Below are positions 1 through 64,000 of a stretch of DNA of 64,000 nt, one piece after another. A model generated the notes under the pieces. It was not told the origin of the DNA. It did not search any database and worked only from the letters and a program-made list of their open reading frames with translations. This DNA comes from Rhodocyclaceae bacterium (GTDB taxonomy: Bacteria > Pseudomonadota > Gammaproteobacteria > Burkholderiales > Rhodocyclaceae), in the NCBI GenBank assembly GCA_013426785.1, contig JACDZI010000004.1, forward strand, positions 1 to 64,000, written 5' to 3'. The translations under genes were made by a program, and so were the position numbers. Within the stretch, counting starts at the first letter, position 1. Each line of letters starts with the position of its first letter.

Positions 1-110
1 TGGGCGGGGCCCACTGAAATTTCCGGCTCATGCTGCTAACTGAGGAAAATAGGATAATCAACTACTTGCACGTTTAACTGTCGAACTCGGGCATACAGCA
101 CACCTGCCAT

Positions 111-201
111 CGGTCACGATCACCGCGAAATCGCGGTCACGCTTCCGTGAAACGTCGGTCACGCTTTGGCGAAATCACCGGTCACGATGGCGCGAAATAC
201 G
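111..201. repeat. Four contiguous ~22-23 bp direct repeats (CGGTCACGmTnnngcGAAAtcr), possible terminal repeats of an IS21-family element whose body lies left of the window
   Basis: CGGTCACGATCACCGCGAAATCG / CGGTCACGCTTCCGTGAAACGT / CGGTCACGCTTTGGCGAAATCAC / CGGTCACGATGGCGCGAAATACG read directly; IS21 ends typically carry multiple such repeats. Confidence 0.5.
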
Positions 202-316
202 CAGCTACCCCAGAAGCATAGGTGGAACGATTGGACGCTTACGTTTGCTGTGGCCAACTTACGAGAGGACTTTCACCTCCAAGATCGCGCCCATGCTGGA
301 TGCTGGGCGCACAACG

Positions 317-341
317 AAAAAGCCGGCTGACGCCGGCTTTT
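317..341 (-). terminator. Rho-independent terminator downstream of rplQ
   Basis: AGCCGG-CTGACG-CCGGCT hairpin followed by a T-run on the minus strand. Confidence 0.8.
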
Positions 342-360
342 ACTAGGGATTGCCGAGAAT

Positions 361-756
361 TTATTCTGCCGTAGCTGCTTCGCCGGTCTCGCCGCCTTCC
401 GGACGGTCGAGCAGTTCAACATACGCCATCGGTGCGTTGTCACCGACGCGGAAACCCATTTTCAGGATGCGCAGGTAACCGCCATTGCGGCTGGCAAAGC
501 GCGGGGCAAGAACATCGAACAACTTGCCGACGATGTCGCGATCACGCGTACGATCGAATGCCAGGCGGCGATTGGCCAGCGACGGCTTCTTGCCAAGGGT
601 GATGAGCGGCTCGACGACACGACGCAGTTCTTTTGCCTTCGGCAGCGTGGTCTTGATGGCTTCGTGGCGCAGCAGGGAGACCGCCATGTTGCGCAGCATC
701 GCTTGGCGGTGAGAAGAGGTACGATTGAGTTTCCGCAATCCATTACCGTGACGCAT
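361..756 (-). CDS. rplQ: 50S ribosomal protein L17
   Basis: [24 protein letters not shown]; follows rpoA. Confidence 0.98.
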
Positions 757-834
757 GATGACTTCCTTTCACTTGTGCGGCCACCGCGCTATGCAAGTGG
801 CCGGTTAATTGTTATTTGTGATTTCAGGGCTGTT

Positions 835-1824
835 TTAGCCCATTTTTTCCAGGCCGACGGGCGGCCAGTTTTCCAGCTTCATGCCCAGTGTCAAGCCGCG
901 TGAAGCGAGCACTTCCTTGATCTCGTTCAGCGACTTGCGGCCAAGGTTTGGCGTTTTCAGCAGCTCGGTCTCGGTACGCTGGATCAGGTCGCCGATGTAG
1001 TAAATGTTCTCCGCCTTCAGGCAGTTCGCCGAACGAACCGTCAGTTCAAGGTCATCAACCGGACGCAGCAGAATCGGTGCAACGGTCGACTGCTTTGGCG
1101 GCTCGATCGAGATGGGTGTGCCTTCAAGATCTGAGAAGATCGAAAGTTGATCCATCAGGATGCCGGCCGCGTAGCGGATCGACTCTTCGGGATCAATGGC
1201 GCCATTGGTCTCGATATCAATGATCAGCTTGTCGAGATCGGTACGTTGCTCGACGCGCGCAGCTTCGACCTGATAGCTGACACGGCGGACCGGGCTGAAG
1301 GAGGCATCCATCAGGATGCGGCCAATCGTCTTGTTTTCTTTCGCGGCCAGACGGACATTGGCGGGCACATAGCCACGGCCGGCTTCAACCTTAATCTGCA
1401 TGTCAAGCTTGCCACCGGGAGCCAGATGGGCAATGACGTGGTCCGGATTGATGATCTCGATATCGTGGCCGGTCTGGATGTCGGCTGCGGTAACGACCGT
1501 TTCCGTCCCGTCGCCCTTTTTGGAGAGGGTCAGCATGGACTCCCCGCGATTGTGTAGACGCATCACCACTCCCTTGAGGTTGAGCATGATGTCAACCACG
1601 TCCTCACGCACGCCTTCCAGGGTGGAGTACTCGTGCAATACGCCGTCGATGGTAATTTCGGTGGGTGCAGCGCCAGGCATCGACGAGAGCAGAATGCGGC
1701 GTAGGGCGTTGCCTAGCGTATGTCCAAAACCCCGTTCGAAGGGTTCCATGACGACTCGGGCATGCAACGGCGACAGGGCTTGGACATCGATGATGCGGGG
1801 TTTCAGAAGCACGTGACTTTGCAT
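835..1824 (-). CDS. rpoA: DNA-directed RNA polymerase subunit alpha
   Basis: Full-length alpha NTD and CTD ([25 protein letters not shown]). Confidence 0.99.
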
Positions 1825-1885
1825 CTTCGTTCCTCAAATGGAAACATGCGCCCGGGCTAAATACCCTAGGCACATGAGAATGGAA

Positions 1886-2515
1886 TTAACGCGAATACAA
1901 CTCGACCACGAGGCCTTCCTTGATGGAAGGCGGCAGTTCGTCACGAGCCGGATATGCCTTGAATACACCTTTGCCGGCCTTGACATCGACCTCAATCCAC
2001 TCGGGGAAACCGCGAGAATCGGCAGCTTCAATCGCGGCCTTGGTACGCAGATGCACACGAGCTGCATCAGTCAGTTGAATGGTATCACCAGGGCTGACGT
2101 TGAACGAAGGAATATTCACCCGTTTACCATTGACCATGACACCATTGTGCCGAACTATCTGGCGCGACTCAGCGCGGGAAGCGCCGAAGCCCATGCGGTA
2201 GGCCACGGAATCCAAACGCCCCTCCAGGAGTTGCAGGAGATTCTCACCGGTTTGGCCCTTGCGACGGCTTGCTTCGGCGAAAATCTTGCGGAACTGTCGC
2301 TCTAGAATTCCATACAGACGACGAATCTTCTGTTTTTCGCGCAACTGCTGACCATAGCCAGACAGACGCTGACCGGATTTTTGACCGTGCTGGCCTGGGG
2401 CATAAGAACGGCGTTCGATGGAACACTTGTCGGTAAAACACTTTTCGCCTTTGATGAAGAGTTTTTCACCCTCACGACGGCACTGGCGGCATTTTGGATC
2501 GAGATTGCGGGCCAA
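1886..2515 (-). CDS. rpsD: 30S ribosomal protein S4
   Basis: MARNLDPKCRQCRREGEKLFIKG. Confidence 0.99.
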   Translation of the reverse strand: MARNLDPKCRQCRREGEKLFIKGEKCFTDKCSIERRSYAPGQHGQKSGQRLSGYGQQLREKQKIRRLYGILERQFRKIFAEASRRKGQTGENLLQLLEGRLDSVAYRMGFGASRAESRQIVRHNGVMVNGKRVNIPSFNVSPGDTIQLTDAARVHLRTKAAIEAADSRGFPEWIEVDVKAGKGVFKAYPARDELPPSIKEGLVVELYSR

Positions 2516-2537
2516 TTGACTAACTCCTAACTTGTGC

Positions 2538-2927
2538 TTAGATGCGACGGCGCTTGGGTGGCCGGCAACCGTTGTGCGGGATCGGGGTGATATCCGTAAT
2601 GCTGCTTATTTTGATGCCAATAGCATTGAGCGCACGGACAGCAGATTCACGGCCGGGACCAGGACCCTTGATGCGCACCTCAAGGTTTTTGATGCCGCAC
2701 TCCTGAGCAGCTTTCCCTGCTGCCTCGGCAGCCACCTGTGCGGCAAAGGGCGTCGACTTGCGCGAACCCTTGAAGCCAGCACCACCCGAAGTTGCCCACG
2801 ACAGGGCATTGCCCTGACGATCAGTGATGGTGATGATAGTGTTATTGAAGGAGGCATGAACGTGCGCAATGCCTTCTGCGACGTTTTTCTTGACCTTCTT
2901 CCGTACTTTGGTGGTCGTTTTGGCCAT
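2538..2927 (-). CDS. rpsK: 30S ribosomal protein S11
   Basis: [28 protein letters not shown] ... [13 protein letters not shown]. Confidence 0.99.
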
Positions 2928-2945
2928 GATTATTTACCTAGCTGA

Positions 2946-3311
2946 TTATTTCTTCGCGCCGGCAACCGACTTGCGCGGTCCTTTGCGAGTGCGGGCATTA
3001 GTACGCGTACGCTGACCACGTACCGGGAGACCACGGCGATGACGCACACCACGGTAGCAGCCAAGATCCATGAGTCGCTTGATGCTCATGGTCACTTCGC
3101 GACGGAGATCACCCTCTACCACGAACCTGCCAACCTCTTCGCGTAAACGATCCATGTCGGTCTCGGATAGATCCTTGATCTTGGTAGCGCGCTTGACACC
3201 CGCAGCGTCACAGATTTTTTGCGCACGTGTGCGGCCAATACCATAAATCGCTGTCAATGCGATTTCGGTATGCTGATGATTCGGAATATTTACGCCTGCT
3301 ATACGGGCCAT
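2946..3311 (-). CDS. rpsM: 30S ribosomal protein S13
   Basis: [26 protein letters not shown]. Confidence 0.99.
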
Positions 3312-3392
3312 ATGCTTACCTTGTCCCTACGTCCTATGGGTGTCGCCGGTCAAAATTCGAACCGGTGATTGTAAAAGAAAACAGATTAGTTT

Positions 3393-3506
3393 TCAACCTT
3401 GGCGCTGCTTGTGGCGCGGGTCGGTACAAATCACACGAACCACGCCGTGGCGGCGAATAATTTTGCATTTGCGACAAATGCGCTTAACTGAAGCCTGGAC
3501 TCTCAT
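3393..3506 (-). CDS. rpmJ: 50S ribosomal protein L36 (37 aa, below the ORF-track cutoff)
   Basis: Hand translation [37 protein letters not shown]; sits between infA and rpsM. Confidence 0.97.
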
Positions 3507-3527
3507 TTCTATCTCCGCAAAATTGCT

Positions 3528-3746
3528 TTATTTAGCGCGGAATACAATTCGCGCTTTGTTCAAATCATACGGCGTTAGCTGCACCGTCACCTTGTCACTT
3601 GGGAGGATACGGATATAGTGCATCCTCATTTTTCCGGAAATATGACCCAAAACAATGTGACCATTTTCGAGCTTCACCCGGAAGGTCGCATTGGGGAGGT
3701 TTTCCAGAACCTCTCCCTGCATTTCGATGACGCCTTCTTTCGCCAT
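3528..3746 (-). CDS. infA: Translation initiation factor IF-1
   Basis: [30 protein letters not shown]. Confidence 0.98.
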
Positions 3747-3769
3747 TTATTCCCAACGTTGATCAACTA

Positions 3770-5104
3770 TCAGCGCAAAGGTAAACCACCACCTTTGAAG
3801 TTTGCCTTCTTAAGCAAGCTTTCGTACTGGTGCGACATGATGTAAGCCTGAACCTGTGACATGAAATCCATGGTGACAACCACGATAATCAGCAGTGATG
3901 TGCCCCCAAAATAGAAAGGCACGTTCCATTTCAGGATGAGAAATTCGGGCAGCAGGCAGACTAAGGTGATGTATATGGCACCGACCAGCGTGAGGCGCAT
4001 TAGTATCTTGTCGATATACTTGGCAGTCTGATCGCCAGGCCGATACCCAGGCACGAAAGCCCCACTCTTCTTCAGATTTTCAGCAGTCTCTTTTGAGTTG
4101 AATACGAGCGCCGTATAAAAGAAGCAGAAAAAAATTATCGCAGTTGCATAAAGCAAAACGTAAATAGGTTGGCCTGGCGACAGGGTGGCGGCAATATCCT
4201 TAAGCCAAGTCATGCCCTCACTTGCAGCAAACCAGCTGGCCGCAGTCGCTGGGAAAAGGATGATTGATGATGCAAAGATCGGTGGAATCACCCCTGACAT
4301 GTTCAATTTAAGCGGAAGGTGAGAACTCTGACCACCGTACACCTTGTTTCCTACTTGTCGCTTAGCGTAATTGACCAGAATTTTCCGCTGACCACGCTCT
4401 ACGAACACAACAAAACCAGTAACCACCACCACAAGAAAGCAGATCACGATTGAAGTGAGCGGGTGCATTGCGCCGGTACGGACCAGTTCAAAGAGACCAC
4501 CAAGAGCATTCGGCAAACCCGCAGCAATACCTGCAAAAATGATCATCGAAATGCCGTTACCTAAACCACGCTCGGTAATCTGCTCCCCTAGCCACATAAG
4601 GAACATCGTTCCCGTTACTAGCGTCATGACGGTTGTGAGCCGGAACATCATCCCTGGATCAATTACCAAGCCAGGCTGAGATTCAATAGCAATAGCGATA
4701 CCAATCGCCTGGAAGAGGGCGAGTCCGACCGTACCGTATCGAGTGTACTGTGTGATCTTCCTGCGGCCAGCTTCGCCTTCCTTTTTCAACTGTTCAAGGC
4801 TGGGAATCGCAATTGCCATCAACTGCATGATGATGGACGAGGAAATGTACGGCATTATCCCGAGCGCGAAAATCGTGAAACGCGACAACGCACCTCCGGA
4901 AAATAGGTTGAAAACGCCGAGAATCCCTCCCTGCTGGGAGTTAAAAAGCTCGGCGAGTTGTACTGGGTCGATGCCTGGCACTGGTATGTGAGCGCCTATC
5001 CGATAGACGGCAAGAGCACCAAGCAAAAACCAGAGTCGGCGCCAGAGGTCGCCGAACTTGCCTGCTTTGCCGAGCGCAAGTGGCTCTGTGGTGGCATTGG
5101 CCAC
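3770..5104 (-). CDS. secY: Preprotein translocase subunit SecY
   Basis: 444 aa polytopic; position between rplO and infA. Confidence 0.99.
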
Positions 5105-5125
5105 AGTCTATTCCCGCCCTTTCTT

Positions 5126-5575
5126 TTAGGCCGCTGCTGCGATATCTGCTACGGATCCACCCGCAGCTTCAATGGCAGTACGGGCACCTTTGGTAACCCC
5201 GACCCCTTTCAAATTGACTTTGCGAGTCAACTTGCCAGAGAGGATCACTTTCGCTGAGAGGCTGTCGGCTGGGATGATCCCAGCCTGCATGAGTGTTAGT
5301 AAGTCGACGTCCTCAACAGGCAGCTTCTCCAGTTCGGAGAGGCGAACTTCTGCATTGCGCGACGCGGTCAATGAAATGAATCCGCGCTTAGGAAGGCGGC
5401 GCTGCAACGGCATCTGCCCACCCTCAAAGCCCACTTTATGAAAACCACCAGCACGTGACTTCTGACCCTTGTGGCCACGCCCGGCTGTCTTGCCCAAGCC
5501 ACTGCCGATACCACGGCCCACTCGCTTTGCAGCGTGCTTGGCACCATTGGCCGGATTCAATTTATTGAGGCGCAT
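5126..5575 (-). CDS. rplO: 50S ribosomal protein L15
   Basis: [41 protein letters not shown]. Confidence 0.99.
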
Positions 5576-5578
5576 TCC

Positions 5579-5761
5579 TTAACCCTCGCACTTCACTAGA
5601 TAAGCAATCTTCTTGATCATGCCCCGAATCGCCGGCGTATCCCACAACTCAGTGGTGTGATTGATGCGGCGCAAACCCAAGCCACGCACGGTCGCACGAT
5701 GATCTTGTTTGGTACCAATGACACTTTTAACAAGGGTCACCTTGAGTTTCTTTTCAGCCAT
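5579..5761 (-). CDS. rpmD: 50S ribosomal protein L30
   Basis: [31 protein letters not shown]. Confidence 0.99.
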
Positions 5762-5763
5762 GA

Positions 5764-6294
5764 TTACGCCTCCAGAATTTCCTGAACCGTCTTGCCACGT
5801 TTGGCGGCAATTTCGGCCGGGGTGTTCATGGCCATCAAAGCCTTGATGGTTGCGCGCACCAGGTTATAGGGATTGGTTGAGCCAATCGCTTTGGCTACCA
5901 CATCGGTCACACCCATGACTTCGAATACGGCACGCATAGGACCACCAGCAATGACGCCAGTACCTGCTGCCGCGGGCGACATCAACACGGTAGTAGCACC
6001 ATGCTTGCCGGTAACTGGGTGGTGTAGGGTTCCGTCTCGCAGGCTAACCTTCGCCAGCTTGCGACGAGCTTCATCCATCGCTTTTTGTACGGCTACCGGC
6101 ACTTCACGGGCCTTACCCTTGCCCATGCCGACCCCGCCGTCACCATCACCAACGACGGTCAGAGCTGCGAAACCGAGGATTCGACCACCCTTGACAACCT
6201 TGGTAACACGGTTGATTGCGACCATCTTTTCACGCAAGCCGTCATCACGCTCTTCAGAAGCTTGCTGCTGTTTTTTTGTTTGCGGTTTTACCAT
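5764..6294 (-). CDS. rpsE: 30S ribosomal protein S5
   Basis: [32 protein letters not shown]. Confidence 0.99.
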
Positions 6295-6318
6295 ATCAAT
6301 CTCGCTCTTTAGCCGGAC

Positions 6319-6672
6319 TCAAAACTGCAGCCCACCTTCACGGGCCGCTTCGGCCAATGCCTTGACACGTCCGTGATACCTGAACCCGGACCGATCAAAT
6401 GCCACTTCGGTTACACCCTGTGCCTTCGCGCGCTCGGCAATCAACTTGCCTACCACCTTCGCCGCGTCTATGTTCCCGCCATTCGGCAGCTGTGTGCGTA
6501 CATCCGGCTCGACCGTGCTGGCAGATGCCAGAACCTTGGTCCCACAGCTTGAATAAACCTGTGCATATATGTGGCAATTTGAACGATGAATGCAAAGCCT
6601 AAACACCTTGAGCTCCGCAATCTTGGCGCGGGTTTTGCGCGCCCTACGCAGGCGAGACTCTTTTTTGTCCAT
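6319..6672 (-). CDS. rplR: 50S ribosomal protein L18
   Basis: [21 protein letters not shown] ... [27 protein letters not shown]. Confidence 0.99.
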
Positions 6673-6706
6673 GATTCGACCTTTAAATATTGCTTGCTAG
6701 GCAGCG

Positions 6707-7240
6707 TTATTTTTTCTTTGTTTCCTTGATCACCACCACTTCGTCGCTGTAACGCACCCCCTTGCCCTTATAGGGCTCGGGAGGACGATAGGCACGAACT
6801 TCCGCGGCCACCTGACCAACCAGTTGTCGGTCAATACCTTTAATCAAGATTTCTGTCTGAGTCGGTGTTTCCACCTTGATGCCATTCGGCATTTCATGGA
6901 CAATCGGGTGAGAATAACCGAGCGAAAGGTTGAGCTTAGCTCCTTGCGCCTGCGCCTTGTAGCCAACACCTACCAGGGACAGCTTCTTTTCGAACCCCTT
7001 GGTCACGCCTGTCACCATGTTGCTCACCAGAGCGCGCATGGTGCCTGACATGGCAGACGCATTAGGTTGACCTTCAATCTCACGACAAACCAAGGACTCA
7101 CCCTCCTGCTCAACTTTGACAGAGGGGAGAACGAATTGGGTCATCGTCCCGAGCGGGCCTTTCATTATGATCCCACTGGAAGAAACCGAAACTTCAACGC
7201 CCTTGGGCAGGATTACTGGATTTTTGGCGATTCGGGACAT
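6707..7240 (-). CDS. rplF: 50S ribosomal protein L6
   Basis: [17 protein letters not shown] ... [16 protein letters not shown]. Confidence 0.99.
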
Positions 7241-7250
7241 GTCTTACTCC

Positions 7251-7646
7251 TTACGCCACAATACACAGGACTTCGCCGCCGACGTTGGCACTACGTGCCA
7301 TCCGGTCAGTCATTACACCCTTTGGGGTGGAAACGATGGCGATACCCAGACCATTCATGACTTTGGGTAATTCCAGCTTACTGCGGTAGACGCGCAAACC
7401 AGGCTTGGATATACGTTCGATACGCTCAATTACAGGACGACCGGCATAATATTTCAATTCGATGTCAAGCTCGGCCTTACCGTCCGCTTTACGGATAGCG
7501 AAGTCCTCAATGTAGCCTTCGTCTTTCAATACTTTGGCGATTGCCTCCTTCAATTTCGAGGAGGGCATCGTGACGCCTAGCTTTTCTGCCATCTGACCAT
7601 TGCGGATGCGTGTCAACATGTCGGCTACTGGATCTGTCATGCTCAT
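7251..7646 (-). CDS. rpsH: 30S ribosomal protein S8
   Basis: [22 protein letters not shown]. Confidence 0.99.
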
Positions 7647-7656
7647 TATTAGCTCC

Positions 7657-7962
7657 TCACCAACTAGCCTTGATCATGCCCGGCACTTCGCCACGCATGG
7701 CAAACTCGCGCAACTTGAGACGACATAGACCAAACTTTCTGAATACACCACGTGGCCGCCCAGTCAAGGCACAGCGTCCGCGCTGCCTCACAGGACTGGA
7801 ATCACGCGGCAATTGTTGAAATTTTAGACGAGCCTGCATACGCTCCTCATCGTCCAACCCTGCGTTATTTACGATTGCCAGCAGTTCTGCGCGTTTCACA
7901 GCATACTTGGCAACCATTTTTGCCCGCTTGGCCTCACGATTGATCAGTGATAGTTTCGCCAT
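7657..7962 (-). CDS. rpsN: 30S ribosomal protein S14
   Basis: C-terminus [39 protein letters not shown]. Confidence 0.99.
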
Positions 7963-7969
7963 ATAACCC

Positions 7970-8512
7970 TCAATTCTTGAAGGGGAATTTGAATGCCGTC
8001 AGAAGCGCTTTTGCTTCTTCGTCAGTCTTCGCCGTAGTAGTAATGCTGATATTCATGCCACGAAGCGCATCAACCTTGTCGTACTCAATCTCAGGAAAGA
8101 TGATTTGCTCTTTGACACCAATGTTGTAATTGCCGCGACCATCAAAACCTTTAGTGCCCGGAATACCGCGAAAGTCCCGAATCCGTGGCATGGCGATACT
8201 GACGAGACGATCGAGAAACTCATACATTCTCGTTCCACGCAGTGTCACCATGCAACCTATAGGGTAGCCCTCACGAATCTTGAAACCAGCAATAGCTTTG
8301 CGGGCCTTGGTGACGACGGGCTTCTGCCCGGCGATCTTCACCATGTCACCAACTGCATTCTCAAGGATTTTTTTATCCACCACCGCCTCACCCACCCCCA
8401 TATTGAGGGTTATCTTGGTGATCCGAGGTATTTCCATGACTGAACCATAATTGAACTGCTCTCGCAGTTGAGGCATAACTTCGTTTTTATAGAACTCTTG
8501 CAAGCGCGCCAT
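7970..8512 (-). CDS. rplE: 50S ribosomal protein L5
   Basis: [43 protein letters not shown]. Confidence 0.99.
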
Positions 8513-8521
8513 GATTATTCC

Positions 8522-8839
8522 TTACGCCTCAACCTGTTCGCCAGTCGGCTTGAAAATACGGACCTTCCGGCCATCCTCAAGTAACTTGAAACCTACACGG
8601 GCACCCTTTTGGGTAGCCGCATTGAAGAGCGCTACGTTGGACAGATGAATCGGCATCTCCTTCTCGATGATGCCTCCAGTCTGCCCCTTCATAGGATTCG
8701 GCTTCGTATGTTTCTTGACGCGATTCACACCCTCAACCAACAAGTAGTGATTATCGAGACAATGCAGGACCGTTCCACGCTTACCCTTGTCGCGACCAGT
8801 CGTCACCACTACGTCGTCGCCTTTACGAATTTTTTCCAT
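8522..8839 (-). CDS. rplX: 50S ribosomal protein L24
   Basis: [21 protein letters not shown]. Confidence 0.99.
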
Positions 8840-8862
8840 GCTGAGATCCTATCCGCCTTGCC

Positions 8863-9231
8863 TTAAAGCACTTCGGGAGCAAGCGAGACGATCTTCATGA
8901 AGCGCTCGCTACGCAACTCTCTTGTTACGGGCCCAAAGATGCGCGTACCGATCGGTTCTAGCTTGTTATTGAGCAAAACCGCAGCGTTATCGTCGAACTT
9001 AATCAGGGAGCCATCCGAACGGCGAACGCCTTTAGCAGTACGCACGACAACCGCACTGTAGACCTCACCCTTCTTGACGCGACCACGCGGCGCAGCATCC
9101 TTGATGCTGACCTTGATAATGTCGCCGATACCAGCATAACGACGCTTTGACCCGCCCATGACCTTGATGCACATGACTGAACGCGCACCAGTGTTGTCGG
9201 CAACATCAAGCCGTGACTGCATTTGAATCAT
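8863..9231 (-). CDS. rplN: 50S ribosomal protein L14
   Basis: [24 protein letters not shown]. Confidence 0.99.
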
Positions 9232-9365
9232 TATTTCTACTCCAACTTAACCTGCCCCCGTATCACCGGACGCGCAGTCAGTTTTGGAACCCCTGCTAGA
9301 AATCGAGGGGGCTTATTTGCCGCAGGAGAAGTTACCTACTGTCAGCCACACACAAAAGAGGTGAG

Positions 9366-9394
9366 ATTATATGAATCTAGAGGCCTGGTGTCAA
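9366..9394 (-). promoter_or_regulatory. Consensus sigma70 promoter for the spc operon (rplN onward): TTGACA-N17-TATAAT
   Basis: Minus strand CTTGACACCAGGCCTCTAGATTCATATAATCTCACC; -35 at 9394..9389, -10 at 9371..9366, in the ~190 bp rpsQ-rplN gap. Confidence 0.85.
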
Positions 9395-9421
9395 GATATA
9401 TATACAATATCTATATATATC
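9395..9421. repeat. AT-rich perfect 10-bp inverted repeat (GATATATATA-N7-TATATATATC) immediately upstream of the spc promoter
   Basis: Read directly; overlaps the rpsQ stop codon. Confidence 0.85.
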
Positions 9422-9689
9422 AGACAGCGCGAGCCTTTTCGACCACCTTGCTGATACGCCAAGCTTTTGTCTTCGAGATCGGCGCACATTCTTCAATCTG
9501 AACGAGATCTCCCGCTCCGGCGATTAGTCCGTTTACATCAGCGTGATACTTTTTCGACCGAATCATTACCTTGCCGATCACGGGGTGTTTGACGCGCCGC
9601 TCAATCAAAACCGTCACCGTTTTCTGCATCTTATCGCTCACCACACGCCCTTCAAGGGTGCGGTGCATTGACTGGCTTGCCTGGTTCAT
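9420..9689 (-). CDS. rpsQ: 30S ribosomal protein S17
   Basis: [31 protein letters not shown]. Confidence 0.99.
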
Positions 9690-9883
9690 TTTGCAGTCGC
9701 CCTCTCGTGCTGAATTGTTTTGACACGTGCTACATCTTTCCTCAACTTGCCTAACTGGCTGCTATTGCTGAGTTGTTGCGTTGCAAGTTGCATGCGCAGC
9801 GAAAACTGTGCCTTGCGTAGATCGAGCAATTCATTATTCAGATCATCATCGCTCTTGTTTCTCAATTCGGTCGCTTTCATCAC
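9686..9883 (-). CDS. rpmC: 50S ribosomal protein L29
   Basis: [37 protein letters not shown]. Confidence 0.98.
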
Positions 9884-9893
9884 CTGTCCCCGC

Positions 9894-10307
9894 TCAACTC
9901 AAATGACGTGTAACAAAGGTGGTAGCAATCGGCAGTTTGGCGGAAGCCAGCCCGAAAGCCTCGCGCGCCAAACCCTCATCAACACCATCCATTTCGTATA
10001 AGACCTTGCCCGGCTGAATTTCGGCCACCCAGTATTCCGGGTTTCCCTTACCGTTACCCATACGGACCTCAGCGGGCTTTTGGGAAATCGGCTTGTCCGG
10101 GAAAATCCGAATCCAGATTCTCCCCCCCCGCTTGATGTGGCGTGTCATTGCACGTCGGGCTGCTTCGATTTGCCGTGCCGTCAGGCGACCCCTGCCGGTT
10201 GCCTTGAGGCCATATTCACCAAAGCTAACTTTGGTGCCACGAGTCGCCAGACCCGTATTGCGCCCCTTTTGTTCCTTGCGATATTTTCTACGTGCCGGTT
10301 GCAACAT
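9894..10307 (-). CDS. rplP: 50S ribosomal protein L16
   Basis: [36 protein letters not shown]. Confidence 0.99.
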
Positions 10308-10313
10308 GCTGCA

Positions 10314-11213
10314 TTACTCCTTCTCACCCTGGCCCGACATATCAGTACTGGCCTTGGTTGATGTTGTCTTGCGAACGCGCTTTGCAGGAGACTTGGACGG
10401 AGTCCCTGCCGCTACCGTCGATTCAAACCTTGTCTCGCTTCCTTGCGCTTCGGCTTTTTTGGTGGTGCGGCGCGGAGTCAGCTTGGTATCGCCTTCGTTT
10501 GAGGTGGGACCTGGCTTGGCCGTGCGACGTGCTCGCTTAGCCGGTTCATCCCCTCCCTGATCGTTTGGGGTAGCCACTTCACCGCGCGCTGCTGTTTCAC
10601 CTTTGAAAACCCATACCTTGATACCGATAATCCCGTAGGTTGTCTTGGCTTCCGAGGTTCCGTAGTCAATTTCGGCGCGTAAGGTATGAAGCGGGACTCG
10701 GCCCTCCCGGTACCATTCCGTTCGCGCAATTTCTGCACCATTCAGGCGGCCTGCGCTCATGATCTTTATGCCCTGAGCACCGAGACGCATCGCGTTTTGC
10801 ATCGCACGCTTCATCGCACGACGGAACATGATGCGCTTTTCAAGTTGTTGTGCAATCGAATCGGCGATCAACTGTGCATCAACTTCGGGCTTGCGGATTT
10901 CTTCAATGTTTACATGAACTGGAACACCCATACGACGCTGTAGATCAGCCTTAAGTTGTTCGATGTCCTCGCCCTTCTTACCAATAACTACCCCAGGCCG
11001 CGCACTGAATACCGTAACACGAGCATTCTTCGCAGGGCGCTCAATCACGACTCGGCCTACAGATGCGTGAGCCAATTTTTTCTTCAGATAGTCACGTACC
11101 GCAATATCCTCTTGCAGCATCGAGGCAAATGACTTGCTGTTGGCGAACCAGCGCGAGGTCCAGTCACGCGTGACAGAGAGACGGAAGCCGGTCGGATGAA
11201 TCTTTTGTCCCAT
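10314..11213 (-). CDS. rpsC: 30S ribosomal protein S3 with long basic, Thr/Ser-rich C-terminal extension
   Basis: [47 protein letters not shown]; 299 aa. Confidence 0.99.
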
Positions 11214-11222
11214 GTGAGTTCC

Positions 11223-11558
11223 TTATTCTCCGACTGTCACGTAGATGTGGCAGGTCTGTTTGCTGATGCGATTTCCACGGCCTTTTGCACGCGCCGTAAA
11301 ACGCTTGAGTACCGTTCCCTGCTCGACGTGTATCTGCGTCACTTTCAGCACATCAATGTCAGCACCATTGTTATGCTCAGCATTGGCAATAGCCGACTCA
11401 AGCACTTTTTTGACTATAACAGCACCTTTTTTGGGGGAAAAGGCAAGTATGCTAAGAGCTTGATCTACCGTCTTGCCGCGAACAAGATCGGCTACCAACC
11501 GCCCTTTTTGAGCGGAGAGACGAACTCCCCGCAGGATAGCGTTAGTTTCCATTGACAT
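11223..11558 (-). CDS. rplV: 50S ribosomal protein L22
   Basis: [32 protein letters not shown]. Confidence 0.99.
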
Positions 11559-11562
11559 ATCC

Positions 11563-11838
11563 TTACTTCTTCGCCTTTTTGCCCGCCGCGTGTCCCTTGA
11601 AGGTGCGCGTCAATGCAAATTCACCAAGCTTGTGACCAACCATATTTTCCGAAACATAGACAGGAATATGCTGCTTACCGTTGTGGACCGCGATGGTCAG
11701 GCCGATGAAGTCCGGAAGAATCGTCGACCGGCGCGACCAGGTCTTGATCGGGCGCTTGTCATTCGAAGCGCGGACTGTATCGACCTTCTTGATCAAGTGA
11801 TCGTCTACGAACGGACCTTTTTTAATTGAACGTGCCAT
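11563..11838 (-). CDS. rpsS: 30S ribosomal protein S19
   Basis: [24 protein letters not shown]. Confidence 0.99.
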
Positions 11839-11848
11839 GTCTTACCTC

Positions 11849-12676
11849 TTAGCGCTTATGACGGCGCTGGACAATCATATTGTCGGTGCGCTTGTTGCTG
11901 CGAGTACGATAGCCTTTAGTCGGTTGTCCCCACGGACTCACCGGTACCCGGCCTTCGCCTGTACGACCTTCACCACCCCCATGCGGGTGGTCGATCGGGT
12001 TCATTGCTGTACCGCGAACTGTTGGGCGAATACCGCGCCAGCGATTAGCTCCCGCCTTGCCAATCTTACGAAGGTTGTTTTCTTCATTACCTACCTCGCC
12101 GATCGTGGCACGGCACTCGATATGGACACGCCGGATTTCACCTGAGCGCAAACGAACCTGAGCATAAGTGCCTTCGCGCGCCAACAACTGGACTGAAGTA
12201 CCTGCTGCGCGTGCCATTTGGGCTCCCTTACCAGGCATCATCTCTATGCAGTGAATTGTGCTGCCGACAGGAATATTGCGAATCGGCAGAGAATTTCCCG
12301 ACTTGATGGGAGCTTCTGGGCCACTCATAATCTCTTGCCCTACGACCATGCCCTTGGCAGCAATGATGTAACGACGCTCACCATCTGCGTAGCACAGCAA
12401 TGCGATATTGGCCGAGCGATTCGGGTCGTACTCCAGGCGCTCGACCTTAGCAACGATCCCGTCCTTGTTGCGCTTGAAGTCGATGACCCGATAGTGTTGT
12501 TTATGACCACCCCCTTGGTGGCGTGTCGTAATATGGCCGTGATTGTTGCGTCCAGCCTTGCTGGTCTGCTTTTCGGTGAGCGCATCAAATGGCCCTCCCT
12601 TGTGCAAACTGGGATTGACAACCTTTACGAGGCCACGTCGCCCGGCAGATGTGGGTTTGACTTTCACCAGCGCCAT
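11849..12676 (-). CDS. rplB: 50S ribosomal protein L2
   Basis: [20 protein letters not shown] ... [14 protein letters not shown]. Confidence 0.99.
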
Positions 12677-12991
12677 TTATGCAACCCCCTCTGCAAAATT
12701 GATTTCCTGACCAGACTCAAGCGAAACAAATGCTTTGCGCACATCGCTACGACGCCCCATGGTGCGCCCCACGCGCTTGACCTTTCCTTTGGCATTGGCG
12801 ACCTGGACCGCATTCACACGCACCTTGAAGAGCATCTCAACAGCTGCCTTGATTTCCGGCTTGGTTGCATCGGGAGCAACAACAAATACAACCTGATTAT
12901 TCTTTTCAGCGAGCATAGTGGCCTTCTCGGAAATCTGGGGGGCCAGTAGCACCTGATACAGACGTTCTTGCTTGAATTGGATTGCATTCAT
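12677..12991 (-). CDS. rplW: 50S ribosomal protein L23
   Basis: [30 protein letters not shown]. Confidence 0.99.
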
Positions 12992-13620
12992 CCCAGCAGC
13001 TCCTCAAGTTTGGTCACGGCACCCTTGGTAATCAGTACGCGCGGAAAACGAATCAAGGAAAGGGGATCTGCCTGTTTCGGCTCAAGAACGAGCAGGTTCG
13101 GCAAATTACGGGAAGCCAGCATTAGATTGTCATCAAGATTGTCAGTAACCAGCAGAGCAGACTCAATCCCAAGTTCTTTCAGCTTTATTGCAACCAAGCG
13201 AGTCTTTGGCGCTTCTACAGTGAAGCTTTCTACAACCGTAAGACGATCTTCGCGCGCAAGTTGCGAGAGGATGGCCACTAAACCTGCACGATACATCTTG
13301 CGGTTAACCTTGTGAGTGAAGTTTTCTTCAGGTGAGCTTGGGAAAGCACGACCACCGCTACGCCACAGGGGGCTCGATGTCATGCCAATACGAGCCCTAC
13401 CAGTACCTTTCTGTTTCCATGGCTTTTTGGTGCTATGTTTGACTTCCCCTCGCGTCAACTGAGCACGGTTACCGGCGCGCGCATTAGCTTGATAGGCAAC
13501 CACTAGTTGATGCACCAATGCCTCGTTGTAATCGCGACCAAACAAGCCTTCTGATACGCTGACTGTAGTAACAGCCTGACCTTGCTCATTAATTAATTTT
13601 AGTTCCATAGACGCGCTCAC
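12988..13620 (-). CDS. rplD: 50S ribosomal protein L4
   Basis: [39 protein letters not shown]. Confidence 0.99.
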
Positions 13621-14270
13621 ATATCTGAGCCGGCAGCTTTGACTGCAGGACGAACCACGACATCACCACCGCGAGCACCCGGCACAGCGCCTTTAATCAA
13701 AAGAAGTTGGCGGGCTTCATCAACTCTGACCACTTCAAGATTTTGGGTGGTACGACGAACATCCCCTAGATGACCGGCCATACGCTTTCCGGGGAACACA
13801 CGACCCGGATCCTGCGCCATGCCGATCGAACCAGGTGCGTTATGTGACACCGAGTTGCCGTGAGAAGCGCGGTTGGACGAAAAATGATGTCGCTTAATCG
13901 AACCCGCGAAGCCTTTTCCAATCGTGGTTCCGGTGATGTCAACCTTTTGACCGACTGTAAAAAGGGCCACATTCAGTGCATCACCCGGCTTGAAGCCAGT
14001 GGCACCTGACTCGGGAATGGTGAATTCCATCAGTGCTGCGCCGGCCTCCACACCCGCTTTCGCGAAGTGGCCGGCTTCCGGCTTGGCAACACGCGAGACA
14101 CGGCGTTTTCCAAAGGTAACTTGGATGGCGGAATAACCATCCTTAGCCTGTGTCTTGACTTGCGCAATTCTGTTGTTCGACACGTCGAGCACCGTCACCG
14201 GAACGCTAGAACCATCCTCGGTAAAGATGCGCGTCATGCCGACCTTGCGCCCTACAAGTCCTAAACCCAT
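13617..14270 (-). CDS. rplC: 50S ribosomal protein L3
   Basis: [30 protein letters not shown]. Confidence 0.99.
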
Positions 14271-14356
14271 TGTTTTCTCCTAAATCCGGCTACGATTGGC
14301 CGGGTAGTTACACCAAAAACTGTCAGCCGGCTAGACCGACCACTTGCAAGCAACGG

Positions 14357-14668
14357 CTACTGCAATTTAATTTCCACATCAACGCCTGCTGGAAGATCTA
14401 GCTTCATCAAAGCATCGACAGTCTTATCCGTCGGATCAATGATGTCCATGAGACGAAGGTGGGTTCGAATTTCGAATTGATCTCGTGACGTCTTATTGAC
14501 GTGCGGGGAACGGAGGAGGTTGAATCGCTCTATCCTAGTAGGCAACGGAACCGGGCCTCGCACAACCGCGCCAGTTCGCTTTGCAGTATCCACAATCTCC
14601 ATGGCTGATTGGTCAATCAACCGATAGTCAAAAGCTTTCAGTCGAATGCGGATTTTCTGGTTTTGCAT
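14357..14668 (-). CDS. rpsJ: 30S ribosomal protein S10
   Basis: [34 protein letters not shown]. Confidence 0.99.
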
Positions 14669-14703
14669 GTTTGATCCTCAAAGAGCAAGCGCCTTGCGGC
14701 GAC

Positions 14704-14740
14704 AAAAAACGAAAGGGCGGAATTATCCTGCCCTTTCGTT
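14704..14740 (-). terminator. Intrinsic terminator downstream of the first tuf copy
   Basis: Minus strand ACGAAAGGGC-AGGATAATTCC-GCCCTTTCGT followed by TTTTT. Confidence 0.85.
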
Positions 14741-14750
14741 AGAAAAGCAA
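14722..14750 (-). promoter_or_regulatory. Candidate sigma70 promoter for the S10 operon, TTGCTT-N17-GATAAT, with the -10 lying in the loop of the tuf terminator
   Basis: -35 at 14750..14745, -10 at 14727..14722 on the minus strand. Confidence 0.6.
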
Positions 14751-14754
14751 CAGA

Positions 14755-15945
14755 TTACTCGACGATTTTTGCGACGACGCCGGCGCCGACGGTACGGCCA
14801 CCTTCGCGGATGGCGAAGCGCAGTCCGTCTTCCATCGCGATCGGCGCAATCAGCTTCACCGTCATCTGCACGTTGTCACCCGGCATCACCATCTCGATCC
14901 CCGCCGGCAGTTCGCACGCCCCGGTCACGTCCGTCGTCCGAAAGTAGAACTGCGGACGGTAGCCGTTGAAGAACGGGGTATGACGGCCACCTTCGTCCTT
15001 CGACAGAACATAGACTTCGGCGACGAAATGAGTGTGCGGGGTGATGGAGCCCGGCTTGGCCAGCACCTGACCACGCTCAACTTCTTCACGCTTGGTACCG
15101 CGCAGCAGCACGCCGACGTTGTCGCCCGCCTGCCCCTGGTCGAGCAGCTTGCGGAACATTTCGACACCGGTACAGGTGGTCTTGACGGTGGGACGGATAC
15201 CGACGATTTCAATTTCTTCGCCAACCTTGACGACGCCACGCTCAACCCGACCGGTCACGACAGTGCCGCGACCTGAGATGGAGAAGACGTCTTCGATGGG
15301 CATCAGGAAGGGTTTGTCGATGGCGCGCTCGGGGGTGGGAATGTAGCTATCCAGCGCTTCCGCCAACTGAAGAATGGCCAACTCGCCGAGTTCGCCTTTG
15401 TCGCCTTCCATGGCCTTCAGGGCGGAACCCTTGACGATCGGGATGTCGTCGCCCGGAAAGTCGTACTTGCTGAGCAGTTCGCGCACTTCCATTTCGACGA
15501 GTTCGAGCAGTTCGGCATCGTCCACCATGTCGCACTTGTTCATGAAGACGATGATAAAGGGGACACCGACCTGACGGGCCAGCAGGATGTGTTCACGAGT
15601 CTGCGGCATCGGGCCGTCAGCGGCCGAAACCACCAAGATCGCACCGTCCATCTGGGCAGCACCCGTGATCATGTTCTTGACGTAGTCAGCATGCCCCGGA
15701 CAGTCAACGTGCGCATAGTGACGGTTTGCCGTCTCGTATTCAACGTGCGCCGTGTTGATGGTGATGCCCCGCGCCTTCTCTTCCGGCGCTGCATCAATCT
15801 GGTCGTAGGCCTTCGCCTCCCCACCAAACTTCGCCGACAGCACCGATGTGATCGCCGCCGTCAACGTCGTCTTGCCATGATCCACGTGCCCAATCGTCCC
15901 CACATTCACATGCGGCTTCGTTCGCTCAAATTTGCCTTTTGCCAT
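14755..15945 (-). CDS. tuf: Elongation factor Tu (copy in the str operon)
   Basis: [33 protein letters not shown]. Confidence 0.99.
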
Positions 15946-15968
15946 TTCGATTCCTTAAAAGAACAATG

Positions 15969-18062
15969 TTACTTCTTGTTGATGACGGCTTCGGCGACGT
16001 TCTTCGGCGCCTCGCTGTAGTGCTTGAATTCCATTGAATAGGTGGCACGCCCCTGTGAAAGGGAACGCAACTGAGTGGAATAACCGAACATTTCCGCCAA
16101 GGGAACCTCGGCTTTGATCGCCTTGATGCCACCAGGCAAATCTTCCATGCCTTGTATCATGCCACGACGACCGGAAAGATCACCCATAACATTACCCATG
16201 TAATCTTCGGGGGTTTCCACTTCAACAGCCATCATAGGTTCGAGTAGTACCGGACTAGCCTTGCGCATGGCATCCTTGAATGCCATTGAGGCGGCCATTT
16301 TAAATGCATTCTCGTTCGAATCAACATCATGGTACGAGCCGTCGAAGAGTGTTACCTTGACATCCACAACCGGGAAGCCAGCAAGTACGCCGTTAGGCAA
16401 GGTTTCCTGCAAGCCCTTATCTACCGCAGGAATGTACTCGCGAGGAACTGTCCCACCCTTAATGGCATCAACAAACTCATAACCCTTGCCTTGCTCGTTC
16501 GGCTCTAACTTGATCCAAACGTGACCATATTGACCTCGGCCACCAGATTGTTTGACGAATTTACCTTCTTGCTCAACCGCCTTACGAATTGCTTCGCGAT
16601 AAGCCACTTGAGGCGCACCAACATTCGCCTCAACGTTGAATTCGCGCTTCATTCGATCAACAATAATCTCCAAGTGCAACTCACCCATACCGGAGATAAT
16701 GGTCTGACCAGACTCTTCGTCAGTCCGCACACGGAACGATGGATCTTCTTGAGCCAAGCGATTAAGCGCTATACCCATTTTCTCCTGGTCGGCCTTGGTC
16801 TTCGGCTCAACAGCAACGTGAATGACAGGCTCCGGGAAAATCATCCGCTCAAGAATAATCGGAGCATCTGGGTCGCACAAGGTCTCACCAGTTGTTACTT
16901 CTTTCAGCCCGACGCAAGCAGCGATGTCACCGGCGAGGACTTCCTTGATCTCTTCACGATTATTGGCATGCATTTGGAGAATGCGGCCAATACGCTCTTT
17001 TTTCCCCTTAACCGGGTTATACACCGTTGAGCCAGAAGCCAAAACACCGGAATAGACACGGATAAAGGTAAGCTGGCCCACGTAAGGATCAGTCATCAGC
17101 TTGAATGCTAGAGCCGAGAATTTCTCGGTGTCGTTGGCGCTTCGCGAAACTTCCCGATCGCTTTCATCAAGGCCGTCGACAGGAGGTATATCAACCGGTG
17201 AGGGAAGCAACTCGACCACAGCGTCAAGCATGCGCTGTACACCCTTATTCTTGAAAGCGGTACCACAGAGCATCGGCTGAATTTCGCAAGCGATGGTTCT
17301 TGTACGAAGGCCAAGCTTGATTTTATCTTCGGATAACTCACCCGCTTCGAGATACTCATTCATCAACTCTTCGGTAGCTTCAGCAGCGGCCTCAACCATT
17401 TGCCCACGCCAAGTCTTGGCAGTCTCCAGAAGTTCAGCCGGGATTTCACGGTAGTCGAACTTCATACCCTGGGATGCCTCATCCCAAATGATCGCCTTCA
17501 TCTTGATAAGGTCGACCACTCCGGTAAAGGAGTCTTCAGAGCCAATCGGGATCACAATGGGAACCGGCGTCGCGCTGAGCCTGGTCTTCATCTGCTCAAC
17601 GACCTTGAAGAAGTTGGCGCCGGTACGATCCATCTTGTTAACAAATGCAAGGCGCGGCACCTTGTACTTGTTAGCCTGACGCCACACAGTTTCAGACTGC
17701 GGTTGCACCCCGCCGACCGCACAATAAACCATGCAAGCACCATCCAGCACCCGCATCGAACGCTCAACCTCAATAGTGAAGTCAACGTGCCCCGGAGTGT
17801 CAATGATATTCAGACGATGCTCCGGGAATGACATGTCCATGCCTTTCCAGAAGCAAGTTGTAGCAGCAGAAGTAATGGTGATGCCGCGTTCCTGCTCCTG
17901 CTCCATCCAGTCCATCGTCGCCGCACCATCATGCACTTCACCGATCTTGTGATTAACCCCAGTGTAGAAAAGAATACGCTCGGTCGTCGTGGTCTTGCCT
18001 GCGTCAATATGCGCAGAAATACCTATGTTGCGATAGCGCTCAATGGGAGTCTTGCGGGCCAC
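15969..18062 (-). CDS. fusA: Elongation factor G
   Basis: [46 protein letters not shown]. Confidence 0.99.
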
Positions 18063-18176
18063 TTGTTTTACCTGTCTCTCTACATCCGGCCATCATGCCC
18101 CCAAAGGCGCTGTATAGATGGCCAGATTATCCACAAAGCCAACCGGCAACTTGGCCGGCAGCACAATATAGTCAAA

Positions 18177-18647
18177 TTAAAACCGGAAATGCGAGAAGGC
18201 CTTGTTGGCCTCAGCCATTCTGTGTACTTCTTCGCGCTTTTTCATGGCAGCGCCACGACCTTCCGAGGCTTCGAGCAACTCAGTTGCCAACCTCTGATCC
18301 ATCGACTTCTCGCTACGCTTGCGTGCCGCCTCACGAATCCAGCGCATCGAAAGGGCAAGACGTCGCGATGGACGTACCTCGACAGGCACCTGATAATTAG
18401 CGCCGCCTACCCGACGACTTTTAACTTCGACGACCGGCTTGACATTATTGATCGCTAGCGAAAAGACCTCTACCGGATCCTTTCCACTCTTCTTGGAGAT
18501 CACACTAAATGCACCATAGACAATGTGCTCGGCAACCGATTTTTTTCCGCTCGCCATGATGACATTAACAAACTTGGAAACCTCGATATTGCCAAATTTA
18601 GGATCAGGCAGGATATCGCGCTTAGGAACTTCTCTACGACGGGGCAT
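18177..18647 (-). CDS. rpsG: 30S ribosomal protein S7
   Basis: [31 protein letters not shown]. Confidence 0.99.
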
Positions 18648-18678
18648 AAGACAACCTCTCTAACCAATCAAATAAGGC

Positions 18679-19056
18679 TTAAGCCTTCTTGGGACGCTTA
18701 GCGCCATACTTGGAACGGCTCTGCTTGCGATCCTTGACACCCTGAGTATCAAGGCTTCCACGCACGACGTGGTAACGAACACCCGGTAGATCCTTGACAC
18801 GCCCCCCACGAATCAGAACAACGGAGTGCTCCTGAAGATTATGCCCTTCACCACCAATGTATGAGATAACCTCGAATCCGTTGGTCAAGCGAACCTTGGC
18901 AACCTTACGTAAAGCAGAGTTAGGTTTTTTCGGTGTCGTTGTGTAAACGCGGGTACATACGCCACGCTTAGCTGGACAACTTTCCAGTGCAGGGACCTTA
19001 CTTTTCGTCTTTTCCGCTTGACGCGGCTTGCGTACAAGCTGATTAATGGTCGGCAT
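18679..19056 (-). CDS. rpsL: 30S ribosomal protein S12
   Basis: [13 protein letters not shown] ... [34 protein letters not shown]. Confidence 0.99.
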
Positions 19057-19133
19057 AGCTATCGTTCCTGATTCGTCTATCGCTCAAATTACTCTTGTTT
19101 CGGCCACTGACAAAGGCGCAAAAAAGAGGCGGA

Positions 19134-19162
19134 ATTATATTGATGAGATCATCCGGCGTCAA
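19134..19162 (-). promoter_or_regulatory. Near-consensus sigma70 promoter for the str operon: TTGACG-N17-TATAAT
   Basis: -35 at 19162..19157 (contains the rpoC stop codon), -10 at 19139..19134 on the minus strand. Confidence 0.8.
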
Positions 19163-22100
19163 CTTACTTGCTCGCCTGATCCCTCATTTTCTAATGTCAT
19201 TGTTTCAATGGTGTTGCCAGGATAATCTTCTGCGGTGCTTTGCATGCGTCGATTGCGGTGATATGCAAGACCGGTACCAGCAGGAATCAGTCGTCCGACA
19301 ATAACGTTTTCCTTGAGGCCTCGTAGTTCGTCACGCTTGCCCATGATCGCCGCTTCGGTCAGGACACGCGTGGTCTCTTGGAAGGATGCAGCAGATATGA
19401 ATGAATCGGTGGACAGGCTGGCCTTGGTAATACCCAGCAACATGTACTGAAACTCAGCTGGCCGCTTGTCCCCGGCGATCAATCGGTCATTTTCGTCTAA
19501 TACATCGGAGCGCTCCACCTGCTCTTCTCGAATGAAACGAGACTCACCTGGTTCGATAATGACAACACGGCGCAACATTTGGCGAACAATCACTTCAATA
19601 TGCTTGTCGTTGATCTTCACCCCCTGCAATCGATAGACATCCTGTACTTCATCAATGATGTAACGCGCCAGCTCTTCAACACCCTTCAAGCGAAGGATGT
19701 CATGGGGATCTACAGGGCCATCAACGATCACCTCGCCTTTATTGACCACTTGCCCGTCATGAGCCATCACATGCTTGTCTTTCGGGATTAAGTACTCATG
19801 GGCAGTGCCGTCCAGTTCGGTAATGATCAGGCGTTGCTTGCCCTTGGTGTCCTTGCCAAATGACACGGACCCAGTTACCTCAGCCAGCATGCCTGCGTCT
19901 TTCGGAGAGCGCGCCTCAAACAGTTCAGCAACGCGAGGCAAGCCGCCGGTAATATCACGGGTCTTCACTGACTCCTGCGGAATCCTCGCAAGAACTTCAC
20001 CTACACTGACTGTCTGGCCATCCTTGACAGTGATGATCGACCCGACGTGGAAGGTAATGGCAACGGAGTGATCGGTTCCATGAATCTTGACCTCCTGGCC
20101 TGCCTCATCAAGTAACTTCACTTGAGGCCGCAGACCTTTCGCCTGTGCCTTGGCCCCGCGTTTCGGGTCAATCACCACCAAGGTAGTTAGGCCGGTCACC
20201 TCATCCATCTGCTCGGCGACGGTGACACCTTTCTCAACGTTTTCGAAGCGGACAAGACCCGCATATTCTGTAACGATCGGACGTGTGTGCGGATCCCAGT
20301 TTGCCAATTGGGCACCTGGCTTCACGGACACACCATCTGCAACTAACAGGGTTGCCCCGTAGGGAACCTTGTGACGCTCCCGCTCACGGCCATGGTCATC
20401 GGCAATCAACACCTCCGCAGATCTGGCGATAACAATTTTCTCATTCTTCGGGTTAGATACATAGCGCATCGTCGCAGAAAAGCGAATCGTGCCTGCACTT
20501 TTCGCTTCAATCTGGCTTTGTGCTGCGGCACGCGAAGCGGCACCGCCGACGTGGAATGTTCGCATCGTCAGCTGCGTACCCGGTTCGCCGATGGACTGGG
20601 CTGCAATCACACCCACTGCCTCACCGGCATTGACGAGCGAACCACGTCCCAAATCACGACCATAGCACTTTGCACATAATCCGTAACGCGTCTCGCACGA
20701 CAATGGTGTCCGCACCGTAACCTCATCTATGCCGAGCCTCTCGATCATATCGACGGCGTCCTCGTCAAGAAGAGTTCCCGTGGGAAAAATCACATCCTGA
20801 GTGTCGGGATGAACGACATCAGTGATAACAACCCTGCCAAGGATGCGCTCTCGCAATGGCTCCACTACCTCTCCACCTTCAACCAAAGCCTTCATGGCGA
20901 AACCAAAGGTGGTACCACAATCATCTTCAGTGACAACCAGATCCTGCGTCACATCTACCAGACGGCGGGTCAGATACCCCGAGTTGGCGGTCTTCAAAGC
21001 GGTGTCAGCCAGACCTTTTCGTGCACCGTGGGTAGAGATAAAGTACTGGAGAACATTCAGACCTTCGCGGAAATTGGTAGTAATCGGTGTTTCAATGATC
21101 GAACCGTCCGGCTTAGCCATCAGGCCGCGCATACCGGCCAATTGACGGATTTGAGCTGCGGAACCGCGCGCACCGGAGTCGGCCATCATATAAATCGAGT
21201 TGAATGAATCCTGAGTAACCTCCTTACCCGTGACATCTTTGACCCGCTGGTGTTGTAACTGATCCATCATCGCCTTGGCAACCTGATCGCCAGCACGCCC
21301 CCATATATCGACGACCTTGTTGTAACGCTCACCAACAGTAACCAATCCTGAGGTGTATTGCTTTTCAATTTCTTTTACCTCGACTTCGGCCGCCTCAATG
21401 ATGCCTTGCTTCTGTCCAGGCACCAGCATGTCATCAATGCAAATTGAAATACCGCCACGCGTTGCAAGGCGGAAGCCAGCCTGCATCAGTTTGTCGGCAA
21501 ACACCACCGTGTCTTTCAAGCCGCAACGACGGAAGCTCTCGTCGATCAGTTTGGAGATCTCCTTTTTCTTGAGCGGCTTGTCGATAACCTTGAAGGGCAA
21601 GCCCTTTGGGAGAATTTCGGAGAGGATGGCACGGCCTGCTGTCGTGGAATAGCGCACGAATTTTTCACGCCACTGATCGCCGTCACGCTCATATTCCCGA
21701 AGCCGCACCGAGACCCGTGCGTGCAAATCGACATGGCGCGACTCAACTCCACGCAAGACTTCGGAAACGTCGACAAAAGACATCCCGGTTCCTTTAGCCG
21801 CTGCATTCTCGCGGGAGGCGTAATAAAGACCAAGTACGACGTCCTGGGACGGCACAATGATTGGAGCACCGTTTGCTGGCGACAGCACGTTGTTCGATGC
21901 CAACATCAAAGTGCGCGCTTCCATTTGAGCTTCCAATGATAAAGGAACGTGCACGGCCATCTGGTCACCATCAAAGTCAGCGTTGAAGGCCGTACAAACC
22001 AGCGGGTGTAACTGGATGGCCTTGCCCTCAATCAGCACCGGCTCGAAGGCCTGAATGCCAAGGCGGTGCAGCGTCGGCGCACGGTTGAGGAGAACTGGAT

Positions 22101-23355
22101 GCTCGCGGATGACTTCTTCAAGAATGTCCCAGACAACGGCAGTCTCAGCTTCAACTTCTTTCTTCGCCGCCTTGATCGTGCTGGCTACACCCATCTTTTC
22201 GAGACGCTCGAATATGAAAGGCTTGAATAATTCGAGGGCCATCTTCTTCGGCAGGCCACATTGGTGCAGTTTCAACTGTGGGCCGACAACGATGACTGAG
22301 CGGCCCGAATAGTCAACCCGCTTGCCCAGCAGGTTCTGGCGGAAGCGCCCCCCCTTACCCTTGATCATGTCAGCCAGTGACTTCAGCGGACGCTTATTCG
22401 CACCAGTCATGGCTTTGCCACGACGACCGTTGTCCAGCAGTGAATCCACTGCCTCCTGCAACATACGTTTCTCGTTGCGAACGATGATGTCTGGTGCCTT
22501 TAGCTCCAGAAGACGCTTAAGACGATTGTTGCGATTGATCACGCGACGATACAAGTCGTTGAGATCGGAAGTCGCGAAACGTCCGCCATCAAGGGGTACT
22601 AGTGGACGGAGATCCGGGGGAAGCACCGGCAACACTTCGAGAATCATCCACTCCGGCTTGATACCGGATTGTGTGAATGCCTCAAGAATCTTCAGGCGCT
22701 TCGCGAATTTTTTGATTTTCGCTTCTGAGCCGGTAGTCTCGAGTTCGCTGCGCAATGTTTCGATTTCGCGCTTGATATCAAGGGTGCGCAGCAATTCACG
22801 CACGCCTTCTGCCCCCATAACTGCCGTGAAATCGTCACCGTACTCTTCGACCTTCGCCAAGTAGTCGTCTTCAGTCAGCAACTGCGCGCGGTTTAACGGC
22901 GTCATTCCTGGATCTACAACAACGAAGGCCTCGAAATACAGGACGCGCTCAATGTCGCGCAAGGTCATGTCAAGCACCATGCCCAAACGACTGGGCAAGC
23001 TCTTCAGGAACCAGATATGCGCAGTGGGCGAGGCTAGTTCGATATGTCCCATGCGCTCGCGACGTACTTTGGCCTGGGTGACTTCGACTCCGCATTTCTC
23101 GCAGATGACGCCGCGATGCTTGAGGCGCTTGTACTTGCCGCACAGGCACTCATAGTCCTTGACCGGGCCAAAAATCTTGGCGCAAAACAGGCCATCGCGC
23201 TCGGGCTTGAAAGTACGGTAGTTGATGGTCTCTGGTTTTTTGACCTCGCCATATGACCAAGACCGAATTTTTTCAGGGGACGCGAGACTGATGGTGATCG
23301 CGTCGAACTCCTCTTCCTGCGTGACTTGCTTGAACAGATCGAGCAGTGCTTTCAT
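19159..23355 (-). CDS. rpoC: DNA-directed RNA polymerase subunit beta'
   Basis: 1398 aa; [12 protein letters not shown] catalytic motif. Confidence 0.99.
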
Positions 23356-23386
23356 GGGTTAACTCCTGTCGCGGGTCGAGGTTTGA

Positions 23387-27490
<4,104 letters not shown>

Positions 27491-27607
27491 TTTCGCTCCG
27501 ACAGTCAGGGTTCAGGGATCAGGCATCCGCACTGTGCGGCATGTCCGAATCACTGATCGCTAAAACCTGAGCCGTTCTAGTTGATGAAACAAACAGAAAT
27601 ACAAATA

Positions 27608-27635
27608 GGCTGGCGACCCCGTAGGGCAGCCAGCC
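27608..27635 (-). terminator. Hairpin in the rplL-rpoB intergenic region, candidate partial terminator/attenuator
   Basis: GGCTGGC ... GCCAGCC stem plus inner CCCC/GGG pairing, followed by T-rich sequence on the minus strand. Confidence 0.5.
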
Positions 27636-27650
27636 CGGTACTCACTACAC

Positions 27651-28025
27651 TTACTTGATCTCGACCTTTGCACCAGCCTCTTCAAGCTGCTTCTTGAGGG
27701 CTTCCGCATCGGCCTTCGAAATGGCTTCCTTGACGGCCTTCGGGGCACCATCAACCAGATCTTTGGCTTCCTTGAGGCCCAGGCCGGTGGCGGCGCGGAC
27801 GACCTTGATGCACTCGACCTTTTTCTCGCCGGCAGCCAACAGCATGACGGTGAACTCGGTCTGCTCTTCCACAGCAGCAGCAGCAGCAGCGGGAGCCACC
27901 ACGGCAACTGCAGCAGCAGCAGCGGAAACACCAAACTTCACTTCCATTTCCTTGATCAATTCCGATAGATCGAGAACGGTCATGCCCGCAATTGCGTCGA
28001 GGATTTCAGCTTTACTAACAGCCAT
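27651..28025 (-). CDS. rplL: 50S ribosomal protein L7/L12 (start trimmed to MAVSKAEIL)
   Basis: [31 protein letters not shown]-type N-terminus, Ala-rich hinge. Confidence 0.98.
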
Positions 28026-28068
28026 GATTACAACTCCTGAATGAATATTTGTATCGATGATAAAACGA

Positions 28069-28599
28069 TTACGCAGCCTCTTTTGCGTCGCGTACGGCAG
28101 CAAGACCCCGGACAAACTTGGTCGGGATTTCGTTGAGCGTACGGACGAACTGGGTGATCGGTGCTTGCATGGTGCCGAGCAGCTTGGACAGCAACTCTTC
28201 GCGACTTGGCAGCGAGGCCAGTGCCTTGACACCTTCTACGTCAATGACGTAGTTGGGCATGGCACCCGCCTTGATGACGAGATGCGGATTGGTCTTGCCA
28301 AAGTCGTGGAGCAATTTGGCAACCGCCACTGGATCCGTGGAAATTCCATAGATCAGCGGGCCAACCATTTTCTCGGCCAGCCCCTCAAACGGCGTGCCAG
28401 CAACAGCACGACGGACAAGGGTATTTTTCAGCACACGCAGATACACACCCGCCTTGCGAGCGTTCGCACGCAAAGCAGTGATATCACCCACTTCGAGACC
28501 ACGGTACTCGGCGACGATAATCGATTGAGCATTCGCAACTTCTGCGGATACCTCTGCGACGACCGCCTTCTTGTCGTCAAGATTGAGACCCACGGTCAA
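28069..28599 (-). CDS. rplJ: 50S ribosomal protein L10
   Basis: [31 protein letters not shown]. Confidence 0.98.
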
Positions 28600-28621
28600 C
28601 TCCTTTCAAACTCCAGCACCG

Positions 28622-28651
28622 AAAAGTCGGCACTGGCGATACGGCGACCTT
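28622..28651 (+). repeat. Palindromic dispersed element copy R1 (intergenic, rplJ leader)
   Basis: AAAAGTCGGCACTGGCGATACGGCGACCTT. Confidence 0.75.
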
Positions 28652-28801
28652 CATTCAAGAATCGAAATTCCCGCGTTCGGGTAACGCCATCTGCGCAGGC
28701 CACCGCAACGATCACCTGTTACGGCACTTAAGTTCTTGCAAACACCTGCGGTCTTTGACAACCCACCGCCTCCATCCAGGCAGGCAACGGCCCAAAGTTC
28801 C

Positions 28802-29506
28802 TTATGCTGCCTGTGCGAAGAGGCTGGCCTGATCGACGCGAATACCAGCACCCATGGTCGAGGACACGGATACTTTCTTCAGATATTGGCCCTTCGCTGC
28901 CGCCGGCTTGGCCTTGTTGAGCGCCTCGACTAGCGCAGCCATGTTCTGCTGCAACTGTTCGACAGTGAACGAAGCGCGGCCGATCGTGCACTGGATAATG
29001 CCGGCCTTGTCGGTACGGTACTGCACCTGGCCCGCCTTGGCGTTCTTCACGGCTGTGGTCACGTCCATCGTCACCGTGCCCACCTTCGGGTTCGGCATCA
29101 GACCGCGGGGCCCAAGGATCTGACCCAACTGACCGACTACTTTCATGGCATCCGGAGTAGCAATACACATATCGAAATCGATCGTGCCACCCTTGACGCT
29201 CGCTGCCAGATCGTCAAAACCGACGACATCGGCACCGGCGGCCTTGGCCTCTTCCGCCTTGGCACCCTGAGCAAAGACGGCGACGCGCACCGACTTGCCG
29301 GTCCCCGCAGGCAAAACCACGGATCCACGCACGATTTGGTCGGATTTCTTCGCATCCACACCCAGATTCACCGCGACATCAATGGATTCATTAAACTTGG
29401 CGGTCGCGTTTCCTTTGACGAGTTCAAGAGCCTCGGTCAGGGGATAGCTCTTGTTGCGGTCAACTTTGGCGCGGACCGCTATGACGCGCTTGGAATGCTT
29501 TGCCAT
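28802..29506 (-). CDS. rplA: 50S ribosomal protein L1 (start trimmed to MAKHSKRV)
   Basis: [31 protein letters not shown]. Confidence 0.98.
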
Positions 29507-29507
29507 G

Positions 29508-29939
29508 TCAGTGTCCTTCCACGGTAATGCCCATACTGCGGGCGCTGCCGGCAATGGTACGAACGGCGGCATCCATGTCGGCAGCCGTCAGATCCTTCAT
29601 CTTGGTCTTGGCAATTTCCTCGGCCTGGGCGCGAGTGATTTTGCCAACCTTGTCGGTATGCGGCTTCGGCGAGCCTTTCTGGATACCGGCCGCCTTCTTG
29701 ATCAGCACGGTCGCCGGCGGCGTCTTCATGATGAAGGTGAAGGACTTGTCAGCGAAGGCCGTGATCACCACGGGAATCGGCAGACCCGGTTCGAGACCCT
29801 GAGTCTGGGCATTGAAGGCCTTGCAAAATTCCATGATATTGAGGCCACGCTGACCGAGCGCAGGGCCGATCGGAGGCGAAGGGTTCGCCTTTCCGGCCGG
29901 CACTTGCAGCTTGACGTAGCCGACGATTTTCTTTGCCAT
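29508..29939 (-). CDS. rplK: 50S ribosomal protein L11
   Basis: [46 protein letters not shown]. Confidence 0.99.
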
Positions 29940-30037
29940 GTTCTAACTCCTGATTGAGTGGTAACGCGCTTTCGCTTGCACTACTCACGCTCCTCTTGCC
30001 GCGGATGAGGCGCCCCGCTGCGATGCGCTTGAATCTG

Positions 30038-30571
30038 TCAGGCCTTCTCGACCTGGGCGAACTCGAGTTCCACCGGCGTTGCCCGACCGAAAATGGTCAC
30101 GGATACGCGCAGACGGCTCTTGTCGTAATTAACTTCTTCCACAGTGCCATTGAAATCGGTGAAGGGACCATCCTTGACACGCACCATTTCGCCAGTTTCG
30201 AACAGCACCTTGGGACGCGGCTTCTCGACGCCTTCCTGCATCTGCTGCATGATCTTCTCGACCTCCTTTTCGGAGATCGGCGTCGGCTTGGTCGCCGTGC
30301 CACCCACAAAACCAGTCACCTTCGGTGTGCTCTTCACGAGGTGCCAGCTATCGTCGCCCATGTCCATTTCGACCAGCACATAACCGGGAAAGAACTTGCG
30401 CTCGGAGATGCTCTTCTGGCCGCTCCTCATTTCAACGACTTCCTCGACGGGCACCAAAATCTGACCGAACTTGTCCTGCATCCCGGCGCGAGTGATCCGC
30501 TCAATCAAAGCACGCTGCACCGATTTTTCAAAGCCCGAATAGGCGTGCACCACGTACCAGCGTTTTGTCAT
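30038..30571 (-). CDS. nusG: Transcription termination/antitermination protein NusG (start trimmed to [11 protein letters not shown])
   Basis: [26 protein letters not shown] motif at the C-terminus. Confidence 0.98.
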
Positions 30572-30921
30572 GACTTTTTCCACCCCAGTACCAGATCGTA
30601 AAGCACCCACTCCAGGCTCTTGTCTGTCACCCACAGCACGATGGCCATGACAAGAACAAACGCAAATACGACACCCGTCGTCTGCATGGTTTCCTTGCGC
30701 GAAGGCCAGACCACCTTCTTAGCTTCGGTAATCGACTCCCTGCCAAGCTGAACAAAGTTTTGCCCCGGTTCGGTAACCCACGCCACTGCAGCGCCAGCAG
30801 CCAAGCCGAACAACACGGCCAGCACACGCAACACCAGCGCCTGTTCGGAAAGCAGGTAAAAGCCCGCGAGGCCTGCCACGACCAGCAGCAATGCAAACGC
30901 GAACTTCAATTTATCGGCCAT
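30568..30921 (-). CDS. secE: Preprotein translocase subunit SecE
   Basis: [44 protein letters not shown]; overlaps the nusG start. Confidence 0.97.
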
Positions 30922-30952
30922 TTCAGTGTTTGCCCGTTCTCATCAAGTTTGG

Positions 30953-31028
30953 TGGCAGGGGCAGAGGGAATCGAACCCCCAACCTGCGGTTTTGGAGACC
31001 GCCGCTCTGCCAATTGAGCTATACCCCT
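30953..31028 (-). tRNA. tRNA-Trp (CCA anticodon)
   Basis: AGGGGTATAGCTCAATTGGCAGAGCGGCGGTCTCCAAAACCGCAGGTTGGGGGTTCGATTCCCTCTGCCCCTGCCA folds as a cloverleaf. Confidence 0.97.
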
Positions 31029-31090
31029 GCGGTAAAGACTTCAAGGGGCGGCACCCCGAAAGGTACCGCCCCGACTGTTTGAACCGCTCC

Positions 31091-32281
31091 TTACTCGACG
31101 ATTTTTGCGACGACGCCGGCGCCGACGGTACGGCCACCTTCGCGGATGGCGAAGCGCAGTCCGTCTTCCATCGCGATCGGCGCAATCAGCTTCACCGTCA
31201 TCTGCACGTTGTCACCCGGCATCACCATCTCGATCCCCGCCGGCAGTTCGCACGCCCCGGTCACGTCCGTCGTCCGAAAGTAGAACTGCGGACGGTAGCC
31301 GTTGAAGAACGGGGTATGACGGCCACCTTCGTCCTTCGACAGAACATAGACTTCGGCGACGAAATGAGTGTGCGGGGTGATGGAGCCCGGCTTGGCCAGC
31401 ACCTGACCACGCTCAACTTCTTCACGCTTGGTACCGCGCAGCAGCACGCCGACGTTGTCGCCCGCCTGCCCCTGGTCGAGCAGCTTGCGGAACATTTCGA
31501 CACCGGTACAGGTGGTCTTGACGGTGGGACGGATACCGACGATTTCAATTTCTTCGCCAACCTTGACGACGCCACGCTCAACCCGACCGGTCACGACAGT
31601 GCCGCGACCTGAGATGGAGAAGACGTCTTCGATGGGCATCAGGAAGGGTTTGTCGATGGCGCGCTCGGGGGTGGGAATGTAGCTATCCAGCGCTTCCGCC
31701 AACTGAAGAATGGCCAACTCGCCGAGTTCGCCTTTGTCGCCTTCCATGGCCTTCAGGGCGGAACCCTTGACGATCGGGATGTCGTCGCCCGGAAAGTCGT
31801 ACTTGCTGAGCAGTTCGCGCACTTCCATTTCGACGAGTTCGAGCAGTTCGGCATCGTCCACCATGTCGCACTTGTTCATGAAGACGATGATAAAGGGGAC
31901 ACCGACCTGACGGGCCAGCAGGATGTGTTCACGAGTCTGCGGCATCGGGCCGTCAGCGGCCGAAACCACCAAGATCGCACCGTCCATCTGGGCAGCACCC
32001 GTGATCATGTTCTTGACGTAGTCAGCATGCCCCGGACAGTCAACGTGCGCATAGTGACGGTTTGCCGTCTCGTATTCAACGTGCGCCGTGTTGATGGTGA
32101 TGCCCCGCGCCTTCTCTTCCGGCGCTGCATCAATCTGGTCGTAGGCCTTCGCCTCCCCACCAAACTTCGCCGACAGCACCGATGTGATCGCCGCCGTCAA
32201 CGTCGTCTTGCCATGATCCACGTGCCCAATCGTCCCCACATTCACATGCGGCTTCGTTCGCTCAAATTTGCCTTTTGCCAT
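31091..32281 (-). CDS. tuf: Elongation factor Tu (second copy, tRNA-linked)
   Basis: Protein identical to the 14755..15945 copy. Confidence 0.99.
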
Positions 32282-32319
32282 GATCGGTTACCCCAACAAG
32301 TCCGGTCCGAGAATATTGG

Positions 32320-32394
<75 letters not shown>

Positions 32395-32454
32395 GCTAAA
32401 AACATAAAAACAGACACTGCAACTACCATCTCGTTTCAAAACAGCTGCAAGGCA

Positions 32455-32530
32455 TGGAGCGGGCGACGAGGTTCGAACTCGCGACATCTTGCTTGGAAGG
32501 CAAGTGCTCTACCATCTGAGCTACACCCGC
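32455..32530 (-). tRNA. tRNA-Gly (TCC anticodon)
   Basis: GCGGGTGTAGCTCAGATGGTAGAGCACTTGCCTTCCAAGCAAG...CGCCCGCTCCA. Confidence 0.97.
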
Positions 32531-32594
32531 TTTCGATCCCTGATACACCCAAACCAACCCACCCAAGAACGGCTTCGGGCAGGCCTTGCAGCAT

Positions 32595-32681
<87 letters not shown>

Positions 32682-32694
32682 AGCGAAACGTGGC

Positions 32695-32724
32695 ATTATG
32701 CAGGATTCAGGGTCAGGTTGTCAA
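32695..32724 (-). promoter_or_regulatory. Candidate sigma70 promoter of the tRNA-Tyr/Gly/Thr-tuf operon: TTGACA-N18-CATAAT
   Basis: Minus strand TTGACAACCTGACCCTGAATCCTGCATAATGCCACG, 14 nt upstream of tRNA-Tyr. Confidence 0.75.
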
Positions 32725-32792
32725 TGCAGTTCGAAACTTAACGGAGATTATGGGCATCCGGGCCGGTGCATTGGCAGCGTAGAATCCGCACC

Positions 32793-34181
32793 ATGAACAC
32801 GCATGCCCGCTTGCCCGATGCACTGGCAGACGCCCTGGCCGGACGTTTCGGTGAGCGTTTTTCGACCAATCCGGCGATCTGCACCCATCACGGTCAGGAC
32901 GAGTCTTCCCTGCCTGCGCCCCCCCCGGATGGCGTTGTTTTTGCCCAATCCACCGAGGAGGTCAGTGCAACCGTAGCCTTGTGCAGAGCCCACCGGGTGC
33001 CGGTAATTGCCTTCGGCACCGGTACGTCGCTTGAAGGACAATTGCATGCTGTCAGAGGCGGTATCTGTGTCGATCTTGCCGGCATGAACCGTGTTCTTGC
33101 CATCCGTCCGGAAGATCTGGATGCCACAGTCGAAGCCGGGGTCACCCGCAAGCAACTGAATTCCGCCCTGCACGGGTCGGGGCTGTTTTTCCCCATCGAC
33201 CCCGGTGCCGACGCCAGCCTTGGAGGCATGGCAGCAACCCGCGCTTCGGGCACCAATGCGGTGCGTTACGGCACCATGCGCGAAAGCGTGCTGGCCATGA
33301 CAGTCGTGCTGCCCGACGCCCGCATCATCCATACAGGTTCCCGCGCCAAGAAATCTGCCGCCGGGTACGACCTCACACGTCTGTTCGTCGGCAGCGAAGG
33401 TACGCTTGGGATCACCACAGAATTGACCGTGCGACTGCACCCCCTGCCCGAAGCGATCGGGTCGGCATTCTGCGCCTTCCCCTCCATCGCCGCCGCCGTC
33501 GATACTGTTATCCAGACCATTCAGCTTGGCTTACCTGTCGCCCGCATTGAACTATTGGACAGTTTGTCGGTGCAGGCCATCAATCGCCACAGCAAAACCA
33601 GCCTGCGCGATACGCCGACGCTGTTTTTCGAACTACACGGTTCGCCGGCCAGTGTGGCGGAACAAACCGAGGTGCTGCAAGGCATCGCCGCCGAACACGG
33701 CGGGATGGACTTCGAATGGGCGAACCAGCCGGAGGACCGCTCGCGCCTCTGGCAGGCCCGACATGACGCCTATTACGCCTGCCTCGGCTTGATGCCGGGC
33801 GCCCGGTCGATCACCACCGACGTGTGCGTGCCCATCTCACGCCTGGCCGACTGTATCGCGGCGACCCTTGCCGACCTCGAACAGACTGGGCTGACCGCCC
33901 CCCTGCTGGGCCATGTTGGCGACGGCAACTTCCATATGCTCCTGCTGGTGCATCCCGACGACGCGGCCATGACCGAGCGCGCGTACGACTTCGCCAAGCG
34001 ACTGGCTGAGCGGGCCATTGCGATGGATGGCACCTGCACCGGAGAACACGGCATCGGCCGCGGCAAACGCCGGTACATGGCGCTGGAACACGGGGAAGGC
34101 GCTCTGGATGTGATGCGCATCATCAAGCACGCCATCGACCCCGAAAACCTGATGAATCCGGGCAAGATCCTGCCCGACTGA
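32793..34181 (+). CDS. FAD-linked oxidase, glycolate oxidase (GlcD)/D-lactate dehydrogenase-like
   Basis: FGTGTSLEGQ, GSEGTLGITTELTVRLHPLPE, GEHGIGRGKRRYM motifs. Confidence 0.85.
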   Translation: MNTHARLPDALADALAGRFGERFSTNPAICTHHGQDESSLPAPPPDGVVFAQSTEEVSATVALCRAHRVPVIAFGTGTSLEGQLHAVRGGICVDLAGMNRVLAIRPEDLDATVEAGVTRKQLNSALHGSGLFFPIDPGADASLGGMAATRASGTNAVRYGTMRESVLAMTVVLPDARIIHTGSRAKKSAAGYDLTRLFVGSEGTLGITTELTVRLHPLPEAIGSAFCAFPSIAAAVDTVIQTIQLGLPVARIELLDSLSVQAINRHSKTSLRDTPTLFFELHGSPASVAEQTEVLQGIAAEHGGMDFEWANQPEDRSRLWQARHDAYYACLGLMPGARSITTDVCVPISRLADCIAATLADLEQTGLTAPLLGHVGDGNFHMLLLVHPDDAAMTERAYDFAKRLAERAIAMDGTCTGEHGIGRGKRRYMALEHGEGALDVMRIIKHAIDPENLMNPGKILPD

Positions 34182-34188
34182 CCTCTCG

Positions 34189-34971
34189 ATGCCTGCCTCC
34201 TCGCCGGCAACCTACTCCTTCCGGGCTGCCGCACTCGCGCAACTTGGCGGATTGATGGGGATCCTCACGCTAATTGTCGTACTGGTCCAACTGGGGCAGA
34301 TTGATCCGCGCCCCGTCGCCCGGCTCCTCGCCCTCCTGCAAGGCGGCATCGCCGCCACGGTCGCGCTGCGGCAGCACGCCCCACCCTGGTGGCTAGGCAT
34401 CCACCTCGCGTTCGTTCCCTTGGTCGTCTTTGCCCAGGACCTCGACATCGCCCCGGGTTGGTTCCTGGCACTTTTCCTGCTCCTGCTGACGACCTTCTGG
34501 AGGACGGACAAAAGCCGCGTGCCACTCTACCTGACCAATCGGGCCACGGCAACCGCTCTGCTCGAACTGCTGCCGCCGGGTTTTCATCAGGTCATTGATC
34601 TCGGCTGCGGTGACGGTGGCCTCCTGCGCCGCCTGGCCCTGGCGCGTCCCGATTGCCGCTTCGTTGGCATCGAACACGCCCCGCTGACCTGGCTGGTGGC
34701 GCATCTGAGCACGCTGAGCCTGGATAATGTCAGCATTCGGCGCGGCGACTTCTGGACCGAGCCGCTGGGCGGCTACCACCTCGTCTATGCCTTCCTGTCC
34801 ACCGCCCCGATGCCGCAGCTCTGGGAAAAACTGAAGCAGGAAATGGCACCGGAAGCCCGGTTTGTCAGCAACAGCTTCGCTGTTCCGGACATCGAGCCAA
34901 CTCAGGAAATCGCCGTTGCCGACCGGCGCGGTACCCGGCTTTACCTCTACACGCTGCCACCGGCGCGATAA
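34189..34971 (+). CDS. Membrane-anchored class I SAM-dependent methyltransferase
   Basis: Three hydrophobic N-terminal segments then VIDLGCGDGGLLRRLA. Confidence 0.7.
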   Translation: MPASSPATYSFRAAALAQLGGLMGILTLIVVLVQLGQIDPRPVARLLALLQGGIAATVALRQHAPPWWLGIHLAFVPLVVFAQDLDIAPGWFLALFLLLLTTFWRTDKSRVPLYLTNRATATALLELLPPGFHQVIDLGCGDGGLLRRLALARPDCRFVGIEHAPLTWLVAHLSTLSLDNVSIRRGDFWTEPLGGYHLVYAFLSTAPMPQLWEKLKQEMAPEARFVSNSFAVPDIEPTQEIAVADRRGTRLYLYTLPPAR

Positions 34972-35069
34972 AGCCGGCGATTCCGTCGCATTTCCAGACA
35001 TAGCCTGCGTTGCGGATCAAGAATAATCCTGATCCAGACGCGCAACGGTTTGCATGCGCAGGAGACAAC

Positions 35070-35768
35070 ATGGCAGACATCATCTGTGTAATCGGCAACA
35101 AGGGGGGCACGGGCAAGACGACCCTGTCGCATATGCTCTGCCAGGGCATGGGCCTGCTCGGCCAGCGTTCGGTCTGCGTGCTGACCGACACCCACCGCGA
35201 ACCGCTCGACCCGAGCGGCCGACGCTATCTGCTCGCCGACGCCCGTTCGCGCGAGGCACTGGTGAAAGTGGTCGACAAGGTGCGCGGCCTGAAGGCCTGG
35301 CTCGGCATCATCGATGGCGGGGGCAACCGCACGGAAATGGATCGTCGCCTCTATGGTGTCGCCGATCTGGTGCTGTTGCCCTTCCGCGACTCGCACGAAG
35401 ACATCCGCACCGTCATCCGCGATCTGGAGATGTTCCCGCGCGCCTACGCGATCCCGACCCAATGGCCGACCAATGCCTGGCAGCGCGAGGCGGCGGAAAA
35501 AACGGTGGGCGAACTGCTGGCTCCCTATCACGACCGCATCCTCGATCCCGTCTTCAGCCTGTCTGGCAGCAAGATACTGTTGCAGAAGAACATGCCGGAG
35601 GGCCTGCCGACGCCACTGGCTAATGCCTGCCGCGCTGCCGCGCATCAGGTGGTTGATCTGCTTCAGCTGCCGCTAGATAACGAGGACCCACTGCCCGGCA
35701 TCGGCAACCGCATCGCCAATCCACCGCCACCGCAGGTGCAGATGGCGCAGTTGGCCGTCGCTGCCTGA
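35070..35768 (+). CDS. Orphan ParA/MinD-like ATPase
   Basis: Deviant Walker A GNKGGTGKTT. Confidence 0.75.
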   Translation: MADIICVIGNKGGTGKTTLSHMLCQGMGLLGQRSVCVLTDTHREPLDPSGRRYLLADARSREALVKVVDKVRGLKAWLGIIDGGGNRTEMDRRLYGVADLVLLPFRDSHEDIRTVIRDLEMFPRAYAIPTQWPTNAWQREAAEKTVGELLAPYHDRILDPVFSLSGSKILLQKNMPEGLPTPLANACRAAAHQVVDLLQLPLDNEDPLPGIGNRIANPPPPQVQMAQLAVAA

Positions 35769-35774
35769 TCCTGC

Positions 35775-36206
35775 CTATTTCCTGCCCTGCGCCACGAGCA
35801 GGGCCTGTGAGCGATTGCTCGCCCCAAGCGCCTTGAAAATTGAGGAGATGTGGTTCTTTACCGTTCCCTCAGTAACCTCCAGCAGCTTGGATATATCCCG
35901 GTTGGTTTTACCCTCGGCCAGCACTTCGCGCAAGGCGCCGAGCAATATGTCGGTGGGACTGGACTTAGAAACGAACCCCGCAGCGCCAAGGCGAATCGCT
36001 TTCAACACTGTATCGGCATCGTCCAGCACAGAAAGAATCACCACTGGCAAATGTGGAAAGCGCTGGCGCAGGAAGCCCAGAAACGCCAGGCTGCCAGTCC
36101 ACGGCAACATTAGTTCGAGCAGCACCAGGTCAAAATCGCCGGTAGCCAGCAGCAACCCTTCCCGAACCAGTGCATGATCCTCGATCACCAGAATACACAT
36201 CTGCAA
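35775..36206 (-). CDS. Shortened NarL/LuxR-type response regulator
   Basis: ILVIEDHALVREG receiver start and TNRDISKLLEVTEGTVKNHISSIFKALGASNRSQAL HTH; only 143 aa. Confidence 0.75.
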   Translation of the reverse strand: MQMCILVIEDHALVREGLLLATGDFDLVLLELMLPWTGSLAFLGFLRQRFPHLPVVILSVLDDADTVLKAIRLGAAGFVSKSSPTDILLGALREVLAEGKTNRDISKLLEVTEGTVKNHISSIFKALGASNRSQALLVAQGRK

Positions 36207-36263
36207 TTCCCTCGTTGAAGTCCGGTTATCATAGAGCCCCCCCCTTCCTGTCGAGAGCCAGCC

Positions 36264-36689
36264 ATGACAAACGAAACCACGAACGATCCGCTGGACTTCC
36301 TCAAGAACATGTGGGGGAACATGGGGTTCTCGATCCCGGGCATGGTGGCCCCTACCGTCGATACCGACGAATTATCGAAGCGTATCGCCGACCTGAAGGC
36401 GGTCGAGGGCTGGCTGAAGTCGAACCTCAGCCTGTTGCAGATGACGATTCAGGGTCTGGAGATGCAGCGTACCACGCTCAATACCCTGCAACAGATGAGC
36501 CAAGCCGCTCAGAATACCCAGAGCGGCGATGCGGCCACCACCAATCCGTTCCTCAACCCGGCAGCCTGGGGAATACCCTGGAACATGATGGCAAATGCCG
36601 TCCCGCCAGCGCCGACTTCTTCAACGGACGCGGCAAGCCCGGCCGGACAGGCAGCCTCAACCGGCGAGGCTGGCAAGCCAGATCGGTAG
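36264..36689 (+). CDS. PhaM-like polyhydroxyalkanoate granule protein
   Basis: PLDFLKNMWGNMG..IPGMVAPTVDTDELSKRIADLKAVEGWLKSNLSLLQMTIQGLEMQRTTLNTL. Confidence 0.75.
   Translation: MTNETTNDPLDFLKNMWGNMGFSIPGMVAPTVDTDELSKRIADLKAVEGWLKSNLSLLQMTIQGLEMQRTTLNTLQQMSQAAQNTQSGDAATTNPFLNPAAWGIPWNMMANAVPPAPTSSTDAASPAGQAASTGEAGKPDR
36593..36621 (-). repeat. Palindromic dispersed element copy R2 (inside the phaM-like CDS)
   Basis: AAATGCCGTCCCGCCAGCGCCGACTTCTT. Confidence 0.8.
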
Positions 36690-37556
36690 CGTTACCATCC
36701 CCAGCAGCGTACTGGCGGAAATCAGCCAGGCCACGCGGGGCCCGTCGCCCCCCATGCGCTGGGCCAGGATGTAGGCCGACGATGCGGTCGGCAAGGCAGC
36801 GAAGGCCATCGCAACATCGAAGTGAATGCCCTCCAGACCGATCAGGCGGGCAGCGATCAGCGCAATCAGCGGCATTGCCAGCAACTTGATCGCCAGGAAA
36901 TAGCCTGCTGCCACGCGTCCCGACTCTCCCAATGTTCCCCTCAGCTTGAGTGCCGCGCCAACGGCCAGCAGACCCAGGGCAATGGCCGCTTCGCCCAGAC
37001 GACCGAGAAACTGTCCCATGGGGGCCGGCACAGCCAGACCGGCAAGGTTCCATAGCAGCGCAATCATGGTCGACAGGAACAACGGGTTGCGCGCCAGTTC
37101 ACGCCAGATCGAGGTGCTACCGTGCCGCGCCAGCATCCACACGGCAGCCAGGTTGGCAAAAGGCACCATGCCGCCGGCCAGGATGCCCATCGCCGCCAGG
37201 CCCGCCGCACCATGAAGTTTGGCGGCAACCGCCAGCCCGACGTAGCTGTTGTAACGGAAGCTGCACTGAAACTGCGAGGCGTATGAGATCGGCGTGAGCT
37301 TCAGGAGCGGCCGCGCCAGCAGGGCCAGCAACATCGCCCCGGCCATCGCGATGGCTCCGACGCCGATCAGCGGCACGGCGGCGAAGGAGATCGGCGTCTT
37401 GGTGATCGCATTGAACAGCAGCGCCGGGAACAGCACGAAATACACCAGTTTCTCCAGCCCGGTCCAGAAATGATCCCCCAGCGACATCCAGCGCCGCAGG
37501 GCGTAGCCGAGCAGGATCAGCGCAAAATCCGGGAAGAGCGCCAGCGCGGTTTGCAT
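36657..37556 (-). CDS. AEC (auxin efflux carrier) family transporter
   Basis: ~10 TM, typical length and N-terminus. Confidence 0.8.
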   Translation of the reverse strand: MQTALALFPDFALILLGYALRRWMSLGDHFWTGLEKLVYFVLFPALLFNAITKTPISFAAVPLIGVGAIAMAGAMLLALLARPLLKLTPISYASQFQCSFRYNSYVGLAVAAKLHGAAGLAAMGILAGGMVPFANLAAVWMLARHGSTSIWRELARNPLFLSTMIALLWNLAGLAVPAPMGQFLGRLGEAAIALGLLAVGAALKLRGTLGESGRVAAGYFLAIKLLAMPLIALIAARLIGLEGIHFDVAMAFAALPTASSAYILAQRMGGDGPRVAWLISASTLLGMVTLPIWLASLAG

Positions 37557-37562
37557 TGGGGG

Positions 37563-38750
37563 TCAGATCACGCCCTGCGCGACGAACTGCTTGATTTCGG
37601 CGTCGGTATAGCCGGCCTCGCGCAGGATCGCCGTGCTGTCGGCGCCGACTTTCGGTGCCGGCCGATTTACCGCAAAATCGCAACCCGACAGCTTCAGCGG
37701 CGGCGCGAACTGAGTCAGCCCATCGGCTTCGAACAGCATGCCGCGCGCCTTGAGTTGGGGATGCTGCATCGCCTCCTCGAAACGCAACACCGGCGTCACG
37801 CCGCAATCCACTTTTTCGAACACAGCCGACCAATGTGCGAGCGGCTGGCTGGCGAACAAGGCTTCGAGGGCCTGTCGCGTGCGGGTGCCATCTTCGCCGC
37901 GCGCCAATCCATGCGGCTTGAGTTCCGGACGGCCGAGCGCGTCGCACATCACTTGCCAGAACTTCGGTTCGAGCGCCCCGACCGCCAGCGAACCGCCATC
38001 CGCCGTGCGATAGAGGCCATAGGCCGGCAGGCCGCCGTTGAGGTCGTCCGTACCGCGCGGCAACGTCTCGCCCCGCGTCAGCACCGACAGCAGGGCCGTG
38101 TAGGCGTGGACGAAAGTCGCATCGGTCATCGACACATCGACATAGCGGCCTTCGCCGCTGGCCCTGGCGCCGAGCACGGCGGCGAGAATGCCCAGCGCGG
38201 CCGTCAGCGCACCGCCGAGCAGGTCGCCGACCTGCAGGTTCGGGATCGCCGGAGCCTCGCCCGCGTTGCCAATCTGGTCAAGCACGCCAGAGGTGGCGAT
38301 GTAGTTGAGGTCGTGGCCGGCGCGGTCGCGCCACGGACCGTCCTGGCCGTAGCCGGTGATGGCGCAATAGACGATGCGCGGGTTGATCGCCTGCACGGCC
38401 GCATAACCGACGCCGAGCTTGTCGACCACGCCGGGCCGGAAGCTCTCGACGATCACGTCCGCCTCGCGCGCCAGGCGCAGGAACACCGCCACCCCGGCCG
38501 CCTGCTTGAGGTCGAGGCGCATGCCGCGCTTGTTCCTGTTGACCAGCCGGAAAAAGTAGCTGTCCTCGCCGGGCGCCGCCCCGGCGCTCATGCTGCGGGC
38601 GTAGTCGCCAACGCCGGTATCCTCGATCTTGATCACTTCGGCACCGAGATCGGCCAGGTGCAGGGTGCACACCGGGCCGGGCAGGAGGCGCGTCAGGTCG
38701 AGGATGCGCAGGCCGGCGAGGGGAAGCGGGTAAGCGGCGGGAGTAGTCAT
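37563..38750 (-). CDS. CaiB/BaiF (alpha-methylacyl-CoA racemase-like) CoA-transferase
   Basis: LAGLRILDLTRLLPGPVCTLHLADLGAEVIKIE, FRLVNRNKRGMRLDLK. Confidence 0.9.
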   Translation of the reverse strand: MTTPAAYPLPLAGLRILDLTRLLPGPVCTLHLADLGAEVIKIEDTGVGDYARSMSAGAAPGEDSYFFRLVNRNKRGMRLDLKQAAGVAVFLRLAREADVIVESFRPGVVDKLGVGYAAVQAINPRIVYCAITGYGQDGPWRDRAGHDLNYIATSGVLDQIGNAGEAPAIPNLQVGDLLGGALTAALGILAAVLGARASGEGRYVDVSMTDATFVHAYTALLSVLTRGETLPRGTDDLNGGLPAYGLYRTADGGSLAVGALEPKFWQVMCDALGRPELKPHGLARGEDGTRTRQALEALFASQPLAHWSAVFEKVDCGVTPVLRFEEAMQHPQLKARGMLFEADGLTQFAPPLKLSGCDFAVNRPAPKVGADSTAILREAGYTDAEIKQFVAQGVI

Positions 38751-38911
38751 GATGATCGGCCAATGAAAATGAAGGGCGAAGTGTAACGCGCCACCCTTCG
38801 GCCAAACTCGCGGCGAAAGGGCGCTTTATTCGGCACACGTCCGAAACGGACCAGGCGCTAAGGTAGCGTCGTCCAGCCCCATCACGCGACGGCTTTCATA
38901 TTGGTGGCATC

Positions 38912-39490
38912 ATGCGCTCGAAAAGACTTCATCTGCCGGTTCTCTGTATCGTCACACTATTGGGCGGCTGTGCCCTGTTTACGCTCCCACCTCCGCCAGC
39001 GCCGCCGCCTCCCCCACCACCACCGGTCAAGGTCACCGCCATCGGCCACGGCACGCTCAATAACGCGCATTACGGCCAGTACAACCCGTCGCAGCAGAAG
39101 CTGCTGGCAATGCGCGCGGCCAAGCTGGATGCCTACCGCAGCCTCGCCGAACAGGTCTATGGCTTCCGGCTGACCGGCTCAACGACGATCAGCGCTTTTG
39201 CCAGCCAGCGCGACTACGTACGCGTCCAGGTCGATGCCTACGTGCGCGGCGCCCGCGTGGTCGAGGTCAAGCAACTGCCCGATGGCAGCTACGAAGCGAA
39301 AGTCGAAGCGGAATTGCCGGCCGACATCCACCAGTGCCTGGTGCGCGGCGACTGCCCGCAGCCACCCAAGCCTTCCGCCGACTGCGCCGATGGCAGCTGC
39401 ACGCCCACCACGCCAACCCCGCCGGCCTGCACCGGCACCGGCTGCGCCCAGGCTAGCGGCGCCAGCCTGGGCTGGAGCGCCAACCCTTGA
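38912..39490 (+). CDS. LPP20/FlgP-like lipoprotein with polyproline linker and Cys/Pro/Thr-rich tail
   Basis: Lipobox LLGGC; LAMRAAKLDAYRSLAEQVYGFRLTGSTTI. Confidence 0.7.
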   Translation: MRSKRLHLPVLCIVTLLGGCALFTLPPPPAPPPPPPPPVKVTAIGHGTLNNAHYGQYNPSQQKLLAMRAAKLDAYRSLAEQVYGFRLTGSTTISAFASQRDYVRVQVDAYVRGARVVEVKQLPDGSYEAKVEAELPADIHQCLVRGDCPQPPKPSADCADGSCTPTTPTPPACTGTGCAQASGASLGWSANP

Positions 39491-40632
39491 ACCTGCGCTG
39501 GCCGACCGGTCTGCTGGCAGCATTGTGCTGCTCGGCGGCACTGGCCCTCGACGTGGTGGTCGATGCCGACGCACCGATCATCAACGACGACCTGACACTG
39601 GCACGCCAGACGGCCCTGCGCCGCGCCATGGCGAATGCCGTCGAACAGGAAGCCAGCTTCCTGCAATCATCAACCCTCGCCACGCCCGCCGGCAGCGAAA
39701 CACGCACCACCCTGACCCCGCAAGGCCGAGCTCTGAGCGCCCGTATCCTCTCGGAACACGTCGAGCGCAACCGATTGGGCCTGACCGCCGAAGTCACGCT
39801 GGATGAAGCCGGCAAGCCGGCCACCTGCGGCGCGCGGCCGCTGCGCAAGCTGGTGGTGACGGCCTTCCCGCTGCTGTACCCGGAACAGATCGGCTACGGC
39901 CAGTTCATGGGCTGGCCGCAAATGACCGGCGAGGAACTGACGCGCCTGCTCAACGGCCGCGGCAAGCTGCTCTCGGCCGCGATGACGGAACGCTTCCCCT
40001 TCGCCTCGGCCGACGCGGCGCCAGAGGTCGAACGCAAGAATGGCACTTCCCTCGTGCTGCATTGGGCTGGTCAGCAGCGGGCGCAATACGTACTCGCCGG
40101 CATCTTCCGCGATTTCGGCGTTTCCAGGCAGGCACTGGTGATCCCGGAACGGCAGATGATCGTCGAGGCCTATCTTTACGACGGCATCAGCGGCGATCTC
40201 GTCGCCCGCCGCGAGTTCTCAAAATCGCTGAATTTCAGCTGGCAGGTGCCCAAAACCCTGACGCCCGGCGCGAAGAGTTTCAGCACCACCCGGCTCGGCG
40301 AGGCCTACTACAGCCTGCTCGACGAACTGGTGCGCTGGGCCGAAGGCAGCCTGGACTGCCTGCCGTTCTCGACGCGGGTGATCCGCGTCGACGGTCGCAA
40401 GATCATGATCGATACCGGCAGCGACAGCGGCATCGAACCGGGCGCCGAACTAGTGTTGACCCAGGCGGCACCCACCACGACCACTACGGCCGGTGATTCA
40501 CTGCCCGGCGAACGTTCGGCCATTGCCGGCGTCATGGTCCGGCAGGTGTATCCCCGTTACAGCGTGGCGGAAATCACTGCCCGCAAGAATGCGCCGGTCG
40601 TCAAGGTCGGCGACATCCTCTACGGCCTCTGA
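39487..40632 (+). CDS. FlgT-like assembly protein (TTG start overlapping the upstream stop)
   Basis: N-terminal ARQTALRRAMANAVEQ, C-terminal KIMIDTGSDSGIEPGAELVLTQ; follows the FlgP-like gene. Confidence 0.6.
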   Translation: MNLRWPTGLLAALCCSAALALDVVVDADAPIINDDLTLARQTALRRAMANAVEQEASFLQSSTLATPAGSETRTTLTPQGRALSARILSEHVERNRLGLTAEVTLDEAGKPATCGARPLRKLVVTAFPLLYPEQIGYGQFMGWPQMTGEELTRLLNGRGKLLSAAMTERFPFASADAAPEVERKNGTSLVLHWAGQQRAQYVLAGIFRDFGVSRQALVIPERQMIVEAYLYDGISGDLVARREFSKSLNFSWQVPKTLTPGAKSFSTTRLGEAYYSLLDELVRWAEGSLDCLPFSTRVIRVDGRKIMIDTGSDSGIEPGAELVLTQAAPTTTTTAGDSLPGERSAIAGVMVRQVYPRYSVAEITARKNAPVVKVGDILYGL

Positions 40633-40647
40633 ATTGTAAGCGCAGGT

Positions 40648-40677
40648 AAAAGTCGGCGCTGGCGGGACGGCGACTTT
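40648..40677 (+). repeat. Palindromic dispersed element copy R3 (intergenic; closest to consensus)
   Basis: AAAAGTCGGCGCTGGCGGGACGGCGACTTT. Confidence 0.9.
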
Positions 40678-40700
40678 GAGCGTTCAGCTACAATTTCCCG

Positions 40701-41966
40701 ATGACACTGCGTCGCCCTTTCCTGATTCTTGGCTTGTTTGCCCTCATCGCCGTCGGCGGCTATGGCGGCTACCGCACTTTCGGCCCTGCCGCCGGCGAGC
40801 CGGAATACAAGTTCGCCAAGGTCGAGCGCGGCCCGATCACCGCGACCATCGCCGCCACCGGCACCCTCAACCCGGTCGTCTCGGTACAGGTCAGCTCGCA
40901 GATCTCGGGGCAGATCCGCGAGATCCTGGTCGATTTCAACAGCGTGGTGAAGGCCGGCCAATTGATCGCCCAGATCGCGCCGGAAACCTACGAACACAAG
41001 GTTCGCCAGGCCGAGGCCGACCTCGAAGCCGCCCGTGCCACCGTCGCCGTGCAGCAGGCCGAGATCTACCGCGCCCAGGTCAACCTCGCCGATGCCGAGC
41101 GCGACTTCGCCCGCAAGAAAACCCTGGTCGAGAAGAACTTCATTTCCCCCGCCGAACTGGACAAGGTGAAAACCACGCTCGATGCAACCCGCGCCCAGCT
41201 ACGCGTGGTCGAGGCGCAAGCCCGCAATAGCGACGCCCTCGTCAAGCAACGCGCCGCGCAATTGGGGCAGGCCAAGGTCGACCTCGGCCGCACGGAACTG
41301 CGCGCGCCGGTCGACGGCATCGTCATCAAGCGCAGCGTCGAGCCGGGCCAGACCGTGGCGGCCAGCCTGCAGGCACCGGAGATGTTCATCATCGCCCGCA
41401 ACCTCTCCGACATGCAGGTCGAAACCGCCATCGACGAGGCCGATGTCGGCCGCCTGCAGGTCGGGCAGGAAGCCGCTTTTACGGTGGATGCCTTCCCCGG
41501 CAAGCGCTTCAAGGGCGAAGTCAAGCAGGTGCGCAAGTCGGCAACGGTCGTCTCGAACGTGGTGAGCTACACGGTGGTGATTTCCGCCGCCAACCCCGAC
41601 CTGATCCTGCTGCCGGGCATGACGGCCAACGTACGCATCACGACAGCGCAGAAGGACAGCGTACTGAAGGTGGCCAATGCCGCGCTGCGTTTCCGCCCGG
41701 CCAGCGCAGGCGATGAAAAATCGGCGCTGGCGGGACGGCAACCCGGTGCGGGCGGCGGCAAGGGGCGTGGCGCCGCCGGCACCGGCAAGCTATGGGTGAT
41801 TGGCAGCGACGGCAAGCCCAGCCCGGTCGAAGTCAAGACCGGACTCAACGACGGCAACCAGACCGAACTGCCCGACACCGATCTGGCCGAGGGCCGTGAA
41901 GTCATCGTCGGCACGGTTGCAACGGCCGACAAGGCCAAGCCGGCGGCGGGGCCGCGCCCGTTCTGA
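40701..41966 (+). CDS. MacA-like periplasmic adaptor (membrane fusion) protein
   Basis: AATGTLNPVVSVQVSSQISGQI, LRAPVDGIVIKRSVEPGQTVAAS. Confidence 0.9.
   Translation: MTLRRPFLILGLFALIAVGGYGGYRTFGPAAGEPEYKFAKVERGPITATIAATGTLNPVVSVQVSSQISGQIREILVDFNSVVKAGQLIAQIAPETYEHKVRQAEADLEAARATVAVQQAEIYRAQVNLADAERDFARKKTLVEKNFISPAELDKVKTTLDATRAQLRVVEAQARNSDALVKQRAAQLGQAKVDLGRTELRAPVDGIVIKRSVEPGQTVAASLQAPEMFIIARNLSDMQVETAIDEADVGRLQVGQEAAFTVDAFPGKRFKGEVKQVRKSATVVSNVVSYTVVISAANPDLILLPGMTANVRITTAQKDSVLKVANAALRFRPASAGDEKSALAGRQPGAGGGKGRGAAGTGKLWVIGSDGKPSPVEVKTGLNDGNQTELPDTDLAEGREVIVGTVATADKAKPAAGPRPF
41716..41741 (+). repeat. Palindromic dispersed element copy R4 (inside the macA-like CDS)
   Basis: GAAAAATCGGCGCTGGCGGGACGGCA. 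Confidence 0.8.
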
Positions 41967-41972
41967 TTGGCG

Positions 41973-42707
41973 ATGGCGGACACGCTGATTCGCGTCACCG
42001 ACCTGACGAAAGACTACCGGCTCGGCGATACCCATGTCCTCGCCCTGCGCGGGGTGTCGCTGGAGATCGAACGCGGTAGTTTCGTCGCCGTGATGGGTCC
42101 GTCCGGATCGGGCAAATCCACCTTCATGAACCTGCTCGGCTGCCTCGACCAGCCGAGCGCCGGACACTTGTGGCTGGACGGCGAGGAAGTGTCGCAACTG
42201 TCCGACGACGCACTCGCCGCACTGCGCAACCGCCGCATCGGCTTCGTCTTCCAGCACTTCAACCTGCTGGCGCGTACCTCGGCGCTCGACAATGTCGCCC
42301 TGCCGCTGCTCTACCGAGGCCTGACCGCGAGCGAGCGACACGCCAAGTCGGAGCAGCGCCTGCACCAGGTGGGACTGGCCGAACGCATGGATCACCACCC
42401 GGCGCAACTTTCCGGCGGGCAGCAGCAGCGCGTCGCCATCGCCCGGGCGCTGGTCGGCGATCCGGCATTGGTCCTTGCCGACGAACCGACCGGCGCGCTC
42501 GATTCGCGCACCGGCATCGAAATCATGGCGCTGTTGCAGCAACTCAACCGCGAGGGCATCACCATCGTGCTGGTGACCCATGAGCACGATATCGCCGCCT
42601 ACGCCGACCGCATCATCCAGTTTCGCGACGGTCGCGTGGTCGATGACCAGAGCAACGAACGCCGTGATGCGGGAGCCGACTTTTCCGCACTGCCCGTCCT
42701 GACATGA
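41973..42707 (+). CDS. MacB-type ABC transporter ATPase
   Basis: GPSGSGKSTFMN, LSGGQQQRVAIARAL. Confidence 0.95.
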   Translation: MADTLIRVTDLTKDYRLGDTHVLALRGVSLEIERGSFVAVMGPSGSGKSTFMNLLGCLDQPSAGHLWLDGEEVSQLSDDALAALRNRRIGFVFQHFNLLARTSALDNVALPLLYRGLTASERHAKSEQRLHQVGLAERMDHHPAQLSGGQQQRVAIARALVGDPALVLADEPTGALDSRTGIEIMALLQQLNREGITIVLVTHEHDIAAYADRIIQFRDGRVVDDQSNERRDAGADFSALPVLT

Positions 42708-43942
42708 ATTTCACCGCCACGCTGGCCATCGCCCTCAAGGCCCTGCGCGTGAACAAGCTGCGCTCGGCGCTCACCATGCTGGGCATCATCATCGGCGTCG
42801 CCGCGGTCATCGTCATGATCGCCGTCGGCGGCGGCGCACGTGCGCAGGTGGAGTCGCAGATCAAGAACCTCGGCGCCAACCTGATGATGGTGTTTTCGGC
42901 TTCGCCGACCTTCACCGGCGCGCGCAGCGCGGCGGGCGCCACCCACACCGTCAGCGAGGACGACGCCTATGCCATCGCCCGCGAACTGCCCGAATACGTT
43001 GCCGGCGCCGCGCCGGCGCTGCGCGGCGGTGGCCAGGTGGTGGCGGGCAACAGCAACTGGTCGACCTCGTTCTATGGCGTCACGCCGGATTATTTCGACG
43101 TGCGCGAATGGACGCTGGCCGAAGGCCGTTTCTTCGACCAGGCCGAGATCAACGGCGCGGCGAAGGTGGCGATCATCGGCAGGACGGTGGCCACCAACCT
43201 GTTCGGCGACGCCAGCCCGCTCGACGAGGCCATCCGCATCCGCACCGTGCCGCTCACGGTGATCGGCGTACTCGCCAGCAAAGGACAAAGCCCCGGCGGC
43301 AGCGACCTCGACGACGTGATCCTGATGCCGATCACCACGGCGCGCAACCGCATCCTCGGGGCGACGGCGTTGGCCAAATCGCGTTCGGTCGGCTCAATCC
43401 AGATCAAGATCGTCGACGGGACCGACAGCAAGGTGGCCGAAGAGAAGGTACGCGAATTGCTGCGCCAGCGCCATCGCCTGCAAGCCGGGCAGGATGACGA
43501 TTTCACCCTGCGCAACATGACCGAACTGCTACAGACACGCGAAGAATCGTCGCGTGTCATGGCATTGTTGCTCGCCTCCGTCGCCTCGGTTTCGCTGCTA
43601 GTCGGCGGCATCGGCATCATGAACATCATGCTCGTCTCGGTAACGGAACGCACCCGCGAAATTGGTTTACGGCGAGCGGTCGGCGCCCGCGCGCGCGACA
43701 TCCTGCAACAGTTCCTGATCGAGGCGATCACCCTGTCGCTGATCGGTGGCCTCGTCGGCGTGCTGCTCGGTACCGGCGGCGCACAACTGATCGGTGAACT
43801 GGCCGGCTGGCCGATCGAACTATCCCTCTCTGCCACGCTGCTGGCGGTGAGCTTCGCTGCGGTGATCGGCATTTTCTTCGGCTATTACCCCGCCCGCAAG
43901 GCGGCGCGCATGTCGCCCATCGAAGCGCTGCGTCACGAATAA
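42704..43942 (+). CDS. MacB/FtsX-family ABC permease
   Basis: LRVNKLRSALTMLGIIIGVAAVI, GIGIMNIMLVSVTERTREIGLRRAVGA. Confidence 0.95.
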   Translation: MNFTATLAIALKALRVNKLRSALTMLGIIIGVAAVIVMIAVGGGARAQVESQIKNLGANLMMVFSASPTFTGARSAAGATHTVSEDDAYAIARELPEYVAGAAPALRGGGQVVAGNSNWSTSFYGVTPDYFDVREWTLAEGRFFDQAEINGAAKVAIIGRTVATNLFGDASPLDEAIRIRTVPLTVIGVLASKGQSPGGSDLDDVILMPITTARNRILGATALAKSRSVGSIQIKIVDGTDSKVAEEKVRELLRQRHRLQAGQDDDFTLRNMTELLQTREESSRVMALLLASVASVSLLVGGIGIMNIMLVSVTERTREIGLRRAVGARARDILQQFLIEAITLSLIGGLVGVLLGTGGAQLIGELAGWPIELSLSATLLAVSFAAVIGIFFGYYPARKAARMSPIEALRHE

Positions 43943-44019
43943 CCCTGCTTGCAGCGGCTGTAATAATTATTCGGGGGGTGGGCGCCTAGAATCACTCGCC
44001 CAAGACTATCCTTGACAAT

Positions 44020-45537
44020 ATGGCTCAAGAAATCGAACTGAAGCTGGCGCTCGCCGAACGTGACCAACGAAACTTCCTACGCCACCCGCTCCTCAAACAG
44101 GCAATCAGGCGGCAGAATTTCCGGCTGGTCAATCTTTACTACGACACGCCAGCACTCGAATTGCGGGCACGCGGCATCGGCCTGCGCCTGCGCGCGCAGG
44201 GCAAGGTCTGGTTGCAGACGGTCAAGTGTGCCGGCAAGGGAATGGGGGGCCTGTCGGCCCGGCCGGAGTGGGAAACACCCTATGTCGGCCACTTCGATTT
44301 CAGTGCGGTCGATCACACCGAAGTACGCGAGTGGCTGGAGCGTCCCAAGCTCAGGACGCATATCGCCCCGGTCTTCGAAACCAGCTTCCGGCGTATCACC
44401 TGGCGGCTCGAACCGGCACCCGGAACACACATCGCCCTGATGCTCGACCGCGGCTGGATTGCCGCCGGTGGCCGCCGCCAGGCCATCTCCGAAGTCGAGA
44501 TCGAACTGATCGAAGGCGACGAATCCCATCTCTTGAACATGGCGCTCACCCTCGCCGAGCGTATCCCGCTGGTACCCGACCCCGCATCGAAGGCCGAGCG
44601 CGGCTACCGGCTGTTCAAGCAGGTTCCGCTACAGCCAGTCAAGGCGGTACCCATTCAATTCGCGGCGGACGATACTCCGGTGGCGGCTTTCCGCCAGATC
44701 GGGCTGGCCTGCCTCGAACACCTGCAACAGAACCATGCCGGTGCGATGGCACGCGATGATCCCGAATATATCCACCAGATGCGCGTCGCCACGCGGCGCC
44801 TGCGCGCTGCCTTGCGGTTATTCGGTCCCCTGCTGCCGCCGGGTTTCACCGAACCGCTGCTGCCGCCCCTGCGCGACCTGATGCTGGTACTCGGCCGGGC
44901 CCGCAACCTGGACGTCCTGCTCGCCGAAATCGCCGATCCGGTGCTACAGGCACTGCCCGACGAACCCCGACTGGCGGCACTGGTGGGCATCATCACGGAA
45001 CGCGGTTTCGACATGCGGCAGCAGGCGCTGCGCCAGCTTCAGTCGGCCGAATATGGATGTGGCATCCTGCGGATCCTCGGCATTCTGTACGGCCTGAAAG
45101 TCGGTGCTGGCGAGACGGCAGAGGCGGGTCCGACAGTAATCGATTTCGCCGAAAACCGACTGCGCCGTCTGCGCAAGAAGGTGCGCGCCCTCGCAGCACA
45201 TGCGCGCGTAGACGACCCGCCCTCGCTACACGCCCTGCGTATCGGCATCAAGCGCCTACGCTACGCGCTGGAATTCTTTGCCCCGCTCGCTTCGCCCAAG
45301 GCGATGCGGCGCATGCTTGATCAACTGGTCAGCCTGCAGGACACCCTCGGACAGATCAACGACCTCGCCAACGCCGGCGAACTGCTGATGAGTTGTGCCG
45401 AGGATGATCCGCGCCTGCGCGAGGCCGTCACCCTCATCGGCGGCTGGCACGGGCCGCGTCACCAGGCGCTGCTGTCTGCGGTTCCGGTGGGACTGAAACA
45501 TCTCGGTAATCTTCGCCTGCCAAAATTCAGGGCTTGA
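44020..45537 (+). CDS. CYTH and CHAD domain protein (inorganic triphosphatase/polyphosphate-associated)
   Basis: EIELKL (ExExK) CYTH signature; CHAD His-rich helices HQMRVATRRLRAALRLF. Confidence 0.9.
   Translation: MAQEIELKLALAERDQRNFLRHPLLKQAIRRQNFRLVNLYYDTPALELRARGIGLRLRAQGKVWLQTVKCAGKGMGGLSARPEWETPYVGHFDFSAVDHTEVREWLERPKLRTHIAPVFETSFRRITWRLEPAPGTHIALMLDRGWIAAGGRRQAISEVEIELIEGDESHLLNMALTLAERIPLVPDPASKAERGYRLFKQVPLQPVKAVPIQFAADDTPVAAFRQIGLACLEHLQQNHAGAMARDDPEYIHQMRVATRRLRAALRLFGPLLPPGFTEPLLPPLRDLMLVLGRARNLDVLLAEIADPVLQALPDEPRLAALVGIITERGFDMRQQALRQLQSAEYGCGILRILGILYGLKVGAGETAEAGPTVIDFAENRLRRLRKKVRALAAHARVDDPPSLHALRIGIKRLRYALEFFAPLASPKAMRRMLDQLVSLQDTLGQINDLANAGELLMSCAEDDPRLREAVTLIGGWHGPRHQALLSAVPVGLKHLGNLRLPKFRA
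45096..45122 (+). repeat. Palindromic dispersed element copy R5 (inside the CYTH-CHAD CDS)
   Basis: TGAAAGTCGGTGCTGGCGAGACGGCAG. Confidence 0.75.
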
Positions 45538-45557
45538 CTGATTCAGGGAGCCCCGCA

Positions 45558-46022
45558 ATGGATCTGATTCTCTGGCGCCACGCCGAAGCCGAGGAAGGCA
45601 CTGCCGGCCTGCCGGATAGCAAGCGGCGTCTCACCCCGCGCGGCGACAAGCAGGCGCACGACATAGCCAAGTGGCTGCGCTCCCGCCTGCCGAAAAAGCT
45701 GAAGATCATCGTCAGCCCGGCGATCCGCACCCAGCAGACCGCCCATGCGCTGGCGCTGCCTTTCGAAGTCGAGCCGAAGATCGCCATCGGCGCGGATGCG
45801 GCCGACCTGATCGGCGCCGCCGACTGGCCCAGCCATGCCGGCGCCGTGCTGCTGGTTGGCCATCAACCCTCGCTCGGCCGGCTGGCGGCTCTGCTGCTGT
45901 CTGGCAGCGAAGCCGACTGGAGTGTCAAGAAGGGCGGCGTCTGGTGGTTTTCCCGGCGCAACCGCGAAGGAAGCGACCAGACGGTGCTGCGCGCGGTGAT
46001 GAACCCGGAAATGCTGCGCTGA
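45558..46022 (+). CDS. sixA: SixA-like phosphohistidine phosphatase
   Basis: MDLILWRHAEAEE ... LLVGHQPSLGRL. Confidence 0.85.
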   Translation: MDLILWRHAEAEEGTAGLPDSKRRLTPRGDKQAHDIAKWLRSRLPKKLKIIVSPAIRTQQTAHALALPFEVEPKIAIGADAADLIGAADWPSHAGAVLLVGHQPSLGRLAALLLSGSEADWSVKKGGVWWFSRRNREGSDQTVLRAVMNPEMLR

Positions 46023-46060
46023 GGCTAGGGTAAGATTGTGGGCCACCCCGTGGCCCCGTC

Positions 46061-46864
46061 ATGTCCATCGCCAGCACCTTCGCCCTCGTCCCGAACCTGC
46101 TCCGTCATCGTTACCTGCTGGGCCAACTGGTCAAGCGGGATGTGTTATTGCGCTATCGAGGCGCGATGTTCGGCGTGCTGTGGATGTTCCTGAGCCCACT
46201 CCTGATGCTGGCGATCTTCGCCCTCGTCTTCGGCCACATCTTCCAGGCGCGCTGGCCGCTGCAACCGGAAGGGATGCCATTCTGGCTGATGCTGTACTCT
46301 GGCTTGATCGTCTTCAACCTCTTTGCCGAAACCGTCTCGCGCGCCCCGACCACCGTGCGCGGCTACCCCAGCTACGTCAAAAAGATCATCTTTCCAGTGG
46401 AGATCCTGCCACTGGTACCGCTCGGCACCGGGCTGGTGCATGCCGCTTTCAATCTGCTGATCCTCGCTGCCGCGCTCGCCTGGTTCGGCCACCTCACCCC
46501 CGGCATCCTGTTGTTTCCGTTGTTGATCCTGCCGGCCTTGCTGCTGGCCATGGGACTGGCGTGGTTCATCGCCGCCTGGGGCGTGTTCATCAAGGACATG
46601 GCACAGCTCGTACCGCTGTTCGTGCAGATGCTGCTGTTCCTGTCGCCGGTGTTCTATCCGGTCAGCGCCGTGCCGCCGGTGCTGCACCCGCTTTACGAAG
46701 CCAATCCGCTCGGCGTCGTGATCGAGGCCAGTCGTGCTGCCGTTCTTGGTCAGTCAATTCCCTGGCCAACCTGGACAGGATCGCTGCTCTTCGCCGTCGC
46801 CGCGATGCTGCTCGGCCTTGCCTTCTTCAACCATGCCCGCGACGAATTCGCCGATGCCCTCTGA
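46061..46864 (+). CDS. ABC-2 polysaccharide export permease (Wzm-like)
   Basis: KRDVLLRYRGAMFGVLWMFLSPLLMLAIFALVF. Confidence 0.9.
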   Translation: MSIASTFALVPNLLRHRYLLGQLVKRDVLLRYRGAMFGVLWMFLSPLLMLAIFALVFGHIFQARWPLQPEGMPFWLMLYSGLIVFNLFAETVSRAPTTVRGYPSYVKKIIFPVEILPLVPLGTGLVHAAFNLLILAAALAWFGHLTPGILLFPLLILPALLLAMGLAWFIAAWGVFIKDMAQLVPLFVQMLLFLSPVFYPVSAVPPVLHPLYEANPLGVVIEASRAAVLGQSIPWPTWTGSLLFAVAAMLLGLAFFNHARDEFADAL

Positions 46865-48131
46865 CGACATCGCCATCTCGGTCCGCAATGTCACCAAGAA
46901 CTACCGGCTGTTCGGTCATCCGGGCGACCGCATCAAGCAATTCGCCAGCCTCGGCCTGAAGCAGTACCACCGCGAATTCACAGCGCTTAAGGACGTCTCG
47001 TTCGACATTAAGAAAGGAGAAACTGTCGGCATCATCGGCCGCAACGGCTCAGGGAAAAGCACCTTGCTCCAGATCATCTGCGGCATCCTCAAGCCGACTT
47101 CGGGTACGGTAAATGTCAATGGTCGAGTCTCCGCCCTGCTAGAGTTGGGTGCAGGCTTCAATCCTGAGTTCACGGGGCGAGAGAACGTCTATTTTCAGGG
47201 CGCGATCATGGGCTTCACCAGGCAGCAGATGCATGAACGCTTCGACGCGATTGCGGCCTTCGCCGACATTGGCGAGTTCATCGACCAGCCGGTGCGCACC
47301 TATTCGAGCGGGATGTTCGTGCGACTGGCGTTCGCCGTGGCGATCCACGTCGATCCGGAAGTTCTCGTCGTTGATGAAGCCCTGGCTGTGGGAGATATGG
47401 CTTTCCAACAGAAGTGCTTTGCGCGTATCCATGACATTCGTTCGCGGGGTGGCAGCATCCTGCTCGTCACCCACGCCCTTGAGCAAGTCGCGCACTTTTG
47501 TGATCGTGCCCTGCTGCTCGACAGGGGGCATCTGCTGGCCGCCGCCGACACCACCCGCACGCTGGCCAGCTATCTCGAATTAACGCAACACCCACCCCCG
47601 GAGCCCGTCACCCGCATCCACTCGTCAGTTCTCACCAGTACGGATGCCCTCAGCCACCACCCCGCATATAACCCGCAGGAAACCCGTTGGGGCGACCGCG
47701 CTGCGACGGTCGACGCTGTGCATCTGTATCAAGATAACCATGAAGATCCACCCACCTACCTGGCCGGACTGGCCATCGAATTAAAACTGTGGGTTCGCTT
47801 TCACGCTGACGTAGCAAACCCCGTTTACGGACTGACGATAAAATCCGCAGAAGGCGCACCACTGTTCAGCACCAATTCGCGCCTCCTTAGCCCCCCGGAC
47901 AGCATTCCCGGACAACAGCGTGGCGATGCCGTCCAACTCTGTTTCTCATTCCATCCCCATCTCGATGCCGGCGAGTACTCCATTTCTCTCGGCGTTGTCA
48001 GCGAGACGCCTGCGGGTATCGTGCCCCATGATCGCCGCTATGATGTACTCAGGCTCTCCATTCAACACCCGCTTTCGCCAACCGCAGGCATCGCCATGAA
48101 ACCGTCTTTCCGCATGCTTGCCCCGGCATGA
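46854..48131 (+). CDS. Polysaccharide ABC exporter ATPase (Wzt-like) with C-terminal carbohydrate-binding domain
   Basis: GRNGSGKSTLLQIICGILKPTSG; ~150-aa Wzt_C-like tail. Confidence 0.9.
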   Translation: MPSDDIAISVRNVTKNYRLFGHPGDRIKQFASLGLKQYHREFTALKDVSFDIKKGETVGIIGRNGSGKSTLLQIICGILKPTSGTVNVNGRVSALLELGAGFNPEFTGRENVYFQGAIMGFTRQQMHERFDAIAAFADIGEFIDQPVRTYSSGMFVRLAFAVAIHVDPEVLVVDEALAVGDMAFQQKCFARIHDIRSRGGSILLVTHALEQVAHFCDRALLLDRGHLLAAADTTRTLASYLELTQHPPPEPVTRIHSSVLTSTDALSHHPAYNPQETRWGDRAATVDAVHLYQDNHEDPPTYLAGLAIELKLWVRFHADVANPVYGLTIKSAEGAPLFSTNSRLLSPPDSIPGQQRGDAVQLCFSFHPHLDAGEYSISLGVVSETPAGIVPHDRRYDVLRLSIQHPLSPTAGIAMKPSFRMLAPA

Positions 48132-49945
48132 ATGCAGCCTATATTCTCGATCCCACGCGGCGCATCTGGCAGCGCCCTGCCGGGCCTGCCATCGCCTACT
48201 CGGATGGCGGCGATGCAGAGGATTACCTGCTCCAAACACTCAGGCAGGCCGGCGATGTTTCCGCAACCTCACGCGAACTCTCTGCCGCAATTCGCGACTG
48301 GCCCAGCGCATACCACCTAAGCCCGGTGCGTCACCATCTGCTGCATTTCCTCGCCATCGGCCGGTCGCACCGGGTATTGGAGCTGGGTTGCGGCTGCGGT
48401 GCAATGACCCGCTTCCTTGGTGAAAGCTGCGGTTCCGTCGTCGCCGTCGAAGGCAGCCCGCGCCGTGCCGAAATTACTGCCGAACGTTGTCGCGACCTGA
48501 CCAATGTGAGCATTCATTGCGACAACATTGCGGACTTCGTCTGCACCGAGAAATTCGATTACGTCACCCTGATCGGCGTACTTGAATATGCGCCGCGCTT
48601 CGTTCCCGGCAACGATCCCGTGCGCACCATGTTGGAATGCGCCCGTACATTCCTCAAGCCCGCTGGCGTCCTGATTCTCGCCATCGAAAACCAGCTTGGC
48701 CTCAAATACCTCAACGGCTGTTCCGAGGATCACCTGGGGGTGCCCTTCTACGGAATCCACGGCCTCTATGGGAAAACCGACCCCGTCACCTTTGGCCGCT
48801 TAGCCCTTACCGAAAAACTTCAGCAGGCCGGCTTCCCACACCGGGAATGTTTCTATCCTTTCCCGGATTACAAGTTGCCGCAAGTCATCCTAAGCGCGGT
48901 GGCCTGCTCAAGCCCAGATTTCGATGTCGCCAGCCTCCTTGCGGGTATCACAAGCAGCGATCATGGCACCGAAAGCTATAGCGCCTTCTTCGAGCCACTC
49001 GCCTGGCGGCCCCTCATCGCCAATGGACTCTTGCCGGAGTTGGCCAACTCCTTTCTCATCGTCGCCAGCCAGCACGAAGATTTTCTGTCAGCTCTCGATC
49101 CTGCGGTGCTGGCCAGAACCTACAGCCCGAAACGCCTGCCAAACTTCGCCACCGAGACCGTTTTCCGCCGCGCCGAGAAGGGCCGGATCGTCGTCGGAAA
49201 ACGCTTGCTCCACCCCACGGAGGGACTAGCCACGCCTTGCTACCATGGCAGCTTGATCCATCAACCGGTACTCGAGACGGAATATATTCCGGGCCGACTT
49301 TACAGCACCGAGTTGCAAGAGCTGCTCGCGCGTGGAGGAGATATAACTGCTGCCGCAGCTTGGGCTAAGGACTGGCTCGATCTGCTGCTCGCTCACACAA
49401 CGAGTGAAAGCGGGCAACGTTTCCTGCCCGGCGACTGGCTGGATGCCATACCGCAAAACTTTGTACGCACCGCCGATGGCTCGCTCCAGCGCATCGATAT
49501 CGAGTGGCACTGGTCACTGCCGGTACCCTTTTCTTGGCTGGTCATTCGCGGGCTCATCAATACCCTCGCTGTAGCGCCCCCGTCCCGAGCAATAACCGAT
49601 TTGAGTTTGCACCAGGCGATCAAGGCCATTGTGGCTGACAGCGCCATTGCTCTTACTGATGAGGATTTCCGACAGGTCACCGAATTCGAAGCGGCATTAC
49701 GTAAGATTGTTTTCGGTGACCCTGCTTTCAAGAAAACCTTCGAACTACTCCTAGCTCGGCCAGTACAACAACTCTCGCTACCATCCAGGCGCGAACAGCT
49801 TACACAGCAGATCGACCTCATTGAGAAGGAAATAGCTCGCATCAAGTCCACCGTTTCCTGGCAAGTCACGAAACCCCTACGACTGATCGCTAACTTGCCC
49901 TGCCACCTGCGTAAGTTGCTGTCCAGGCATCGGGAAAATGGCTAA
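48128..49945 (+). CDS. Methyltransferase + APH-like kinase-type domain + C-terminal helix, WbdD-like
   Basis: VLELGCGCGAMTRFLGE; later LDAIPQNFV ... RIDIEW; C-terminal STVSWQVTKPLR. Confidence 0.6.
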   Translation: MNAAYILDPTRRIWQRPAGPAIAYSDGGDAEDYLLQTLRQAGDVSATSRELSAAIRDWPSAYHLSPVRHHLLHFLAIGRSHRVLELGCGCGAMTRFLGESCGSVVAVEGSPRRAEITAERCRDLTNVSIHCDNIADFVCTEKFDYVTLIGVLEYAPRFVPGNDPVRTMLECARTFLKPAGVLILAIENQLGLKYLNGCSEDHLGVPFYGIHGLYGKTDPVTFGRLALTEKLQQAGFPHRECFYPFPDYKLPQVILSAVACSSPDFDVASLLAGITSSDHGTESYSAFFEPLAWRPLIANGLLPELANSFLIVASQHEDFLSALDPAVLARTYSPKRLPNFATETVFRRAEKGRIVVGKRLLHPTEGLATPCYHGSLIHQPVLETEYIPGRLYSTELQELLARGGDITAAAAWAKDWLDLLLAHTTSESGQRFLPGDWLDAIPQNFVRTADGSLQRIDIEWHWSLPVPFSWLVIRGLINTLAVAPPSRAITDLSLHQAIKAIVADSAIALTDEDFRQVTEFEAALRKIVFGDPAFKKTFELLLARPVQQLSLPSRREQLTQQIDLIEKEIARIKSTVSWQVTKPLRLIANLPCHLRKLLSRHRENG

Positions 49946-51818
49946 GAATTTAGGTTCGTCGTTTCTCGCACGGCTGATCGACTTCTCTCGCGGCAGATCA
50001 CTGCCGGAACTCCTCGGGAAAGGCTATCGCCTTCTGCGCCGCGAAGGCTATCGGGGCTTGGTGCTGCTTCTATCGGACATTGGGCATGCCGGCATCAGTT
50101 ATTCACGCTGGGTCCAGAAACACGACACGCTGACGGCGGCAGATCGTACTGCCATTCGCCGACATCTCGAAAGTTTCGAATACACACCTCTCATCTCGAT
50201 ACTAATGCCGGTCTATGATCCGCCGGCAGAATTCTTAGAAAAAGCCATCGCTTCCGTGCGCCGTCAACACTATCCATTTTGGGAGTTGTGCATCGTCGAC
50301 GACTCATCCACCCTGCAACATGTCCGTACGGTGCTCGAAGCGGTGAAGCGACAGGATGAGCGTATCCGCGTTGTCTTCCGAACAACTAATGGCCATATTT
50401 CGGCGGCAAGCAACGATGCACTCGCCATGGCGCGCGGAGACTTCGTCGCGCTGCTCGATCATGATGACGAACTGGCCGAACATGCGCTCTATCACGTTGC
50501 GGTAGCACTCAATCAAAACCGCGCTTTAGATCTGTTGTATAGCGACGAGGACAAGATCGACGCCAAGGGCCATCGCTTTGGTCATTATTTCAAGTCCGAC
50601 TGGAACCCGGATCTTTTTCTTGCACAAAACCTTATTAGTCACCTTGGCGTTTATCGGCGGCGAATCGCCTTGGAGATCGGTGGCTTTCGCGAAGGATTCG
50701 AGGGCTCTCAGGATTGGGATTTCGCCCTGCGTTTTATCGATGCGATCCCGGCAACTCACATTCATCACTTACCTCATATCCTCTATCACTGGCGCACCAG
50801 TTCGGGGTCGACGGCCGTCTCGATTGACGCTAAGCAGTACGCCGCCTCAGCTGGCCAACTCGCCCTGCAAGAAGCTTGGCAACGCCAAGGGAAGTGTGCT
50901 GTTATTGAACCCGTAGCCGCGGGGCATTTCCTCACGCGCCTGTCTTTGCCGAAGCCTCCCCCAAAGGTTACGATCATCGTCTGTACGCGGGATCGTGTAG
51001 GCCTCTTGCGTCAATGCATTGAGGGCATTACCACGCAAACGGACTACCTGAATACAGAAATCATGGTCATCGACAATGGCTCCATCGACGCAGTCACTTT
51101 GGACTATCTGGAATTGCTCCGTCAAGATGGCCACGCAAGTGTTATCACTTTGCCGGGACCGTTCAACTTCGCCGTACTCAACAACTACGCCGTCAGGCAA
51201 GCACAAGGGGAAATCATCTGTCTATTGAATAACGATGTTTTCCCCAAACGATCGGACTGGCTACGCGAAATGGTCTCCCAAGCCTTGCGGCCAGAGATTG
51301 GTGCTGTCGGCGCAAAACTTTTTTACCCTGACGGAACGATCCAGCATGCCGGTATTTTCCTTGACGGCGTCGCCGCCGGACATCTGCACCTAGGCTACCC
51401 CAGCAAGGCAGCCGGGTATGGCAACCGCGCACGGCTTCCGCAAAACCTTTCCGCCGTCACTGCGGCGTGTCTGGTAATACGCAAAGAGGTCTGGAACGCA
51501 GTGGGGGGGATGGATGAATATTTTGCCATTGCCTTTAACGGCGTCGATTTCTGTCTGCGCGTCATGCAGCGGGGCTACCGTAATCTCTGGCTGCCGCAAG
51601 CCGAGCTTTATCACTACGAATCCGCCAGCCGAGGCAAAGAAGACACCCCAGAGAAACGCCAACGCTTCGCAGGAGAAATTACTCTCCTACAACAACGCTG
51701 GGGCAACCTGCTTGCCAACGATCCCGCATGGAACCCCAATCTAGCTCTCAATGGAGAGCGCATCGGACTGGCATCGCCCCCGCGGGTTACCAAGCCCTGG
51801 CTTAACTTCGATGGATAG
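49938..51818 (+). CDS. Glycosyltransferase with two GT2-type domains
   Basis: SILMPVYDP ... DHDDE; second domain VTIIVCTRDR ... LLNNDV. Confidence 0.88.
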   Translation: MAKNLGSSFLARLIDFSRGRSLPELLGKGYRLLRREGYRGLVLLLSDIGHAGISYSRWVQKHDTLTAADRTAIRRHLESFEYTPLISILMPVYDPPAEFLEKAIASVRRQHYPFWELCIVDDSSTLQHVRTVLEAVKRQDERIRVVFRTTNGHISAASNDALAMARGDFVALLDHDDELAEHALYHVAVALNQNRALDLLYSDEDKIDAKGHRFGHYFKSDWNPDLFLAQNLISHLGVYRRRIALEIGGFREGFEGSQDWDFALRFIDAIPATHIHHLPHILYHWRTSSGSTAVSIDAKQYAASAGQLALQEAWQRQGKCAVIEPVAAGHFLTRLSLPKPPPKVTIIVCTRDRVGLLRQCIEGITTQTDYLNTEIMVIDNGSIDAVTLDYLELLRQDGHASVITLPGPFNFAVLNNYAVRQAQGEIICLLNNDVFPKRSDWLREMVSQALRPEIGAVGAKLFYPDGTIQHAGIFLDGVAAGHLHLGYPSKAAGYGNRARLPQNLSAVTAACLVIRKEVWNAVGGMDEYFAIAFNGVDFCLRVMQRGYRNLWLPQAELYHYESASRGKEDTPEKRQRFAGEITLLQQRWGNLLANDPAWNPNLALNGERIGLASPPRVTKPWLNFDG

Positions 51819-52758
51819 CCGCTTTTCCATCGCACTGGCCACTTGTAATGGGGAGAAATACCTGGCGGCACTGCTGGACAGCATAGCCAGACAGAAATTG
51901 CCTCCCACTGAACTGGTTGCCAGCGACGACGCTTCGGAAGACGGCACCTTGACACTGCTGGAAGCCTTCGCCGCATGCGCGCCCTTTCCGGTATGTGTCC
52001 TGCGCCAACCTGAGCGGCTTGGTGTAGTGGGAAACTTCAGCCGCGCCATCGCCGCCTGCGGTGGTGAGATCATTGCACTCGCCGACCAGGACGATGTCTG
52101 GCATACCGACAAGTTGGAGAAGCTCGCTACGGCGCTGGCCTCACCTGAAGTCTTGGCAGCCTTTTCCGATGCCGATGTAGTGGATGCTGACCTATCGCCG
52201 CTCGGCTACACCATGTGGCAGCGTGTGCGCTTCACCCCATACGAACAGGAACGCATGAGGCAAGGGGAAGCTTTTGAGGTGCTACTCAAGCACCGTATCG
52301 TCACCGGTGCGGCGCTCGCATTCAAATCCGAGTTGCGCGATCTGGCCCTGCCAATTCCCGATGGCTGGCCGCACGACGCATGGTTGGCGCAGCTTGCCGC
52401 CGCCGAAGCTCGCCTGGTCGCCCTATCAGAATCTCTCGTCGCATATCGCCAACACGAAACCAACGCGGTCGGCGGTCGGCGGCGGACATTTTTTGAGGAA
52501 GCACAGGCGGCTTTCGCTGTGGATCGTGCCGCCTGGTATCGCGGGGATCTGGCGCAATGGCAGGCGCTTGAGGCACGCCTGGGCGAACGCGCCCCTTTCG
52601 CCCTGCGCGACAAGATCGACCATTTGCATGCGCGTGCCGCGCTGCCTGCCCTACGCCTGCTACGCGTCCCTGTGGTGCTGAATGAGTTGATCCGTGGGCG
52701 TTACCGCAGCTATGCACGCAACTGGGGTAGCGCCGCTGTCGACCTGCTGGTCAAGTAA
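51811..52758 (+). CDS. Glycosyltransferase family 2
   Basis: MDSRFSIALATCNGEKYLAALLDSIARQ ... ADQDDVW. Confidence 0.9.
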   Translation: MDSRFSIALATCNGEKYLAALLDSIARQKLPPTELVASDDASEDGTLTLLEAFAACAPFPVCVLRQPERLGVVGNFSRAIAACGGEIIALADQDDVWHTDKLEKLATALASPEVLAAFSDADVVDADLSPLGYTMWQRVRFTPYEQERMRQGEAFEVLLKHRIVTGAALAFKSELRDLALPIPDGWPHDAWLAQLAAAEARLVALSESLVAYRQHETNAVGGRRRTFFEEAQAAFAVDRAAWYRGDLAQWQALEARLGERAPFALRDKIDHLHARAALPALRLLRVPVVLNELIRGRYRSYARNWGSAAVDLLVK

Positions 52759-53773
52759 GTCGCGGCAAGCCATGCCTCCGCAACATCCGCAGTTTGTGGG
52801 GCAGCAGGTCGAAAACCGCGAAAAAGTCGGCGCTGGCGAGACGGCGCATTTTCATGATCAGGCGCCTTTCACTCAGTAGCCGGCTGCGCTCTTGGAACAG
52901 TGAAGAGAATACGGGAAGGTAGATGCCCTTCAAGAAGCTCACCTGTCCGCGCAGCGCCGACAATAACCCGCCTTCGATAAGAAGCAGTAGCAGATGGGCG
53001 GGCAACAGCAGGTGGACGAAAGGTGCGGGATAGGTCAGCGCCATCACGAAAGTCTTGTTGCGCTCGGATAGGGCGCGTCGCCGGAAAGTGCTAACGAGCT
53101 TGCCTTCACGCGCCTTGCCGCCGCCGAAGCTGTGCCCCACCCGATGCCGATAGCCGGACAGCCCCAGCGAGCGCACCAGATAACCGGCCAGACGTGCACG
53201 GCAACAAAGGTAAAGGTCTTCGCCGACCGACCCGAACCATTCCGGGAAACCACCCAGTTCATCCCAGAGGGTCTTGTCGATCCACAGGCAGGCGCCATGC
53301 ACCGTTCCGACATCGTTGCGCGACGGTTCAAGATTCGGCACCGGATTGAGGAAGGGGTCGAGCCGACATCCCATATCGAGCAATTCTCCGGTTGCAGCCT
53401 CATATTGCGGCAAGGTGAGGATGGCCGGCGCCTGTAGTCTCTCTGTTTCGACAAGCAGTACCGCGAGTGCATCAGGCAGGAGGGTGGCGTCATTGTTGAG
53501 GAGCAGCACATACCGGCCTTGGGCCAGCGCAACCATGCGGTTGTTGGCTACGCAGAAACCAACATTCTCGGCACTGTCGATCAGTCGAATCTCCGGGAAG
53601 TGCTCGCGGAGGTAGGCGACCGAACCATCGGTCGAAGCGTCATCATGGACGATGATCTCAACGTTGGCATCGCACTGCTGCGCTCGCACCGAAGCGATGC
53701 AGTCATCGATCAGGTCGATACCGTTGTAATTGGCGATGCAGACCGAGATCAGCGGCCCTGCAACCATGTCCAT
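52751..53773 (-). CDS. Glycosyltransferase family 2 (start probably MDMVAG)
   Basis: ISVCIANYNGIDLIDDCIASV ... LLNNDATL. Confidence 0.85.
   Translation of the reverse strand: MDMVAGPLISVCIANYNGIDLIDDCIASVRAQQCDANVEIIVHDDASTDGSVAYLREHFPEIRLIDSAENVGFCVANNRMVALAQGRYVLLLNNDATLLPDALAVLLVETERLQAPAILTLPQYEAATGELLDMGCRLDPFLNPVPNLEPSRNDVGTVHGACLWIDKTLWDELGGFPEWFGSVGEDLYLCCRARLAGYLVRSLGLSGYRHRVGHSFGGGKAREGKLVSTFRRRALSERNKTFVMALTYPAPFVHLLLPAHLLLLLIEGGLLSALRGQVSFLKGIYLPVFSSLFQERSRLLSERRLIMKMRRLASADFFAVFDLLPHKLRMLRRHGLPRLT
52822..52853 (+). repeat. Palindromic dispersed element copy R6 (inside the GT2 CDS)
   Basis: AAAAGTCGGCGCTGGCGAGACGGCGCATTTTC. Confidence 0.85.
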
Positions 53774-54666
53774 GTCCGCCCGACCCCCTCTGCCAATGCG
53801 ATTTGCGGCGCCCAGTTGACAGCGGCGGAAAGTCTTTGACAATCGAGGTAGATCGCCTCGACATCGACGACCCGCTCCGGTCGCAGACAGACGTCGATAT
53901 CCTGACCGGTGATCCGCCGCACCATCTCAACAAGTTCAAGCAGCGAAACTCCAATGCCCGAACCAGCATTGAATGTTCCGCTGACATCCGGTGTGTCGAT
54001 CAGTCGCAGGCAGGCATCGACCAAGTCATCGATGTAAAGAAAGTCACGCAACTGCTTACCGCTGCCCCAGAGTTCCACCGATTCTCCACTGAGCGCCTGT
54101 TCGAGGAGCGTGCGGACAATGCCGAAACCCGCCTGCCAGGCCTGCCCCGGTCCATAGACATTTGCGGCACGCACAATCGCCAGGGGCGTAGCCGTTTGCC
54201 GGGCGAAAACGTGGAGAAAAGCTTCGGCTGCAAGCTTGCCGGCCGCGTGGTACGAGTGCGGCTGAGGCGCTTGGTCTTCGCCCACCGGCAGGGAGACTGG
54301 ATTACCGTAGATCGCCCCGCCGCTGGACAGGAACAAGGTACGCTTCGAGCCGACTGCGGAAAACGCCTCCAGAAACCGGGTCAGGGGAAGCAAACCCTCC
54401 CCTGCGTCAAGATGCGGCGCATGGGCCGAAAAGCCCGGTGTGGTGGTCGCCGCCAGATGGACCACGGCATCGCAACGGTCGAGCAGCGGCCCTACGACCG
54501 CTGCTTCGGACTGGCAGCCGCGATGAAAAACGCTGCCCGCCCGCTCACCCGGAACGGCATGGCGCGAAAGCACATGTACTTCACGTTGTTCGACGACCAG
54601 GCGACGTGCCAGCGCGCTACCAATGAAACCGCTGCCGCCGATCAGCAGAATGCGTTCAGCCGACAT
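53749..54666 (-). CDS. NAD-dependent epimerase/dehydratase
   Basis: ILLIGGSGFIGSALARRL; YHAAGK (YxxxK). Confidence 0.9.
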   Translation of the reverse strand: MSAERILLIGGSGFIGSALARRLVVEQREVHVLSRHAVPGERAGSVFHRGCQSEAAVVGPLLDRCDAVVHLAATTTPGFSAHAPHLDAGEGLLPLTRFLEAFSAVGSKRTLFLSSGGAIYGNPVSLPVGEDQAPQPHSYHAAGKLAAEAFLHVFARQTATPLAIVRAANVYGPGQAWQAGFGIVRTLLEQALSGESVELWGSGKQLRDFLYIDDLVDACLRLIDTPDVSGTFNAGSGIGVSLLELVEMVRRITGQDIDVCLRPERVVDVEAIYLDCQRLSAAVNWAPQIALAEGVGRTWTWLQGR

Positions 54667-55765
54667 CGTTGCAATCCTTCAATTTGCGATAAGCCTCGAC
54701 ATAGCGCCGTGCGCAATCATCCCAGGTACCGATGTCGCGCCGGATGAATGCGCGAGCGGCAGCGCCAATGCGGGCAGCGGTTTCTGGCCCTTCGGCCAAT
54801 GAAAGTGTTTCGGCCAGTTCTTGCCGACTGCCGACCAGCCAGCCGGTCTCGCCATGCCGAATCATATCTTCGTGGGCGGCAATTCGGCTGGCAATCACCG
54901 GCAAACCGGCGGCCATCGCCTCGATCAACACCTGTGGCCGACCTTCGTCATGCTGGCTGAGCGTCAGCAAACCGACAACCGCGGGAAACCATTTATCGCG
55001 CAGTGCTTGCGGATTCGTCGCGCCATGATGCTGAATCCAGGCAGGCAAGCTGATGTTCTCCTGCATCGGGCCCAGCAGATGCAAGGGACGCTCGACAGAG
55101 AACAGGCCCTCTCCCCATTCGATGAGGGTGCCGAGCTTGCCGCGGGTGATGCGGGATACAGCCAGCCAGCCACGCCGCGATTCATGCGGTTTTCTGTCGA
55201 CCGCAAACCAGTTGGTGGCAACGCCAAACGGGTTGGGCTCGATTGCGGCGACATCGCCAAAAAGTTCGTGCAGGCGCGGGCCCATCCATGCCGCGTTCGG
55301 GGCCAACAAGGTTTTACGCCGCCGGAACTGGCGGCGCAGGGCAAGGCGCATTCCAGGCAAATCAAGCAGGCGGAAATCACTGCCCAGCACCGTCACCAGT
55401 GCCGGGCGACCGTCATCGGGCAGAGCCAGCGCATTTTGCAACCAGTTGATGTGACAAAAGTCGGCGCTGGCGGCACGGCAGGCTAGACGAAGCCGCCGCA
55501 ACAGTTGCCAGCCCGCCAGTGCGCCCGCCAGCGGCCGATTGCGCAACAGGTGGGCGATGCCGCCCCGCGCCGACAAAGCCGCCAACCAGCGTGCATCGGC
55601 GCTGGAAAGCGCCGAAACAACGCCCGGGGGCAGATCGCCGGGCGGCGCCCAGAGTCGCGGTTCCACGCCCTGACGGGCGAGTGCCGCGGCCTGGTCGAAA
55701 ATGAAACGGCCCTTCCAATCGCCGCTGTCGCGTGGATACGAAGTGGCGACAAGCAGGACTCTCAA
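54656..55765 (-). CDS. Glycosyltransferase family 4 (GT-B)
   Basis: GRPQVLIEAMAAGLPVIASRIAAHEDMI. Confidence 0.88.
   Translation of the reverse strand: MRVLLVATSYPRDSGDWKGRFIFDQAAALARQGVEPRLWAPPGDLPPGVVSALSSADARWLAALSARGGIAHLLRNRPLAGALAGWQLLRRLRLACRAASADFCHINWLQNALALPDDGRPALVTVLGSDFRLLDLPGMRLALRRQFRRRKTLLAPNAAWMGPRLHELFGDVAAIEPNPFGVATNWFAVDRKPHESRRGWLAVSRITRGKLGTLIEWGEGLFSVERPLHLLGPMQENISLPAWIQHHGATNPQALRDKWFPAVVGLLTLSQHDEGRPQVLIEAMAAGLPVIASRIAAHEDMIRHGETGWLVGSRQELAETLSLAEGPETAARIGAAARAFIRRDIGTWDDCARRYVEAYRKLKDCNDVG
55456..55480 (+). repeat. Palindromic dispersed element copy R7 (inside the GT4 CDS)
   Basis: AAAAGTCGGCGCTGGCGGCACGGCA. Confidence 0.8.
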
Positions 55766-55768
55766 CGC

Positions 55769-56647
55769 TCACCTTTCCCGGTCGAGATCGCGGTAATGCA
55801 AAGCGGAGATCTGTTCGGAAACAATGCCGATCAGGAATGTCAGAATTGCCGAGATGAACATCAAAGCGCTCATGTTGGTGAAGCGTCCTGCAGTCAGATA
55901 GGTATGGGCGTAGTAACAGACGCCCGTCAGAAAAAATCCGGCCGAAATCGGCAGGAACAGCTTCAACGGCGAATACAGGGTACCAATCTTGATGATGATC
56001 AGCAGGAAACGTACACCATCGCGCAAGGGACGGATATGGCTATTGCCCTGTCTTTCCAGGGCACGAATCGGCACATAGGCCACACCATAACCTGCGCGGA
56101 AAAAACTCATGGTAATGGTGGTCGGATAGGAAAATCCATTCGGTAGCAGGTAGAGAAACTTGCGGAACTTGTCGGCCCGCACCGCCCGAAAACCCGAGGT
56201 CAGATCCTCGATCTGCTGCATCACCATCCAGCTGGCAAAGCGGCTGAACACATCGTTGGCCACGGCCCGATGCACTCCTGCATGCGAGCCGCGCACCCGC
56301 GCGCCCACGGCCATGTCGTAGCCGGCGGCCAGTTTTTCCAGCAGGCGCGGGATATCTTCGGCCTGATGCTGACCATCGCCATCCATGAAAACGATGATCT
56401 CACCGGTAGCGGCACGTGCTCCCGTCTTAATGGCAGCGCCATTACCCATCGGATAGGGATGGGAAATACAGCGCACCCCTTGGGCAGTACATATTTCGGT
56501 TGTCTTGTCAGTCGAACCATCGTCGACGACGATGATCTGCGCTTCCGGCATTTGCGCCCTGACTGCGGGCAGCAGAGAAACTAGCGAGGCAGCCTCATTG
56601 CGCGCCGGGATGACAACAGATATTAGGGCGACATTAGTCATAAACAA
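55769..56647 (-). CDS. Polyisoprenyl-phosphate (dolichol-P-mannose synthase-like) GT2 with C-terminal TM
   Basis: ISVVIPARNEAASLVSLLPAV ... VVDDGSTD ... FMDGDGQHQAEDI. Confidence 0.9.
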   Translation of the reverse strand: MFMTNVALISVVIPARNEAASLVSLLPAVRAQMPEAQIIVVDDGSTDKTTEICTAQGVRCISHPYPMGNGAAIKTGARAATGEIIVFMDGDGQHQAEDIPRLLEKLAAGYDMAVGARVRGSHAGVHRAVANDVFSRFASWMVMQQIEDLTSGFRAVRADKFRKFLYLLPNGFSYPTTITMSFFRAGYGVAYVPIRALERQGNSHIRPLRDGVRFLLIIIKIGTLYSPLKLFLPISAGFFLTGVCYYAHTYLTAGRFTNMSALMFISAILTFLIGIVSEQISALHYRDLDRER

Positions 56648-56688
56648 TATGGCACTTTCCTGCCAATGAGTGAAGAAACCCAGTTTCG

Positions 56689-58641
56689 CTACAACGGCGG
56701 ATCTAGCTGACTATCCAGCTTGGCAATATCGATAGCTCGCGCATTTCTGATATCAAGTCGTTTTGCCAAGGCAATTTGTTTGCGAGCCTCGCTGAATTCT
56801 CGCATGGCAATCAAAACGGTCACTAGGGAAATTCGGTACTCGATCTCCCGAGGATCAGCTTCTATTGAACGACGAATCGCAGCGACAGCCGCCTCATGGT
56901 TTCGAGCAATATTAAACTGATAGTAGGCGGTAGCCGACAATAGGCGCGCCTTTTCGCGACCCATCATGCGGGGATTGCGGAGTGGGGCTTCAAGCAATGA
57001 CTCGACCTGCACCTTGGTTAGAGGGCAACTAGGCAATGAAAGGCACTGCGCCATGGTAATGAGATGATTATTGACGTTGGCAGGAATGGCCTCTTGCTCT
57101 AGTCTGCGCTCCAATTCCTTGAGCCAGCCGATTTCAAGAGGTTTGCCTAGTGTCATACTCAATCGAATCAGGCCGAAATAACCATTGACATTGTTTTGTT
57201 GAACCAAGGCCGCCGTTTCATAGTATTTGCGTGCGATCGGGTAATTGTTCTCAATCGTCGTCGGATCCAACTGGGACATGTGGACAATCAGATCACCCAT
57301 TTCGACATTTGCTCTCGCCGAAGTAGGATGGTGTCTGACCTCGGTTTCCCACAATTCCTGGCTATCACCCCATGCCGAGGCGCGCACAAAAGTAGTAGCA
57401 GCGAACATTGGGATCAACAGAATGACCAAAGCAAGACGCAGCCGAAGCGTATTTTTGGCAACCAGTGGATTCAATAGCAGATGCAAGACTACCAGTAATA
57501 TGCCGAACATAGGCAGGTAGTTTCTGTGCTCATGAATTAGTTCCAGCGCTAAGAACGAAGACTCCATGGCATGGCCGACCAGAAAGAAAAGCAGACCAAA
57601 TGCGACCAAAGGAATTTTTGACCGCAATAACCATACTGCAACGAATAACCCGAATATCCCTAACATTGCTGGCAGTGTAGTGGGTGGGTCCAGAAGTTGA
57701 CGTGAAATTGCAAAATCATCGTGGTAGATACCCAGCAAACCAGTGTCAGGCAACAGAATCAAGCGTAGATAAAACCAAATGGCTCTTGATTCCGTCATCA
57801 ACCTTTCGGCCAGCGAAAAATCCCTAATCACATAGCCTGCCGATAGCCACTGCGGATGCTGAATCGAATAACTGATAAATATCAGGGTCGGCAATAGGAC
57901 GGAAACCGCAAACAACCCCAACAAAAAATATCTGTCGAGATTCTTTGCCGTGACTAACCTAAATAAAGTAATTTCCGCAACAAGGATCAGAAATGGTAGT
58001 AATGCCCCATTTTCTTTGCTTAACATAGCCAAGGGCAAAAAAATGAACAAGCTACAAAGAACCGCAATAACACCACCACGTTCTCCGTAGTAAAGACGAG
58101 AGCGCCCCCAAACATAACTCACCATGCCAGCAAATGTGAATAGCGCAGCCAGACTGGTCATGCGCTGAACGACATACAGAACGCTGGTCAGGTTAAGTGG
58201 ATGAAGCAACCATAGAGCAGCAACGACGAGCGCCAACCAACCAGGATAGCCAGCAGGAAGTGAGGGTTGGCGAAAATTCCGATAAGCCCCAACGAGTAGC
58301 TTGGTAAGTATGAACACCATCAACCCATTCAGGAGATGAATGAAGAGGTTGGTTATTTTGAAAGGAAAGGGCTCTGGTTTAGTCGATGCCAGATCACCTG
58401 CAAAGAAAAAATTCAGGGCAAAGCTGAACATGCTGAGTGGGCGCTGCAATAGCCCACTACTACCTGATAAAACTGCGCTAGCAAGTTTCTCTATTGTCAG
58501 TTCATCAACCCTCAGATTCTTGTTTCCCAGAATATTCGGGCCATCATCAAAAACAAAGGGGCCGCTAAGTCCCGGAAGGTAAGCCAGAACGCACACACCA
58601 AACATCACTAGCAACAAGAAGTGAGGAATATGGCGATGCAT
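56689..58641 (-). CDS. Polytopic GT-C/TMTC-like membrane protein with C-terminal TPR region
   Basis: YLPGLSGPFVFDDGPNILGN near the N-terminus, multiple TM, TPR-like C-terminus; 650 aa. Confidence 0.6.
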   Translation of the reverse strand: MHRHIPHFLLLVMFGVCVLAYLPGLSGPFVFDDGPNILGNKNLRVDELTIEKLASAVLSGSSGLLQRPLSMFSFALNFFFAGDLASTKPEPFPFKITNLFIHLLNGLMVFILTKLLVGAYRNFRQPSLPAGYPGWLALVVAALWLLHPLNLTSVLYVVQRMTSLAALFTFAGMVSYVWGRSRLYYGERGGVIAVLCSLFIFLPLAMLSKENGALLPFLILVAEITLFRLVTAKNLDRYFLLGLFAVSVLLPTLIFISYSIQHPQWLSAGYVIRDFSLAERLMTESRAIWFYLRLILLPDTGLLGIYHDDFAISRQLLDPPTTLPAMLGIFGLFVAVWLLRSKIPLVAFGLLFFLVGHAMESSFLALELIHEHRNYLPMFGILLVVLHLLLNPLVAKNTLRLRLALVILLIPMFAATTFVRASAWGDSQELWETEVRHHPTSARANVEMGDLIVHMSQLDPTTIENNYPIARKYYETAALVQQNNVNGYFGLIRLSMTLGKPLEIGWLKELERRLEQEAIPANVNNHLITMAQCLSLPSCPLTKVQVESLLEAPLRNPRMMGREKARLLSATAYYQFNIARNHEAAVAAIRRSIEADPREIEYRISLVTVLIAMREFSEARKQIALAKRLDIRNARAIDIAKLDSQLDPPL

Positions 58642-58682
58642 AGAGATGTCGCACTCGAAATTGAGGTTATGGATCTGGATGT

Positions 58683-58708
58683 AAAAAAAGGGGAGCCATG
58701 CTCCCCTT
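58683..58708 (-). terminator. Intrinsic terminator downstream of the pilin gene
   Basis: AAGGGGAGC-ATG-GCTCCCCTTTTTTT on the minus strand. Confidence 0.85.
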
Positions 58709-58733
58709 GTCCGGCTTAACTAAGCTTTCTCAG

Positions 58734-59156
58734 TTATTTCTTCGGCCGGTACTTGGCGTCGACAGTTCCGCTCAACGCCCAGTTCAAACCAGCTGTACTA
58801 CAAGTACCCGTATAAACCACAGTTTGACCCGCGCTAACGGCAGTGCCAATGGCTCTGTAGGTGATGGTAATTGTGGGTGCCGCAAGCGAACCGCCAACCG
58901 CAACACCAGACACATGCGTGCCCGAAATGGTTGCGGGAATTCCGAGAGAAGCATTACTCATGGTTGTCGGCGAACCTTCACTACAGGCCAGACCTGCAGC
59001 AGTAATGGCCGGGCTGGCAATGCTCGGACCCTCAGAAACCTTGGCCTTGACGGTGTAATCCTGATAAGCCGGCAAAGCAACGGCAGCGAGAATACCGATG
59101 ATCGCGACGACGATCATCAGTTCGATAAGAGTGAAACCTTGTTGAATCTTGCGCAT
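58734..59156 (-). CDS. pilA: Type IV major pilin (PilA-like), start trimmed to [14 protein letters not shown]
   Basis: Short leader [42 protein letters not shown]. Confidence 0.95.
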
Positions 59157-59203
59157 TTTGTATGTCCTTTCGAAAAGCACTCGGATCGTGCTGTTACACT
59201 TAA

Positions 59204-59220
59204 TGCAATAAACAGGCCAA
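59204..59220 (-). promoter_or_regulatory. Sigma54 (RpoN)-type promoter for the pilin gene
   Basis: Minus strand TTGGCCTGTTTATTGCA; GG and GC spaced 12 nt as in -24/-12 elements. Confidence 0.7.
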
Positions 59221-59313
59221 AAATCCAAACACCATTTTCCGAGACTAGCAAGCATTAATTAAGACTGTTTAGCGATAAAGATTGGCAGAATGTGACGATT
59301 TTCGTCAGTCGAT

Positions 59314-59345
59314 GAAGTGTCGCCGTCCTGCCAGCGCCGACTTTC
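59314..59345 (-). repeat. Palindromic dispersed element copy R8 (ends at the HD-GYP stop codon)
   Basis: GAAGTGTCGCCGTCCTGCCAGCGCCGACTTTC. Confidence 0.85.
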
Positions 59346-60946
59346 TATACCTCATCAATCTGCGCCGGATCGAGGAAGGCCTCCGCATAACGCCGATGTA
59401 TACCCTCGCCCAGGAACACCCCGAACAAGTCCGGGTCGATGTGCCCACCCGCGCTGAATTTGCGCATGATGTTGATCGCCTGCGAGAGCTTCATGCCGGA
59501 TTTGTAGGGACGGTCGCGGGCCGTCAGCGCCTCAAAGATGTCGGCGATGCCCATCATGCGCGCCGGCAATGACATCTGTTCGCGGGTCAGGCCCCGCGGG
59601 TACCCCTTGCCGTCCATGCGTTCGTGATGGCCACCGGCATATTCGGGAACGTGGGTGAGGTGCTTTGGCCATGGCAGGGCTTCGAGCATCTTGATGGTGG
59701 CGACGATATGGTGGTTGATGGTCTCGCGTTCCCTGGCCGTTAGCGTGCCGGCACGAATGGTCAAGTTTTCGATTTCCTCCCCGGTCAGAAAATCGGATTC
59801 GATGCCGGCAGAATTGCGCCAGAGATGTTGGGTGCCGATATCGCGAACGCGCTGCTGGTCTTCCGGATTCATGGCTTCAACACCAATATTGGTGCGCCGC
59901 AGGAATTCGCGCTCATCGTCGAGCTTGCCGAGTTCCTGCATGCAGTCGGCCCAGCAGACGGTTTCGGCACTGGGGTCGGTCTTGGTACGCATTTCCAGCA
60001 GGCGGCGTAGCGTAGCGATCTGGGCATCTCGTTTCAGAACCTCGAAGCGGGTATCGATCAAACCGATACGGTCGTAGAGCGTTTGCAGTTTGGTGGCCTT
60101 GTCGACGACGTGGACAGGGGTGGTCACCTTGCCACAATCATGCAACAGGCCGGCGATCTTGAGCTCGTAGAGATCGTGGTCGGACATCTTGAAACCGGCC
60201 AGCGGACCTGAGTGGGTAGCGTTGACCGCTTCGGCAATCATCATCGTCAGGGCCGGCACCCGCTGGCAGTGACCGCCGGTATAGGGAGACTTTTCGTCAA
60301 TCGCCAGGTTGATCAGGTTGATGAAGGACTCGAATAGTACTTCCAGTTGGGTGATGAGCTGGCGGTTGGTGAGCGCAACGGCGGCTTGCGATGCGAGCGA
60401 TTCGGCAAGCCGCTGGTCCGATAGTGGAAATGGGCGAACCTTGCGTGTTTCTGGCTCGATCGAGTTGATCAGTTGCAACACGCCGATAATCTCGTTTTCG
60501 TGATTTTTCATCGGCACCGTCAGGAAGGCTTGCGAATGGTAGCCAGTCCTTTCGTCGAACCCGCGCGTACCGGAAAAATCGAAGCCGGCTTCGCTGTACG
60601 CATCCGCAATGTTCACTGTCTTGTCATTGATGACGGCATAGACGGCGACCATCGAGTTGTTAGGTGCGCCGCGCTCATCATGGAGCGGCAGGTTCGGAAA
60701 ATTGATTGTGTTGCCCGAGGTACCCCCTAAAGCGATACCCAGAGTATCGTTCCGCACAATCTCGAAACGCAGTGCTTGGCCGTCCTCGGTCACACGATAA
60801 AGCGTACCGCCATCGGCAAGGGTGATGGTCTTTGCAGCCAAGAGAATCTTCTCCAGCAAGCGATCGATATTGCGTTCGCTGGAAAGCGCTGCGCCGATTT
60901 CGTTGAGCCGCTCCAGCCTGTGAAAAAGATCGTCGCTCGAATCCAT
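59345..60946 (-). CDS. GAF + HD-GYP domain protein (putative c-di-GMP phosphodiesterase)
   Basis: LLHDCGKVTTP ... GGHHERMDGKGYPRGL. Confidence 0.9.
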   Translation of the reverse strand: MDSSDDLFHRLERLNEIGAALSSERNIDRLLEKILLAAKTITLADGGTLYRVTEDGQALRFEIVRNDTLGIALGGTSGNTINFPNLPLHDERGAPNNSMVAVYAVINDKTVNIADAYSEAGFDFSGTRGFDERTGYHSQAFLTVPMKNHENEIIGVLQLINSIEPETRKVRPFPLSDQRLAESLASQAAVALTNRQLITQLEVLFESFINLINLAIDEKSPYTGGHCQRVPALTMMIAEAVNATHSGPLAGFKMSDHDLYELKIAGLLHDCGKVTTPVHVVDKATKLQTLYDRIGLIDTRFEVLKRDAQIATLRRLLEMRTKTDPSAETVCWADCMQELGKLDDEREFLRRTNIGVEAMNPEDQQRVRDIGTQHLWRNSAGIESDFLTGEEIENLTIRAGTLTARERETINHHIVATIKMLEALPWPKHLTHVPEYAGGHHERMDGKGYPRGLTREQMSLPARMMGIADIFEALTARDRPYKSGMKLSQAINIMRKFSAGGHIDPDLFGVFLGEGIHRRYAEAFLDPAQIDEV

Positions 60947-60965
60947 ACCATGCCCTCCGGACTAG

Positions 60966-63419
60966 TTACTTGATACAAACTGCGCGCACTTGCTTCATGT
61001 CGGTAATGCCCTGGAGTACTTTTTCCATGCCGTCCTGCTTGAGGGTACGCATGCCGTCTTCGAGTGCCTGGGCTACCAGTTGCGCCACCCGGGCATGCTC
61101 CTGGATAAGCTTCTTTGCTCCATCGGTACCGATCATCAATTCGTGCAAGCCAAGGCGCCCTTTGTAACCCGAGCCACCACAGGCATCGCACTTCGTGTCG
61201 TTTTCACCGGCCACCTTGGCACGATAAAGCGTGAATTCCCCCTTGTTGTTCCCGTACTTTTTCGTCCATTCCTTGTACACCCTTTCGTAGGCGGCCTTGC
61301 CATCGCGCCTGAAGGTTTCCGTATTGGCCAGTTCCTCGCAATACTCGGTAAGGAAGTGCTTCATCTCCGCGGGCGTGGGGATGTAGGCCTGCTTGCATTT
61401 GCCGCATAGACGCTTGGCGAGACGCTGGGCGAGGATGCCCAGCAATGCGTCGGCGAAGTTGAAGGGGTCCATGCCCATGTCGAGCAGGCGGATGATCGAC
61501 TCCGGGGCACTGTTAGTGTGTAGCGTTGCGAATACAAGGTGACCAGTCAGCGATGCTTCGATGCCGATACCGGTGGTTTCGGCATCGCGCATTTCGCCGA
61601 CCATGATGATATCGGGGTCTGCACGCAGAAAGGCTCTCATCACGACTGCAAAATCGAGGCCGGCCTTCTTGTTCACTTGCACCTGGCGCAAGCCTTTCTG
61701 GGTGATTTCGACCGGGTCCTCGGCCGTCCAGATCTTGGTGTCGACCTTATTGAGGTGCTTGAGCACCGAGTGCAGGGTCGTCGTCTTGCCGGAGCCGGTC
61801 GGGCCACAGACGAAGAACAAGCCATAAGGCTTCGAGACCGCCGCTTTCAGGCGCTCCTCGTTGTGCGGCAGCAGGCCCAGTTTGTCCATCGGGATCGGTT
61901 CGCCCGCTGTCAGGATCCGCATCACCACGTCCTCGACCGCACCCGCTGTAGGAATCGTAGCTACGCGCAACTCGATATCAAGCGGGCCGAATTTCTTGAA
62001 CTTGATCTTGCCATCCTGGGGCTTGCGCTTCTCGGAGATGTCAAGATCGCACATGATCTTGATGCGCGCCACCAGCGCGTTACGAAAGCTGTGCGGGATC
62101 TCGATATATTTCTGCAAAGAACCATCTTTGCGAAACCTGATCTGCACCTTATCCTTGCCGATGCCGGGCTCGATGTGGATATCCGAGACACCCATCTGAT
62201 AGGCGTCGATGATGACCTTGTTGACCAGTTTGACGAGTTCGTTGTCAGCCGCCGCCGAAACATCATCCGTCGACCCGGATTCAATTTCATCACCCTCATC
62301 CATTGCTGACAGCAGATCAACAACATCGCTATCATCGGAAAAGCCGACGGCACCGAAGAACTGGTCCACGGTCTGCTTGAATTCGCGATTCGTGGTAACC
62401 CGATAAACGATCTTGCTCTTGGCGAAGATGTTATTCACCACGCGTGAACTCTTGACCTGTTCCGGGTCCATGCACAGGATGAGGATACCCTCGGCCGTGT
62501 CCTCGACTGGAATCCACTGGTTCTGCTCCACATACTCGCGGCGCAGGTTCTTCATCAGATCGATCGGCCTGATGCGTTCCTGCCTGTAGGGTTCGTAGGG
62601 CACGCCGAAAAACTTGGCCAGGGCAGCACCGATAACCGGCACCTTGACCTGGAATTCCGTGATCAGTGCCTCTTCAACGTCGATGTTCTTGCTTCGCGCC
62701 GAGCGGCTGGCAAGATCCATCTCCTGAGGGGAGACCACCGCATCGAGCATCAGGTGGTCGTATTTGGTACGGACCAGCTGGGCCGGCTTGTTGCGCTGGG
62801 CAAAGGCGATCGCCAGGGTTTCGCACAGACCCTTGATGCCCTCCTCCGCAACGCTGGCAAAGGGAACCCCGGCCTTGTTGTTGATAATCTGAACGACCCC
62901 AAGCAACTCGCCGGTCTGGGAATCGATGACCGGCCCCACCAGCATCTGCTTGGTACGGTAGCCGGTGCGCTTGTCGACCCCATGGAGAAAGCGCAGGTTG
63001 GGATTGATCACCTTCAGTTCGGCTTGATCATAGACATCGCGGATATTGACAATCTTTTTCGACAGCGCCACGTTACCGGCGATGCTCTGGTCCGAGATCG
63101 GCAGCTTGAGATCTTTGAACGAGTTGAGTCCGGTCTTGACCTTGGAAATGATCGAGGTCTTGTCTTCACTGATGGCATAGACCGTCAGGCGGTCAGCATT
63201 GAACAGTGCGCAGACATCCTGGGAAAGTTCGAGCATGATCTCGTCAATACTGGAAGTCGCGTGAATCTTGTTCGTCACCGCCTGCAAGTTAGTCGCGTGA
63301 ATCTTGTTCGTCTCCGCCTGCAAGTTCTTGAAGAACGTGAGGCGGGTACCTAGTTCTCCCGCGCTGGCGGGTTCGCCACTGCCCTGATTGACTGAAGCGG
63401 GGCTCAATATCGCGCTCAT
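60966..63419 (-). CDS. GAF-MshEN/T2SSE_N-like-GspE/PilB type secretion ATPase
   Basis: GPTGSGKTTTLHSVLKHLN; GEMRDAETTGIGIEASLTGHLVFATLHTNSA; N-terminal GAF-like region. Confidence 0.9.
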   Translation of the reverse strand: MSAILSPASVNQGSGEPASAGELGTRLTFFKNLQAETNKIHATNLQAVTNKIHATSSIDEIMLELSQDVCALFNADRLTVYAISEDKTSIISKVKTGLNSFKDLKLPISDQSIAGNVALSKKIVNIRDVYDQAELKVINPNLRFLHGVDKRTGYRTKQMLVGPVIDSQTGELLGVVQIINNKAGVPFASVAEEGIKGLCETLAIAFAQRNKPAQLVRTKYDHLMLDAVVSPQEMDLASRSARSKNIDVEEALITEFQVKVPVIGAALAKFFGVPYEPYRQERIRPIDLMKNLRREYVEQNQWIPVEDTAEGILILCMDPEQVKSSRVVNNIFAKSKIVYRVTTNREFKQTVDQFFGAVGFSDDSDVVDLLSAMDEGDEIESGSTDDVSAAADNELVKLVNKVIIDAYQMGVSDIHIEPGIGKDKVQIRFRKDGSLQKYIEIPHSFRNALVARIKIMCDLDISEKRKPQDGKIKFKKFGPLDIELRVATIPTAGAVEDVVMRILTAGEPIPMDKLGLLPHNEERLKAAVSKPYGLFFVCGPTGSGKTTTLHSVLKHLNKVDTKIWTAEDPVEITQKGLRQVQVNKKAGLDFAVVMRAFLRADPDIIMVGEMRDAETTGIGIEASLTGHLVFATLHTNSAPESIIRLLDMGMDPFNFADALLGILAQRLAKRLCGKCKQAYIPTPAEMKHFLTEYCEELANTETFRRDGKAAYERVYKEWTKKYGNNKGEFTLYRAKVAGENDTKCDACGGSGYKGRLGLHELMIGTDGAKKLIQEHARVAQLVAQALEDGMRTLKQDGMEKVLQGITDMKQVRAVCIK
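63255..63326. repeat. Tandem 36-bp duplication (1 mismatch) in the 5' part of the GspE-like gene
   Basis: AGTCGCGTGAATCTTGTTCGTC(A/T)CCGCCTGCAAGTT twice; encodes NLQAETNKIHAT/NLQAVTNKIHAT. Confidence 0.95.
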
Positions 63420-64000
63420 GCGGCTTTTTTCTCCATCGAATTCAGCGATTTCAATCCACCTTCAAGTAGGCAGGCACGCAGGCCGCGTTGCGAAAGGAGA
63501 AAGGCTGCTGCCGAACTGCGTCGTCCCGTCTGACAATAGACAACATACTCGATGTCCCGGCTCATGGTCGGCAATGCGTCACGCAATACGTTCAGAGGGA
63601 CATTCAGCGCGCCGGGCAATCCGTCATGTTGGTACTCGGGCGGGAAGCGCACATCAAGCCAGCATGCACCGGCACCGATACGGCGCATCGCTTCCTGAGC
63701 ACTCACTCTTTGAAGGAGAGGCTCACGCAACAGACGAATAAAATCCGCCCCATCGAGCCGTAACAGTTTACCGTCTGTTTTCATGGTGACGGTGGCGTTG
63801 CGGCTGGTCTCCACAATGAGTGCTTCCTCGCCGAAGGCGTCGCCCGCCTTGAGTTCGGCCAGTTCCATCCTTGCCCCTGCTACCTCGCGCGTCACGCTGG
63901 CCCGACCACGCTCAATCACGTAATAAAAATCACCCGCTTCCCCCTGGCGCACAATGGTCTCACCGGACCGGACCGACTGCGGCCTAAAGCAGGCCAGCAG
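63416..64000 (-). CDS. Cyclic nucleotide-binding + rhodanese domain protein (5' end beyond the window)
   Basis: GETIVRQGEAGDFYYVIERGRASV then rhodanese DVRFPPEYQHDGLPGALNVP...YCQTGRRS; open frame to the window end. Confidence 0.8.
   Translation of the reverse strand: MLACFRPQSVRSGETIVRQGEAGDFYYVIERGRASVTREVAGARMELAELKAGDAFGEEALIVETSRNATVTMKTDGKLLRLDGADFIRLLREPLLQRVSAQEAMRRIGAGACWLDVRFPPEYQHDGLPGALNVPLNVLRDALPTMSRDIEYVVYCQTGRRSSAAAFLLSQRGLRACLLEGGLKSLNSMEKKAA

Follow-up and report, generated by a model that had tools for sequence, protein, structure and literature searches.

Which motor extends the type IVa pili of a bacterium in whose genome a search found no PilB, and could it be an ATPase with an N-terminal GAF domain that is encoded close to pilA? 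This question is raised by one end of the stretch of Rhodocyclaceae DNA analysed here (64,000 nucleotides, hereafter the window). Extension of type IVa pili is usually credited to PilB, a motor regarded as standard and essential. The original prediction, made from the sequence, had described three consecutive minus-strand genes as a signal-gated secretion or pilus ATPase module. The genes are indeed consecutive, with a gap of 19 bp and an overlap of 4 bp, and Pfam assigned to them the predicted domains, namely GAF and HD_5/HD, then GAF, MshEN and T2SSE (the GAF-ATPase), then cNMP_binding and Rhodanese (Table 1). The full product of the last of these genes is 353 aa long, and the gene extends to contig position 64477. 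A tandem duplication of 36 bp, corresponding to 12 residues just before the GAF of the ATPase, was unique to this genome among 19 aligned.

Downstream of the HD-GYP gene the next gene is pilA, at a distance of 188 bp. Since these 188 bp contain a sigma54-like GG-N10-GC element, pilA may have its own promoter, and its transcription may be independent of the HD-GYP and ATPase genes. Right after pilA lies a gene for a probable membrane protein of 650 aa (window 56689-58641) without any Pfam match, followed by glycosyltransferase-like genes; together they possibly serve pilin glycosylation or a surface polysaccharide. A dispersed short repeat, AAGTCGGCGCTGGCgGGACGGC, was also observed at window positions 36602, 40650, 52824, 55458 and 59327 and elsewhere, often at gene ends or within coding sequence (as K-S-A-L-A-G-R-R). 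With as many as 3 mismatches allowed, 9 matches lie in the window, where 0.39 would be expected, and its 13-mer core occurs exactly 16 times in 105 kb from this genome and twice in each of two genus-mate loci.

Table 1. Features of the locus (window positions) and of the chimeric genes upstream of pilC in other genomes (locus positions)
Feature	Position	Strand	Size, residues or basis
GAF-HD-GYP protein	59345..60946	-	533 aa; HDxGK and HHExxDGKGYP intact
GAF domain of the HD-GYP protein (residues 27-192)	60371..60868	-	Pfam, GAF-GAF alignment, PDB relatives
GAF-MshEN-like-T2SSE ATPase, candidate type IVa pilus extension motor	60966..63419	-	817 aa; Pfam, invariant residues
ATPase GAF domain, cNMP type (residues 58-205)	62805..63248	-	R77, T79, D149 and T152 at CyaB2 cAMP-contact positions
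ATPase MshEN-like N1 domain (residues 271-357)	62349..62609	-	Pfam
ATPase T2SSE motor domain (residues 391-811)	60987..62249	-	Pfam
12-residue tandem duplication (NLQAxTNKIHAT twice), N-terminal to the ATPase GAF	63255..63326	-	Alignment, DNA
cNMP-binding and rhodanese gene, cut by the window edge	63416..64000	-	FGEEAL...SRNATV phosphate-binding cassette and rhodanese Cys intact
pilA, major pilin with class III signal peptide	58734..59156 from class III start	-	
sigma54-like element TTGGCCTGTTTATTGCAT (GG-N10-GC) 5' of pilA	59203..59220	-	Consensus match only
Chimeras directly upstream of pilC	L180:3171-5096, L181:4177-6006, L182:3864-5684		

The ATPase belongs to the T2SSE or PilB-GspE superfamily (PF00437, 371.8 bits, cut-off 24.9). 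Across 104 relatives no change was seen in the Lys of Walker A, Glu609, Asp568 or the first three Cys of the zinc site, and the fourth Cys was kept in 103 of them. By curated family cut-offs it is none of PilB (TIGR02538, 472.6 bits, under the cut-off of 675.65), TfpB (NF053534, 375.6 bits, under 850) and the T2SS GspE (TIGR02533, 423.9 bits, under 630.25). The tandem 24-residue MshEN motif for c-di-GMP, RLGxx...G...LxxxLxxQ as defined in PMC5013675, was absent ahead of the motor in an alignment read by eye. An AlphaFold model of the whole ATPase was good for the GAF and N1 parts (pLDDT mostly 70-89) and poor for the motor, where the alignment was shallow, and fold matches were therefore taken from the GAF and N1 parts only. 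The 273 further gammaproteobacterial genomes that were drawn yielded no close homologue, with at most the best three candidates of each being scored. Several other large T2SSE ATPases (G019:C1:472541, 797 aa; G041:C61:26221, 898 aa; G006:C80:15092, 845 aa; others in G028:C43 and G008:C5) have motors 50-60% identical to that of the window ATPase behind different N-terminal parts, and are possibly related motors with different sensors.

The pilus genes of this organism are scattered over the assembly, with pilMNOPQ on contig C34, pilC on C168, pilT/U-like genes on C78 and C14, and pilA in the window. An MSHA-like cluster on C171 carries its own ATPase and platform protein, and a true TfpB, which has no GAF region, is encoded on C110 (912.9 bits, cut-off 850). 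The place that reads pilB-pilC-pilD in the relative G010 reads corC-pilC here. Contig C168 ends just after pilC; a pilB missed through this break was ruled out, because corC lies directly upstream of pilC and two genus-mates with complete or nearly complete genomes have the same order. The platform proteins of this genome are PilC and the MSHA-type one adjoining its own ATPase, with no others, so that the motor of PilC should be TfpB and/or the GAF-ATPase. A role as T2SS motor was rejected, as there is no GspF partner. Of the two roles first proposed for the ATPase, in pili or in secretion, the genome comparison given below points to the former, for type IV pili, rather than to the latter.

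We searched 200 Burkholderiales genomes, 147 of which had a strong PilM, and scored the absence of PilB by cut-off (675 bits). PilB alone was present in 58 of the 147, both ATPases in 36, the GAF-ATPase alone in 50 and neither in 3 (Fisher p=4e-12, on counts that are not phylogenetically independent). Conversely, among the 89 genomes with the GAF-ATPase, PilM was strong in 86 and weak in one. At least two of the three genomes with neither ATPase look like incomplete assemblies: G490 is 67% complete, G488 consists of 680 contigs, and G380 carries a fragment of the GAF-ATPase gene (residues 215-418) on contig C28, taken as a gene cut by the contig end.

The surroundings of pilC, inspected in 29 genomes, retain traces of the missing gene. 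All 20 genomes with the GAF-ATPase and without PilB or a chimera have kept pilC with no intact pilB upstream, and likewise pilD wherever the contig continues; in most of them corC stands in the place of pilB. The same surroundings were seen in G380. In G335 the last 151 codons of pilB remain between corC and pilC. In G368, G411 and G461 the slot between corC and pilC is filled by a chimera of a PilB N-terminus and a GAF-ATPase motor. The first 160 residues or so of these chimeras are 48% identical to PilB, and their motors share 70-74% identity with the window ATPase, 77-81% with the G368 GAF-ATPase and only 40-42% with PilB; in a motor tree they are nested within the GAF-ATPase group. By makeup and place, then, a motor of the GAF-ATPase family has been set directly upstream of pilC behind the N-terminal domain of PilB. 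The GAF-ATPase gene proper is not beside pilC-pilD, being set in an operon with a cyclase and a phosphodiesterase-like gene, and only the chimeras adjoin pilC. They are the strongest sequence evidence for a GAF-ATPase working like PilB.

A different account of the missing PilB would make TfpB the sole pilus motor and assign the GAF-ATPase to another filament or to a secretion system. For Pseudomonas fluorescens A506 it has been suggested that TfpB may be the only motor (PMC8213720), and the present genome has a true TfpB. However, the association between PilB and the GAF-ATPase holds both in TfpB-positive (p=2e-8) and in TfpB-negative genomes (p=4e-4), and TfpB had no link with PilB loss once the GAF-ATPase status was fixed (p=0.47 and 1.0); this stratified table ruled out TfpB as the explanation of PilB loss. 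Moreover, the GAF-ATPase is the only one of these three ATPases in 12 PilM-positive genomes, the present genome offers no second free GspF/PilC platform, and the chimeras of three other genomes lie directly upstream of pilC. We therefore regard this account as improbable. We are just as sceptical of an ordinary T2SS/T4P-like ATPase with incidental neighbours, in which case the pattern of PilB loss would reflect nothing but lineage history. On the ATPase gene tree, genomes of like PilB status group together and 3 state changes suffice for 22 genomes, as such a history would have it; but in six families PilB is present in some GAF-ATPase genomes and absent from others, the gene order around the ATPase is kept across many families, and no clear loss of PilB was found among the 61 PilM-positive genomes without the GAF-ATPase. 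The role of extension motor is strongly supported by comparative genomics, and the GAF-ATPase is very probably a type IVa pilus extension motor.

The GAF domain points to the signal that this motor might read. Its first matches among solved structures were the cyclic-nucleotide GAFs of CyaB2 (1ykd), PDE2A, PDE10A and PDE5/6, and the fold matches of the modelled domain also include the cAMP-bound GAF of Lcd1. The nucleotide contacts of CyaB2, R291, T293, I308, D356 and N359 (PMC4411481), correspond to R77, T79, V94, D149 and T152 of the ATPase, and the equivalents of R291, T293 and D356, used as the test of contact residues, are all present. Among the 104 relatives R77 and D149 are invariant, T79 is kept in 101 and T152 in 102. 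The full NKFDE motif is absent: N180 and F187 are invariant and K/R is usual, and the Asp occurs in none of the 104 relatives, which mostly have A, V or M. In PDE2 the binding of cGMP depends on this Asp, which is also important in the GAFs of other PDEs (PMC11977230). From the residues and the neighbouring genes we infer that cAMP is the ligand, and, given the role of extension motor, control of the ATPase by a cyclic nucleotide is likely.

The two GAF domains of the window are 24% identical in a pairwise alignment (E=1e-9). The motif first described as common to both is literal in the HD-GYP protein; the ATPase has TGYRTKQML, with the Q one place later and an extra loop residue. The proposal that both sense the same ligand is not supported by the contact residues: where the ATPase and CyaB2 have the base-contacting Arg, all 84 relatives of the HD-GYP protein carry Gly or Ala in their GAF. 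The best PDB relatives of this second GAF are likewise cNMP GAFs (PDE5). The HD pair and HHExxDGxGYP were found in 81-83 of the 84 relatives of the HD-GYP protein, the remainder being unaligned there. Between its HD and GYP parts, at residues about 285-400 (window about 59749-60094), visual comparison with the usual HD-GYP layout suggested an insert of ~100 residues.

The contig extends to position 77170, and further genes of the operon lie beyond the window. The cNMP/rhodanese gene shares 4 bp with an overlapping MBL-fold gene matching the class-II cAMP-phosphodiesterase family (PF02112, 48.7 bits, cut-off 23.7, over the N-terminal metal-site part only). HxHxDH is present in its product, with metal ligands kept in 84-85 of 85 relatives, and the protein is predicted to be class-II cyclic-nucleotide phosphodiesterase-like. 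Upstream of it there follow, in order, a CHASE2-Guanylate_cyc gene, FHA, PP2C, an ornithine-cyclodeaminase-like gene and sucDC. The relatives have, ahead of PP2C, a gene for a CHASE2-Ser/Thr kinase. The cyclase (PF00211 and CHASE2) passes the residue test for class IIIb adenylate cyclases, its two metal Asp, Lys/Thr purine pair and Asn/Arg being present in 76 of 76 relatives; we take the Lys/Thr pair as the sign of an adenylate cyclase among class III cyclases. With the cyclase and the phosphodiesterase-like gene upstream, the trio in the window is the tail of a cyclic-nucleotide operon. Its genes are real, as originally predicted, but the unit is larger. The idea of a signal-gated pilus ATPase module is supported by the cyclic-nucleotide type of the GAF and by this operon with its adenylate cyclase and class-II phosphodiesterase-like enzyme.

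Intact relatives have the order CHASE2-Ser/Thr kinase, PP2C, FHA, CHASE2-adenylate cyclase, MBL, (cNMP/rhodanese), GAF-ATPase, GAF-HD-GYP and pilin, and in 20 genomes of the family the series runs, with some losses, from sucCD through kinase, PP2C, FHA, CHASE2-cyclase, MBL, cNMP/rhodanese, ATPase and HD-GYP to pilA. FHA and the ATPase are kept in all 20, and the cyclase is beside the ATPase in 14. Neighbours were counted over 58 well-flanked loci from 80 named ones (Rhodocyclaceae, Gallionellaceae, Nitrosomonas, Oxalobacteraceae, Chitinimonas and others), giving MBL 48, PP2C 44, FHA 44, HD-GYP 42, cyclase 41, kinase 40, PilA 29 and cNMP/rhodanese 18. By these counts the strict trio is mostly confined to Rhodocyclaceae and near kin, and the wider conserved unit is the ATPase with MBL, cyclase and HD-GYP. 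The original prediction had named a lack of conservation of the trio as the finding that would speak against it, which holds for one half: the HD-GYP gene is a common neighbour, but the cNMP/rhodanese gene is not. The latter encodes the least conserved operon member; the phosphate cassette of its CNBD is intact in nearly all relatives. In Nitrosomonas and some Duganella MBL alone remains beside the ATPase, the ATPase locus of the genus-mates G019 and G479 has no kinase, cyclase, MBL or cNMP/rhodanese gene, and several Oxalobacteraceae have no gene of the operon set there. Where no cyclase adjoins the ATPase, as in G019, G479, Nitrosomonas and Duganella, another source of the ligand is needed.

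Just past the window edge, on contig C76 at about 67474-69020 (L008:9475-11020), the operon is decaying in this genome. The kinase gene has shrunk to about 60 codons, its start being joined in frame to its end; an in-frame internal deletion has taken about 90 codons out of the PP2C gene, those of the DGMGG metal motif among them; and the FHA gene is in two frames, split at an A-run one base longer than the proteins of genus-mates imply, which may be a sequencing error. The cyclase, MBL, CNBD (cNMP/rhodanese), ATPase and HD-GYP genes are intact. The kinase arm of the operon seems dispensable.

We propose that the GAF-ATPase would form its own family of motor, in which a cyclic-nucleotide GAF has replaced the N-terminal docking or c-di-GMP region of the PilB type, and which would supplement PilB or, as in this genome, have taken over from it. 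cAMP would be made by the CHASE2-type class III adenylate cyclase of the operon and removed by the class-II phosphodiesterase-like MBL protein. The GAF of the motor would read it and gate pilus extension through PilC, switching it either on or off. The cNMP/rhodanese protein and the GAF-HD-GYP phosphodiesterase, to judge from their domains, might tie cAMP to a redox or sulfur signal and to c-di-GMP, and in most relatives the CHASE2 Ser/Thr kinase, PP2C and FHA proteins would provide a phosphorylation input.

An extension motor replacing PilB could also be regulated through these FHA, kinase and phosphatase genes, its GAF no longer binding a cyclic nucleotide and serving as a structural or protein-interaction domain or sensing another ligand. 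The loss of the NKFDE Asp in all relatives would fit, as would the presence of FHA beside the ATPase in all 20 family genomes, against 14 for the cyclase. We nevertheless hold it to be unlikely, since the base-contacting R77 and D149 are invariant, the cAMP-phosphodiesterase-like MBL gene is the commonest neighbour, and it is the kinase, PP2C and FHA genes that are broken here while the cyclase, MBL and CNBD genes are intact. That the ATPase is a type IVa extension motor gated by a cyclic nucleotide, replacing or supplementing PilB in many betaproteobacteria, is rather probable. To the full reading, a third family of type IVa extension motors, restricted to betaproteobacteria in our sampling, gated directly by cAMP through its GAF, and having made PilB dispensable several times, we give a probability of roughly 0.55.

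Each known system resembles the proposed one in part. PilB (TIGR02538), at whose N-terminus PilZ docks, has the same N1-N2-motor layout, zinc tetracysteine, Walker motifs and apparent place in the pilus machine, with the chimeras at the pilB locus. The GAF-ATPase differs from it by a motor only about 40% identical, an insert of about 50 residues between the zinc Cys pairs, the extra N-terminal GAF and a cAMP operon instead of pilBCD. TfpB (NF053534), the second extension motor of Acinetobacter baylyi (PMC8213720), is likewise a phylogenetically distinct extension ATPase encoded apart from pilC, but a separate true TfpB without a GAF region is found in this genome. As in the MshE/PilF-type ATPases, which are gated by c-di-GMP via MshEN (PMC5013675), an N-terminal domain of the motor would read a second messenger, here a cNMP GAF instead of RLGxx...LxxxLxxQ. 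The GAFs of CyaB2, PDE2A and PDE10A are the closest relatives in sequence and fold, with the equivalents of R291, T293 and D356 kept; the ATPase GAF has lost the NKFDE Asp and is joined to a pilus motor rather than to a cyclase or phosphodiesterase. cAMP also promotes type IV pili in the Pil-Chp/CyaB/Vfr system of Pseudomonas aeruginosa, where it acts through Vfr transcription (PMC11656802), whereas here it would act at the motor. In the open-access literature searched, second-messenger control of PilB was found only for c-di-GMP (MshEN, FimX/PilZ) or cAMP-Vfr transcription (PMC11656802). A 2024 review of PilB control does not mention GAF, and the same literature yielded no account of an extension motor that bears a GAF or is gated by cAMP.

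About a third of the sampled PilM-positive Burkholderiales have the GAF-ATPase in place of PilB, and a pilB missing from an annotation should not be taken to mean that functional pili are lacking. With the chimeras at hand, docking to PilC and sensing of the signal could readily be assigned to separate parts of the motor. If direct gating by cAMP is true, it would be a third route of pilus control beside transcription through Vfr (cAMP) and MshEN or FimX (c-di-GMP), and cAMP would set pilus growth at the motor, and not via transcription, in a large share of piliated betaproteobacteria.
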